Of a stretch of 64,000 bases of DNA, positions 1-64,000 are shown piece after piece. Below the pieces are notes generated by a model. The model was given only the letters and a program-made list of their open reading frames with translations, was not told where the DNA came from and made no database searches. The stretch is from the NCBI GenBank assembly GCA_008692225.1, contig VICG01000001.1, forward strand, positions 3,077,501-3,141,500. The letters are read 5' to 3'. Origin of the DNA: Monilinia fructicola (Eukaryota; Ascomycota; Leotiomycetes; Helotiales; Sclerotiniaceae). Every line of letters begins with the position of its first letter. Positions within the stretch are counted from its first letter, which is position 1. A program made the translations under genes and the position numbers.

Positions 1-2581
1 TTAACCTAATATAGCCAAAACGGGCGATAATCTTGAAAATATATGCCTATACTAGAATTACTTAGTAATTCTAGATCAATCTAGTTTATTTGCTTATATA
101 GAATACTATCCGCTTTATGATCTCGCTAATTTTGAAAAGTATGAATAGTAGCTAAATGCTTTTTAATAGGATTTTCATATTCATAAACTATGCCTATTAT
201 ATAAACTATGAAAATGAAAATGAAAACTGGCTAAATGTCTCTAATATATCAGAAGACTAATGATATATGATCCAATTCAGACTGAGAAGATACGAGTGGC
301 CGTGAAGCAGCTAGAGGTAGGCAGTAGATATCATGATGTCAATTCCAGCCATGGCTTACGTAAATGATGACACATGATCTAGAGTGAATAGGGCTTAGCT
401 GCGCACTAGTTGTTCTTAGCTTCTTCGTTCATCTTTTTAAAAATTTCTTTCTTTGAAATTTCTATAATTATCAAGGCTGGTGATGAACGATACAAAGTAT
501 CAAACAAATAGGAAGAGAATGAACGCTTCAATGAAGCATGATCTCACTTGACAACTTCTGAAGCCTCTCTATGATTATATCATATATTATATATGTATTT
601 TTTTGGTTGCGAAAAAATTCTTGTTAAAAGTTCGGTTGATACATAAGCTTCAACCAAACGACTTCATTTGTTACAAGAGCTAGCCTTACAGCATTAAAGC
701 TCCTCTTCATGTATCCTTTCTGGATTTCAGTCATTGCGCGAAAATGTATTGGTCCATCCTACCTACTTGATTAAAGAAGGCAAATCTTTCCATAATAAGT
801 AAATATTCGTTAGCATCGGGAGCTCAGGTTATCACTAAAAGTATTCGGCCCTGGGACGATATGCCAAGGGTATTTCCTCATTGGAATAGACATTGTCAGC
901 ATTAAGGCGAAACATTCAGTCGATGAATCAAGTGAACTTTCATTATCTCAAGCTTGGTGGGAAAGAAGGACAACGTACTGAGCATCATGATCATAGATAC
1001 CAGGCCAATAGATAGACATGCATTTGCTCTTGAATGTAAGGAGAATGGTATTAGCTGATGGCCTGCCAGATCTTTGACTTGGCAGCTACAATTTGTATTT
1101 TATCCATTTCTTGCAGAGATTTCCACTTCTTCAGTTTCCCATCTTCTAAAATCAACTGCAACCAAATATTTGGCTGCTCTGTAGCAGCAGCTCTATTGCA
1201 CCATTTTTCACGATGAATTTACACTTTTGACGCAGTGATAGTATGGATATCTCTTATACACCTCAAGCAAATCTAGCCTTCATAATAGATACAACTGCAA
1301 CCATTGATTCCTACGAACTGGCGGTTGTTTGTGTAGTCTACTGTCTGTGAGTTATCATTCTCATTTTTACACCCTTTCCAAAATACAAAAAGCAAAAGCC
1401 AATCCAAAATTGTGGAAAAATTCAAGCTGCAACACTCAATACACCTAAGGACGGCATGCGACTTCCTGGAGAAACGATATCCCATTTGAGGTCTCCCAAG
1501 CCCTGTATCCGTGTCTACCCAAACAAAACCACCACATACGAAGTTGCTTCAAATACCACACCTGCATATGATGGAAAATAAGAGTACGGATGAATTTCTT
1601 GCATACCTCAAACATGCGACAAGTTCCAACCTCTCCTACCAACATACACCAAGATATACTTCTTCCTCCGGTCCATAAATTATCAACGAACTTTCTCATT
1701 CTGCTAACCCTGCATCCTCGCATCCCAGTCCCAATCCAAACCCATTTCCGTTATCTAATTCAACACAATTTGTGACTCTATCACCATCACCATTACCATC
1801 AAACCTCCCTATCATATTCCCTTCATCTAAACACACAAACACTGTCAGCTCAAAAGTCTAGACCGAGAACACTTTGAGATAGGAAGATTCTTTCGTGTTA
1901 TCTAATATATAAATGTTAGGACAGAAAGGGGTGCACCCCTACTCCTTCTTTCCCGCAACTCTCCTTGCTTGAGTGACTGATGTACGCTTATCTGAGGGAC
2001 TGGATTAGATGGGGATTGAGCTGTACTAAACTGCGGTGGGTGAGGTAAATATATTGTTGTGCGAACGGCGAGTAAGTATGGGTAAATGGCCGAACAGCCT
2101 ATCTATTCCGTGGGTTCCCATACCGCAGTCCACTTAGAAAATCTAGCACGTCACATACACTGAGCAAACCATCCATCACCGAATGCAGTGTGCACATACA
2201 AGAGTTTAATAATCAAAAGTGCTCACTTCATTAATTCTATGTGCTAATCATCTTAAGCAAACATCCCCTCGAGCGAGTCCATCATTACCCAAAAAACACG
2301 AGGACATTCTCAAAGAGTATGATGGGTATGTAGAAGAAATTTATCATAACATTGTAAACCCTATAATCCTATTGTAACCAGAAGCTTTAAATCCGCACCA
2401 GACCAAATTCAGTAAAAGTATTGCTGTGAAGCGCCGCGCGATGCGTTGTGTATGTTCTTTGTATTTATAAGCCCAGATAGATGTACCTGATGCAAATGAT
2501 TGTAACTACCAATGCATACTGATAAATTTCTCATGGCATTATGCATGTATCTCAAATCTTAACGGTAGCAAGAGAAATGAT
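1..2581. other. AT-rich spacer, no gene seen
   Basis: The first 2.6 kb, and especially the first kilobase, is strongly AT-rich with many in-frame stops on both strands. Only short open frames without splice-linked continuation or recognisable domains are present. The last 500 bases are probably the 3' flank of the wall-protein gene that ends at 2582. I see no tRNA, transposon terminal repeat or coding continuity. Confidence 0.6.
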
Positions 2582-3418
2582 TTACAAGACGAGAGCAGCA
2601 AAGAGACCACCCAACAAGGCGAAGGAGCCAGTAGCAACGTTGGCAGCGGCAGCGCCAGTGGCTTGGACAACACCGGAGCCAGTCTTGGTGCCGTTAGTTC
2701 CAGGGGCAGTGTAGGTTCCGTTGGAGGTTCCGTTGGGGGCAGTGTAGCCAGTTGGAACTGCAGCTGGTGCGACGGTTGTGGAGGTGCTGAAGTAGGAGCT
2801 TGGGCAAGATCCAGGGTGAGCTGGGTTGCATCCTCCTGGGATACCGGAGATGCTGGAGAAGGAAGCGGCAGCAGTTGAGGTGCTGACGTAGGAGCTTGGG
2901 ATGCTGGTGATTGGTGCAGATGTGGTGGAGGGAGCAGAAGATGGGGCGGTGGTGGAGACGACGACGCTGGTGACGTCCTTATCAGCGGCTTGGATCTTGA
3001 ATGGGAACGACCATTGGAAGGTGTTGGCATCGGAATCGAGGATAATGGCGATTCCGTAGGTCTCGAAGCTACCAACGGAGGCTGGGATGGTCCACTTGTA
3101 TAATCCATCCAAGTTGTTGACGTGACCTAAGTAAATTTGTCAATACAATTGGCCGTCTGTGATGTATACACAGGAAGGTAGAACTCACTGGCAATGACGA
3201 CAGGGTCGTAGGTCAAGGATTGTGGGTTGGCACCCTCCAAGAGCTTAATAGTAACAGTTCCGGCGACGTGGTTAGGATCCCACTTGATATCCAAGACGCC
3301 TCCAAACTTTGACGATTTGACCATTGGTTGGGACGGAGATGGCGTCGAAGCCAGGAGTTTGGGCAAGGACGGAGGAGATGGAGGCCAAGATGGCAGCAGA
3401 AATGAATTGGTAACGCAT
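2582..3418 (-). CDS. Kre9/Knh1-type secreted GPI-anchored cell-wall protein (one apparent frameshift)
   Basis: Secreted wall protein of the Ser/Thr-rich GPI class with a Kre9/Knh1-like N-terminal domain; that family takes part in beta-1,6-glucan/wall assembly. The start at 3418 opens with a signal peptide ending near ALA-Q ([20 protein letters not shown]). An N-terminal beta-sandwich-like block follows ([29 protein letters not shown]), then a long Ser/Thr/Pro/Ala-rich region and a hydrophobic tail ending GLFAALVL, as expected of a GPI signal. One intron lies at 3127-3188 (gtgagt...ttag, 62 nt). The frame shifts by one base at a T run on the coding strand (3304-3306): one T fewer joins [10 protein letters not shown] to [10 protein letters not shown] and makes the CDS 774 nt (257 aa). 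I read this as a sequence error. Family assignment is fairly sure; exact role is inferred. Confidence 0.8.
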
Positions 3419-5808
3419 TTTGATATTAAAGTTGGGTTATGGTAAGGTGATATTCAATGAATGGACAGTATCAAAGATACAAAGGATTATTTGGAGAGAA
3501 AGAAAGAAATGATTTTTCTTTTTATTATTTTGTGTTGTTTGGAATGAGAGAAGGAAGAGAGAGAAGGAAGATGAGAAAGGTCAAATACTTAAACTACAAG
3601 GTACGCTCATTTCCCAAACTTGTCAGCGCATGTGCCATTAACCTTGGCAGCACCACTCCATAGTTATGGAGATCTAGGTCCTAGGGATAAAATTATACTT
3701 TGAAGGAAGATTAGACACTAAGGATGGGATGGGATGGGAATCATGGGATTGTGACTGGATTGGAACGGATAACAGTGCACAGCTCACATCAGTATCCTCG
3801 AGACTTCGACGGATTTGACGCATCGTTCCTAGAGATTTGAATCAAGTTCAATCAAATGGGTGTGAGATTATGATTTTGGGGGGTGATGAGCCTTGAGGAT
3901 ACAGGAAAAGAGGCGGAGACTATTTTCGGAGGAATTCGATTAGACGAGTATAACCAACTTACTGTATTAGTGTGATCTTGGTACCAGGGCATCTGCTAAT
4001 GGGCTGTGTGGGCTATGGTCTATGGACGGCGGGCTGTGGGTTGTGGGTTGTGGGTTGTTGCGATTCGAGGATGACGGTTGAAACTTACAAGCCAACCCTT
4101 TATACCCTGCTTGAAAAGAAATGAGCATGACAAGGGTTTTCAGATGTTTTGCCCTTGCCCTTTCCCTTTCCCTTGCCCTTTCCTTTTCCCTTTCCAAGTC
4201 TCCCTTTCCCCATCTTCGAAAGTGGTACTGGACTGTACTGTACATATACCATAATGTACAATACAGAAAATGTTTTTCAATCATTCACTCTACCCAGGAC
4301 GTCCACGGTAGATTCAATACTACAACAATGAGAAAGAACCTTGGAACAATTGGTTGGCCTATATCATTGTCATTATCATGATTATTACAGTATCATGAAT
4401 TTTTACGACGTATGACATGGTTGACCAATTGTTTATCAGATAACCCTGTTAGTTTGTAAGTACTGCATGCGGAAATAAATTTCCATCGTTTAGCCCCTTC
4501 ATCGGCGTCAAAAACCGAGTTCGTTCGTACTCCGTACATCATTTGAGTAGATCCTTAGAATAACCTTAATTCCAGATACAGTAGGATGTGTTAATACTGT
4601 ACGGAGCAAGTAGAGTAATTAATATATGTACAGCACTGTACCTGCATTAATTGGTTCTTGCAAGGACTAATTGAAGATGCAGTACAAGTAATTACTGTAG
4701 GGTAACCTAAGTGCTGTATCTGAGCCTTAAACAAATATAGTTTATCTAATATGCGGCTTGTAGATATTTTTATTATTCTTATTAAATCGTGCAGTAGACA
4801 CACTGTAAACCATTGTCATTACTCGAGTACTTACAGTATAAAAGCGTAGTAAAACGCAAGTAAACGTTAGTTGTAACAAGACAGTGCACATGATTGAGTC
4901 AAGAGAGAGTAGGTTAGCTAGAGCAGATGGGTAATCTCACACTCAATACTATACATCCCGAAACAGCATAAACCTATAGAAACATCTTGACAATAGTCGG
5001 TGTATCAAGACATAAGACGCAAGACGCAAGACGTAAGACTCAGAACGCAAGACTGAGAAACTTCAATAGCTTGCTTGACTCTTATTCTCTACAGAGTACA
5101 TACATAAACACCGAATATCGTTTACTGAGTTTAACTCACTGTATTATACTCTTATACTATCGCCAGCCACCAAACTCTGTCTTATTATATTGAACGTTCA
5201 GTGGAGAGGAAATCCAAAATTGTGTGACTTTTATCCCTTTGATTACATTTATTGGAATACGAGATTAAACATGATGTGGCCAACCAGGAACACATGTGGA
5301 TTTCAATTCGGTGTCCACCTGGGGCACTTGTGCACAGGAGATTTGTTTTACCTAGTCAGGTTCTCGGATAAGTTGGATGGATAACTCTCTTGAAGGTTTG
5401 AGTCTTTTCCCCTAAACTAACATTCTCACCCAGGTAACTTGACTAGGTTTAAAGATGTTTATTGAGTCCGAGAAAGACGGGAAAAGAAGTTCCCCTTAGG
5501 CTGATACCTACCTAGTAGGTATCGAGATATAGTTCCATAGTAACGGATAGTTGTAGTTACTATAACAATAGTGCCATGGACTGGTACCAATGTCTAAGAG
5601 CAGTGACTTATCGAGACTCTGGACCTAGCTTATGACTAGGTACTCTGCTTACATGTCAGTTAACATACAGTAAAGTCCAGGACTACTCTAGACAGAGAGT
5701 GTGATCTAAAACATCTTTCATGAACTTCATATCGCCATCATCACAGGTACAGCAAGCAATTCGGATTTGAGCACAGTATGATCATGATCATCATACTCAT
5801 ATATCATG

Positions 5809-5837
5809 CTCATACTCATACTCATACTCATACTCAT
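5809..5837. repeat. CTCATA hexanucleotide microsatellite
   Basis: About five consecutive copies of CTCATA in intergenic DNA. The hexamer period keeps reading frames open on the minus strand (MSMSMSMS), which explains a spurious ORF there. Confidence 0.85.
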
Positions 5838-7146
5838 TTCGCATTCTGTATTGTGAATGGAGAATCTAGATGACTTCATATTTGATTCCCAGTCACTGTC
5901 TCGCAAAGTACAAGAAACGCTGAAACGCATAAATCGTGGGGAAATTCGAATACTTTTTCCAGGGCAATGTATAAAAACCGGTGGGGTCTCCTTGTCTTGT
6001 CTTGAAAGAGTTTTTGGCCTTGGTATCGTGGTGAGATGAGGAGGAAGAGCAAGGGTATATACTTTCTGTCGAATTCTAGGCTTTGTTGATGCCATTTGTA
6101 CATTGAGATGGGTCTAGAATGTTAGAGTGTTGGGATATTAGAATTATTAGAATTACCTATTCTATTCTATTCTATATTTCATGTTCTTCTCGTTTTCTTT
6201 CTATGGAGTTTGGAACGTCCCGGAGTTGACAAATTCGGAAATGCCAAAAAAACAAACAACCAAATGTTGCTACAGTAGGCTAGACGCGGGTGATTTCTCC
6301 CATGAATGGTTTGGGATGACGATTAAATAAGGTTGAACTCAAAATTGCTCAATTAGTCCAATTCTGCGAGCGCCGGCTTTCGTCGATCTTTTGTTTGACC
6401 GAAGAAACGAGAGAACGACTAGGTAGCAGGTAATAGGTCCCTTGTACGGTCGTCGTACCTCCCTGTATTGGTCCGCTTCATCTACTTCCGAACTTTCATT
6501 TGACCTTCCGAATCGTCTCTCTCACCCGTCGTTGTCTGGAAATGTTACCTGCAGCAGAGTTCAAACTATATGCAGGCATTCTCTTCTTACCGCCAGAATC
6601 GCCAAGTTCGAAAACACAACTTGACAAGAAACTTGACAAGTCGTTGAAACTTAAAGGCAGGTAGACATCCCAAGACAGGTGCCAACAATCATTAATATTC
6701 GTCGACTCTGGAGTCTTGAGTCTTGAGTCTTGAGAATTCACGGAATACCAGATTGGGAAATTGTTTTCTGGAGAACTGCCATGGCTGCCAAGTGTCTAAT
6801 ATCCTCGGGATAAAGTTATCAATATCTTGTTCCGTTGAAGTTTTTGTGGGCGTAGATCGACATTCGTTTCTGAGCATGCTCAGCATGGCAGTAGTTGGCA
6901 CAGTTGCGCTTAGAAATCTCGATTTTGTCGCGATACTTCCCATGGCTCCCCCATCTAGGACCATCCGAGTAGTAGTCCTATTTCTGGTCATTATACAGAA
7001 CCTAACGCCTCGCTAAGAAAAGACATATCGCCAAGGAAGAACGCGTTATTCAAATTCTTGTTTGATCTCCATTCAAGTATGTTGCATGTTCCCGTAAACA
7101 ATTCTCATATAGACGTTATTAGCATTGATATGCCTCATAACTCGGC

Positions 7147-7746
7147 TTGATGCCAATTTACTTGCCAACATCTCCGAAATCTCGAGCCTTTCGACTTCAG
7201 CAAGTCCAGGAATATCATTCGCAGCTCATACATATCACATCGAGATTCCACGCGCTATTGCAGCAGTTCATGTCTTTACTACCGAATTCAGAGAACCATT
7301 CAGAACCCCTCGACTCCATGTTCACAATATTTATCATCCACTAGAAGTCGTGGCTGCTTATATGTTATTCGAATGTTTATCGCTTTCCAAGCCCTTGAAA
7401 GTTTCCAGAAGACTCCTGATTATAGATTATCGAACTATCTCAACACAGCAGGCTTAAAGACACCGGAGCAATGGCTACTCTGCAGTCAACCAGAATTCAA
7501 TTCCATTCCTACATATCCCGGGCCACTTCCTCGTACGACCGTATTTCTAACTTCAGACGCGAAGGCGAAACATATTTCAAAATTTTGACCATCGAGATTA
7601 TGTTGACCATTCACTTCTACCGATGCTGGATCAAATTCCCGGGAGATGTCTCAGTCTACATTTAGATCCCTCGATTTGCTGGCCACACTCGCCCTCGTCT
7701 GCCCTCTCTGCTAAAATTCTGAGGCCCGGCGATATCTTCTTATTCC
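7147..7746 (+). pseudogene. Possible gene relic or short unrecognised gene
   Basis: Several overlapping + strand open frames follow each other without a clear start. The last stretch, 7588-7746, reads HRDYVDHSLLPMLDQIPGRC and ends LRPGDIFLFPYG then stop. It can be joined to the frame starting at 7471 (MATLQSTRIQ...) if one A is added to the AAAA run near 7578-7581. Composition is protein-like, but I recognise no family and see no splice-supported gene model. It could equally be chance open frame in low-stop DNA. Confidence 0.2.
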
Positions 7747-9554
7747 CATATGGATAATGTTTCATTTGGTTCTTTCGCTCGAACTTTCACGCAAAGAGGG
7801 AGATTAGTATATTGACTTCTCCGCTCGAACTGTAGGTAGGGAGGTCAAGGTGCGAAACTATCGCTTGAGCGTTGACGATTCGTTTCTTTCCTAGGACGAG
7901 CTAGATCTGTCGCGGTCGTGATACCCCTTGGGATCTCGTCACCTAAGAGCACCGTGACTCTGCCGAGTCTTCCCTGATACTAGGAAATCTAAAACTCTTT
8001 GCAAAGGGACGTGTGTTTTTAGATCTCGCTCGATTTTTTTCTTCCTTCGGTGGGTGGTTCCGTTCTCATCTTACCGTTCTCGAACTGGACGCTGCCCGAG
8101 TTTCTCCTTGCCATTCGTTCACCATTGTCCAAGAAACTTTCTTAGCGCATTAATTCCGGAGTGATTATCAGCAATCGAAATGGTTTTGGCATGATGGTGG
8201 TCAAGGTACCCGATGAAGTGTTGGGTTGGTGATTGAGCTACTCACCTCTGTTTGTGTCAACAAATATGATTCCACATTAGGCCGTTGCGATGTTCCTATC
8301 TATTCAGGAAAGTTTGAAGCACCAGTGAACCGAGACAGGATGCAACGCCACCAGTGAGAATTCCATGGTTTAGGTCGAATCTTCTATATCATAATGTCAC
8401 CATTCAATCGGTTTTGACTGTCTCTTGGCTGTCATGCTGCCAAAAAGAGGCTGGCTATTGTTTGCGGCTAGGGCCTGTACTCCTCAGTCTATTACTACAC
8501 AGCTCGAGATCTTAAAATCAGAGATCGGAAACCAAACTTGTCGATACAACTTTTGCATAGTTCGAAAATATCTACACCTGGGTAAACCACCCCAACTGCA
8601 AAAATTGCCACGCAGCCCCGAGGCGACAGGTGCTGTTTTCACAGGCTTTGGAAAATCGATACAAAGGTTAAGATGAGTTGAAAAGTCGAATAATAAGTAT
8701 GTTCGATGGCAGGAGTTCGAAGAATACCCTCACTATGCCTGCGTATGGGGTTTCCCGCAGCAGCGGGCAAAATCTGCCTCACGGCAATCCAGAACAAGAG
8801 TTCTAAAGAACCATTTGGCATGAATGAGCTGACCGGGTGAAGCTCTCAGTTACGCTCCTCCCACAGAATGAGACGGTCATGTGGGAAAAAGGTAGGCGCG
8901 GCCGGAAACTCATGCTTATGGTTGTGCGAGTTGGCCACCCTTATATTTGACTTGGCACATCAATGATGAATATTGAAATGCAGAACTAACCCAGGTCATC
9001 CAGACGGCTCAAGCTTGTGTAAATATCTCGTTTGAGCCTGAGAATAAAAGACTTCAAGGTTATGCAGACTTACATGTAGGTTTTTTGTATATCTTTGATA
9101 GAGTGGAGGTATGCTTAAAAGCGAGAGAATAAAACCTACTCTGGAGGTCTGGTACGGACTTTCAAAGTATGGGGTGAGCTGGTAGCAGATGGGGAATGCA
9201 AGAAGTATCTTTGTGGATATATGAGATGAAATTATCAGTGTGGTTTATCATACTGGTGTAGATCTCGTCATTAGAATATTCAAAGAATTATAGATACATC
9301 AAATATTGAGATGAAAGACTGTCTGCAAATGAATGATATACATTAATTACCAATTTGAACAAGTAAACTAAACTAATCGTGAAACAATATGAGTATCCAT
9401 CCAAACCAGTCAGCATGCACCAAAATATAATGCAAGTGTAATCAATCGCCAGGAACCTAAAAAAAGAAATACCCATGCACATTTCCACGCTCATATACCC
9501 TCCCAGAAAATTAACCCTGAAATCCTCATTACTCACGCTTTCATCATCTCATTA

Positions 9555-11299
9555 TCAAATTTTCCGTTCCATCATTTCAAAGTCGGCAGCCCCTTTGACC
9601 AATTCCTTCAACCTTTTTTCAATTATATCCCTTCCCTCGAGGGTTCGCCAAACCTCCGAAGGTGCCTTATTGACCACATCCCAACTCTTCAGATTGTTCG
9701 TTAAATGGCTTAGATCTTCTTGTTTCCTCTTCCACTCCTCATTCCTCTTAACCTCGATGCCAGAACTAATCAGTGCAAGCGGTGTCGTCTCAAATTGTAT
9801 GTTTCTTGCGCTACTGACCTCATTCTTTGTCAAGGAATTAGCGACCAGAGATTCTTGAAGTTTGGCCTTGAGGAACTTTCCACCCTGATAAGCGGAACGT
9901 CCGAATACTCGATCTTCGCGCGTGCGACCCTTGAAAATGGCGCCAAACGTACGATCTAAACCAGGGGTGAGATGATACCGCGGCCCCAGAGGACAAAACC
10001 TCTTTGTGGTTTACCGAGACGGTAAAGGAGATCTTCGTGGAGAGGGTCAATGAGTAGGAGACCTGCGATTTCGCGGCCGTGTCGGATGAGAATATGCGGC
10101 TATAAAATACTGCCAACTCCCGCACTGGCAAGTACCCATGGACCTTCTTCACCTGCACGAGCTAGAGCTTCTGAGAGTACGTCTGCTGACATACCTGCGG
10201 AGAATGGAGATGGAGCATTATCAGACCATGCGATTCCAGGTCGGTCAGAATAACAATATCTGCTGATGCTTCCATTGGCGAAGGCACTTGTTGCGATCTG
10301 GAGCATGCCATGTTCAAAGGGTCCATCACCAGCCTCGAAGAGAACGGTTGGGTTCTTGTTGCCTTTCGCATCAGTGAGATTACCTTCGCAAAAGATATGT
10401 ATTTGGTATTTGTCACCATCCACGTAGTACCGTTCTCCGGGTGGTGCAAGAGAAGCATCGCGAGATCTCAAGATCAGCGTTGCTGATAAGAGAATGGTGA
10501 CGATTGCCAGAATTACTAGAATGATTGTAGAAGTCAAGACAGAACACCATTCTCTAAGTGTTCGGCGATTCTCTGCGCGACCAGTTAGACGCTCCTCCTC
10601 TTCCACTTTTCCAGCTGCAACCACACGATCAGTGACAATCGTCCATACAGCCATAAGTAGAGCCCAAACAACACTAGCAATTCCAACCCATCCCTCCTCT
10701 ACACGAAGACGTGGGACAGCAACAATCATTATCATGTCGACCAGTAGAATTACGGCAATAACAAGACATGTTACTTGTGCCGCTTTGGATGGTGTTGAGA
10801 AGAACAGAAGTACAATGAGTAGCAGGCCGAGGGTCAAGGTAGTATAGGAGAAGTCGAAAAAGCCCGAGCCTCTTGAGTGCATTCCTGGCGGGGAGACAAA
10901 AATCGACACCAATAGCAGAACCCACCACAAGAACGTTATAATGGCGAAGAGAACCGTGAAATATCGTAGGAATCGTACACTCCAAAGATTATAGGGAGAT
11001 ACCTATGTGCATACATTATCAGCATGAGATTATAGTCAGCCCCCTGGCTAGGAGGCTTGATGGCGTGGATTGAATAGGGCGGAGAGAAGAGCTTACAGCT
11101 GGGATCATCGGGACTCAAGAAAACCATCATGACTTGGTGGAAGGAGATGAGTACGCTCGTCGGCTTCATGGGAATAACGAGGTTGAGGAGGTGTTTGATG
11201 AGAAGCGACATGTTCATTTGACTCCCCGTTTCGAGAATGAACACTCCCCGGAGCTGAATCATGGTCGCTATCCTTCTTAGAACCCCATAGAGAAACCAT
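9555..11299 (-). CDS. Multi-pass membrane protein with C-terminal alpha/beta-hydrolase-like domain (several apparent frameshifts)
   Basis: Looks like the fungal family often annotated 'mitochondrial integral membrane protein': a disordered N-terminus with an ERTHLLPP motif, about four hydrophobic segments (roughly residues 85-200 of the repaired frame), then a soluble domain starting PPGERYYVDG with hydrolase-like blocks (PTVLFEAGDGP, YCYSDRPGIAWS, GPWVLASAGVGS, LLLIDPLHEDLL). The putative nucleophile elbow is ASAGVG rather than GxSxG, so catalysis is uncertain. One intron is at 11003-11096 (94 nt). The reading needs five one-base corrections, at 11120-11123, 11101-11103, 10104-10107, 10084-10085 and 9961-9962, all in short homopolymers. 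With them the CDS is 1650 nt (549 aa) and runs unbroken to FEMMERKI. Five hits in one gene leave real pseudogenisation possible, but the pattern matches the other genes in the window. Confidence 0.65.
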
Positions 11300-12559
11300 A
11301 CTAACTTTTTTGAAGCTCTCTGAGGTTGTAGAGATACTTCTACGACAGATACCGATATGCTATATCGTGAGTAACGAGTTGAAAAACTGATTTTAGAGAA
11401 TAAGAAATGTATCTTCTCAGTTGGAACATGAGATGAAAAATAGATTCAAAAGGAGATTGTCACCGCAAAATACAAATACCTGGGCAACAATAATGTCGAG
11501 ACACTGAAAGAGCAAAGTAAGGATCAAGCAGGGAAACGAAGTTCTTTTGTTGATCTGGACTAAAATCAATATGGCGCTGTGCTAATTTTGTATTGATGTA
11601 GTTAGCAAGCTAGCTTTTGCTTTTGGATCATTTATCATTTGTTGCTGTTCCTCCCACTCCCACTCCCACTCCCGTTTGCATTTTGGTTTTAGTTGGATTA
11701 GTTTTGAGGCTTGATCAATTGATGGAGGTTGGGTGAAGGAAGCTGCAGGTGTTTGAGGAGAGACCTTTGACCGAAGACGTCATCATTACCTACGACCAAC
11801 CCAGCCTATGGTTCAATCCATACATGGACACTCGATGATCAACGACAACCTTATTAATCAAGTTCTTTGTTCAACACAGCGCAGGACATTTGTTCATGAT
11901 CAAGATTTTCTATTCGTTGATGATGCACCAATTGAATTCTAGATATTCAGTCAACAACAGTATAAATACTTCCAATATGTTTAAACAAGGTGCAAACCTG
12001 TCGATAATACTCAAGAAAGAGAGTTCCAAGGTTCGTATAAGAAGATATGAATTGAGTTCATAGTGCATGGAAATGCAAATGCAAATGCAAATGAAGATGG
12101 AAGATGGAAGATGGAAGGGGGAGGGAAGGATGCAAGGATGGAAGGATGGAAGATGAAGATCATTCATACTGTATGGATACTTTTAGTAAGCACGTGCTGA
12201 TAACACATGATGACTAATCAACAGATCAAATGTACAGTACTGTACAGTATGTCTTTTCTTATCTTATCTCTTCGCACTATGTGGCTGAGCTCTTTTATAT
12301 GTGGCTGATGACATAAGATACATTTCTGAAAGCTTATTCTCAACCCCTCCTTGAATTTCCATCCACATGTTCGAGGTTCCCTTATTCCATTCTTGAGTTC
12401 ATGCGATAGCCTTGTCTCTCTCTCTCTCTCTTTCTTTAATATTGTCACCACTGGATATTTCATACCGAATACTGAATACTGAATACTGAACATAAATGAA
12501 TACCACTGGATCAAGATCAAGATTGAATATCATATAATTGCATTACCACAAATTTCAAG
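11300..12559. other. Divergent intergenic region between hydrolase-like gene and PPE1
   Basis: About 1.26 kb with promoters firing outward in both directions. It contains repeated CACTCC units near 11656-11673, ATGCAA repeats near 12068-12090, GAAGATG-type repeats near 12093-12150, a (CT)n tract at about 12415-12430 and a near-perfect palindromic stretch built from TACAGTA/TACTGTA at 12231-12250. No coding signal. Confidence 0.5.
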
Positions 12560-13889
12560 ATGAGCGATTTACAACGGTCCTTTGTTAAGCCTAAGCTAGC
12601 AAAGTTCGCTCCTCCAGAGTTCAATGAGGCTGATGAGGAGGAAGAGATTGATACTCCTAGTGAACTTCCAGATACCCCAATAGATGATGACTCGTCTTCG
12701 GCATCGTCAGCATCTTCAGCTTCATCCACTGGTACTATCATACCATCCTCAAATCAGAAACTGTTTGCTCGACCGCAAGGGTTTGTTCTTGCTTAATAGC
12801 TATATTTCTGTGTCAAGCTAATTTCTTTGATGCCATCAGTGTTCCCAATAAACGAACAATGGAGCAAATACCGTGGACGACATATTTTGAACGAGAATTG
12901 TTCCTCGAACGGAAGATGGAGTCTGAGACCATAACACACCATGCCTATCTTACATCTCCAGTTGGTTCGGCGCCATTGTTTGTTACACATCATGGAGCGG
13001 GGTCATCTGGCCTATCTTTCGCAGTTTTGACATCGGAAATTCGAAAAAAATTACCTTCTGCTGGTGTGCTTTCTCTTGATGCTCGAGGCCATGGTTCTAC
13101 GAACATATCTCCAGAGCCAGAACTCCTAGATCTTAGTCTACAAACATTAAGCTCAGACCTGTTATATGTAATTGAAGCTGCAAAAGAAAAAATGAGCTGG
13201 AGAGAAACTTCCACCTCTGGTACTTATTGGCCATTCTCTTGGCGGCGCAGTTGTTACAGATGTTGCAAAGAGTGGAAAGATAGGCAACTCAGTTCTTGGC
13301 TACGCCGTTCTTGATGTAGTTGAGGGCTCTGCTATGGATGCCCTACAGAGCATGCAAACTTATTTGTCGACCCGACCCCTAGGCTTCCCTTCTCTGCAAT
13401 CCGGTATTGAATGGCACATTAGATCGAGAACAATCCGAAACACACTGTCAGCGCGTACGAGTGTACCTGCTCTACTGGAACACAATGAAGAAGCTAGCGG
13501 ATCACGATCGTGGACGTGGCGCACAAACCTTGCTGCCACCCAACCATTTTGGGAAGATTGGTTTGTTGGACTGAGCAAAAAATTCCTGGAGGCTAGAGGC
13601 GGAAAGTTGTTACTACTCGCGGGACCGATAGACTTGATAAAGAGTTAATAATCGGGCAAATGCAAGGTAAGGACTATCAATGACATGTGTAGAGGTGGCA
13701 GGCCAAAGCTGACAGCCAACAGGGAAGTATGCGCTACAAGTTTTCCCTGAAGCCGGACACTTCGTTCATGAAGACCTTCCTGAGAAGACAGCCTTGGTGT
13801 TAGTAGACTTCTATAAAAGAAATGACAGGAGTACATTGGTCCTGCCACCGAAAGTATCAGATCTCCTTAGGGCTGGTAAGAAAGTATGA
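12560..13889 (+). CDS. PPE1: Protein phosphatase methylesterase 1 (two apparent frameshifts)
   Basis: Serine esterase that removes the C-terminal methyl ester from the PP2A catalytic subunit, working against the methyltransferase Ppm1. The N-terminus (MSDLQRSFVKPKLAKFAPPE) and an acidic Ser-rich linker are typical of the family. The alpha/beta-hydrolase fold shows an oxyanion block HHGAGSSGLSF, DARGHG, the nucleophile motif GHSLGG near 13230, GYAVLDVVEG, an LLLLAG strand, and the catalytic His in FPEAGHFVHED. Introns are at 12781-12839 and 13667-13722. Two single-base errors break the frame: one extra A at 13205-13207 (just before LPPLVLIGHSLGG) and one missing G at 13621-13623 (AGTDRLDKE). 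Correcting both gives 1215 nt (404 aa), close to family length. Essential fold residues are intact. Confidence 0.88.
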
Positions 13890-14763
13890 AGTTGGTTCAT
13901 TAGTTTTGACCGACTATAGAAAAGGGGCACGCGTCTCTATTATGGTACACCACGAAAGCTGCAACTAATATCTTGGATTTATGAAAACATTCAAAAACAT
14001 ATCAGACTATCGCAGTATTTAAACCTCAACCTCAAGGCCAGCAAGCGATATAAAATTAGAAAATGTTATATTGTCGATTTTCAATTCCAAGTGAGGAGCG
14101 TCGAAATATCGCGTTTATTTGTAAACTAGGTAGGCAATTGGTAGGGTTGCATTGCACGAGGGGACGAGGGTCTCGAAAGTTGCAAGAGAAAAAGGATCGG
14201 ATCACTTCTTAGCGCCAGACTTTGAACATAACCCCACGAAACGTTGAAAATCGAAAGTGGAAGGGCGGCTGAGTCCTCGGTGAAGTAAGACATTCGGATT
14301 CGGTTGTGTACTGGGTACCTACTAAGGGACTGATTAGTGTAGGGAGTGGATCTTAGCATTATCCCACCATTGCTTTTGATCGAATGGGATTTCTTGGATT
14401 GCTTACTGTGCGCAAAAAATGTCCAATCTTATAAGAACACCACCAAATTACCTCTCATTAAAGTGTCAGCTCAGGGGGCGGCAAAGCTGACAAGACTTGA
14501 CTCTTGACCGTTTGAACCGAAACCAGAGTAGTACAGGTTTCCCAGGTGCTAGGCACCCGTATCCATAGTCAGAGTCATAGCCATAGCCATGGTGGAAGTT
14601 AGATTATTTAACACCCATTCCCTTTCGTTGATATTTTGAGCCTACTCCCCCAAAGTTTCCTGAACTTCCTCCCTTGTCATATTATATATCGTAGCTCAAT
14701 CGTCTTTTCTTTCAATCTTATTTGTAAATCATTTAATAATACCATTCCTTTTGAATCAACAAG
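13890..14763. other. Intergenic, promoter of the small GPI-protein gene
   Basis: 874 bases without a gene. The left part is the PPE1 3' flank. The right part holds pyrimidine-rich stretches (about 14640-14750) typical of fungal core promoters and leaders just upstream of the ATG at 14764. Confidence 0.5.
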
Positions 14764-15513
14764 ATGCGATTCTCAAACTATCTTCTCGTCACTGGGCTGA
14801 TTGCCTTTACTTCAGCATCTCCAGCTCCAGCTCCAGCTCCAGAGCCAACCACACCAACTGCAGCGTATGTCTTGACTTATCCACCTTTCCTCACTTAATA
14901 CCCTTACATCTTTTCACAATACCTTCACCATTTCCGCCTATGCATATCTATCTGTTCTATTTGAACTAACACTTTCCCTTCAAGTCAATCTCAAGCTCTA
15001 ATTGATGACCTTCAATCCTACTTCTCCGGCTTAGTCACCCAAACTGCTCTGCTTTCATTAGCCTCAAATCTTGCCACGGATGCAGCTGCTCTCAACTCCC
15101 TCCAAGATATCCAACAGTCTCTTCAATCCGATGTATTGAATGGCCAAACTCCAAATACTGCTTTCATTACTGCTTTACCCTCTCCTGTCGCCAGTGTCAT
15201 CGGCTCAATCTACAGCGCTGAAATGAGTATCATCAGCAAAGATGGATTTGGCGATGTGGTAGCAAGTGCAACTGCCAGCGAAGCCGCGACTGCGTCAAGT
15301 ACCAGTGCTGCAAAGACGGCGACTGCAACTGGAAAGACTTCGGCAACGGAAAGTGGGAGTGGAAGTGGAGCCGCAACAGCGGCAACGGCGAGTGCGAGTT
15401 CGACTAGACCTGCAACGATCGAGAACGGTGCTGCTGGTGCATTGGGTGTCGATACGTTGAAAATCTGTGGCGGTTTGGCGGTTGGTGTTGTGGGCGTTGT
15501 GATGGCTTTATAA
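14764..15513 (+). CDS. Small secreted Ala/Ser/Thr-rich GPI-anchored protein
   Basis: 209 aa from two exons, intron 14865-14984 (gtatgt...caag, 120 nt). The start MRFSNYLLVTGLIAFTSASP is a clear signal peptide, followed by repeated Ala-Pro. The middle (QALIDDLQSYFSGLVTQTAL, LASNLATDAAALNSLQDIQQ) is helical and resembles small fungal surface proteins with a short helical core. The C-terminal third is Ser/Ala/Thr/Gly-rich and ends in a hydrophobic tail (GLAVGVVGVVMAL) expected of a GPI attachment signal. It has an in-frame length and no indels. I do not recognise a named family; a wall or plasma-membrane location is inferred from the two end signals. Confidence 0.8.
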
Positions 15514-16934
15514 TGAATTTGTGGATAGCTTATCTATGACTTTCACGATATGTTACTTTTCATGGCTTCTTCTGCGTTCTGGAAGCATACTCACACGTTT
15601 CATAACGATATTTTGTAATGTCAAGAGACCTACGGGCTCCAGCAAAATTTGCACGCGAGATGGAGAAAATAAAGCCAGTTGTCTCAAGTGTTTTTTCAAT
15701 GTTAAATTCTGATATTGTGCGGTATTGGTTAATATTCATTCCACTGAGGATTTTGGCATATAAATTATGAAATCCTGAGCACCAAACCATCATTCGAGTT
15801 CTGACATGGCTTGGCCGTTGACATGAAGTGGGTAACAACTGACCTAGGAATCATTGTGTTGAATATCAGATGGCCACCAACAATAGGTTGATGTCGGTAA
15901 TTCGAAGAATGTCTCAAACTCTTGATCTTGCTAGTTAGTGCATGAACCTCAAGTGGGAATTTTGAATAACCGATGAAAGAGTCGATCGATCATCAAGCGA
16001 ATGACATTCGTTCTCCACACTTATCTGCCATATATTTTACAGTACAGAAACAAACCCACTCATTTTCAAAAAGCTCCACATCTCAACACGTATTCGACTA
16101 TTAAAAGTTCCGAATTTAGACTGCAGTCTAGACTGTTTGAACAGTTAAACTGCTGTGTACAATTATTGCCCCTTGCAAAACCCATGTTCCCCATTTATTA
16201 CCTTCGAGGACCAGAGACTATGCATGTAGCACTGGGAATCTTCGAAGGGCATGCTCCATAAGAAGAATAAAATAACCTACCCAGAATCTTCCCAGCCCGA
16301 CTTTTTCGCGCTTTACCCAAATGTCTATGCGAGGCTAACTGATGCCAGAAAAAACAGTACCATCAGATCGAAAGTTAGAGGCGGTGCCGGTAGTTCATCC
16401 CAATGATGCCTCCTCGCAGCTAAAGATTTAAGCGTAATTAAAGGTTCAATGATGTTTTAGACAATATCGTATATCTATAGGATGTGATCGATGGGGAGCC
16501 TGCTCATACTTGAGTTTCTCTCACCATCCGTACTCTTTGAAGCAACTCCATCTCCAGTATACTATTCTCAACATATCTTAACAGCTTTGTTCATATCGCA
16601 ATCTTCGGATCCCTCAACCCCTCAACCCCTCGCCTACTTTAATCATTCTTCTCTAACTAATGTCATCTCAATCGAGTTGCCTCATATCATGTCGCCAAGA
16701 CGGCCATTATCAGCATACGTACATATTCCACCAGCGACCGTCTCAACTAAATGCCAAGACACCCTTCAGTAAAGCAGAAAAAGTATGACGATGCGAAGCC
16801 AACACCATCCTTTCGAGAACTGCAACGTATTCGAGGAAGTTTGAGAAACACTTTTCACCATTAAGTGCCCCCCGTTTTTGGTGTTCATGTAACTGGACAC
16901 TCGCGTTGGAAATCTCTCCGGCCGTCATGTTTTC

Positions 16935-17357
16935 GACATCCGGCGACGCTATGAATTTGGCTTCTGGGCCACTAGCTGGACTTTAGAACCTCTAAATGGC
17001 AGAATTCTCGACACCGTACGAGATCACAATACGATTCTGAACTACGAACGCTTTCCTCAATACAAGGATTTGAAATACAGCTGATGTGGATGATATGGCT
17101 AAGAAGTCGCTGATCAAGATTGGGGATGTTGATATTGCGGAAAATGTTGCTTAGAAAAGCATGATACTAATTACCTGGCTGGCTGGAAAATTACGGGGTT
17201 GGGGAAGTCCACAGTAGCTAGCAGTGTGGATCTCGATGTTGTAAGTATTAATGCTATGTTCAGAGATTGTTATGCCACTACCTACATAGTTGCCAAAATT
17301 TGTCGCGCCGGGCAGCGTCATCTTGGTGGTAGTAAATGGAAGGATCAGAAGATGTGA
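16935..17357 (+). pseudogene. Possible decayed or error-broken gene, family not recognised
   Basis: The + strand reads RYEFGFWATSWTLEPLNGRI...ILNYERFPQYKDLKYS then stop (17082-17084). It resumes one base later as VDDMAKKSLIKIGDVDIAEN, hits a stop, then resumes in another frame as EKHDTNYLAGWKITGLGKST...VDLDVV. A good intron (gtaagt...acatag, about 17240-17289) follows, then VAKICRAGQRHLGGSKWKDQ and a stop. Protein-like composition continuing across frame changes, plus a plausible intron, suggests a real gene with indels or a relic. No start could be fixed. I cannot name a family. Confidence 0.25.
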
Positions 17358-17633
17358 TTCAAAGAGAAAGTAATGCCGTATAATTTACCATTGATAGATT
17401 GAGGACAAGCATTCACCACGATGTATATTGAAGCGTGTATGTCGAACCTGTTTTTCATCGAAGTGATGTTTGATACACTTGTGATGTAGTAAGTAGTATG
17501 TTGGTAATGTTTCTCCTAGACAAAACTCTTGGGCTTCATGTTTGAGAAATTTTGAGGTTAGATGGACCGAGTTCAACGCAGCTCGTACTATGTTATATGT
17601 ATGGGGCGTAAATGAAAGGAAACTGTGAGAAAA

Positions 17634-17782
17634 GGCTTGGTGAAGAAAGGCTTGGTGAAGAAAGGCTTGGTGAAGAAAGGCTTGGTGAAGAAAGGCTTGG
17701 TGAAGAAAGGCTTGGTGAAGAAAGGCTTGGTGAAGAAAGGCTTGGTGAAGAAAGGCTTGGTGAAGAAAGGCTTGTGAAGAAA
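17634..17782. repeat. 15-bp minisatellite, nine perfect copies plus one degenerate
   Basis: The unit GGCTTGGTGAAGAAA repeats nine times without change from 17634 to 17768. A tenth unit at 17769 lacks one G. Because the unit is 15 nt, three frames stay open (GEERL on +, HQAFL, FFTKP and LSSPS on -), producing artefactual ORFs. Perfect identity implies recent expansion. It lies in a gene-poor region. Confidence 0.95.
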
Positions 17783-18382
17783 GCCGAAATATGTCTCGAA
17801 GACCACTCCTGAAAGATAAGCTCACCGGGGATTATCCAAATGGTGCTCACAATGAGCTCCTAAATATTTTGAAGCTCAATGGGAATCGCCTGAGATGAAA
17901 ACATCCTGGGTAAAATTCAGATCTTTTGCCAAGACACATGAGAAGTAAGGTGCGACTTTATTAGCAGATTAGAGTTCCGACTATCAAATCCGCTTTTTGG
18001 ATTATTATCTCAACCTACTTGAACCCTTAGGATATCGTTCATCTCATCTCATCACTCAAGATTCATGAATAGGATCATTCAAACGTTCTGGAGCATAAAT
18101 GCAAAAGGTCAACCGCGTGATTTGAATCAGAACCAACATCTGGAAATATGGCTATGTTGCTGTACCTCTCCACATAACCAATGATGCACGTTGCAAGCGT
18201 ATATTATTCTTTGTCTATTCATATAGTCTGAGGTATCAAAAGTTAGGTCATAATACATGCCACAGCTACAGCAATCTGCCTAATATCATTTCCCCTTTTG
18301 CATTCAGAATCCTTAACGCCAATACCTTACTATGCATATATCATCCCAACCCACGACCCAGGACAGCACATTAGGTACCTTA

Positions 18383-19706
18383 TCAAGACCCACCTAGAAT
18401 GTTGGATATCCTCAAAGATAAGTCTAGGATAGTGAGGTGCTCGTCCGCACCATCCACAAGACGTTTATCTGCTTCTGAAAAGAGGGCCACAATCTTGTTT
18501 TTGTGGGAGTCTGCTATTGATTCGGAGTTGATGATGGTTTGGTAAAGCTGTTATGCTTATTAGCTTCTAGATTTTGGTGAGAACGTGAAAGGGGAGGAAA
18601 CATACCTGTGAGACTATCTGTGTGCCACTCCACCCATCCGCAACTATATCGACAACTACTTTCGATACAGCATCATATACGACCCCTCTTGATTTCGGTT
18701 GCATGGCCTTGACCAACTTTTCAATCGTGTTATCCGGTATAACTCCTGCGATATCTTCCACACTGCTGACCGTAACCATCTTCCTATCCATATCCATTTT
18801 ATCACCATCATCCCCCTCTTCGTCCTTCCCACTGACCGCTCCCACCAACCTCGCTGCACTCTGCAAATACGTAATCGCCTTTCTCAAATCCCCCTCACTG
18901 CACTTGATCAACGCTTCCACCGCCCCATCCTCCAACCTAACCCCCTCCTTATCCGCTATCTCCCTCACCCTGACGACCGCATTGCCTTTATCCAAACTCT
19001 TGAATCGGAATTTACTACACCGACTCGCCAAAGGATCAATAATCCTCGTTACATAATTGCAAATTAAACAGAATCTCGTAATCTTACTATAAGTCTCCAT
19101 CGTTCGTCTCAACGCACTCTGCGCATCCTGCGTCATACTATCCGCCTCATCCAGTATAATGATTTTATAAGGGGGGCACGGATACTTCTGACGATAGGCA
19201 GGAGAAGGATTGGAAAGTTGCATGCGGGCGAAATCCTTCACCTTTTCACGAACAATGGATATGCCTCGTTCGTCAGAGGCGTTGAGTTCCAGGACGCGGG
19301 ATTTGATCAGCTCGGGGCCGTAAAGTTCTTTGGCAAGGGCGAGAACGGTCGAAGTTTTACCTGTGCCCGGCGGCCCATAGAAGAGCATGTGCGGAAGCTG
19401 TGAAGGAGCATGTTAGAAGGGAGCTTCTGGAGGTGAGGGGAAGAGCTAACGTTGGAGGATTGGAGTGTGCGCTGCAGAACGGTGATGGTATGGTCTTGGG
19501 CCGTGACATCTCCTAAGCCTTTCGGTCGACTGCAAGACTGTTAGTAAAGTTATGTGGCACAAGGGCATATGCAAGGCGAAGTGACTGACTATTTTTCAAC
19601 CCATGGCTGCATACGGGTATTTTCCTTGGGCTTCTCTTTGGTGTTTGTGGTGCCATTTGAAGCAGCTTCCGCCTTACGAGCTTTGATATCGAAAAAAACC
19701 AGCCAT
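18383..19706 (-). CDS. RFC2: Replication factor C subunit 2 (clamp loader; human RFC4-type)
   Basis: AAA+ subunit of the RFC clamp loader that opens PCNA at primer ends in the nucleus. Four exons; introns 19530-19589, 19398-19450 and 18548-18605 (60, 53, 58 nt). Visible motifs in order: [14 protein letters not shown] (RFC box II), Walker [22 protein letters not shown], Walker [11 protein letters not shown], the sensor region [20 protein letters not shown] carrying the SRC arginine finger, [12 protein letters not shown], and a C-terminal collar domain ending [40 protein letters not shown] distinguishes it as the yeast Rfc2/human RFC4 ortholog. The frame breaks at a 7-base homopolymer (19692-19698) right after the start; six bases give [11 protein letters not shown] and a 1152-nt CDS (383 aa). 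An essential gene, so a sequencing error is most likely. Confidence 0.92.
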
Positions 19707-20105
19707 CGTGAAGACAAATACGAGTTTCTTCTAGAATTTGCAAATTGCAGATAAGTTTGGACTTCAGATAGTGGATATTGTACGAACAGGGAGACGCGTC
19801 GTGATTTTCCACTCTACGCGACATATTTAGCGCGAGGCTAAAACAAGGTTACAACATCTACAGCAGAAACATTCGGTTACCTCATCTCATCTCATGATCG
19901 TTATATGCATTGGAAATATAATTTTGTTATCTTAAAAAGATATTTAGATTTGATTAGAACTAGAGTAGGGTAAACTCTGGGGATGTTCTCGTGCACAATG
20001 CACAGTGTCATATTTGATTCGATATTATATTTGACTCGGATGAAGATTATTGGCGGTCAAACCTCAAAGATTTCAAACCACTCACTAGACCTGCTATGAT
20101 TGTAA
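19707..20105. other. Intergenic: RFC2 promoter and 3' flank of the coiled-coil gene
   Basis: 399 bases between two minus-strand genes, AT-rich around 19910-19970. It should contain the RFC2 core promoter and leader next to 19707. No RNA gene or repeat seen. Confidence 0.5.
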
Positions 20106-21675
20106 TTAATCCAAGATCGAATCTTCTGTTCTTATGAAGCCGAGATTTCCATCCAAAGTAGACCAGACTCCCCCAATATTCGAAATTCCCAGCTTTTGCC
20201 TGCCGCCAACCACATCTCCGTCTACGCCTTGTCCCTCTGGAAGACACCCCAGAAGAACTTGAAGATCATTCAAAGTCTGATAGGCTTCTGCTAGAGCCGA
20301 TTCTCCATCCTCCAATCTTTCTAAAACAGCTTCCTTGGTTGAGATACTACTTGATTCGGCCGCAAAGACCCAAGCTTTGGCCCGACTTGACAAACTTGGC
20401 TTGTCGCTATTCGAAATATCCTCTTCAAATGATATCGGCTCTCCTAGTCGTTTTCTTTGAGATGTAACAGTCGGCATGGGGTAAGCAGGCAAGAGATGAC
20501 TTTCGTCGACGAGCTTGTCTAGGTCTTTACCAGTTTCTTTGTGTTGCCTCGTGAGACTGCTAGTGAGATAAGACCTTTGCAGCACGGTAGATCTCTGCTC
20601 GTTTGAGATGAGAACCAAATCTTCAAGGTAAGAATATGTCGACACGTCTGTGATATTGGCGGTATCATTCGGAGGTTGATCTACGACAACCGCAGAAGAA
20701 TCTGTGGCACCGACTGCGATAGGGAGCGGTGTAGCAAGATCCTCACTAGCAGCGACAATTAATCTTTTCCGAGTTTCAAGGTATTGCGCATATATTTGCT
20801 TTATGGAAGCCAACTGAGAATCAATGTACTCCTTTCCCTTATACTCAGGTATGCTTGGGTCTTGTCCCTCAGGTGCTGCCGATGAATCTCCAGCTTTTCC
20901 CAATTCCATCTCGATCCAGTTAATCAATTCATTACGAGTTGTTCCCAGTGCTAGCTGCCGATTGCCCTGCTCTGGCTGATCTTTTGACGTGGTGGTGCCA
21001 GCTCTAACCTTTGCCAACAAATTCTGTTCTTTTTTAAGAAGGAGCTGTGCTCGTAGAACTGACTTCTCCAATCGATCGACAAGTGATTTTCAAATCAATC
21101 CTTTCAGAGTCTTGATGGTGTTCTGCAGGGGCCAAGACAATAGGTGGCACTGGCGGTAAAGATCCGACGTCTCTCAGTAGTTCTAGGCTCTTGGGGTCTA
21201 GAAAGTCTTGTTCTGCAGCGGGCTTCTGTGCGAGCTGATTGATAAGATCTTGGATAACGCGAAATCTTTCCTGCTTCTTACGTTGCTTCTCTAGATCCAA
21301 GAAAGTACGTAAAGATACTTCCTTAGACGTAGCTTGATCATGAGTCCTTGCTCGAATCTTGCTATGAGATTCTATTTCATCATGTTGTGTACTGATTGCT
21401 GCAAAGTCTTCTTGGGCCTTTAAATTAGCTTGAAGACTGCGTAGGTATTCATGTTGAACACCCGGAAATCCCAATCCTTGTGTCACTTCAGAGGTAGGGT
21501 CTGTAAGTGACAAATTTGTAGGTGTCAAGATACTTTCCCCAGAGTTAACATTAGAATTTAGGTGAGCAGCGAGGACACGTCGAACATGCAGAGTATCCTG
21601 TCTTTGTTTGATGTAAGGGCTCAAGGCAAGATGCAACCTTTTAATACTTTCGGGAAGATTCTCCAAGTCATCCAT
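20106..21675 (-). CDS. Coiled-coil protein of unrecognised family (one apparent frameshift)
   Basis: 522 aa after one correction. It starts MDDLENLPESIKRLHLALSP and is rich in Glu/Gln/Lys/Leu with heptad-like helices (about residues 85-165 and 205-260), followed by Ser/Asp-rich linkers and a last helical block (RLEDGESALAEAYQTLNDLQ) ending RTEDSILD. Two long frames overlap at 21034-21071. Dropping one base from the run at 21087-21090 joins ERIDLK to SLVDRLEKSVLRAQLLLKKE and gives 1569 nt. No introns. The architecture resembles spindle or microtubule-associated coiled-coil subunits such as augmin/HAUS proteins, but I have no diagnostic motif and leave it unnamed. It faces BRR2 across a 442-bp shared promoter. 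Confidence 0.75.
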
Positions 21676-22117
21676 TTTGATGAGAAATACGAAAATTGAC
21701 GCTTTGGACCGCTTGACACCGGGAGTTATAGTTCATTAAGGTTGCTATAGGCAAAGTTTGTTTACTTTATAATTAGTGATATTGACAGCGGAGAGGTACA
21801 AGTAGCGCCAGGCCCACTAGCGCCTCATGTGAATTTAGTGGCCTCGCGTTAAACCTTAATTTTGCGAATTTTGGAAACTTGAGAGACCTCTCGAATTGAT
21901 ATCAAAATACCCTTTGTCACGGCGTCCATTAATTTTCTTTGCATTACTTCTTTGATTTATCAATGTATTGGAGATAAGTTCCATAATTCATGGTTTGAGA
22001 GAATCACTTCAGATGACTTGAAAACTCTCTTACAGCGATCTAATACCGATTTCTTCTCGATATTTGCCATAACAAACTTCAGCCTTTCTCACACCGTAAA
22101 TTGAACAAATTACCATA
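21676..22117. promoter_or_regulatory. Shared divergent promoter, coiled-coil gene / BRR2
   Basis: 442 bp between the outward-facing starts at 21675 and 22118. AT-rich with pyrimidine tracts just upstream of BRR2 (about 22045-22095). Bidirectional use is inferred from geometry only. Confidence 0.5.
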
Positions 22118-25100
22118 ATGACGGACCAACAGCGCGATGTATCGCAGTATAAATATGCGGCGATGTCCAACCTGGTTCTCCAGGCGGATCGTCGATTTGT
22201 TACTCGCCGTAATGACGAGGTGACTGGAGATCCAGAATCACTGGCGGGGCAAATCAGTATTCGAGATATGGGTTCGAGAAACGCCCGTGAGAACGCGCCG
22301 AAACAGAAAAAGAAAGCTTCGGGACTTCCAGATGTTGAGAGGGGAGGTTACCGCGAAGGTGAGGATGTTTTGGAAAGAGAACAGCGCAAACGCAAGCGTG
22401 GAGAGCCAGCACAACTCCGGGGAACTGGAATACTGTCAGCAGCGGATGCATTAGTTGAGGGAATTCGATACAGACCTAGGACTTCGGCGACGCGAGCAAC
22501 CTATGACCTTCTTCTAACTACAGTCGCCAACAATCTTGGAGATGTCCCACATGAAGTTGTGCGAAGTGCCACGGATGCTGTGTTGGAGTATCTAAAAGAT
22601 GACGATATGAAAGATTTCGATAAGAAGAAGGAAATCGATGATCTGTTAGGCGCCAGTATGAATCCGAAGCAGTTCAACGAGCTTGTGAATCTAGGAAAAA
22701 AGATTACAGATTACGACGCGCAGGACGAAGACGAAGAGATGGCAGATGGAGATAACGGGGGCGAAAATGGCGCAGAGATAGACGATCGCCAGGGAGTAGC
22801 AGTCGTGTTCGATGACAATTCCGAAGATGAGGGTGATGAGATGCTTAATGAAATCAGGGATGAGTCCTCCGAAGATGAAGATGATGCTCAAGATCGTCCT
22901 GGTGATGAGGAAGTCGCTACGGCTGGTGGCGCTGGAAACGATAGAGACGAAGAATCTCAGGAACTACCCGAAGAAGAAGCAATAATTATGGACTCAGGCT
23001 CTATGCAAAATGCCGACTCAGCTAAAGAAAAGAAAGACTTCATACCCGCGCGCGAAATTGATGCATATTGGCTGCAACGGCAAATAGGATCAGTATATAC
23101 AGACGCCCATTTACAACAGCTTAAGACACAGGAAGTACTGCACACACTCTCTGGCGCCCCTGCCGAAGAGGGTGGGGATGAAAAGCCCCTTAGAGAAATC
23201 GAAAATGACCTCGCTGAATTGTTTGATTATGAGCACCATGAGCTCGTACATAAGCTCATCGCAAACCGGGACAAGGTAGTCTGGCTTACTCGTCTAGCTC
23301 GAGCTGAAGATGCCGAAGCTCGAGGTGTTGTCGAACGTGAAATTGCTTCGGAGGGACTGCGATGGATTTTGGATGAGCTTCGTGGAGGCGTACCCGGCGA
23401 TGGATCAAAGAAGAGGAGACTGGAAATGAAGATGGACATTGACGTTCCAGCGGAATACATCAATGGCAGTACCAAGAATGAGCAAAAAGACGGAGATGGT
23501 TTAGTTGGTGGACTACAACCGCGAAAGCTCATTAATCTTGAAAATCTTGTCTTTGATCAAGGCAATCACTTGATGACCAACCCCAAGGTCAAATTGCCAG
23601 AGGGATCTACCAAGCGAACATTCAAAGGATACGAAGAGATTCACGTGCCCCCTCCTAAAAAGCGCAACGATCCCTCGGATCGTGATATCCCAGTTACGGA
23701 AATGCCTGAATGGGCACGAGTTCCATTCTCATCTACAGTCAAACTCAATAAGATACAATCGCAATGCTTTCCGACAGCTTTTGAAGACGACGGTAATATG
23801 CTTATTTGCGCGCCTACTGGAAGTGGCAAGACCAATGTTGGCATGTTGACTATATTACGAGAAATCGGCAAAAATCGCAATCCAGAAACCGGAGAAATCA
23901 ATTTGGATGCTTTCAAAATTGTTTATATAGCGCCTCTCAAAGCTTTGGTGCAAGAACAAGTTGGAAATTTCGGCGCTAGACTCAAGCCATATGGAATCAA
24001 AGTTTCTGAATTGACTGGAGATCGTCAACTCACAAAGCAACAGATCGCTGATACCCAGATCATCGTGACAACCCCCGAAAAATGGGATGTTATCACTAGG
24101 AAAGCTACTGACTTGAGTTACACTAACTTGGTCCGCCTCATCATCATTGACGAGATTCATCTTTTGCACGATGATCGTGGACCTGTATTAGAAAGTATTG
24201 TGAGTAGGACGCTTAGAAAGATGGAGCAGACCGGCGATCCTGTTCGTTTGATAGGTCTTTCTGCGACATTGCCAAATTACCGTGATGTTGCAAGCTTTTT
24301 ACGTGTTGATCCTCTCAAAGGCATGTTTTCACTTCGATGGTTCATACCGTCCCTGCCCACTCCGCCAGGAATTCGTTGGCATAACAGAGAAGAAAGCTAT
24401 TAAGCAACTGAAGACTATGAATGACGTGACTTATACCAAGGTTTTGGAGCATGTAGGAACGAATAGAAATCAGATGATTATCTTTGTGCACTCCCGCAAG
24501 GAAACTGCAAAAACAGCTAGATATATTCGAGATAAAGCTTTGGAAATGGAAACAATAGGGCAAATTTTACGGAGTGATGTGTCGGGGACTCGAGAGACTC
24601 TTGCTTCTGAAGCAGAGGAGGTCAGCGATCGAGAGCTTAAGGATTTGCTACCCTACGGCTTCGGAATACATCACGCTGGTATGAACAGACCAGATCGAAC
24701 ATCTGTCGAGGAACTTTTTCATGAAGGATTGATTCAGGTTCTTGTCTGTACTGCTACATTGGCATGGGGTGTCAATCTACCAGCGCATACTGTCATTATT
24801 AAAGGAACCCAAGTATATTCCCCTGAGAAAGGCAGTTGGGTGGAATTGAGTCCTCAGGATGTACTCCAGATGCTTGGACGCGCTGGTCGGCCACAATACG
24901 ACACTTATGGAGAAGGTATCATCATCACAACCCAGAACGAAATGCAGTATTATCTGTCACTTCTGAATCAACAGTTACCGATCGAGAGTCAGTTTGTTAG
25001 CAGGTTGGTGGACAATTTAAATGCAGAGGTTGTTCTTGGCAATGTCCGTAGTCGAGATGAAGGTGTGGAGTGGTTAGGATACACCTACCTATTCGTTCGA

Positions 25101-28100
25101 ATGCTGCGATCTCCTGGGTTGTACAGCGTGGGAGCCGATTATGAAGACGACACTGCCCTTGAGCAAAAACGAGTCGATTTGATTCATTCTGCTGCTATGG
25201 TTCTTGAGAAGTCTAACCTCATAAAATATGACAAGAAGACTGGAAAACTACAAGCAACCGAGCTTGGTAGAATTGCGTCGCATTATTACATTACGCACAA
25301 CTCTATGCTGACTTACAACCACCACCTCCAACCATCAATCACGCCAATCGAGCTTTTCAGGGTGTTTGCATTGAGCGACGAATTCAAGTACATCCCAGTT
25401 CGCCAGGAGGAAAAATTGGAGCTGGCCAAACTTCTAGGACGTGTGCCCATACCCGTCAAAGAAAGTGTTGAGGAACCTCATGCCAAGATAAATGTACTTT
25501 TGCAGGCTTACGTCTCAAGATTGAAATTGGATGGACTTGCGTTAATGGCAGATCTTGTCTACGTCACTCAGTCAGCTGGAAGAATCTTGCGTGCAATCTT
25601 CGAAATCACTCTTAAAAAGGGATGGTCATCAGTAGCCAAGACTGCCTTGGAGCTTTGCAAGATGGCGGAGAAGCGTATGTGGCCAACTATGTCACCACTT
25701 CGACAATTTGCCGGATGTCCCAGGGACATCATACAAAAGGCCGAAAGGATTGACGTTTCATGGGCCAACTATTTTGATCTAGATCCACCACGTATGGGTG
25801 AATTGCTAGGCCTTCCGAAAGCTGGCCGAACTGTCTGTAACCTTGTTGCAAAGTTTCCACGACTAGAAGTCCAGGCACAAGTACAACCAATGACGAGGTC
25901 AATGTTGAGAGTAGAATTGACTATCACGCCCAAATTTGAGTGGGATGACGAAGTCCATGGAACAGCTGAAAGCTTTTGGATCATAGCTGAAGATTGTGAC
26001 GGCGAAGACATACTTTTCCATGACCAATTCATCCTTCGTAAAGATTTTGCTCAAGCTGAGATAAATGAGCATCTTGTCGAATTTACGGTCCCCATCACAG
26101 AGCCCATGCCTCCACATTATTTTATAACCGTCGTATCAGACCGATGGATGAATTGTGAAACCAAGCTTGCAGTCTCTTTCCAGAAACTCATTTTGCCTGA
26201 AAAGTTTCCACCTCATACACCGCTGTTGGACTTGCAGCCTTTACCCGTTGCAGCATTGAAGACTGACGAGTTTAAATCATTATACCCGGATTGGGATCGC
26301 TTCAACAAAATCCAAACACAAACATTCAAATCCCTTTTTGACACGGACGATAATGTATTTGTTGGAGCGCCCACAGGCAGCGGCAAGACTGTTTGCGCTG
26401 AGTTTGCGTTGCTTCATCACTGGACAAAAAACGACCCAGGACGTGCTGTCTATATCGCACCATTCCAGGAACTCGTTGATCTTCGTCTCCAAGATTGGCA
26501 GAAACGTTTTTCCAACATCCGCGGAGGCAAAGAAATCTTGAAGCTTACAGGTGAAACCACCGCTGACCTCAAAGTATTAGAGAGGGGTGATTTGATCCTT
26601 GCCACACCTACTCAATGGGATGTTCTATCGCGACAATGGCAACGTCGGAAGAATGTCCAGAACGTTCAGCTCTTTATTGCGGATGAGCTGCATATGCTTG
26701 GTGGACAGGCTGGTTTTGTTTACGAAACCATTGTCTCTCGTATGCATTATATCCGATCACAAACAGAATTGCCACTGCGAATAGTAGGATTGAGCGTTTC
26801 TCTTGCGAATGCTCGTGATATTGGAGAGTGGATAGATGCGAAGAAGCACAATATCTATAACTTTAGTCCTCATGTCCGTTCAGTGCCTCTGGAGCTTCAT
26901 ATTCAGTCATTTACCATTCCTCATTTCCCCTCTCTCATGCTTGCTATGGCGAAGCCAACGTATCTTGCCATAAATCAGATGTCGCCAGACAAGCCTGCTC
27001 TTGTATTTGTTCCTAGTAGAAAGCAAGCTCGCGCCACGACTCGTGATTTACTCTTGGCATGCGTAGCTAGCGATGACGAAGATCGCTTCCTGCACGCTGA
27101 TGTAGAGGCGATGAAGCCCTTGTTGGAACGTATTCAAGAAGAAGCGCTTGCAGAAGCCATCTCGCATGGCATAGGCTATTATCATGAGGCTCTTAGTACG
27201 AGTGATAAACGTATTGTGAAACATCTATACGACAATGGTGCCATACAAGTCATGGTTGCGTCTCGCGATGTTTGCTGGGAACTTGATTGCAAAGCACATC
27301 TGGTTATTGTGATGGGTACACAGTTCTATGAAGGCAGGGAACATCGCTATGTTGATTATCCTCTTAGCGAGATCCTACAAATGTTCGGTAGAGCAACACG
27401 CCCCATGGAAGACAAAATTAGTAAGGGTGTCCTGATGGTGCCAGCGGTGAAGAGAGAGTACTACAAAAAGTTCTTGAATGAGGCCCTTCCAATTGAGAGT
27501 CATCTTCATGTGTATCTGCATGATGCTTTTGTGTCAGAGATCAGTACAAAAATGATTGAATCCGCGAGCGATGCCATCAATTGGACTACCTTCACTTACT
27601 TCTATAGAAGATTACTTGCAAACCCTAGCTACTATAGTCTCAAGGACACATCGCATGAGGGCCTCAGTGCACACCTCTCGGAGCTTGTAGAAACAACTTT
27701 GAAAGATTTGGCTGAGTTCAAGATCATTGATTTGGATGAAGAGGATGATTCTGTCACTCCACTAAACGCAGCAATGATTGCTGCTTATTATAACATCTCA
27801 TATATCACCATGCAGACATTTTTACTGTCATTGACTGGCCGTACCAAGCTCAAGGGTATCCTAGAAATTGTCACTTCAGCAACTGAGTTCGAGTCAATTC
27901 AGATTAGACGACACGAAGATAGCCTACTGCGCAGAGTATATGATAGGCTTCCCGTCAAGATGGCTCAGCCAAGCTTTGATTCTCCGCACTTTAAGGCATT
28001 TGTGCTTCTTCAAGCCCATTTCTCAAGAATGCAGCTACCAATTGACCTTGCTAAAGATCAAGAGATTATCCTGACGAAAGTCCTTGGCCTCTTGAGTGCT

Positions 28101-28847
28101 ACCGTCGATGTCCTATCCTCTGATGGTCATATCAACGCCATGAATGCCATGGAAATGTCGCAAATGGTTGTACAGGGCATGTGGGATCGCGACAGTCCTT
28201 TGAAACAGATTCCTCATTTCAAGCCTGAGGTCATCAAAGCAGCAAATGAATCTGGGTATGTTTTAGATCGTCGCACTGATTTGGTACCTCCGCTAACAAA
28301 ACGTGTCTCCAGTATCAAGGATATCTTCGAGTTTATGGATGCGATGGACCCTTCCGAAAACCCAGACTACGAAGCTCTCGTCAAACGACTCGGTCTTTCG
28401 CAAACACAGCTAGCACAGGCAGCGAATTTTACGAATTCTAAATATCCTAACATTGAGCTTGACTTTGAAGTGGAGGATCCGGAAGAAATTGTAGCTGGAT
28501 CACCAGCTTATATTAAAATCAAGATTGCACGAGATATTGACGAGGATGATGATGCGACAGAGGTGGACATGTCTGTACATGCTCCCTTCTATCCCGTGAA
28601 GAAAATGGAAAATTGGTGGCTGGTTGTGGGCGATGAGGGTTCGAAAACTTTACTTGCGATCAAACGGGTTACGATCGGGAAAGCATTGAATCTTCGGCTG
28701 GAATATACCGTGCCAACACCTGGAGAACATGATTTAAAGTTGTTCCTCATGAGCGACAGTTATGTGGGTGTCGATCAGGACCCCAGTTTCCATGTCTCCG
28801 TGGCAGAAGGAATGGACGAAGATGAAGAAGACGAAGACGAAGAATAA
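22118..28847 (+). CDS. BRR2: Pre-mRNA splicing helicase Brr2 (U5 snRNP), one apparent frameshift
   Basis: Ski2-like RNA helicase that unwinds U4/U6 to activate the spliceosome, a U5 snRNP component. About 2242 aa (yeast and human are about 2,150), no introns. The acidic N-terminal extension (MTDQQRDVSQYKYAAMSNLV) precedes two helicase cassettes. Cassette 1 has Walker A APTGSGKT near residue 565 and DEIH near 677, with HHAGMNRPDR and QMLGRAGRPQYD. The degenerate C-terminal cassette has APTGSGKT near 1417 and DELH near 1522, with QMFGRATRP. Each is followed by a Sec63 unit, and the protein ends in an acidic tail (DEDEEDEDEE). The frame shifts at the TTTT run 24326-24329; three T's join LKGMF to HFDGSYRPCPLRQEF and make the CDS 6729 nt. 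Since Brr2 is essential, this is almost surely a sequence error. Confidence 0.95.
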
Positions 28848-29572
28848 CCACTTCCCCCTTTTCTCCTGACGAAGCATTGCTGTATAATAGATAGGTTTAG
28901 TTGGTCAAAAGCATATCTCGAGTTTTCATTGATTTGCTAGGGGGCTACCTGGGATTCCGCATCCTTATTGGGTTCTCATTCGATATTTGTGACTGTGCTG
29001 CCTGTGCCACGGACGCCGCTCGCAAAGTGATTGGCTATGCCAGAAGGTGACCCAACAGTGGGCGGGTTCTCACCTGTGTGTTGATCATGACACGACAGAA
29101 GGTTTTGTCAATGGTGTCTGGTATTCTTTTCATCTTTTCTTTTATTATTCGAAAAAAATCTCTCTATTCTCTGTTTTCCTTCAGCATCCGTTTTCATCAT
29201 TGATATTGAATGCCATACTCAATATTACGTTAGTGCTGAGCTTTACTGTACGATTTACGGTAGTTGTCTGGAGTTCACTTTGTGGCCACCCTCTCCGACT
29301 AATATCCGAGAGGCTGGGGTAGTCGAGCTTGAGAGTTCTACAGAAATCCACTACCACGTGATTTCACTAGCGTAACTTCTTTTCAGGCGAACTATTTTGG
29401 TTTACAGAATTCCCTCTTCACCAAGCATCTTCCTCAACAACAAGTCATCGCCTCCATCAGATTACTCATTCGCGATTATCACAATCATCTCATACATTCC
29501 TTACGCGTCAAGATATATCTTGCCAATACGTCTCACCTCCAACATTGAACTTTTTGAAGCTGTGTCGCGACA
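28848..29572. other. Intergenic between BRR2 and the PWWP gene
   Basis: 725 bases. The left 100 bases are the BRR2 3' flank. The right 250 bases are pyrimidine- and A-rich and lead into the PWWP start at 29573. No other coding or RNA signal. Confidence 0.5.
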
Positions 29573-31717
29573 ATGGCCGATGAGGCAAGCACGCGAGATG
29601 AGGTGGTGCCTCCTCAGACCACAGATTCTTCAGCTCCCGATGTTGTTGTAGAGCCTCAAGTGGAGGTATCGGAAGGCGCCAATAGTAGCAATGGTGTTCA
29701 GGATGGAGCTGCTTCCGAGGATCCAGTCGCGACTTCCGGTACAAGCGCGACAGAAGAAAGTATGAGTTCTTTTCCTTTATCTCAATTCCCGATACTTTAC
29801 CTTTACTAACTTCGGCTCTTGTTTCTTTAGTTAAGGATAGCGACGCCGAAGCTAAGGCCGAGAAAATGATAGAACAAACGATTCCCGATCGTTCAGTTCA
29901 AGAAGAGCCATCTGCGCCCGCCGCAGCTCCCGATAGCAACGATGCAGAATTGAAGGATAGCGAACAATCAGAGGATGTAGCTCCAGCAGCCGATGAATCT
30001 GCAGAACCAGCAGATGCTGCTGCTAGCACCCCAGCTTCAGCCAGCAAATCTAAGGGTCGACGCAAGTCTGGTGTGCCGGAACACAAGAAGAAACTAAACA
30101 AAAAGCAATCTAAGGCAAAGTTGACACATACGGATGCGAAACCTGGTGATTACTTTTATGTGAGATTGAAGGGCTATCCTCTGTGGCCTGCAATTGTCTG
30201 CGATGAAGATATGCTTCCCAGCACGCTCATCAAGTCTCGACCAGTCACCGCAATGAGAGCGGATGGCACATACAGGAGCGATTACGAGGATGGTGGCTCT
30301 AAAGCTAAGGATAGAACATTCCCTGTTATGTATCTCTTTACAAACGAGTTGTAAGCAACCCCATTCAGAATCCATCCAGAACTTGTTAGATGAACTTTAC
30401 TGATTGATTTAGTGGCTGGATACCTAACTACGACCTTGTCGATCTAGATCTGGACACAGTTGGGGATGTTCCTAACAATATGCGAAAAGACCTGTATGCC
30501 GCTCATCAGCTTGCTGCCGAGAAAAACGATTTGGATTTTTTTAAGACTGTTTTAACAGACTTCATGGAGCAGAAAAGGGCTGATGAGGAAGCCAAAGAGG
30601 CCGCAAAGGCAGCAAAGAAGGCCAAGAAAGAAAAGAAAGAAAAGGCCCCAAAGGTTGTTCCGGCCTTAGACGACAATGAAGACACAGAGATGATGGATAT
30701 TAGTGCCATTCCTGATGATGACGATTCAGCTGAAGCACCAAAATCAAATAAGAAGAAGCGCAAGAATCCCCCACAGAACCCTGAAGAAGAAACTGTATGT
30801 TACCTTGTCATCAAGAGTTTGTTGATTGAGACTAACATGATATTCTAGCAACAGCCTGACTCTGCCCCAAAGAAGCCTCGTATCAAATTGAACAATACTC
30901 CAAAGGCTGCGAATGGAACATCTACCCCAAAGGCCGCCAAAGAGCCAAAGGAGCCCAAGTCAGCAAAGGACAAGAGTAAGCCAAAGAAGGCTGCTGTCAA
31001 GTCTAAAGACGCTGCTCCAGTTGCTCCACCGGAACCAGAACTTACTCCTGAGGAGAAGAGGCTCAAGAAAGAGGTACGCTGACACCCTCCAATACACCTG
31101 GTAGTTGCATCTAACACTTTCCACAGAAAGAAATCCTGTTCTTGAGACACAAGCTTCAAAAAGGTCTTTTAACCAAAGATCAAGAGCCTAAGGCTGAGGA
31201 GATGCAACAGATGTCTGAGTACGTTAACAAACTCGAGGGTTATGCCGATCTCGAGGTCAGCATTATTAGAGTGACCAAAATCAACAAAGTTCTCAAGGCC
31301 ATCTTGAAGCTGCCTGTCATCCCCAAGGAAGATGTTTTCCAGTTCAAATCGAGGTCTCAGTCTTTGCTTGATAAATGGAACAGGCTTCTCGCCAGCGAAC
31401 AAGTTGCACCACCTATCACCGAGGCCCCTGTCAGCGGTTCCAGGGACGAGAGCAAGGAGAAAGACGAGCCAAAAGCAGATAGTGTAGCAGCAAATGGTGT
31501 CACTGGGCACGATGATACAAAGGCAGAGGAAAAATCACCGGCCCTTGAGACGCCACTTACTGCGCTACCCAAAGAAGAGGTTCCCAGCAATGACGATCCT
31601 ACTCCTACAGCTGATGAGTCTCCAAAGGTAACACTACCACCAGTCCAGGTGACACATGAGTAGAAGTTAACAAAACATTAGGAAGCGGAAGCAGCCGCCG
31701 TTGAACCAGAAGCATAA
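29573..31717 (+). CDS. PWWP-domain chromatin protein
   Basis: 616 aa from six exons; introns 29760-29830, 30351-30412, 30795-30848, 31074-31126 and 31628-31681 (71, 62, 54, 53, 54 nt), total 1851 nt in frame. After an acidic/Ala-rich N-terminus and a basic KSKGRRKSG patch, the PWWP domain begins KPGDYFYVRLKGYPLWPAIV and ends FGWIPNYDLVDLD, split by intron 2. PWWP domains bind methylated histone H3 tails (often H3K36me) and DNA. A long Lys/Ala/Glu-rich low-complexity region follows, then a helical domain (LRHKLQKGL ... INKVLKAILKLPVIPKED ... SLLDKWNRLL) resembling a TFIIS N-terminal/LEDGF-type protein-binding domain. The tail is acidic. The last intron is optional: retention gives a stop slightly earlier at 31661-31663. 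Nuclear chromatin role inferred. Confidence 0.88.
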
Positions 31718-32561
31718 ACCATACCCCTTGAACGGAAGAAAAAAAATACACACAGCCTAGGTTGAACAGCTTACGGCTAGGGGTTTCGATTGGTATTCAA
31801 GATCGATTAACTAGCAGAATGTGTCCCCTCTTAGGTCTTCAGTCGTCGTCATTTTAGGTATCGTCGTCGTGACTTGAGGTTGATGGTTTTGCCTTTGCTT
31901 TTGCGAGTTCCCCTTGTAACACTAAGAGCTACCGGATTGTTATTTCTCTTAACCTGTGGCTTCCCAGGATGCCACAAAGCACACCTTGTACAAATTTCCT
32001 TTTCTGAAAAAGCACGTTATGGTGATTGCGTGGGAGTTGATTCGGATTTCTCAAGTTGGCCAGGATGAACGCTCACTTTTCTAGTCTGATATTAAGGTTT
32101 TCTTCAATTTACGTTAGGCAATTGGGCAAATGCCACAAGATATGAAAACATTAATGGCCATTGCATTTTCGATAATTTGACCTTTTTCGGCTTCGACCTT
32201 GACATACCACGCTCGATTGAGTGCTTTTGAAGTGATACTGTGAAATTGTTTCTTGGCTGCATTGATTGAACTCGATTCTCTGTCAACAAGCCAACCGTCA
32301 TCTTGTTTTACATTTTCAGAACGCAAAGACTACTAGAATCTTGAAAATGCAATACAACTTTCACGCCGATTCATCATTGAATGCAAGTGCTGGTTGCGTA
32401 TAGATATAATCTTGGAATACTAACACTTTGGACAACCGATGAAAAGCGCTGGTTATTTCTCACACCGCCTCCTTATCAGGCGCGATAATTGGCAGTATTA
32501 TTTATCGCAAAAATAAATTTCGTCGATCTGGAGTGATTAAAAACCTCATACACAACATAAA
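31718..32561. other. Intergenic between PWWP gene and RCL1
   Basis: 844 bases. The short open frames here lack domains and splice continuation. The region should hold the PWWP 3' UTR on the left and the RCL1 promoter on the right (AT-rich at 32480-32540). Confidence 0.5.
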
Positions 32562-33788
32562 ATGTCGGCCCCTAACCCCGAAATCCTTCGATTCACAACT
32601 CATAAATCTCTAAGTCACCGGCTTGTCCTCTCTGCCCTAACAGGCCGCCCAATTCATATCTCCCAAATTCGAAGTTCCTCACCCACTAATCCGGGTCTTG
32701 CACCTCATGAAGTATCCTTCTTGCGACTTATCGAATCTATCAGCAATGGATCTTCGGTCCAAATATCCTATACTGGTACAACATTGGTATACAACCCAGG
32801 TGTTATAGCTGGATCGATTGATGGATTGGGTGCGGATGTGGATGGGGTGATAAAATGTCATCTGCCGGCAAATAATACTCGGGGTGTTAGTTATTTCTTA
32901 CTTCCCTTATGTATGCTTGCGCCTTTTGCGAAGAAGGCTGTCAACGTAAGGTTTGAGGGAGAAGGAGTTATCACAAGTTCAACAGAAGCAGGGGATATAT
33001 CAGTGGACAGTGTCAGGACAGCCATTCTACCACTTTACGAACCATTCGGAATCATGGCTAGCAAGCTGGAAATCAGAGTTTTACAGAGAAGTTGCCCGGG
33101 AGCGGGAGGTAAAGGTGGTGGAGGTGTAGTAGAGTTACGGTTTGGGAGTCAAATCAAGGCGCTGCCAAAGACGCTGCATTTGAATAGGAGCCCAGGGAGG
33201 GTGAGGAGAATAAGAGGAGTAGCATATGCGACCGGTGTGAGCAACAGTCATAATGCGCGGATGATACATGAGGCCAGAGGAATCTTAAATCCATTGGTGG
33301 GTGACATCCACATCGCGACACAGTATGATCAGGCGCCACTCGTATCAGCTAAAGACAAGGCGAATCCGAGTGCGAAAAAGAGGACGGGAGTTGGATTTGG
33401 TTTAGCGTTGATTGCGGAAACCAGTTCAGCGGGTGTAATATATTCAGCAGATGTCGTATCTCCAAGTGCGGGAGGTGTCGCACCCGAAGACATTGGAAAG
33501 CAGTGTGCATATCAGTTGCTGGAGATCATATCGCAAGGAGGGTGTGTAACGAAGGTTGGGGCACCTACGGTACTAACTATGATGGCAATGGGCTCAGAGG
33601 ATATTGGTAGATTGAGATTGGGACGAGAAGTAATAGCCACGGAGGATCTTATAGGTTTAGGTCGAGATCTGAAAAAGTTTGGAGCAAGCAGCTGGGGTTT
33701 ACGAGATGTAGGAGAGGACGAAAGCGATGATATTATAGTAAGCGTCAAGGGCACGGGAGTGGGAAATGTTGGCAGAGGCATACAGTAG
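32562..33788 (+). CDS. RCL1: RNA 3'-terminal phosphate cyclase-like protein Rcl1
   Basis: 408 aa, single exon, undisturbed frame. The RTC-like fold starts MSAPNPEILRFTTHKSLSHR and continues LVLSALTGRPIHISQIR, GLAPHEVSFLRLIESISNGS, NTRGVSYFLLPLCMLAPFAK, GRVRRIRGVAYATGVSNSHN and GGVAPEDIGKQCAYQLLEII. The start and the missing cyclase catalytic histidine context match Rcl1 rather than the true cyclase RtcA. Rcl1 acts with Bms1 in the nucleolar SSU processome, in early pre-18S rRNA cleavage. It has a Gly-rich loop (GAGGKGGGG) near residue 185. It converges on the DSC4-like gene with only 80 bp between stop codons. Confidence 0.93.
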   Translation: MSAPNPEILRFTTHKSLSHRLVLSALTGRPIHISQIRSSSPTNPGLAPHEVSFLRLIESISNGSSVQISYTGTTLVYNPGVIAGSIDGLGADVDGVIKCHLPANNTRGVSYFLLPLCMLAPFAKKAVNVRFEGEGVITSSTEAGDISVDSVRTAILPLYEPFGIMASKLEIRVLQRSCPGAGGKGGGGVVELRFGSQIKALPKTLHLNRSPGRVRRIRGVAYATGVSNSHNARMIHEARGILNPLVGDIHIATQYDQAPLVSAKDKANPSAKKRTGVGFGLALIAETSSAGVIYSADVVSPSAGGVAPEDIGKQCAYQLLEIISQGGCVTKVGAPTVLTMMAMGSEDIGRLRLGREVIATEDLIGLGRDLKKFGASSWGLRDVGEDESDDIIVSVKGTGVGNVGRGIQ

Positions 33789-33868
33789 CATAATAAGGCC
33801 AATCTTATACGTTCACCCACTTTGAAATTGTTATAGCATAGTCTATGTAAGTTATCCGATTCTGAACA

Positions 33869-34941
33869 CTATGAGCGGAACCTTTGTATGTCTTGTGCCA
33901 TACTGCTCTGAAATCTCCGAGCTAGAGCGCCTAGCCTCGGATTCCGTGCAGTAAGCTGCTCGACATCAGCAGATAGAGTGTGTGCTCGCAAAGATCCGGA
34001 AGTGGTCCCTGAAACTCTCAACTGACTGCGAAGAGTATCTAAAACACTAAATTCTCCAATAACGGCAGTCCCGGACCAAAAAATATCCAATGGCCCATCA
34101 TCTGACTCTGTATTTATCGGCTCAGCTAGTAGTTCTTCTCGCTCATCGTCTTCCTGTCTCGTAATGTTTTCTTGGCCGTGTGGGCTAGAGGCAGCGCCTG
34201 CAGAATCCAACTGCTGCATTTCAATGCTCCCTAAGCCAGTAACATCATCTCTTAATACTCCTCGTTCCTCGGCATCATAATCTTGTGTAGAAGTTTGTGT
34301 TTGCGCATTGGTGGTGGTCTTCTGTCCATAAACTGTGAGGAATTTATCAAGTTTCTCTCTGTCGATGTGAATTGTGAATAATATGGCTTGTAAAGTCAGT
34401 ACAAGCAAATCGAAAACTACTAATTTCAGCTTCGATGAAGGGCCCTTCTGGCCAATGAGGTCGATAATAATCCCTCCATGTAGATACCCCCTCATCTCTT
34501 CACTAGATCTCGATGGTGCAAAGAAAAGGTGTAGAAGTATACAAAGAATATTCGTGCCCAGTAACATTATGACCAGAGAGGAGGTTTGAGGCGGCTGTCT
34601 AACGTTCTTTGGCTTTGGTGTGAGTATAATAAATTGAGTGAGGGCACGCATGCATAGTTGGAAGAATGAGCAGCTTTAGGAAGATTAGCTTAAGGAAATC
34701 CTAAAAGGTCAGGGTGCGCTTCTTACTCCATATAATATAACACGCAGAGTTGGCAATAAATCGCGAAGTCGATGTTCGTCATTAACGAGCTCGCCAACTC
34801 GTACTTTTTTCTCATCTGATCATAAGCTCTTTTTTGGGCTGGGGTCCTAGAGCCCTGTCGACGTCGCCGACTCGAGCTCCCACTTCTGCCATTGGGAGGG
34901 TTTGCCGATGGGCCCGATACTGAGGTAGAATCATTGTTCAT
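33869..34941 (-). CDS. DUF1746 membrane protein, Dsc E3 ligase subunit 4-like
   Basis: 339 aa from two exons, intron 34674-34726 (53 nt, acceptor AAAG), 1020 nt in frame. The N-terminus is Ser/Arg-rich and disordered. The DUF1746 region starts QKRAYDQMRKKYELASSLMT and contains several hydrophobic segments (DFAIYCQLCVLYYM, LVIMLLGTNILCILLHLFFA, LKLVVFDLLVLTLQAILFTI). The C-terminal half is soluble and acidic with LLAEPI and ends AQDIQRFRS. In fission yeast the DUF1746 protein Dsc4 belongs to the Golgi/ER Dsc ubiquitin ligase, which cleaves SREBP and acts in membrane-protein quality control. Location and role here are inferred from that family. Upstream gene neighbours are unrelated. Confidence 0.78.
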
Positions 34942-35400
34942 TGCTTTTAGGAGTCATTGGTGGTGTATGGTATTTGGGTGTGGAAGTCTGAAAGTTCACA
35001 TCTTTCGAGGGTGAATCAGAGAGGGCAAGTGAGACTTGCAGCTCTAATAATTCACTGGGCGATGATAATCAAGAGATTTTGAAGCAGGCAGTGGATGCAA
35101 GATGGGGATGGAATAGGCGACAGTAGATTAGACGTTGCAGGGGTGTCTCTAGATCAATTAACCTTACGTAAGCGATATAAAGAAAGACTCCAATGTCCAA
35201 GAAGCTGTACAACCTTCAGAATATCTCAACTATTCGCAAGAGATGTGTTACACATGCATCAGATATATGTTACTACCTGGATCATATTTGCAATTCAGCA
35301 ACCGGTGCAAGATGATAGTTGTATAAAGAATGTCCTCATGCCAGTTGGTCTTGTGCTGGTGGCAGTTGCAACCACAGCTGCGGCAAAGCAATGCCTTTTT
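34942..35400. other. Intergenic upstream of the DSC4-like gene
   Basis: 459 bases between two minus-strand genes. It contains the promoter of the DSC4-like gene (right of 34942) and the 3' end of the 2EXR gene. A 109-codon + strand frame at 35095-35424 lacks domains and overlaps the 2EXR coding end, so I do not call it. Confidence 0.5.
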
Positions 35401-36192
35401 CTACGCTCCCAAGACCAGACGTAGGAACTGCGAATTATAATGAAACACTTCAGGATCAATATCATTCCTAGCTGTTACCCTAACAAGCATCGCCATTTGA
35501 TCTTGCCAATTTCGATGCGATCTAGACATCGCCCTATCGTTCCATCTTTCGAACCACCAATGCTTAGAACACTGTCCTTTTGTTGCTAGACAAACTAGCT
35601 TTGGCCACGGTGCAGGCCAACCTTGCCCAGTACCATCCACTTTATCGAAACACATTTGCGCAAACATATATCCAAACCTCCTCATGCTCATTACATTATC
35701 ATGATGGCATGCGACGGCTAATTCTTCCAGCCCTTCGAACATCTTGAACTCTCGCAGATTATCGAACACGTGCGGAATCAAGTAGTGCTCGTGTATGAGA
35801 ATTTTTTTTATCCTCCTGCATTCTTCATTCGTAATCCTTCCACCAAGACGACCGGGAATGCCTCCCATTGATGGCCAGTTGAAGCACAAGAAGTCTTGAT
35901 CGTAATTGATGCAGGTGTGAGAGAAGACAGCAGATGAGAAAGTCCAATACGCAAGTGCTATTGAACGAGACTCGCTTGAGATGTGAAGCATAGGAGGAGG
36001 CTTTCGATCAGAAATAAAACAGTTCTCTGATGAGGACCAAGATAGACCCACATATGGTGAAGTGAGTAAGATGGCGCAGTTCCAGATTTGAAGACGTAAC
36101 TCTGTGGGTAGCTTTGTGAATAAGTGAAAAGAGGTATGGAAGCCATTTGAAGATGGTACTATATTGGTACAGCAAGTCATCCCCAAACACAT
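35401..36192 (-). CDS. 2EXR-domain protein
   Basis: 263 aa, single exon. The 2EXR motif is near the N-terminus (FHLFTKLPTELRLQIWNCAI), followed by PPPMLHISSESRSIALAYW, the usual 'non-ligand' strand-helix pattern of this fungal family, then INYDQDFLCF and LREFKMFEGLEELAVACHHD. The family is expanded in plant-associated ascomycetes and biochemically uncharacterised; a nuclear or regulatory role has been guessed but not shown. I took the first ATG; the frame is open upstream for about 25 codons without another ATG. Confidence 0.8.
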   Translation of the reverse strand: MCLGMTCCTNIVPSSNGFHTSFHLFTKLPTELRLQIWNCAILLTSPYVGLSWSSSENCFISDRKPPPMLHISSESRSIALAYWTFSSAVFSHTCINYDQDFLCFNWPSMGGIPGRLGGRITNEECRRIKKILIHEHYLIPHVFDNLREFKMFEGLEELAVACHHDNVMSMRRFGYMFAQMCFDKVDGTGQGWPAPWPKLVCLATKGQCSKHWWFERWNDRAMSRSHRNWQDQMAMLVRVTARNDIDPEVFHYNSQFLRLVLGA

Positions 36193-37262
36193 TTTTGATA
36201 CAAGGAGGCGATCGGCCAGAGTATAGGAACTGCCAACAAACTATCCTAGGATAGTTAAGAAGTCCCAGAAGTTTCGTGGCTGTAAGTGACACATGTGGCT
36301 ATCGTCTCTGGATATTTGATCAATTTCAAGACAGTTACAGACGATGATATTGAATCGGCAGATATGACAATGCACAACAAGGAAAGAAAAGGTACCGCTA
36401 TATATAAGAAGGGGTATATGAATGGGCAAGAGCTTAAAGCTGTTGGTGTTTCGCAACCCGAGGAGGGCGCGAGATCCTTGTACATGGTTGTACTATACTC
36501 ACGAACCATGCCGTAAATACCACAGAATCCTTTTTTTCGATTCGAGATACTTTGTGCGAGAAAAGCTTTTTGTGTGATATCCTACACTAATCTTATTTTA
36601 TGTTCATGTTCATGTTCATGTACATGAACAACATACATATATACCTTAAAAATGTGAATTATAAAATCGTAAATAGGGACGAAGATACCACAGTTAAGAT
36701 ACGCTACTACAGTACACTGCCACCAGTATCTACTAGGTAGTAATGGATAAAACCATTTGAGGCCCCAATTCTAATCCAGATTCTCATTCTCATTCTCCCT
36801 TGACAGCCACCCATTGAAATCAGATGAATGGTCCCCTCCCGTCAGTAATATTGAATGACGTACGGAGGAAGTTGATCTTGATAATCGATTGGAATCAGAT
36901 ATCAGATATCTACAGTAGTAAGTAATTGGTACCAACTGTTGCTGCTGTTGTTCCTATCCACGGATTACTGTAGATTATTAACAATTTGGGCAAAAATAGC
37001 ACAGTCTAGCACAACCTTGAACCAATATCAACCTTCCTACCAGAATGTACTCCGTGATCTTACAGTAAAAGTGACTCGCTAGATTACCTTCGGTACTGTA
37101 CTTGTACTCTAGTAGAATCATGGGTGGGGTTGGATTTCCCGAAAACCCCTCTAAATGCCTTAAAACCTTTAAGGCATCTCCCCACCTGAACTTCAAAATT
37201 ATTGAGATTGAGTCACTATTGTAACATTACTGACTTTTGCATTTTCAACCAAAACCCTCAAA
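36193..37262. other. Intergenic, promoter of PheRS alpha
   Basis: 1.07 kb. Holds GTTCAT repeats near 36603-36625, GATATC repeats near 36895-36910 and CATTCT/CTCATT repeats near 36780-36800, plus TACTGTAC motifs (about 37092). The A/C-rich stretch at 37235-37262 is the likely leader of the + strand synthetase gene. Confidence 0.5.
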
Positions 37263-38957
37263 ATGACGTCCACAACTGGATCCCATGGCGATCTGACGTC
37301 TGAGATCCTTCAGGCACTCTCTCAACAGGATAATATCCTTTCCTCAGAGGCATTTCCTACCCAAAAGTCCACCGACGTTAAAAGTGCTTTGGACAGGCTG
37401 GGCTCAAGGTCCATGATCACATATGAGACAATTGATCGAGAAGAAGCTATCTTGGAGGCAGAGGGAGAAGAAATTGCCGCCAATGGCAGTCATGAAGCAC
37501 GAGTTTTTGAAGCCCTACGAAAGGCAGTGGATGGACTCACGATTTCAGAGTTAGAAGCTGCGGTGGGGGATAAGAATGTTGTCAAGGTTGGGCAAGGTAA
37601 AGCATTCAAGTCGAAATGGATCGCGAAAGGTAAAGACGGCAAGCTGGTAGCATCATCAGTGAGTTATTCCCAAACGACGATTCTGCAGTGTATGTTCTGA
37701 CTTTTGCAGACCGATCCTATCGAAGACACAACTCGAGAACAGCTCCAGGTTATTCAAAAGACACGCGCACATCCAGACAACAATGTCATCAAGGATCTCA
37801 AAAAACGTAAACTCGTAAAGACCCAAAAGGTTATTAGCTACAAGATCTCGAAAGGTCCCAAATTCGCTTTAGAAATGGTCAAGGAAGAGACAGATTTAAC
37901 AGCAGACATGCTTGCATCGTGCGTGTCAATGACTTCCTTTGGTATAGAGATGCTTACAAATTTAGGGGTGCCTGGAAAACCGCCGCTTTCAAACCATATA
38001 ACTTTAAATCTCTTGGAGCAGTCCAAAACTCAGGTGCATTACATCCTCTGAATAAAGTTCGACATGAGTTCCGCCAAATCTTTTTCGAAATGGGTTTCGA
38101 GGAAATGCCTACAAACAACTTCGTCGAGACTGGTTTCTGGAATTTCGATGCTCTCTTTGTCCCACAACAACATCCTGCTCGAGATTTACAAGATACCTTT
38201 TACATTTCGGATCCTAAAACTGCAGACAAACCACGCGCAGAGTCCGAAAAGGATAAAGCTGACTACGAGGCATACTGGAAGAATGTACAGGAAGTTCATC
38301 AAGAGGGAAAATACGGATCAATTGGTTATAGATATCCATGGGCTGCGGATGAATCATTGAGGTTGGTTCTCAGAACACATACGACCGCGACCTCGACAGC
38401 AATGCTACACAAGTTAGCTCAGCAAAAGGGGCCTGATGGACGACCGCCACCGGCAAGATACTTCTCTATTGATCGTGTGTTCCGCAATGAAACTGTTGAT
38501 GCCACCCATCTTGCCGAGTTTCATCAAGTTGAGGGTGTTATTGCAGATTATGGATTATCTCTGGGAGGTCTAATGGAATTCATGGAAATTTTCTTCAACA
38601 AAATGGGCCTTGAAGACTTGCGCTTCAAGCCAGCATATAACCCTTACACCGAGCCAAGTATGGAGATTTTCAGCTACCACAAGGGTCTCGGTAAACTGGT
38701 GGAGATTGGCAACAGTGGAATGTTCAGACCAGAGATGTTGGAGGCTATGGGTTTACCCAAGGATATGAAGGTCTTTGGTTGGGGATTGAGTTTGGAGCGT
38801 CCTACTATGATTAAATATAAGGTAATGTTCATTCCAAGCCCATGATGTATAAAGCTAATTCATCTCCTAGGTGAACAACATTCGAGAGTTATTGGGTCAC
38901 AAGGTAGATTTAGGTTTCATCGAGAGAAATCCAGCCGTCAGACTAGACAAGACATAA
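37263..38957 (+). CDS. FRS2: Cytosolic phenylalanyl-tRNA synthetase alpha subunit
   Basis: Catalytic subunit of the (alpha-beta)2 enzyme that charges tRNA-Phe in the cytosol. 515 aa from four exons; introns 37659-37709, 37919-37965 and 38822-38870 (51, 47, 49 nt), 1548 nt in frame. N-terminal winged-helix tRNA-binding repeats (about residues 1-180) are followed by the class II core: [20 protein letters not shown] (motif 1), [26 protein letters not shown] and [20 protein letters not shown] (motif 2), [34 protein letters not shown], and motif 3 [14 protein letters not shown]. The last exon ends [10 protein letters not shown]. Frame continuity across the very short 47-nt intron 2 is well supported ([16 protein letters not shown]). 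Confidence 0.95.
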
Positions 38958-39146
38958 GGGATTAGATAGGTCTATAAAAATGAATTATTGCACAAATGAG
39001 AGACAATTGATACCCCTAAATTCCTTTTGTCATATGTGCTGTGCATACATTTGAAGTACGATGACTTCGAGGATAGATATCCAAGTTAATATTGAGCGCA
39101 TTCACAACATACGTTTTACAAGCGCCACGGTGTAAACTTACTCTCA

Positions 39147-40176
39147 TCAATCATGATCTTCTTCCGTTAGGCCAGGACAACCATCCATCAAGTCGTTAGG
39201 ATACTTGAATTTGCAAAAGAAGCAATAATTGTACTGCGACCTCAAATGCTCAACAAGCATTCGTAATCTCTCGGCCGGTTCCAGGAGGTTAAAAGCATCT
39301 AGCTCAGGGTCCTCTTCCTCTAAATCTTCCACCATAGTATGCTGTACCTTGTCCTTTCCGAGTGCTCTCTTATCATCCTTGTCTTCATCAGCATCATCGT
39401 AGGTCGGTAATCGCGAGAGACTCTGTTGGAGATCATATCTCATCCTCCTATCCCTTTCCTTTTCTTCGCGTTTCCGAACTAATCCCCTCCAAAGAATGTT
39501 GATCTGCTTTAACGGTTTCGTAGAAATTTTGCGTTTTACTTGATCTTGATCCTTCCCAGTTTCCCCGTTCTCAGTACTAACCACAATTCTCTCTTCCTCC
39601 TCTTCCTCTCTCTCCCCATCCATCCTCTCCGCAACCCTCATCGCCGCGCCCACCATTCCCTCCAACCTCCCCTCCTCCCTCTCCTTCCTCACCCTCTCTC
39701 TGTACTCCCCCTCCTCAGCTTTGACCCTCTTCCCCTCCCTCTCCACCTCCTCCCTAAATTTCCTCTTCTTCTCCTCCTCCAACCCAATCCCCCCTTCCCC
39801 TCCTTAACGCTCACAAGCACCGGCTCCAACCTCGCCCCCACATTGTCCTTCGCCCCAGCGCCACCCCCGGCTTAAACCCCATCTTCGCCATCATCTTCAA
39901 GCCCTTGCTCTGTGCGCTCTCGGGGGCCGCCAGCATAGATTTCGACAAGGCCGCTTCGCGCGCCGCCGCTTCTTCCGCCGCCATCTCCGCTTTTGACTTG
40001 GTGCGCGAGCGAGCCTCGGATTCGCGCTGGATGCGCTGCCGTCGCTGGGTATATGTTTCTTTTTCGCGCGGCTGCGTCGGCTCCGCAATGATCATGTTCA
40101 TATAGTCATCCTCCTCCTCTTCGTCCTGCGCAGCTCCGTTTGAAGCCTCGGTGATCCTAAGATCGTCCCCGGTCAT
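39147..40176 (-). CDS. G-patch protein, GPATCH11/CMG1-like (two apparent frameshifts)
   Basis: 343 aa after two corrections, single exon. The N-terminus is acidic (DEEEEDDYMNMIIAEP) and then basic; this 'DYM' start is typical of GPATCH11/CCDC75-like proteins. The G-patch lies near residues 100-140: KGLKMMAKMGFKPGVALG followed, after a frame change, by AKDNVGARLEPVLVSVKEGK. A long Glu/Lys/Arg-rich helix follows, then a C-terminal LRSQYNYCFFCKFKYPND domain with a CxxC pair typical of the family. G-patch proteins activate DEAH helicases in splicing or ribosome biogenesis. The breaks are in G runs of the coding strand (39853-39856 and 39789-39794), one base short each; with them the CDS is 1032 nt. 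Confidence 0.82.
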
Positions 40177-40836
40177 GGTGATGGTGATGGATAGATTGGT
40201 TGTTGCGTCTTCCAGGAATACAATAGTTAGGAAAGTTTATCACAGCAGCCGAAAACTCATGTTCTACGTCCGTGGGAAGAATGAATTTGGGACTTTCCGG
40301 AAGAAAAGTGGAGTCTTTTGTTGCAAAGTCTAAACGCTCTCAATTGTGCAATTATAGGAAAATGATTCCAGGGCGGATTGGAAGAAAATTGCGTTGTCCT
40401 GTACGAGGGGCGTTTTGAGATACTTTTGACCAGGCTGTGATTTTGCCTTGTCAAAATCTTGGTCACCGCCTTGGGCAGATTCTTCAATTTGGCCAATAAA
40501 GTGACTGCCGAGGTATTGGGTATACCTACATAGCTGAATCATTGGCCCCTAAGGTTCGTTCTTTGGGATATTACGTACTACACAGGCTCTCAGGTTAGTT
40601 TGACTGAAATGATTTATAAATTTTCCCATCTGTCTATGAACCTTCACTCAACAATATTGACCAAACAACATTCACAGCGTTTGTCTTCCATGAATGATGG
40701 AGACGTTAAAATCAAGAACCTGGCTTCCCCTGCAAGAAGGTAGTCTATGGCTATTTTGGAGCAAATGAACAATTGGTGCTAGATATTTATCTTATATATA
40801 TGATATAGTACATCTATTATGGGTGACATTTCTAGT
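40177..40836. other. Intergenic between the G-patch and PPR genes
   Basis: 660 bases. The left side is the G-patch gene promoter. The right side is AT-rich (40780-40815) and serves as the PPR gene's 3' flank. No RNA gene or mobile element found. Confidence 0.5.
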
Positions 40837-43550
40837 CTAGTCATCTAACAATTCCTCATCTTTAATGTTATACACAAGCCAAGCGACACAATCTGGGACA
40901 CCCATCTCGTTGGCCGCTGTTTTGGATAATCCGATGATATCTGCACGTTCATTTTGACTACCATTCCTCTGCAGTGCAACAATACGTAGGAGGTCTGACA
41001 ACAAGTTCAAGGCTTCCTCTGCTTTTGCTTGCCCTTGCAAGTCATCATACACTATCCCTTGCTTTTCCAAAGCCTCAATTCTTTGTGATTGAAGAAGTCC
41101 CACAACTCGTGTGACTTGCTGCATCCTCTCCTTTGAACCTTTATTAAGATTGAGGCGTCTTATCCTTTGACTGGTTATAACACCAACAGCTGTTATTTGT
41201 AAGATAATGCTGCGGGCAGTAGCATCCGTCGGATATGTTCCAAAGTATCTTTGCAAGGCACGCAAGGCAACTGCAGTTCCAGCTTGATCATCCTCCAAAC
41301 CAAAGCTCACTATGATTAAGTTGTAGAGATCCTCTGGTAACTTGTCTTCTCCAAGCTCTGCCTTCAAGCTAGACTGCCATGTCATCATTTCTGTGAATAA
41401 TTCTCTGGCGTTGAATGATTCATGACGAACATGCCTTTGCATGTTGCGTTGCCTTAAATTATGCCATAGCTGTAAGAATGTCTCTATGTTAGGCTGCACG
41501 CCATCTTTGAGGAAGTTGTAATACATCTGTTTGGTATTCAAGGAGAACTTGGGCTCGGCACCAAAAACTGTATTCATGAAGTAAGTATTTGGCGGAATTT
41601 TTGCTTTACTCAAAGTTGCATAAAGATCCAAGAGCTGTTCATGCTTTTGTCTCTTTACATAATGGGCCATAAGAATCGAAAATGTTTCGATTGTGGCACA
41701 AGGATTGAGATTGAATGTGGCAGATTTGTGAATAGGCTTGTTTATCCCCTTCGTAGGCCTTAAGGGGGCCATCAAGGAGCGAACCCCTTGCTCTCGAGCC
41801 TCGACAAATTCAAGTCTATTTGCAATCATAGACCAGCCCATATCCTCAGCCAGCTTCATGTTCTTGATTGTTCCCGAACGCAGCCATGCGCCGATAAGTC
41901 CATTCGTAAATTTGGCATCTGGGCAGATCCCAATATCTCGCATTAGATCAATTACTTTCATAGCCTCGTAAAGGTCACCACTGCCGATCAGCTTTTTTAT
42001 CCACTTTCCAAAGAAGAATTTGTTGTTGAACCTTGATGGCAAGTTGTTATAATCTTGAGTTATCAAAGAGTCATGCTGTAACGCAGCTGAATCATTTGTG
42101 AGCATCATGTCTTTAAAGACTGCTAATGCTTCATGTTTTTTGCCAGCTCGCATGAAAAGTCCGGTTATGGCATCATAGTCATCCAACTCTATACGCGATT
42201 CCATATGCCTCCGAAAATCAAGGTATACGTCCCAAGCTTTGAGCTGATGGTTCTTGACTGCTGAGGCCAAACAACCTTGTATCACGTGAATAAGAATCCG
42301 AGCCATGAGGGGATCGCTTGATTGTTTGATGGCAATAGATGCTGTGTTTCGAGCTTCATCAATGTCGCCGTGCTCCGCAAACATCCGAGTTCCAAGCTCT
42401 AAGTATTGATTCAGAAGATCTTCATGACGAGAAAGGCTCTGTCTGGAGGACCTCCATAGATTAATCGCGGTCTGCGGTTCTCCTTCCACAAAGACGGCTT
42501 CAATGTATAGTAAAAGCGTAGATCCTTCCAGAGTTAATCCTGCTTTCTGCATATCTGACCCTAGTCGCCTCACATGTGCCATACGGTCCAAATTTGTCGG
42601 ATCTGGCAATGAAACATAACCCCAGATGAGTTTCCAGGTTGCCGGAGACACTCCATCAGGGTCCGATAAAAGAAATTTTCGGCAAAAAACATAGTATTTC
42701 CACAAATCCAGCATGATACGTTCAACCATTCGGAAGTCACTGCGGCCGTAATCATGAACAATTTTCTCCAACACCCTATTCAGAAATGTTATATGAGTTC
42801 GAGTCGAGCGAGGGTATCGTGCTTCCGGTATTACAATAGAATCTGGCTTTGGTCGTAGTTTTGTAAGAGAACCCGGCGTTGGCTGTGGTTTCAAAACTTG
42901 TTCTGTTATGACTGAAGTTGGGGGCGGAGATAGCTCTTTAGAAGTCTCGGCTTCATCTAATATAATCAGAAGATGTAATACAATCCAGTACATGTTGACT
43001 TACCTTCCTCGACAGATTTCAAGAAGTAGTTTCGTATACTTTGCCGGTCCTCTTCGGATATGGGGCCAGGCTTATTTGTAATGCTTTCGAGCTTTTCCAC
43101 CTCGGCCTGTAAACGTTCTATCTTTGCATCCATTTCATCTTCCCATTCGTCCATGTGAAGGCTTGGTTCTTCATCTTCGTCAACCTCCTCAAGTTCCTCC
43201 GCTGACACTTCCCCAATATCTTCTTTTATTTCCCGAACCGCCTCTTGAAGACCTTCCAGTAGTTCATCCTCTTCTGGATCGCCCCTTGCTTCTGTTCGAA
43301 CACCATCTGGAGTCTCGTCAAAATATCTATAGAAAGGCTCCTCAGTCTGCTCAAGTGGTTGTGACCCATTCTTCGAAGTCAGTGATGGCCCATTTCCCCC
43401 TCCTCTATCTATCGACCTTAGAGGAGTATTTTGTGCCGTAAAATTTCGTGAAAGCCATGGAGTTCGTGGTGGGATCTGTAGTTTTATTCGGCATGACTTG
43501 CATACAAAACCACGGATACCAGAAGTAAGATTGGTGGGTGGTGGCGGCAT
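40837..43550 (-). CDS. Mitochondrial pentatricopeptide-repeat protein
   Basis: 888 aa from two exons with a 47-nt intron (42957-43003). I chose the second in-frame ATG (43550, MPPPPTNLTSGIRGFVCKSC) rather than 43646, because it gives a basic, hydroxylated mitochondrial-type presequence (KSCRIKLQIPPRTPWLSRNF). An acidic coiled segment follows, then a long helical-repeat region with PPR-like units, for example YEAMKVIDLMRDIGICPDAK, FTNGLIGAWLRSG, YATLSKAKIPPNTYFMNTVF and TFLQLWHNL. Fungal proteins of this layout bind organellar RNA and act in mitochondrial mRNA stability or translation. The particular target is not evident. It faces ORC3 across 330 bp. Confidence 0.82.
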
Positions 43551-43880
43551 AAGTATTGATTTTATGGATTCATTTAAAAAAGTTGGGGAGCGGGAAACTT
43601 TTTTTTTTGGATAAGACGTAGTTCTAACCTTATCACTGCGCAGCATGACTTCGCTTCATATTCGCGACAGCAAATCACGACACATCAAAATCCACGCATG
43701 CCCCTTTCCTGTCCCTCTCCTCTTCTTATATCCAATCTCTTAAGCCTTTATGTTCGTACGACAGGTGAGTATTTTCGAGAATAGGTTTCCCCCAGACATG
43801 AAACATAATCGGCTTCTGACTTTTCAGTTCCCCTTCAGTTTTGCAGTTATAAATATTTACCCGTGATAAACATATGAAAA
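43551..43880. promoter_or_regulatory. Shared divergent promoter, PPR gene / ORC3
   Basis: 330 bp between the ATGs at 43550 and 43881. An upstream ATG at 43874 opens an 11-codon-span frame (stop at 43904-43906) that overlaps the ORC3 start out of frame, which could reduce ORC3 translation if it lies on the mRNA. Poly-purine/pyrimidine tracts occur near 43590-43610. Confidence 0.5.
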
Positions 43881-46330
43881 ATGTCTTTCAACGGAGATAC
43901 CACTAGTCTTGCTGGATTTGATGGAACAGAGCATCAGGTAAGTTCTTTCTTGGATATAGCTTTCTTCTCTGTGCTGAACGAATGTTCAATAGGCGGTCTA
44001 TATATATACTCCGACATCTGCACCTTCAGCTGGCCTACCTCAACGCCCTAAGAAGCGTAGGAAGGTAGGGAAAACTCCATCAAAAGTTCCCGGGCTCAAT
44101 GGAGATGCAGAGACTTTCAAACTTGCACCATTGTTGGGCGAAAAAGAGTCACCTGAAGCCTCAAGATTACGTTTAAGTCTGTTCGATGGATACTGGGCGG
44201 AAACAGAAACACAAATTAAGGTGCATATCTAATTCTCATGTCACTCGCAGACCTCGCTAATTTCACAATAGTCGATCTTGAATGAAGCAAATGAGGATAC
44301 TTTGCTCGAGGTAACATCATTTGCAAAAAATGAAAAGTATGTTTGATCCGGTACATTAGTTAACTGAAGTCTGATAAATATTGAAAAGGGTTACCGACAA
44401 AGTGCCAGCCGGGTTCATTGTTACTGGACCAAATATCGCATCTCAAGGCTTGCTCTTCGAACAACTTTCTACGAGACTTTCCAATGAGATTAGTGGCCCC
44501 GTTGTCACCCTCAGATCCGGAGAATCTTCGAATCTGAAAGTATTGCTCAAAAAACTCATTAGAGATATTACTCATCAAAAGTCTGACGGCGAAGACGAGG
44601 ACAATAATTTCCTTGAACAAGATGTGAGACTGCTCTCGTTGCTCTTGTATCAAATCAACTATTGCTAATTAATCAGGGCCGTAAACTTTTAAACTACGAT
44701 CTGGAGATTGTTCATGGTTATATCAAGGCTCACGGGTGTGACAAATTGATCGTATCGTTTCAGGATGGTGAGGCGTTTGACTCTGCTTTACTTGGGGAGG
44801 TAATATCATTATTTAGGTAAGTCAATGGAGCTGCTCTCTCTCCCGATTATATTTTGTAACACTTTAGAACCTCAGCTCCTGGCGGGACCGCATTCCCTTC
44901 ATCCTGCTATTTGGAATTGCTACGTCAGTCGATTTATTTCAAGAAAGACTCTCTCGCGCTACTGCTAGATCTTTGCATGGATCACAATTTGATGTAGAGC
45001 AAACAAGTGCCATCATTGAAACTATATTCCTAAACGTCATCGCTAAGTCAGATGCACCGATAAGACTAGGAGCTGGCATTCTCTCGAGTCTCATGGAGCG
45101 GCAAAATGATCATGTCCAAAGTGTACAAGCTTTCATTGGAGCATTAAAGGTATTTCGTTTTCGACTTTTTGTGCAGCTCAAGGCTAACATTATTAGTATG
45201 CATACATGTGTCACTTTTACGCCAACCCTCTAAGCATACTTCTGAGCCCCCAACAAGAAGCTAATCTGGCAAGAATCTTGCAACCAGAGCATTTCGAAGC
45301 CATCAGGATGCTACCGTCATTCCAAAACTATATTGAACTTCTTGTAGAGCAAGGTGAATTAGAGCGTTCTAGGGGGTTGATTACAGATGATGGATTGCTC
45401 CTGCAAGAGGTGCAAACGTCAATCCAAAAAAAAGATTATCCCTTTCAGAAAGTTCTCCGAGTCATGCATGTCGTAGTCACTTCAGCAGTTGAAGCACCAA
45501 AGAAGATCAGCCTTTATATGAAAGCATCGACTGGTTCTTTGAAGAACTCTGAAGTTGTACGTTCTATTGTGGATTCAATAAAACGTGCCAGTCTCGATGG
45601 TTTTCTAGAAGCTGTAACATCGCTCAAGGAAGCCATCGAGAACGGAAGCGCTGAGCTTAATATTGAACCATGGTCAGATATGGAACTGGGATTCTATTCA
45701 GAAATAGTTAGTATTTGGGAAAATGCGTCATCACTTGCAGATTTAGAAGATGGAAGATCTATTCGCAGCAGTTACAACAAATCACTTCGTACCGCAGTTA
45801 TTTCTCAGAAGGTACAGATCAGCCAAGAGGAATCAGCACTTACCAAACAAGACAAAGAATTCACAACTCTTGTTGATCGCTTAATTCAAGCCATAAAAGA
45901 TTTCGTGGATCTGGCTAAATTACAAGACCATTTTCTCTCGGAGATATGGCTCTATGATCTCAAATACCCCTATCAAGATGCATTTACACCTAAGCCCCGT
46001 TTTGTAATCGAGCGAGCCCTTTCTTCACCCCATGAATACCTTTCCTGCCCTTGCTGCGATCCCACAAAACAAGGAGCACTCATGTCACATCCACCCACCG
46101 CCATTCTTTATAAACTTTTCCTCGAAGCAGGAAATCTAATCAACATATTCGACCTCTGGTCTGCTTTTGTCGCTAATTTAGGACCGGAATATGATGAGGG
46201 TGAGGATAGCGAAAGGCAGGCTATGATGTTGTTCTATAGAGGACTTGCAGACTTGAAGTTGTTGGGTATGATTAAGCAAAGTAGGAAGAAGACTGATCAT
46301 TTGACGAAACTAGCATGGAAGGGACTATAA
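43881..46330 (+). CDS. ORC3: Origin recognition complex subunit 3
   Basis: Component of the six-subunit complex that marks replication origins and loads MCM. 710 aa from seven exons; introns 43938-43992, 44221-44271, 44337-44388, 44624-44676, 44817-44875 and 45150-45196 (47-59 nt), total 2133 nt in frame. After a short basic region (RPKKRRKVGK, nuclear-type signal) the ORC3 N-terminal domain appears with LSLFDGYWAETETQIKSILN, PAGFIVTGPN (degenerate AAA-like P-loop region), VSFQDGEAFDSALLGEVISL, SSWRDRIPFILLFGIATSVD, ILSSLMERQNDHVQSVQAFI and KYAYMCHFYANPLSIL. The winged-helix end is present (TAILYKLFLEAGNLINIFDL, LADLKLLGMIKQSRKKTDHL, KLAWKGL). Intron 5 uses the CTCAG acceptor, not the earlier TTTAG, to keep frame. 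Confidence 0.93.
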
Positions 46331-46462
46331 ATTTTGTGTGCAACTGGCATTGGGACAGGAGAAAAGGCAGGCGGTGTATGTACGATATAATCATATTAAT
46401 CTTCACATGTGCACGCTCATGGCATCCACCAAACGTATTTAGCTCTCGAGCTGCATCTCAAC

Positions 46463-46879
46463 CTAATACCACCTGCTCTTCTTCTTCCACATTTCTTCTT
46501 CCTCCCTCCGAACCCTCTCCCTCCGAACCCTCCTCTCAAGCTCCTCAACGCTCTCGACCACTTCGGGGCTCTCACACCCCCTCAACCCAATAAACCTTCC
46601 CAGCCTCCTCCGCTTCACCTCCAAATCCGCATCAACATCCCATCGCACCGGACACGGATAATGCAACGTCCATTCACAAGGGGTGCGCTGATGATAAAAA
46701 TGCGCCAGCTCATCCAGCTCGACGGAGGTAAGAAGCCAGAAATTGAGAAGTTGTTTGGGGAACGACGGATGGACCTGGCCGTTTGTAAGACGTACGAGAG
46801 GCGCAAGGGGAAGGGCCATCTGCGTGATTTTCGCGGCAAGCGCGGGGTTGGTTTTGCTGATGCGGTCTATAGATGACAT
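46463..46879 (-). CDS. Small conserved-looking protein of unknown function
   Basis: 138 aa, single exon, starting MSSIDRISKTNPALAAKITQ. The middle (LVRLTNGQVHPSFPKQLLNF, LTSVELDELAHFYHQRTPCE, LHYPCPVRWD) looks globular and the C-terminus (VEELERRVRRERVRREEEEM) is a charged helix. Its stop lies 133 bp from the ORC3 stop (convergent). I recognise no named family. The coherent composition and absence of competing frames support a real gene over the two overlapping + strand ORFs. Confidence 0.65.
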   Translation of the reverse strand: MSSIDRISKTNPALAAKITQMALPLAPLVRLTNGQVHPSFPKQLLNFWLLTSVELDELAHFYHQRTPCEWTLHYPCPVRWDVDADLEVKRRRLGRFIGLRGCESPEVVESVEELERRVRRERVRREEEEMWKKKSRWY

Positions 46880-47907
46880 GGTTGTGGCTGTTGTTTCTCG
46901 TTCGAGAGTGGGACTGTGTGTGTGATGATGTGTTGGTGTGCTTGAGTGTGAACACTGCGCAGCGTCAGGGGGTCCGACTGGTTTGCGTGGTGGATTTTGT
47001 AGGGGCTATGGTAGTGTGAAGCTGTGAATATATACAAAGATCGTCCGTTGTGAATCAGATGAAGGGGGGAAAATTCTGTGAATGTACTTGCAGAAGGGTA
47101 GTAAAGATTATTCGCAAAGCTGCCAGCAGCGGTAAGATAAAAGTCTAGGATGAAAGTCAAAGTATAAGAAAATGGAATATAGGAAACAGCATGGAGACCA
47201 GGTACCGGTTGAGATCTGAATGGAAGAACAGGGGGGATGGAAGGTTCTTGTAGTTTTTGTCTTATTCATGAGTCTTTATTGTGTGGATGGAGTTCTTTGT
47301 ATTTGAGGTCAATTTTGGCTTTGTTGGGGACCATGTCTTTGATGCCATTATGAGTTGAAACCTATTTTGAGGTTCTATGTAAAAGGATCTTTATAAGGCT
47401 CTTTGTAGGAGGTTCTGACAAGACTTTTGGGATCAATAGTCTCAAAGCATCTTTCTCCGCACTACCTAGGTAGCTTAAAATAGCTCTGGGAGTCTATCCA
47501 GAATTTTTCAGACGGAAGCCTTTCTCAAAAATTCCAACAAGTTCCAAAGGATTCAGCTCATTTGGAAGATTTAATTTATAGGAGAACGCCTAGGTTCAAC
47601 TTGGAATAATTCCATTGCAAAAAGTTTTAAAGTGTTGGGGTGACTTCTCCAGATAACCATATTATATGAAGGTAATGAACGGTAGCGCTTAAGGGCAAAA
47701 GTAACATAAAAAAAGGACATGCTTCTAGGATATAAATGCCATATTTTGTCTAACCAGTGATAAGGACTGGTTGTTACAAATCTTGATACACCTCTCCGCG
47801 TGCGCATGCAACAATATCTTACAACCGTAAAAACGCCAGGTACCATAACGCCTCATATTTGCAAGGTTCATGCCATATACACTGCCCAGAAGCCAGGAGA
47901 ACACCCT
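46880..47907. other. Intergenic spacer, promoter of the 138-aa gene
   Basis: About 1.03 kb between two minus-strand genes. (TG)n-like stretches occur at 46912-46945. Much of the remainder repeats TTTGTAGGA/TTTTGAGG-like words without a clear tandem array, and a CCTAGGTA palindrome sits at about 47463-47474. No coding signal. Confidence 0.5.
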
Positions 47908-48759
47908 CTAAATCTTGCCCTTCTTCTTCCTGCTGGGACTTCCGTGTTCACTGGCTGCAGGTCCGCCTCCTTGAACTAGAATGGCATCCTCATCGCTGAC
48001 AACGCTGGTAGACTTGGTTGGCGAGGTCACTTTGGATGCCTTGGCTTCTGCTTCTTCGTCCAACTCCTTCATGAATTCTGACTGGATTGAGGCTCGACGT
48101 TTTTCCCACCATTGTTTCTCCGATTCGGTCTTAGCCTGGACATCATCGAGCGCTTTTCTGAACATAGTATTGGCGGCTATTTCGTTTGCAGATTGGAATA
48201 TCGTTTGTCCCCAGTTTGGTGCCAGCGCATTCGCCTATTCATGGTTAGCTCAATCCAGCTCCTTGGTAAGGATATTTAACTCGCCTCCATGACTACATCT
48301 CTAAGCTCCTCTTCCATTTCTTTCTCTGCTCTCAAGAATCTTTGCCATAAATCATCACCCACACTGCCCCTCTGCAGTAAGGTACTGCATGCTTGCTTTG
48401 CTGTTCTGATTTGAATAATTCGGTGGATATCCTCAACCGCTCTTCTCAAAAGAGCCGCTCGTATAACACTTTCTGGAACTGGCGTCGCTTTCTCGCTCCC
48501 CTCTTCAGGCTCAAGATGAAGCAGTGATAAGTAAATGTTTCTTTGCAAGTGCGGTGGGAACCAAGGCGCAAGAGTCGCAGATTTGGCTACAATTCCCTGT
48601 TAGCTTGCGCACAATCAAGAAGATGAAATTCCACTAACCTGCTATTCTCTTTCTATATAATGATGAGAAGGTACCTAAAGAACCAATGAGGACAACAATA
48701 TATGCGAGAGGGAGGATTAGACCACGAAGAGTGGTTGCATAATCGAAGTTGTTGAACAT
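47908..48759 (-). CDS. SEC66: ER translocation complex subunit Sec66 (Sec71)
   Basis: Subunit of the Sec62/Sec63 complex for post-translational import into the ER. 249 aa from three exons. The ATG at 48759 (MFNNFDYATTLRGLILPLAY) gives the short lumenal N-terminus and single membrane segment (about residues 12-34) followed by FSSLYRKRIAAKSATLAPWF, all Sec66 hallmarks; the more upstream in-frame Met at 48840 is less likely. The cytosolic domain has HLQRNIYLSLLHL, ALLRRAVEDIHRIIQIRTAK and NALAPNWGQTIFQSANEIAA. It ends with a basic tail. Intron 1 is 48587-48638. Intron 2 is 48235-48284 and must be spliced GC-AG (GAG|GCGAGT...AATAG|GCG) to keep frame. The gene is divergent from NPL4. Confidence 0.92.
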
Positions 48760-49500
48760 CGTGGCCGTATGGAATGTGGAATAGATCTTTAATCCCAAAG
48801 ATATGATATCTCCAATAAAGAAACCAATGACTGACTTCAAACTATGATTGAAATAGTTTCAAGAGTTGGCAGAGGTTATTGGTACAAAAAGGAAGAAAGA
48901 TACCAGATTTCCTCTCTTATGTGTTATGTGTTGTGTGTCCTTTGTCTTTGTTATTACGATACGAGTAGTACTTCGTATCCAATTCTATTTCATTCTGCTA
49001 CTTCAGGACAAATAACCTTAAAGTTACTTTTTTTGCCGGGGAAGACCAAACTCGCTAACCGTTTGATTATTATTTATGTACTGTACGGGATCTACTGTAT
49101 TGACACGTGACTGGGTAGCCACGCACCTGCAAGCGTCACATCTGGGCAATAATATGAAACTAACCGAATCCCGCAGCACCCCATCCTGATTAGTAAGATG
49201 GCAAAGGCGGTGAAGATGACGGCATGGCAGTTCATAACTAGGCCACCGGATTCTGACGTCTTCTGCCCTCCAGCTGGCTGGTGGTGGGAGCTGGAGAGGT
49301 AAGTGCTAGGTAGAGCTTCCATTCAATTGTCTATTATTTCATCAACCAGAAAAAAAAACAGAAACAAAAACAAAACACACCATTTCTCTCCTTCAACTCT
49401 TGATTTTGACTTTCTTGTTGCCAACACATCGCATCTATTTGATATCATACCCTTATTCGTGTTTGCATAAAGAACAAAACCAAACTGTACAGAAATCAAG
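48760..49500. promoter_or_regulatory. Shared divergent promoter, SEC66 / NPL4
   Basis: 741 bp between two ER-linked genes. It contains several pyrimidine/A-rich tracts (49345-49385 A/C-rich) and a TACTGTACGG motif near 49078. No specific UPR element can be confirmed by eye. Confidence 0.45.
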
Positions 49501-51595
49501 ATGCTTTTAAGATTTCGTGGTCCGGATGGGACAGTCCGTATTTCTGTTGAAGCAGATGAAACCTTTGGTCAACTTGGTGAAAAGGTTGGTCTATCATGAA
49601 TTGCATATACATTTATGGGCTCTTACTGACTGGCGTGCTACTACAGCTTGTAAAACTCCTACCTGAGAAACTTGATCCTAAGACTTTAACACTTTCGAAT
49701 GCGCCGAGTGGTGGGGATGACAAGCTTCTTATGGAAATTGCGAGAGCCAAAGTTTCGCAGATTGGACTTAAGTAAGTTAAGGGTGTACGAAGTCTTTGAG
49801 TACTTTTACTGACAAATTAAAGGAATGGCGATATGGTATTTATCAATTACAAGCTCTTGGATAGTCTTTCAAATGGTGATTCTACCGCTTCCACCTTGAC
49901 TTCCCCGCCATCGCATCTTATCTCCTCGACGAATCGTTTGAACGGAAATGCCGTTCTACCAGAAACTATACCTATCAATGTTCCAACTCAAGAAGTAACG
50001 TCACCGTCTGAAAAGATAAAGAATCCATGGGAGGTTGTCCAACAATCTGATCTCGATAATAGATTAGACAGGAAGGATGGAAAGATTCCTAGGAAGAAGG
50101 ATCAAAAAATGTGTCGACATGGTGAGAAGGGAATGTGCGATTACTGCATGCCGTTGGAACCGTTCAACGCAGAGTATCTGGCGGAAAAGAAAATTAAGAA
50201 CCTCTCATTCCACTCATACTTGCGAAAGATCAACTCGGCAACCAATAAACCAGAGCTAGGAAGCTCTTTTATGCCACCGTTGACTGAGCCATACTATCGT
50301 GTAAAGAAGAACTGCCCATCAGGACACCCTCAGTGGCCGGAAGGTATCTGTACGAAGTGCCAGCCCAGCGCAATCACCCTGCAACCCCAGGCATTCCGCA
50401 TGGTCGATCATGTTGAATTCGCGCAAGCAAGCTTGATCGAAAATTTGCTCAATTTCTGGAGATCCACAGGCGCACAACGTTTTGGATATCTGTACGGTCG
50501 CTACGAGGAGTACACAGAGGTGCCATTAGGGATCAAGGCTGTTGTGGAAGCTATTTATGAACCGCCACAAGTCGACGAACTCGATGGTATCACGTTAAAC
50601 GAATGGGAATCCGAAAAAGATGTCGACGAGATTGCGAGATTGTGCGGCATGGAAAGAGTCGGTGTCATCTGGACTGATCTACTTGACGCAGGTGCATCAG
50701 ATGGCAGTGTTATATGCAAAAGGCATATTGACTCGTACTATTTATCATCACTAGAAATCGCATTTGCAGCACGTTTACAAGCAAAGCACCCCAAACCGAC
50801 AAAATGGAGTGATACCGGCAAATTTGGTTCGAATTTTGTTACCTGTGTGATTTCAGCGGATGAGACCGGAGGGATTGCGATATCTGCCTATCAAGTCTCA
50901 AACTCAGCCGTAGAGATGGTTCGAGCAGATATTGTCGAACCGTCCGCCGACCCCGCTGTGATGATCGTTCGCAGTGAAGGAGATGACGATTCTGACACGA
51001 GCGCACGATATATTCCTGAAGTCTTTTACCGAAAAATTAATGAGTATGGTAGAAGTGTTCAAGAAAATGCTAAACCATCTTTCCCAGTTGAATATTTACT
51101 CGTCACATTAACTCATGGATTTCCTAGCGACCCTAAACCAGCATTCATGGCCAAGGGTTCTTTCACCATCGAGAATCGTTTAGTCATTGGCCAGGAACAA
51201 GATATCAAGGACGTTGGCAAGCAATTGGGGCTTGATAAAGATGGACAGCTCACCCAATCTAGCGATGGCATTGTCGCAGTATCTGACTTCCATCTCCTTT
51301 GCTTCATATATAGTTTGGGGATCTTGAACAAAGTCCGTAACTGCACTTCCTTCCACATCCATGATCCTGATACTAATATATCTATTTGTAGGAAGAAATG
51401 GCACTTCTCTGCCGCGTGGCTACACAACACGATCTGGCAGATGGATATCAATTGATAGCTACGCCTGGATGGGCAACTTTCCTTGCAATTTTACAATCGA
51501 CCGGTGAGCGACCCCCAAAACGTCAGTCGCCATCCGATGATGATGGTCCTACAGAGCGTCTTGCTAAAAGGGTTGGCGGAGTAAGGCTAGATTGA
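49501..51595 (+). CDS. NPL4: Npl4, ubiquitin-binding Cdc48 cofactor
   Basis: With Ufd1 it guides ubiquitylated substrates to the Cdc48 segregase (ERAD, proteasomal delivery). 640 aa from four exons; introns 49585-49646, 49772-49822 and 51333-51391 (62, 51, 59 nt), 1923 nt in frame. The N-terminal ubiquitin-like UBX fold starts [20 protein letters not shown]. The zinc modules follow: [19 protein letters not shown] and [20 protein letters not shown]. Then the MPN-like domain begins [20 protein letters not shown] and includes [20 protein letters not shown] and GVIWTDLLD. The CTD ([32 protein letters not shown]) and a basic NLS-like tail ([11 protein letters not shown]) end the protein. The final intron replaces the apparent longer ORF end. 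Confidence 0.95.
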
Positions 51596-53121
51596 ATAAA
51601 TAGTCTAATCCCAGGCTATTTTATTCTTTTGCGGCTTATGCTCTGATTATGATAGGTCTCTGATCACCAAAACAAATTCGAGGACTACGTCTGCGTAATG
51701 GAAAAAACAAGTGTTGAGAACAGGATGGGGGGCAAGGGAAACGACAGATGTTCACACATGGTTTATTGAACGGAACTCCCAAACTAGGCAAAAAGTACAG
51801 GGCGATGAGGATTTTTGGAGCTTAATGGATAGAGCGGTGGCTCAGGTGTTAACAAAGGGATACATAAAAGGCGTAGGATTCTCCAAGATGAGGGGAAGCA
51901 AGATATCACAGGCCGATACATTCGTCTTGAGATAGTTGACAAATTATAAAATTCAATATGGTTTACTATTGTGGGTGACCTTTAACCGAGAGCTTGAAAT
52001 GTATCCCAATGTTCTCATCCTCTATCCTTTTTTTTTTGACAGTCAACTCCGCTCCATATCTTCATATTCAACATGAGGCTATGCGGTCCATCTAATGTGC
52101 CGACTTGGCATAGTATCCAATTAATATAGGTAGATTTACGGCAAAGTAACAAGCTCTCGAAGGGTATCTACATGGAACGAAGGGGTTAGTTGCATGGCTC
52201 TTCACGGCGTTCATCTTTCGCCATCATCGAGGTAATGACAAAACCGGCGGATGCCCAGTTCTCTCATTCTTGAGTCATCCCATGTCCCATCGAGACCGAG
52301 CCCGACCAAGTATAGGCGTGTCCAGTCCCAACTTCCCCTCTCCTTACCGTCTATTATTCAAGTGGAAGGGAAGGGAAGGGAAGGGAAGGCAAAAACTTGA
52401 GATGATAGCGGGTTGTTTGATGTGGTGTTTCATGGTACCGACTAGTCTGTCTTTGGGGGGGGGCAAAAATCATCATTGTTGTTCTTTGAGTGAGATGCTG
52501 GAGGGCACGATGGATGGATATCGATCGCGGTCTTCTTGGGTGGTCAAGGATCGAGGAGTTTGGGGATGGTGAGCTTGGGAAAGGACGACTGGCTCTATAG
52601 GTGGGGGAGGGGATGTGTTGATGAAGATTGTTGGTTTGCTCGGATATGCTGGTCGTAGACTTGATTTTATCGGGGGAGAAGAATGGAAGATCTAATTTTT
52701 CGTATGTTGAGTTGACGTTTGTGGTTTCACGGTTTCAGGCCATGTATCAGTTCTTTGTGCTTCTCCTCGGGAGCATTTCATGGGTACCTCTTACTTTTGG
52801 CTTTGGGGACTGGGCAAGGAAGGTAGGGTTGATACGGCCAAGTGAGAGAAAGAACGATAGGGACGACTCTCAGAAATTTTCTATACCCTTCAAATTTGTT
52901 CCCCTTTCTTGTTCACTTCCACGGTTGTAGTAAAAATCACCATAATTATTTTGGTAGCCACTCGTTTTGTCATTCATTTCATAACATACATACCTAACCT
53001 TGAAATATATCCACAGGTCACAAAGTTGCTTTGTCGGGGAAAAAAAGTACATGACAACAATCAGACTCCAACTATACCTACTCGCTACCACACTCATTCC
53101 TAGAAGACGAACTCAGAATCG
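51596..53121. other. Intergenic spacer
   Basis: 1.5 kb. Holds a T10 run (about 52029-52038), GGGAA repeats (52362-52389) and a G8-9 run near 52456-52464. Open frames such as 51711-51935 have no domain or neighbour support. The right 150 bases are the likely promoter of the disordered-protein gene. Confidence 0.5.
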
Positions 53122-54363
53122 ATGTCTAGCCTTGAAGCGGCTCCCTCGTCCTCAATCAGACGGGAAAGCCCCCCTCTATATCTTGGAACTTCTTCTGGAA
53201 GCTCTATTGCTGAGATCAGTACATCGATTTCTCCACTCCCATCTCCTTCTTTCGTTAGATATTTCAAGGGCTGTGCTGTACCACCCAAGCTAGTGGGTAT
53301 CTCGGAGGAGGCTGTACTTCAAAAGTTTGCTAAAATGACGCCAATAATGAAAGTGATTGGCAAGGGTAAAAGCTCGGAAGTTACGACCTTCACTCGACAT
53401 GAGGCGGTCCCTGGGCTGGTTGATATTTCAGATCCAACAGAAGCATTCGAGATTGGTAACTTTGTTTCTTTCAACATCCCCGTGTTTGCGTTAACTTGAT
53501 ATTCATTAGATACTCCTCATCCTGACGAATCGCCTATGACAACCATGCGCTCTGCCAGTTTAGGATCGATTCCTACCACCCAATGGGAAAAGCCAAAAGT
53601 CAAGGCATACAAGCCTTGTAGATCTATGGGGGATGAAGGGGCACGCAAGTCGAAACAGATGATTGAAAAGGAGAATGATGACATCTTTGAGGACGCAGAA
53701 GTCGAGCCACAATCTTGCGGTGAAACTTACGCGGAATTCAATACGGCACCATCATCGCCGATGAGACGTCTATCTGTGGCTGACAGACGCGATATGGATG
53801 GTCCTTATGACGACAGACCTAAATTTCCCTCGGGCGCGACTATGCAAGACTTTTGTGCCTTGCCAGATCATCTTCGAGGTCCTTGCTTTGAAGTGAGCCC
53901 GAGAACTAGCGTTTTGGATGGTCCACATGCCATCCCAAATATTGACAAAATTTTGGCTATGAGTAAGGGCGATGCCTCTGTGGAACCCTCACTCGTCAAA
54001 CCTCTCGAGGCATTGCAAGAAGTATTGTCAGAACCGTCGCCAAAAGCAACAGAAAACTGTATGGGGCAATCGGACGGGGCTACGCCTGCTCGAGCCATGG
54101 CGCCAGATGTTGGTGGTGATTCTCCAGTCCCAGAATTACCCGTCGACCCACTTGCAAAAGACAAAAAAGGGGAAAAACGTACACACAAAGCTATTAATAA
54201 GTTTCGATCGAGCATACGCAAAAGCAGGTATCGTTGTCTAAGAACACCGGTGCTTGTCGTCTTGGTAGGAAAAGAGCTTTCAAAACCAACCAGAGCGGCC
54301 ATTGAAAATATTGCAAGCGGACTTCCTTCAGGAATTAGTGATGTAAAGCCCCTTCCTGCGTGA
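53122..54363 (+). CDS. Largely disordered protein of unrecognised family
   Basis: 395 aa from two exons, intron 53456-53509 (54 nt, gtaac...ttag), 1188 nt in frame. It starts MSSLEAAPSSSIRRESPPLY. Many Ser/Pro and acidic stretches (SPLPSPSF, APSSPMRRLSVADR, ENDDIFEDAEVEPQ, SEPSPKATE) suggest a phosphorylated regulatory protein. A short conserved-looking block is SFVRYFKGCAVPPKLVGISE. The C-terminus is basic (RTHKAINKFRSSIRKSRYRC). An alternative 41-nt intron (about 54229-54269) would end the protein differently. No catalytic motif, signal peptide or membrane segment. I make no functional call. Confidence 0.6.
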
Positions 54364-55765
54364 CAGCGAAAGATGTCTTTGCGAATGAGGGCTAAATTTG
54401 TTAAGCTGGAACTCTCTTTATCTCCGTCGACTCCACGTCGGCACCTTCCGCAGCTTGAACGACTTACACCTATGCCTGTATCGGAGGCCAATTGTTGTGA
54501 GGATTTGGAGGGTTAAGTATAAGAACTTGGCAGTGGCTTCGTAGTAATGGGCATGGAGGAATGACAATGACCTATTAGAATGGATAGAATCATAGACCCT
54601 AATGCAAGGAATTTGTAAAATCGAGACAACAACCTGATGATTTGTAAAGTTCCTAATGATATGGAAGGCATGTCTCTAGTGAACTAATGCCATGCAATCA
54701 TACTCATTAACTAGAACTCGAAGGCGACATGCAAAAATAAGCTAGGCACACTTGGCCAGTGAAGCATAAAACGCAGGATCGAGTAAGCAAAAGCACTGAA
54801 ACTAAGATCCCACCAAAACCACTTTCTCCACAACCCAGAAGTTCACGGGGGAATTCTTCTTAGCTTTCTTATTTCCTATGGGCTGTGAGTCCTCAGCAGC
54901 GTTGGTAGGTCTGCTTACAATCCCGGCGACTTTCCATCCTCACAATCCACCGTGAGCAACAACCGGTGAGCCTCCACACCCACAACTTATCGGCCTGTCA
55001 AACCTCAAGATTTGGGCGTATTCGTCGGAAGTTGCTGAATATGTAGTTTGCAGCGTCCAGAACATACATGCACATTACACATTGAATCCTGTTTGTGGTT
55101 CACAGTGGTGTTATCGGGACTTGTAAGCTTGGAACGTATAGAACGATGTACATACTTGTAAAGTTGCATTATTGAAACGACTGACGAGATGAAGATGATG
55201 GATTTTATCTGTTGAGAGGAGGATTGGTGGTGAGGAGGTGAGCGAGCGGACTTATTACTGCTCGTCTAAGTAGAGGGGTGATTCGTTATAGTTCTACCTA
55301 GGTACGGACGCCATTGTTGTTTTTATATGAAATCTTAGAATCTATTTTTACAAATAATTATGATTAGAGGTATGGATACATCAATTTTGAATTATATACA
55401 TACATTATATAAGCAGTAGAGGATTCATAAGCATCACCACATCCTTCAAATTTGACAGTCAAATTGATAGCCAACGTATTACTTACTGTACAGCATGTAG
55501 ACAAAGTCTCTCAAACTCGTACAGTGCAGAGTCATTACATAATCATAATTAGACATCCCGACACCCCACCTACTGTTGTACTACTGTACGGCAACCCAGA
55601 AATCCCACCGCACCGCACGCCCCCCATCCCCACATCCACCAATCCCCATCTCGCAAGCCGTGCCTCCTGCTCTCGTCCCCGCCGTACCCCTGCAAAAAAA
55701 AGCTTGCACGCGGAACCCTCCAATATATATCGAAAAACCCTCGCTTGGTCCAACAAACATGCCAA
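54364..55765. other. Intergenic, with upstream elements of the tRNA gene at its right end
   Basis: 1.4 kb. The right edge has a TATATAT box (55724-55730) about 40 bp before the tRNA and a CAACAAAC motif (55751-55758) resembling CAA start elements of fungal tRNA genes. A CCTAGGTAC palindrome is near 55297. No gene is evident elsewhere. Confidence 0.55.
55724..55730 (+). promoter_or_regulatory. TATA-like box upstream of tRNA-Ile
   Basis: TATATAT lies 36-42 bp before the mature tRNA 5' end, a spacing seen for Pol III TATA elements upstream of tRNA genes in some fungi. This matters because the internal A box is split by an insertion. Confidence 0.5.
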
Positions 55766-55926
55766 ACTCCAGTGACGCGTAAGTTACTGCCTCCATTCCC
55801 AAATGAAGGTTCCTCAGGCTAATAGTGAAATTTATAGAGTGGTTAGCGTGTCGTTCTTATATTCTTCCCCTTGTGGATTAATATGAAGTTATGCGAAAGT
55901 CGTGGGTTCGACACCCACCTGGAGTA
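55766..55926 (+). tRNA. tRNA-Ile(UAU) with two introns, one inside the D arm
   Basis: Mature positions: acceptor ACTCCAG (55766-55772) pairs 7/7 with CTGGAGT (55919-55925), discriminator A at 55926. T8 G9, D stem ACGC (55775-55778) pairs 4/4 with GCGT (55846-55849), D loop AGTGGTTA (55838-55845, with A14, G15, G18, G19, A21). G26. Anticodon arm TCGTT (55851-55855), loop CTTATA plus A (55856-55861, 55891), anticodon TAT (55858-55860), stem TGCGA (four pairs including one wobble, U-U at 31-39). Variable AAGTC, T stem GTGGG/CCCAC 5/5, loop TTCGACA. Total 73 nt. Two interruptions: 55779-55837 (59 nt) between positions 13 and 14, and 55862-55890 (29 nt) after position 37, the normal eukaryotic site. 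A T8 Pol III terminator lies 27 nt downstream. Confidence 0.85.
55779..55837 (+). other. 59-nt spliceosomal-like intron in the D arm of the tRNA gene
   Basis: Begins GTAAGT, has CTAAT at 55819-55823 (branch A about 15 nt before the end) and finishes TTTATAG. These match the introns of nearby protein genes in length and signals. It separates tRNA positions 13 and 14; removing exactly this segment restores a 4-bp D stem and a canonical D loop. It also splits the Pol III A box. Confidence 0.75.
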
Positions 55927-55952
55927 TCAATTCCAGTTGACACCGGTACATA

Positions 55953-55960
55953 TTTTTTTT
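55953..55960 (+). terminator. Pol III T-run terminator
   Basis: Eight consecutive T's, 27 nt after the tRNA 3' end, long enough to stop RNA polymerase III. Confidence 0.7.
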
Positions 55961-56597
55961 GGACTTTTCCTTTTGGCGCCTCTTTGTTGGAATGTACTTC
56001 CTTTCAGGAGTGGAAGAGGATGATTGATTGGTGTTGGGGTCGGTTTGATTGATTTTTGGAATTGGGATTGGATTATGGCGCAGAGTAAGCGATGGGCCAT
56101 ATTCTGGCCGTCTCTTGGATTGCTGCGGTTACGTTTCCTTTCACCCTTCCAAACTGCATTTTTTTTAACAAGAAACGATATTTAAGCTGGACCCTTAGCT
56201 TCTACAACTTGAGATACAGATTTGCTAGACATATGGAGTACATCTATCACGTACAGAAGAAATCGGAACCAACTTCATTAGCAAATATGCATGGGTTGAA
56301 ATGTGTGAATAATAAGTGACCATACTTCCTCTGTTTACATACGAACAGTTTTGCGCCCCAAGTCGCCCGAGATAAACCAACGCTAGAATTAGGTATTTGG
56401 CAACCCGAAATTGATATAAATCTTGCTCAAGTGCACAATCAACTCCCCGATGCCTCATATTGGTCCATGTACCTCGATATACGCTTCTTCCTTGTACCAA
56501 AGAGACGTTTTAATGATATCACTCTCCCTCCCTGACATGAATCTCCCATCTTTTCCCCATCTTACCGCCTAACCCACCAACTCCATGACTCAAGACC
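55961..56597. other. Intergenic between the tRNA and the copper transporter 3' end
   Basis: 637 bases, no gene seen. The right side is the 3' flank of the minus-strand transporter gene. Confidence 0.5.
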
Positions 56598-57326
56598 CTA
56601 ATGGCATGCCGTCTCCTTTGAAACCGAAGTATCCTTTCCAAAGATCAAGAATCCCACGAATGCGCCCACGCCCACTGCAATCATAACCCATCCATTATAC
56701 GTCATGAAAAGCAACCTATCCACTTATTAGCATACACATACACACACACACACACACAATGGATCGGGTCCCCAAAACTTACATCAGCATAAAGGCATAG
56801 AAATACTGAAAGGCATACAGCGCAGCCTTGACGACGTGCGCCCTCTGGCCCACTTCTTCTTGATTGCGTCCTGCCCAGAGAAAAGGCCGATTTTCAGTAA
56901 CATCATCCACTTAATTTGTATACACAGTCTCAGCTCTTCATTCCACTGCTCCGGCATGAAAGTCGAGGGAAGGGGAAGGGGACGGTGGCATGCAAGAGCG
57001 CTTACGTGTGATGGAGCCTTGCTGTTTCTCGACCCAAGATTCGTAGCGGCGAGTGAGCGAGCGAATCGCTTCGTAGCCGGCGGTGATGGCGATCACGCCG
57101 AGCAGAGAGACGATGAGGGAGAAGGTGGAGCGGATGTGCCACCAGCGGAAGATGATGCACAGGTTGGTTGTGTCCCAGGTGAAGAGCATCTGCGATGAAA
57201 CAAACGGTCAATGATTGGAGATGGGGTGAGGGTCACGAATGGAAGACGGACGTTCATGTTACATCTATCTCCTCCCATATCCATCCCCATGCCGTGCATG
57301 CTGTGATCCATATGCGAGTGGTCCAT
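56598..57326 (-). CDS. Ctr-family copper transporter
   Basis: 154 aa from four exons; introns 57190-57251, 56871-57005 and 56716-56782 (62, 135, 67 nt), 465 nt in frame. The N-terminus is a Met/His copper-binding segment (MDHSHMDHSMHGMGMDMGGD) followed by MLFTWDTTNLCIIFRWWHI, then the first membrane helix (STFSLIVSLLGVIAITAGYE). The second helix carries the family signature Met-x3-Met (FQYFYAFMLMLLFMTYNGW) and the third a GxxxG run (AVGVGAFVGFLIFG). The end KDTSVSKETACH has the C-terminal His/Cys. Ctr trimers import Cu(I); the short N-terminus and length suggest a Ctr2-like or small Ctr3-like protein, of vacuolar or plasma membrane. Intron 3 contains a (CA)n microsatellite (about 56736-56758). 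Head-to-head with BNA1. Confidence 0.9.
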
Positions 57327-57977
57327 TGCGACTTTGGGTATTGTGTTGTTATTGGTGGTGGTGGTGGTGGTGGTGGTGGTGGTGGTGTTGAATATTGCAA
57401 TGATCCTTATCGGTGAGATGGTGAAGAGCCGAGCTTGATGAGCGTCTTGGATAAGGGGCAGATGATGAATTGAGAGATCAGAGTCAAGATAGAGATAAAT
57501 CTACAATATATGTCACTTCTTGGAGCGGTAATGCCATGAGTTGTGAAGAACTAACGTGATTGATTAATTGCACCAATTACCGAAAGCCATGAGCCGATGG
57601 TCCCTTGCTTTACCTTCTCAAATGCGCGCAAAACCTACCTAGGTACCTAGGTGTTGTACTGACTGCCCGTATCATACATAGCTCAGACACATCCATGGAT
57701 GCATCATCTCTCTTCTCTCTTTATCGGGCAACGCACGGACACCCAGTTTTACTCCGTAACCTTATACTCTGCAGAAATTATGTTATTACTGTGTGAATGT
57801 TGCTCCTTGTAGGTATACTCCGTACAGTGACCGCCATTCTTCTGCCGCAATCGGGTCCGTCGGCTTGGGAGGGGCAACTACGAGATGGATGCTTACGAAT
57901 GTCGGAATTGAGCTTGTAAATATTCACCTAGTCAGCCCTGGTGCTAGGTTCCATACAAGAAAAAACAACCTTCCGAA
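57327..57977. promoter_or_regulatory. Shared divergent promoter, copper transporter / BNA1
   Basis: 651 bp. A (GTG)n trinucleotide array of about eleven units occupies 57354-57387, just upstream of the transporter start. A CCTAGGTACCTAGG palindrome cluster is at about 57636-57651, and TACTCCGTAC at about 57816-57825. No copper-responsive element could be confirmed by eye. Confidence 0.45.
57354..57387. repeat. (GTG)n trinucleotide microsatellite
   Basis: About eleven uninterrupted GTG/GGT units immediately upstream of the copper transporter ATG (distance about 28 bp), so it probably lies in the 5' leader or core promoter. Confidence 0.9.
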
Positions 57978-58624
57978 ATGCTCACAAGTCCTCTAAATTT
58001 GCCCAAGTGGTAAGAGATTGTTGTGACCGTCACCACAGCGATTTATTCTAACCATTGCACAGGCTCGAAGAGAACTCTCATCTTCTAAAGCCTCCCATCA
58101 ATAACTACTGCGTTTACAACAAAGATGTGACTGTTATGGTACGATGTTCTTCTCCTATCATCACACCGTGCCATTTCTAAGCTCTACAGATCGTAGGAGG
58201 TCCAAATGCACGAACCGATTATCATATCAACGAAACCGCAGAATGGTTCTACCAGTACAAAGGAGCCATGATGCTAAAGGTGGTGGATGAAGGCGAGTTC
58301 AAGGATATAATTATTGGTGAAGGAGACATGTTCCTTTTGCCCCCCAATACTCCGCACAACCCCGTTCGATTCGCAAATACGGTGGGCATTGTGCTAGAGC
58401 AACCAAGGCCAGAAGGTTCCTTGGACAGGTTGAGATGGTATTGTACCAACTGTCGCGAGGTGGTAGAGGAAGCCGCTTTCCATTGTACGGATTTAGGCAC
58501 GCAGATCAAGGAGGCTGTGAATAGCTTCAAGAATAGTGAGGAGAGAAGGAAGTGCAAGAAATGCGGGACGTTTGCGGAATCTGCACCTCTCCCTGGATCT
58601 ATCAAGGACCCAAACCTTGCTTGA
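57978..58624 (+). CDS. BNA1: 3-hydroxyanthranilate 3,4-dioxygenase
   Basis: Non-heme Fe(II) dioxygenase of the kynurenine route to NAD; converts 3-hydroxyanthranilate to the precursor of quinolinate, cytosolic. 180 aa from three exons; introns 58010-58062 and 58139-58189 (53, 51 nt), 543 nt in frame. The tiny first exon encodes [11 protein letters not shown]; then [40 protein letters not shown] (metal-binding His and Glu), [34 protein letters not shown] (third metal His) and [20 protein letters not shown] / [10 protein letters not shown], which form the rubredoxin-like C-terminal CxxC site seen in fungal and bacterial enzymes. Length is typical. It converges with the FAHD1-like gene at 103 bp. 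Confidence 0.95.
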
Positions 58625-58727
58625 TCAATAGGAAAAATAAACAGTGAATGACATCTCTAGAATGCAGCCCCAAACCCCCTCGTGCGTATTTTTGGGTATC
58701 CTGATATAAATTCTATACCTAATTTCC

Positions 58728-59609
58728 TCAAGTCTCCTTGAATTCGTATGTACTCGTCGACTCCTCGACCGCAACTTCAATTTTTCCTTCCTCCAACTCC
58801 TTACCCCCAACGGTGATGCCGACCCTCATAACATCTCCAGGTTTCACAGATCCAACACCCTTTGGTGTACCAGTTAAGACGATATCTCCCTTTTCTAAAG
58901 TCATGACCTTCGAGATATCACTCAATATTCTGGGAATTCGGAACAGCATCAATTCTGTAGAGTCCTTTTGTCTGTGCTCATTATTGACCGTGAGCCACAC
59001 AGTAGCATTATGAGGATCCGGAATTTGGGACTTGGAAATGATGTTACTCATTGGCAGGAAGGTATCGAAACCCTTTGCAATATCCCATGGGAGTCCCTTC
59101 TTCTTCGCTTCGTTTTGAGCGTTACGAGCGGTCATATCAATGCTCATTGCATAGCCTATGTTGTTCGATAATTAGAAATAGGATGGAGTCATCCACTCGA
59201 AGATACGCACTTTCGATTGAATCATAAGCTTCCTTTTCATTTTCCGCCTCGAGATTCTTGACCTGCTTTCCTATGATCAAGGCCAATTCCACTTCATAAT
59301 GTAAATCTACACCTCTTGGTCGAATGACAGCTCCGGCCTTGGGGGGAAGAATCGAGGAGGTTGGTTTGAGGAAGAAGAATGGTTTGTTTGGGCTTGGAGT
59401 TGTTCAACTCCGCGACATGATCTCTGTTTTCAATTAGACCATCAATCGCCTATATACTTTGCAGATACTCCAATGAAGAATATAAGAAGCAAGTTCATGG
59501 ACGGGAAGTGGGGGTAAACATACGCGTAGTTCCTCCCGATACATACAACCTTTGAAGCACTCTTAAAGGGAGATATAGTGGCAACTCCACGACGGAAGAT
59601 TAATGACAT
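58728..59609 (-). CDS. FAH-family hydrolase, FAHD1-like (one apparent frameshift)
   Basis: 241 aa after one correction; exons split by introns 59424-59523 and 59156-59210 (100, 55 nt). The start MSLIFRRGVATISPFKSASK precedes VVCIGRNYADHVAELNNSKP, the FAHD1/acylpyruvase signature. Metal-binding block RPRGVDLHYEVELALIIGKQ, then AMSIDMTARNAQNEAKKKGL, FDTFLPMSNII, and VLTGTPKGVGSVKPGD close the family fold. FAHD1 proteins hydrolyse acylpyruvates and decarboxylate oxaloacetate, usually in mitochondria; the basic N-terminus fits a short presequence. One extra base in the run at 59383-59385 breaks the frame after KPKQ; removing it yields KPKQPFFFLKPTSSILPPKA and 726 nt. Confidence 0.88.
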
Positions 59610-59867
59610 ACTGAAAGATTGTATACAAAAATGGTACTTCCAAACTTCTTCATTACAGTATCAAATTGGCGTGGTTACTCAAGCTCAAGTGAACGAGCAC
59701 TTGAGGCGGAGATCTTTATGCGACCTGTTGGACCATGCAGTGGAGACCCCACTCGGGCGTAGATGAGACGAGCTTATCAACGGTCATTCGCGGAAGTTCT
59801 TGCCGGCACTGAGCGTTTTAATCATCTTTTCCATCCATGGATGATAGCTTGTGTCGCAGATATGCAT

Positions 59868-59906
59868 GATGGGTATCTAGTATGGGTATCTAGTATGGGT
59901 ATCTAC
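59868..59906. repeat. 13-bp tandem repeat, three copies
   Basis: TATGGGTATCTAG-type units at 59868-59880, 59881-59893 and 59894-59906, with one-base differences in the first and last. Ends two bases before the target-site TA of the MITE. Confidence 0.9.
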
Positions 59907-59909
59907 TTA

Positions 59910-60159
59910 CTTGGCGTTGTTTTGGGTTAATGCCGGGCTAAAAATCTACAAAATAGTATATCTTTTAAATTCTTTTTTATATATTATAAACTTCCATTTT
60001 TAAGAATTTAAATATACTAAACGTTTATTTTTTAACTTAATAATGCTGTATATCATTATTTATAATTTTTAATGCATATGTTGATTTATTATAATTTTTT
60101 AAAATAAGTTCCGTTTTCAGTTAATTTTTAGCCCGGCATTGACCCAAAACAACGCCAAG
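59910..60159. mobile_element. MITE with TA target duplication (Tc1/mariner-type)
   Basis: Terminal inverted repeats of about 36 bp begin CTTGGCGTTGTTTTGGGT on the left (59910) and end with its complement ...CGCCAAG at 60159. The arms differ at one base (TTAATG versus TCAATG when oriented alike). Both ends are flanked by TA (59908-59909 and 60160-60161), the target preference of Tc1/mariner transposases. The interior of about 180 bp is almost pure A/T and has no open frame, so this is a non-autonomous element. High arm identity suggests recent activity. Not previously named as far as I can tell from memory. Confidence 0.9.
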
Positions 60160-60303
60160 TAGGGTTTCGATGTGCCGATGAAATTTGGATTCGTACTCAA
60201 ACACCAAATTCTTCAAGTCTCAGGGGACTTTGGAGACAATTAAACAGTATAATTCTATGCTTTCGACTCCTAGCGTAAGGTTATTTGGAATTGAATTCAT
60301 GGA

Positions 60304-61075
60304 TTAAAAGTAGCTGCCCGTCTGGGATTCTCCAGGCCCTTTCGGGGTTAGACCGAATTCGAATGTCTTCCCCTTCTTCAATCTCCTTTCCGCCTGCTCG
60401 GTTAGAGCTCGATCAACCCTCTCTTGTGATAGTTTTATTCCTTTTATACACTTCTCCTGCAGCCTGTCTCGGTTACGATAATAACTCAATAACGTCTTCG
60501 CGCGCCTGAATTCCGAGTCTTGCTGTGATATGATCCGTCAGCTATCTTCAGAATGATGGAACAACACCTCGAACATACCCCGTCGCTTTGCCTTCTTAGA
60601 TGACGAAGTTCTCGGCTAATTCTCTTGGACTCTTCGGTTTCTGGGAGATCGGGTGAGGTCATAGATGAGTGCGCCCTCAGCATAGGAGGAGGAGAGGGTG
60701 CTTCGGAGGACGAGCCACTTCCCCGGGAAGGCCTTTGGGTTGTGGATATACGACGGCCGAGGCGATCAAATTTCTGCGGTGGCTGTGAATAAATGGAGGT
60801 TTTCCTCTCGTGTTGAGTGGTTGGAATGGTAGATAGGGTGCGTAAGAAGGAGAGGGCGACTTGAGGTGGCTGTGCACGATTGGTTAACATTGTATACTCA
60901 GGGTAGACATCACTCTCTTGGGTGGGGAGCCATGTGGATATTGGCATGTGAGAAGGTACAGTAGTGAGATATAGGTGAAGTTATGGAGACGAACTGTTTG
61001 TTTGAGGGCATTTAGATCAGCGAGAACTTGTGCCGTTTGTAGATGCGGAGGTGCTGGATGTGATGATGAATCCAT
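60304..61075 (-). CDS. Unrecognised protein with a C-terminal helical domain (one suspected frameshift)
   Basis: 238 aa if one base is added. The start is MDSSSHPAPPHLQTAQVLAD; after a frame change in the first third (about 60960-60985) it continues MPISTWLPTQESDVYPEYTM and a Ser/Pro/Arg-rich linker. An intron at 60523-60578 (gtatgt, branch CTGAC, cacag; 56 nt) links RQSDG to QDSEFRRAKTLLSYYRNRDR, and the C-terminal helices continue CIKGIKLSQERVDRALTEQA before TFEFGLTPKGPGESQTGSYF. Exon lengths 497+1 and 219 are both multiples of three. I do not recognise the family. The frameshift site is less certain than in the other genes, because no homopolymer of clear length marks it. Confidence 0.6.
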
Positions 61076-63654
61076 ACTGAATGAAATATGGAGAAAATGA
61101 TATGTACAAGGGAAGATTATGTATCATTGATTGATTATAATTTATAACTGATGTGTCGAGTCATGAGTAGAACGCATAGTGAAAAGTGTCGCTTCAATGG
61201 GTACCTTCTTTTCGGCTAAGTCGGTTATGGTGCATCATTTTCCGTGGCTGGAGATTCATGACGATACAACCGTCCCGAGCCCGATTGGCACTCGCCTGGA
61301 TACCCGTTGCCGAGTTTTGATATCACGCTGTTACTACACATACGAAACACGCTTTTGGACATCTAAGCTTGACCTTGGGAAGGAGGTGTGGGAGAGAACT
61401 TATGCAGTACAAATTTGTTCATGTATTTCCAAACATGCCTCTCTAGTTTTACTACATGCCCTGGTCTTGGTCCCGCTCCCGCATAAATAAACACTTCAAA
61501 AAGTGTATCAATGACAGTGTTACTGAAGTGGTGCTTTCTGCTGGTGAATAAGATCATGGAACAAAAGTTTCCTATTGCACTGCCACTCATATACGATGAC
61601 GAGAGCTCCTTATATATCCCCATTTGTACCTACTCCCAAGATTATAGCACAAACGATGGGCATCTTTGTCTTCGTGCTCGTTACAACTATGTCAATTATC
61701 ACCACACCGTCAGGCACCCTGATCCGTAGTTTCATCGTTCATATATTTCCAGTTTCCAACTTCAGTGTTGCCATCAAATTTGTCAGCAGGGCTATGTGCT
61801 CAATTTTTCTGAGTGACACTGGTGGCTGGAGCCAGTTCCAGTAACCGGGCTTTGTCACCACTTCATATAAATAAAGTCCATCGAGGGGCGGCATAGAAGC
61901 GCTAGTTCATCATATCTTCTGAAGTTCATTGTGACACCTAATTATCTACGTTTATTCCCGAGAAGATTTATACGGAGTACGCGAACCATTGAAAGGGTGA
62001 GCTGGCTGTTCAGAAGCGCAACTTCAAATTTATAGAGCATAAATCCTTTTAACTCTCTGATACTGTAAATCTATCCTTTGGTTGCCGCGAGGTTGAAGAG
62101 TTGATTTATGACAACACCTGCAGCACCGAGCTAGTGACTTGGGCAGTATACTGCCTCTACAGTACAGCCTCTTACAATGATGTATGCCCGCCATCCATTC
62201 CTAATGTGTTCTTTCTTAGGAAATGCCTAACTATTGCTATATCAACAGCTGGTCAATTCGAAGTTGGTGTCACCAGGGAGTGAGGTGTCGTACACCTCTA
62301 TAGCCTCGCATATATAATGAAATCGATCACATGCTGCGAGGATTCTTTGTGCAAGCACGTACTAGGTACTCTGGACATTAGCTGAACTCCCCTTTTGAAA
62401 GGACTGTAATAGGTAAGAGAAGCGTAGTCGATGACTAAGATTAATATACAGTACTGCAGATCAACAGAAAAATATCCGATATCTGTCGCTGCCGAAAAGG
62501 TCGCAGGATCATAGCTCTTGATTAGCATGCAGCATATATGCGATGGACAGCCTTACCCATGGGAGGAGTCATACAGACTCACACTGTACAGTGTACTCAG
62601 CGTCAGTGTACTGCACTGCGGTTATATGACCATGAATGACATTATGACAATGACATAGACCCCACGTCTTCCTGCCACGCACATAAAACTAAAATCCCCA
62701 AATCCAATAGTTCTAATCTAATGCAGAAAGAAGAAAGAAGAAATTTCATCGTCCGGCATCGCATGTACGCAGTAGAGAAGAAGTTGGAGCCCCCCTCATC
62801 CAGACATATGCATGTGGTCACTGGTGCAGTGGTGAAAAGCTTATGGCATGGTTCTCAGACGAATGTCTGACTAACCTACAACATCCATCCAGGTCCAGTT
62901 GGTCCGATACAGTAAAGTACCTAGGTAGCTCCCGTCTCCCTTGAGCCAGCAAGGAGAGGGGAGAGGTGGTTGTCTTATTTCCTCCCTTCCGCCTTTCCTC
63001 CTTCCTGCTGAACATCATAATAACGGCAACGGAACCAATTGGTAAATTTGAATATTAATTGAAACCATGCGATCTCTTGATTGGCTCGTTCTTGTCAATC
63101 TTTTTTAAATACTTTATTTGATCAAGCTCAACCTTGGAAAACTCTCAATAATCTTCTTTGTTTGTTGGTTGGTTGGGAGTCTGCATGTTGATCAAAAAGC
63201 GGGGCTAAAGAAAAATTTGGTTCCAACGATTTGGTCACACAAAATTAAGACTCACCTGCACCTCAAGATATAAAACTCCAATTGAAGAACCTCATTGCCT
63301 CCCAAAACATTTGCAACTTTGAACAATTCACAAGAGATACTTCCTATTTTGATTTCCCCAACTTAATCGACAATGCTTAGAGACTTCGAACCTTCCAAAC
63401 TCCAGGAATAACTTCAATCTGCGACGACAGAGAGGTTTATCATTCCTTTATATTATATCAACACACTAAAAGCTTATCAGAAAGCTACCCCAGGTAGATT
63501 TTCAACAAAAAAAATCCATTGACAGTAACTCCCCCTCATTCAGTTTCCCACGAAAAGCCAATTCAACTTTGAAAATAGTTGGCAGGGCAAAGTATACAGG
63601 GTCGGGTGGATAAATCATTTCCTTGAAGTTCAATTGAGGCTTCAAATCGACATC
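61076..63654. other. 2.6-kb spacer and CPSase promoter/leader
   Basis: No convincing gene in the first 1.9 kb, only scattered short frames. TACGGAGTAC (61971-61980), TACAGT/ACTGTAC clusters (62448-62612) and a CCTAGGTA palindrome (about 62917-62926) are present. From about 63050 the sequence is AT-rich promoter. A 12-codon upstream frame (63373-63411, MLRDFEPSKLQE then stop) precedes the CPSase start; it is not the arginine attenuator peptide, which belongs to the small-subunit gene. Confidence 0.5.
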
Positions 63655-64000
63655 ATGGCACTCGCAAACCGTTTCGCATATCGATCTTCATCCCTCCTCC
63701 GCCAGTGCAAGGCTCCAGTTTTGCCTGCGAGAGCATTCACTACTAGAGCTTCCATTAGCGGTCTTGTACACCGTCAGCCGGCTCAGGTCTGGAAGAACAG
63801 CAAATGTGCTCGTCTTTTTTCCAGTTCGACACTCCTTAGGGATCAGTCACAAACCGCGCCCAGTGCGGAGGCATACTTGAATAGCGGGGTTGTGAAAGGA
63901 GCTGCCAACCCAGTGAACGTGAAGAAGGTTTTGGTCATTGGAAGTGGTGGTTTGAGTATTGGTCAAGCCGGAGAATTCGATTATTCAGGTTGGTACTCCA
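63655..64000 (+). CDS. CPA2: Arginine-specific carbamoyl-phosphate synthase large subunit, 5' end (partial)
   Basis: Runs off the window. The start (MALANRFAYRSSSLLRQCKA) is a mitochondrial presequence rich in Arg/Ser and lacking acids (about residues 1-62, through RLFSSSTLLRDQ). The mature enzyme opens NPVNVKKVLVIGSGGLSIGQ, the first ATP-grasp carboxyphosphate domain. It makes carbamoyl phosphate from glutamine-derived ammonia, bicarbonate and ATP for arginine synthesis, with the small CPA1 subunit, in the mitochondrial matrix. The presequence separates it from the URA2/CAD enzyme. Exon 1 appears to end at 63988 with donor gttggt; phase is 1. Confidence 0.93.
   Translation, partial: MALANRFAYRSSSLLRQCKAPVLPARAFTTRASISGLVHRQPAQVWKNSKCARLFSSSTLLRDQSQTAPSAEAYLNSGVVKGAANPVNVKKVLVIGSGGLSIGQAGEFDYSGWYS

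Follow-up and report, generated by a model that had tools for sequence, protein, structure and literature searches.

The window analysed here is a stretch of 64,000 nucleotides (C1:3077501-3141500) from a 20-contig genome that totals 44,028,109 bases, and it carries on its plus strand a gene for tRNA-Ile(UAU), copy 1, which is split into three exons by two introns of different kinds. ARAGORN, run on the locus without its larger insert, together with a table of base pairs, places tRNA positions 1-13 in exon 1 (55766..55778), positions 14-37 with the anticodon TAT in exon 2 (55838..55861) and positions 38-73 in exon 3 (55891..55926). The second and third exon are separated by a canonical 29-nt intron at 37/38 (55862..55890). 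The first and second are separated, between positions 13 and 14 and thus within the D arm, by an intron of 59 nt (55779..55837) of the mRNA (U2) type, which reads GTAAGT ... CTAAT ... TATAG and whose branch-site-like CTAAT (55819..55823) puts the branch A 15 nt from the 3' end. This intron splits the A box, and the sequence GGTTCGACACC (55905..55915), the B box by its consensus, is uninterrupted. A TATA box lies upstream (55724..55730, at -42 and -40 from the mature 5' end), followed by a leader, CAAACATGCCAAAC (55754..55767), which is kept in a second copy of the gene described below and whose last two bases in copy 1 already belong to the tRNA, as its positions 1-2. Downstream is a terminator-like run of eight T (55953..55960), the first run of at least four T after the gene start. 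The earlier note had likewise described a broken A box with TATA box and T8 retained.

It had also been claimed that the tRNA is visible only after removal of 55779-55837, and this proved to be the case. ARAGORN, run with introns allowed, called nothing in the 281-nt locus as it stands; once the 59 nt had been taken out, it called a tRNA-Ile(tat) of 73 nt and placed a 29-nt intron at 37-38, which agrees with the standard intron reported earlier. In its bacterial setting without the intron option ARAGORN called no tRNA across the whole window. Rfam gave no matches in the window at gathering scores, and a permissive scan of 55600-56050 returned no tRNA match and one sub-threshold match to YrlA (21.7 bits vs 69). 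Without the insert, copy 1 has 7/7 pairs in the acceptor, 4/4 in the D stem and 5/5 in the T stem, the tertiary pairs 8-14, 15-48, 18-55 and 19-56, an A-U pair at 10-25, the invariant bases and the anticodon UAU. The cloverleaf had been called perfect, which is true for these three stems but not for the anticodon stem, where we found one wobble pair, U30-G40, and one mismatch, U31.U39. A junction shifted by one base gives a different mature sequence.

As a control, segments of the form GT[AG]NGN..CTRAY..YAG and 45-120 nt long were removed on both strands and a tRNA call was sought across the new junction. In the window a tRNA resulted from 1 of 103 such segments, namely 55779-55837. No tRNA was obtained from 160 segments spread over 65 further genomic loci (L002-L066, which include copy 2, a gene that fails the ARAGORN default threshold), from 36,301 segments in 300 Markov windows, or from the 22 matches to GTAAGT..AG-NRTGGTTAGCG that scans of viral and prokaryote contigs gave in 21 viral contigs and one bacterial contig. 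On these controls and the existence of the second copy we reject a cloverleaf formed by chance. An assembly error is unlikely, since an independent locus shares the structure with a different insert sequence. Group I and group II introns are longer than 54-59 nt, the size of the two inserts, and were rejected for that reason.

The second copy was the one further locus found by a DNA search of the genome (G000:C4:57381-57559, minus strand; L002 and L066) and is 69% identical to copy 1. It has an insert of 54 nt at the same place between positions 13 and 14, with GTAAGT, CTAAT (branch A 14 nt before the end) and CACAG, its own anticodon-loop intron, again 29 nt at 37/38, and a run of six T (T6) downstream. 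This copy sits about 57 kb from a contig end. Bases of the splice signals are identical between the copies at 13/13 positions, compared with 17/41 for the other aligned insert bases (Fisher p 1.1e-4); two other alignment settings gave 12/12 for the splice signals and 18/42 for the rest of the insert (p 2.5e-4). The spliced tRNAs show 11 differences at positions 4-73, four of them in loops, and no pair is broken by any of these 11. Three pairs are doubly compensated (copy 1/copy 2), 6:67 (A-T/G-C), 30:40 (T-G/A-T) and 15:48 (G-C/A-T), and the difference at position 39 turns U.U into U-G. When the differences were placed at random, at least three compensations arose in 47 of 200,000 draws, and in 8 of 200,000 this happened without a broken pair. 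Base 15 is the second base 3' of the insert, and for this reason the compensation at 15:48 speaks for exact removal of the insert. The anatomy, its recurrence in two diverged copies, the conserved splice signals and the compensated tRNA pairs are all established directly from the DNA. Together with the insert-removal calls they support the central claim of the earlier note, a tRNA-Ile(UAU) gene with a spliceosomal-type intron in the D arm in addition to a canonical one. Copy 2 itself may be a decaying gene, because its acceptor positions 1-3 are unpaired, it falls below the ARAGORN default threshold and its leader contains extra CAAACATG repeats; its Rfam tRNA match is also sub-threshold (20 bits vs 29).

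An intact tRNA-Ile(UAU) gene with a single intron had been named as a possible counter-example; patterns run over the genome revealed none, and the second insert-bearing copy was found instead. A pattern combining D loop and anticodon loop, with at most one mismatch, matched 18 places (37 in the backwards control): the two copies, which were the only mismatch-free ones, 13 other tRNAs according to ARAGORN and three places without tRNA likeness. An unbroken A box combined with CTTAT matched 19 places (control 34), three of which are tRNAs by ARAGORN and none of them UAU; both patterns could miss a UAU gene if its D arm is unusual. The Rfam tRNA model (RF00005), with candidates partly scored, gave 63 places and no UAU call in L003-L065, where some of the ARAGORN anticodon calls look doubtful. 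When the genome was searched with the joined 73-mer, the exons of copy 1 were the sole matches; copy 2 was missed, which makes this a weak search. Similarly split tRNAs were sought with CTAAYN{4,13}YAGNRTGGTTAG, a pattern covering one D-loop type, and in the whole genome only the two copies matched (three matches in the backwards control).

Both loci could in principle be pseudogenes, descended from an ancestral gene that gained an intron-like insert and now unused, with AUA being read by tRNA-Ile(AAU) via inosine. Genes for tRNA-Ile(AAU) are indeed called by ARAGORN in this genome, the broken acceptor pairs of copy 2 and the imperfect anticodon stem of copy 1 would fit such a fate, and a review describes insertions in D and T arms of eukaryotic tRNA genes as lying, for the most part, in a single gene out of many synonymous ones, and as supposed pseudogenes (PMC4090602). 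In this genome, by contrast, the insert is present in both UAU copies found and not in one gene among many. Splice signals and tRNA pairs have been kept despite the divergence of intron interiors and flanks, T-runs have been kept in both copies and a TATA box in copy 1. AUA codons are also in use: the stop-to-stop frame bearing most of BRR2 has 93 Ile codons, of which 16 are AUA. All this makes disuse of both loci an unlikely explanation. Proteins of Botrytis and Sclerotinia match the frame 24255-28847 of the window at 95% identity, and the frame is related to BRR2, a spliceosomal helicase; the frame upstream of it, 22100-24403, probably contains the start of the BRR2-like gene.

The two inserts have the make-up of U2-type introns. 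GTAAGT agrees in both copies with the 5' splice site GTRNGT, CTAAT agrees in both with the fungal branch site CTRAY, and the 3' ends, TAG in copy 1 and CAG in copy 2, agree with YAG. Their lengths are usual for this organism, in which the U6 segment described below measures 53 nt. A search for mRNA introns in the window, by a reading-frame method working from sequence only, brought 13 of 82 groups to the cut-off; nine of these 13 likely introns measure 47-62 nt and have their branch A 9-13 nt from the end. The remaining four groups are doubtful, one of them being the antisense of the tRNA-Ile(UAU) locus. The resemblance in length to these likely mRNA introns is thus informative. The signals, for which a resemblance had been proposed before, are alike too, although this likeness is partly built in, because the intron score itself rewards GTAAGT and CTRAY, and the branch A of the tRNA inserts, at 15 and 14 nt, lies slightly farther from the end than in the likely mRNA introns.

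A different view would be that the D-arm insert is cut out by the tRNA splicing endonuclease, working away from its canonical site in the way reported for Cyanidioschyzon. Introns of that kind exist in algae (PMC4090602, PMC3978253), and the tRNA endonuclease domain family has one match in this genome. The insert at 13/14 is away from 37/38, the usual eukaryotic endonuclease position, which in both genes is occupied by the separate 29-nt intron, and the conserved part of the insert consists of mRNA splice signals. When pairs of a BHB motif were counted at 13/14, the strict motif was absent from both copies, each having 2/4 in the central and 1/3 in the outer helix, with 2/3 (copy 1) and 0/3 (copy 2) in the inner one; a shift by two gives 4 and 3 central pairs, without an outer pair, and would alter the mature tRNA. 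The count has little power and separates poorly, because under the same strict geometry the canonical 37/38 site of copy 1 also reaches only 2/4 central pairs (4/4 in copy 2). Cutting by the endonuclease at 13/14 seems to us decidedly improbable.

With regard to transcription, we compared both copies with 69 tRNA genes of the same genome, that is the ARAGORN calls in L003-L065, from which repeats had been dropped, as had any gene lying no more than 100 bases from the end of its locus. TATA[AT] occurs at -50..-20 in 31/69 of these genes and in 6/64 stretches 300 bases farther upstream, and the TATA of copy 1 falls within this usual range. The 80 bases upstream of copy 2 contain no TATA[AT]; its TTAAATATCC aligns with the place of the TATA in copy 1. 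The first run of at least four T downstream of the 69 genes lies at a median of 15 and a maximum of 64 nt, and neither copy has such a run before its terminator. In all seven Gln tRNA genes listed (L003-L065) the first such run comes only 52-64 nt downstream. On balance the signals of copy 1, with B box, TATA and T8 present and the A box interrupted by the intron, fit Pol III. That Pol II transcribes the gene within a longer RNA, which undergoes mRNA splicing before being cut down to the tRNA, is very improbable: a split A box makes for a weaker internal Pol III promoter and Pol II transcripts are the normal substrates of the spliceosome, but the TATA of copy 1 is where tRNA genes usually have it, its B box is intact, T8 and T6 runs lie 3' of the genes with no T4+ run inside, and the nearest frame in our listing, which holds frames of at least 220 aa, ends at 54363.

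Introns of the mRNA type are known in the Pol III-transcribed U6 snRNA genes of fungi, S. pombe and others, and U6 of this fungus appears to be such a case. The sole U6 match above the cut-off in Rfam, with candidates partly scored, is at G000:C3:2172348-2172450 on the minus strand (L109, 84 bits), and its 5' bases match weakly and with gaps. Near this 5' end is a 53-nt segment, GTAAGT...CTAAC...TTAG. The upstream GCC-TTCG-GGC-ATT, read on into TGGTCAATTTGAAAC, resembles the expected start of U6, and from known U6 sequences we take it to be exon 1; what the Rfam model aligns as the 5' stem-loop seems to be intron sequence. The gene has a TATA upstream and T7 downstream. Since U6 is a Pol III RNA and apparently intron-bearing, the spliceosome of this fungus probably already acts on one Pol III transcript. 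The tRNA genes resemble fungal U6 genes in having a short GT..branch..AG intron within a non-coding RNA gene of the Pol III type, together with TATA and T-run. They differ from them in that the host is a tRNA, which also needs end trimming, tRNA endonuclease and ligase, and in that the A box is split.

In our opinion this is likely a functional nuclear Pol III gene for tRNA-Ile(UAU), from which the spliceosome would remove the D-arm intron before the endonuclease acts and whose tRNA would decode AUA. The earlier note had left several routes open. Among them, splicing of a Pol III transcript by the spliceosome is favoured by the TATA, the terminator, the conserved splice signals and the apparent U6 intron; the endonuclease is disfavoured, although the structural test of it had little power. 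Pol III would make a primary transcript with a leader and two introns of different class, and the nuclear spliceosome would excise the U2-type intron of 54-59 nt between positions 13 and 14, restoring the D arm. The restored tRNA body would then permit end trimming, modification, export and the action of the tRNA endonuclease, which with the ligase would take out the 29-nt anticodon-loop intron, and the mature tRNA would read AUA. This order is proposed because the endonuclease needs the tRNA body, Sen54 being reported to contact the D arm (PMC4090602). We infer that Pol III transcribes the gene, that the D-arm intron is excised by the spliceosome, in which order the steps follow and that the tRNA serves in translation. 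We also lean, with less assurance, towards an AUA-specific tRNA that is wholly spliceosome-dependent, the spliceosome coming first and the endonuclease second, which would tie the decoding of a codon to mRNA splicing. The unpaired acceptor positions 1-3 of copy 2 and its lack of TATA[AT], the U31.U39 and the U-G pair of copy 1, the split A box and the slightly long distance from branch A to the 3' end are points against this functional Pol III reading.

The introns of nuclear tRNAs and those of mRNAs are commonly viewed as separate worlds, each with its own machine. We rate the arrangement described here as joining two known kinds, ectopic tRNA introns and mRNA-type introns in Pol III genes. 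Introns in the D arm and elsewhere in the tRNA, sometimes more than one per gene, are described for Cyanidioschyzon merolae and for nucleomorphs (PMC4090602, PMC3978253), and in both respects those genes are like ours. The C. merolae introns form a BHB and are cut by the tRNA endonuclease, and the Guillardia theta nucleomorph has introns of 3-24 nt that are unexplained, whereas the inserts in this fungus are 54-59 nt long with mRNA splice signals. To our knowledge tRNA-Ile(UAU) of S. cerevisiae has the canonical intron only, so that the same isoacceptor, with an anticodon-loop intron in both organisms, has a second intron of another class in its D arm here. That anticodon-loop intron of S. cerevisiae is needed for Pus1 modification of U34 and U36 (PMC4090602). 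Among the matches listed in a search of open-licence literature, seen as titles and starts of abstracts, no spliceosomal intron was described in a nuclear tRNA gene, which is weak evidence of absence. The spliceosome is probably needed to make this tRNA, and among tRNAs such a need would be highly unusual.

If this is true, a U2-type intron breaks the D arm, the A box and the tertiary core, so that both machines would be needed in a set order, and the spliceosome would be able to act on a Pol III pre-tRNA. One isoacceptor would then be a readout of splicing capacity. Standard tools can miss such an isoacceptor, as ARAGORN and the Rfam tRNA model were silent on both genes at their thresholds, and for that reason other fungi seemingly without tRNA-Ile(UAU) could conceal the same arrangement.

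As to further non-coding RNAs of this genome, SRP RNA matched model positions 1-293 over 281 nt, and with this coverage no intron is apparent in it. The match to RNase P RNA (L137, G000:C2:1563118-1563525) spans 408 nt, compared with a model of 301 positions.
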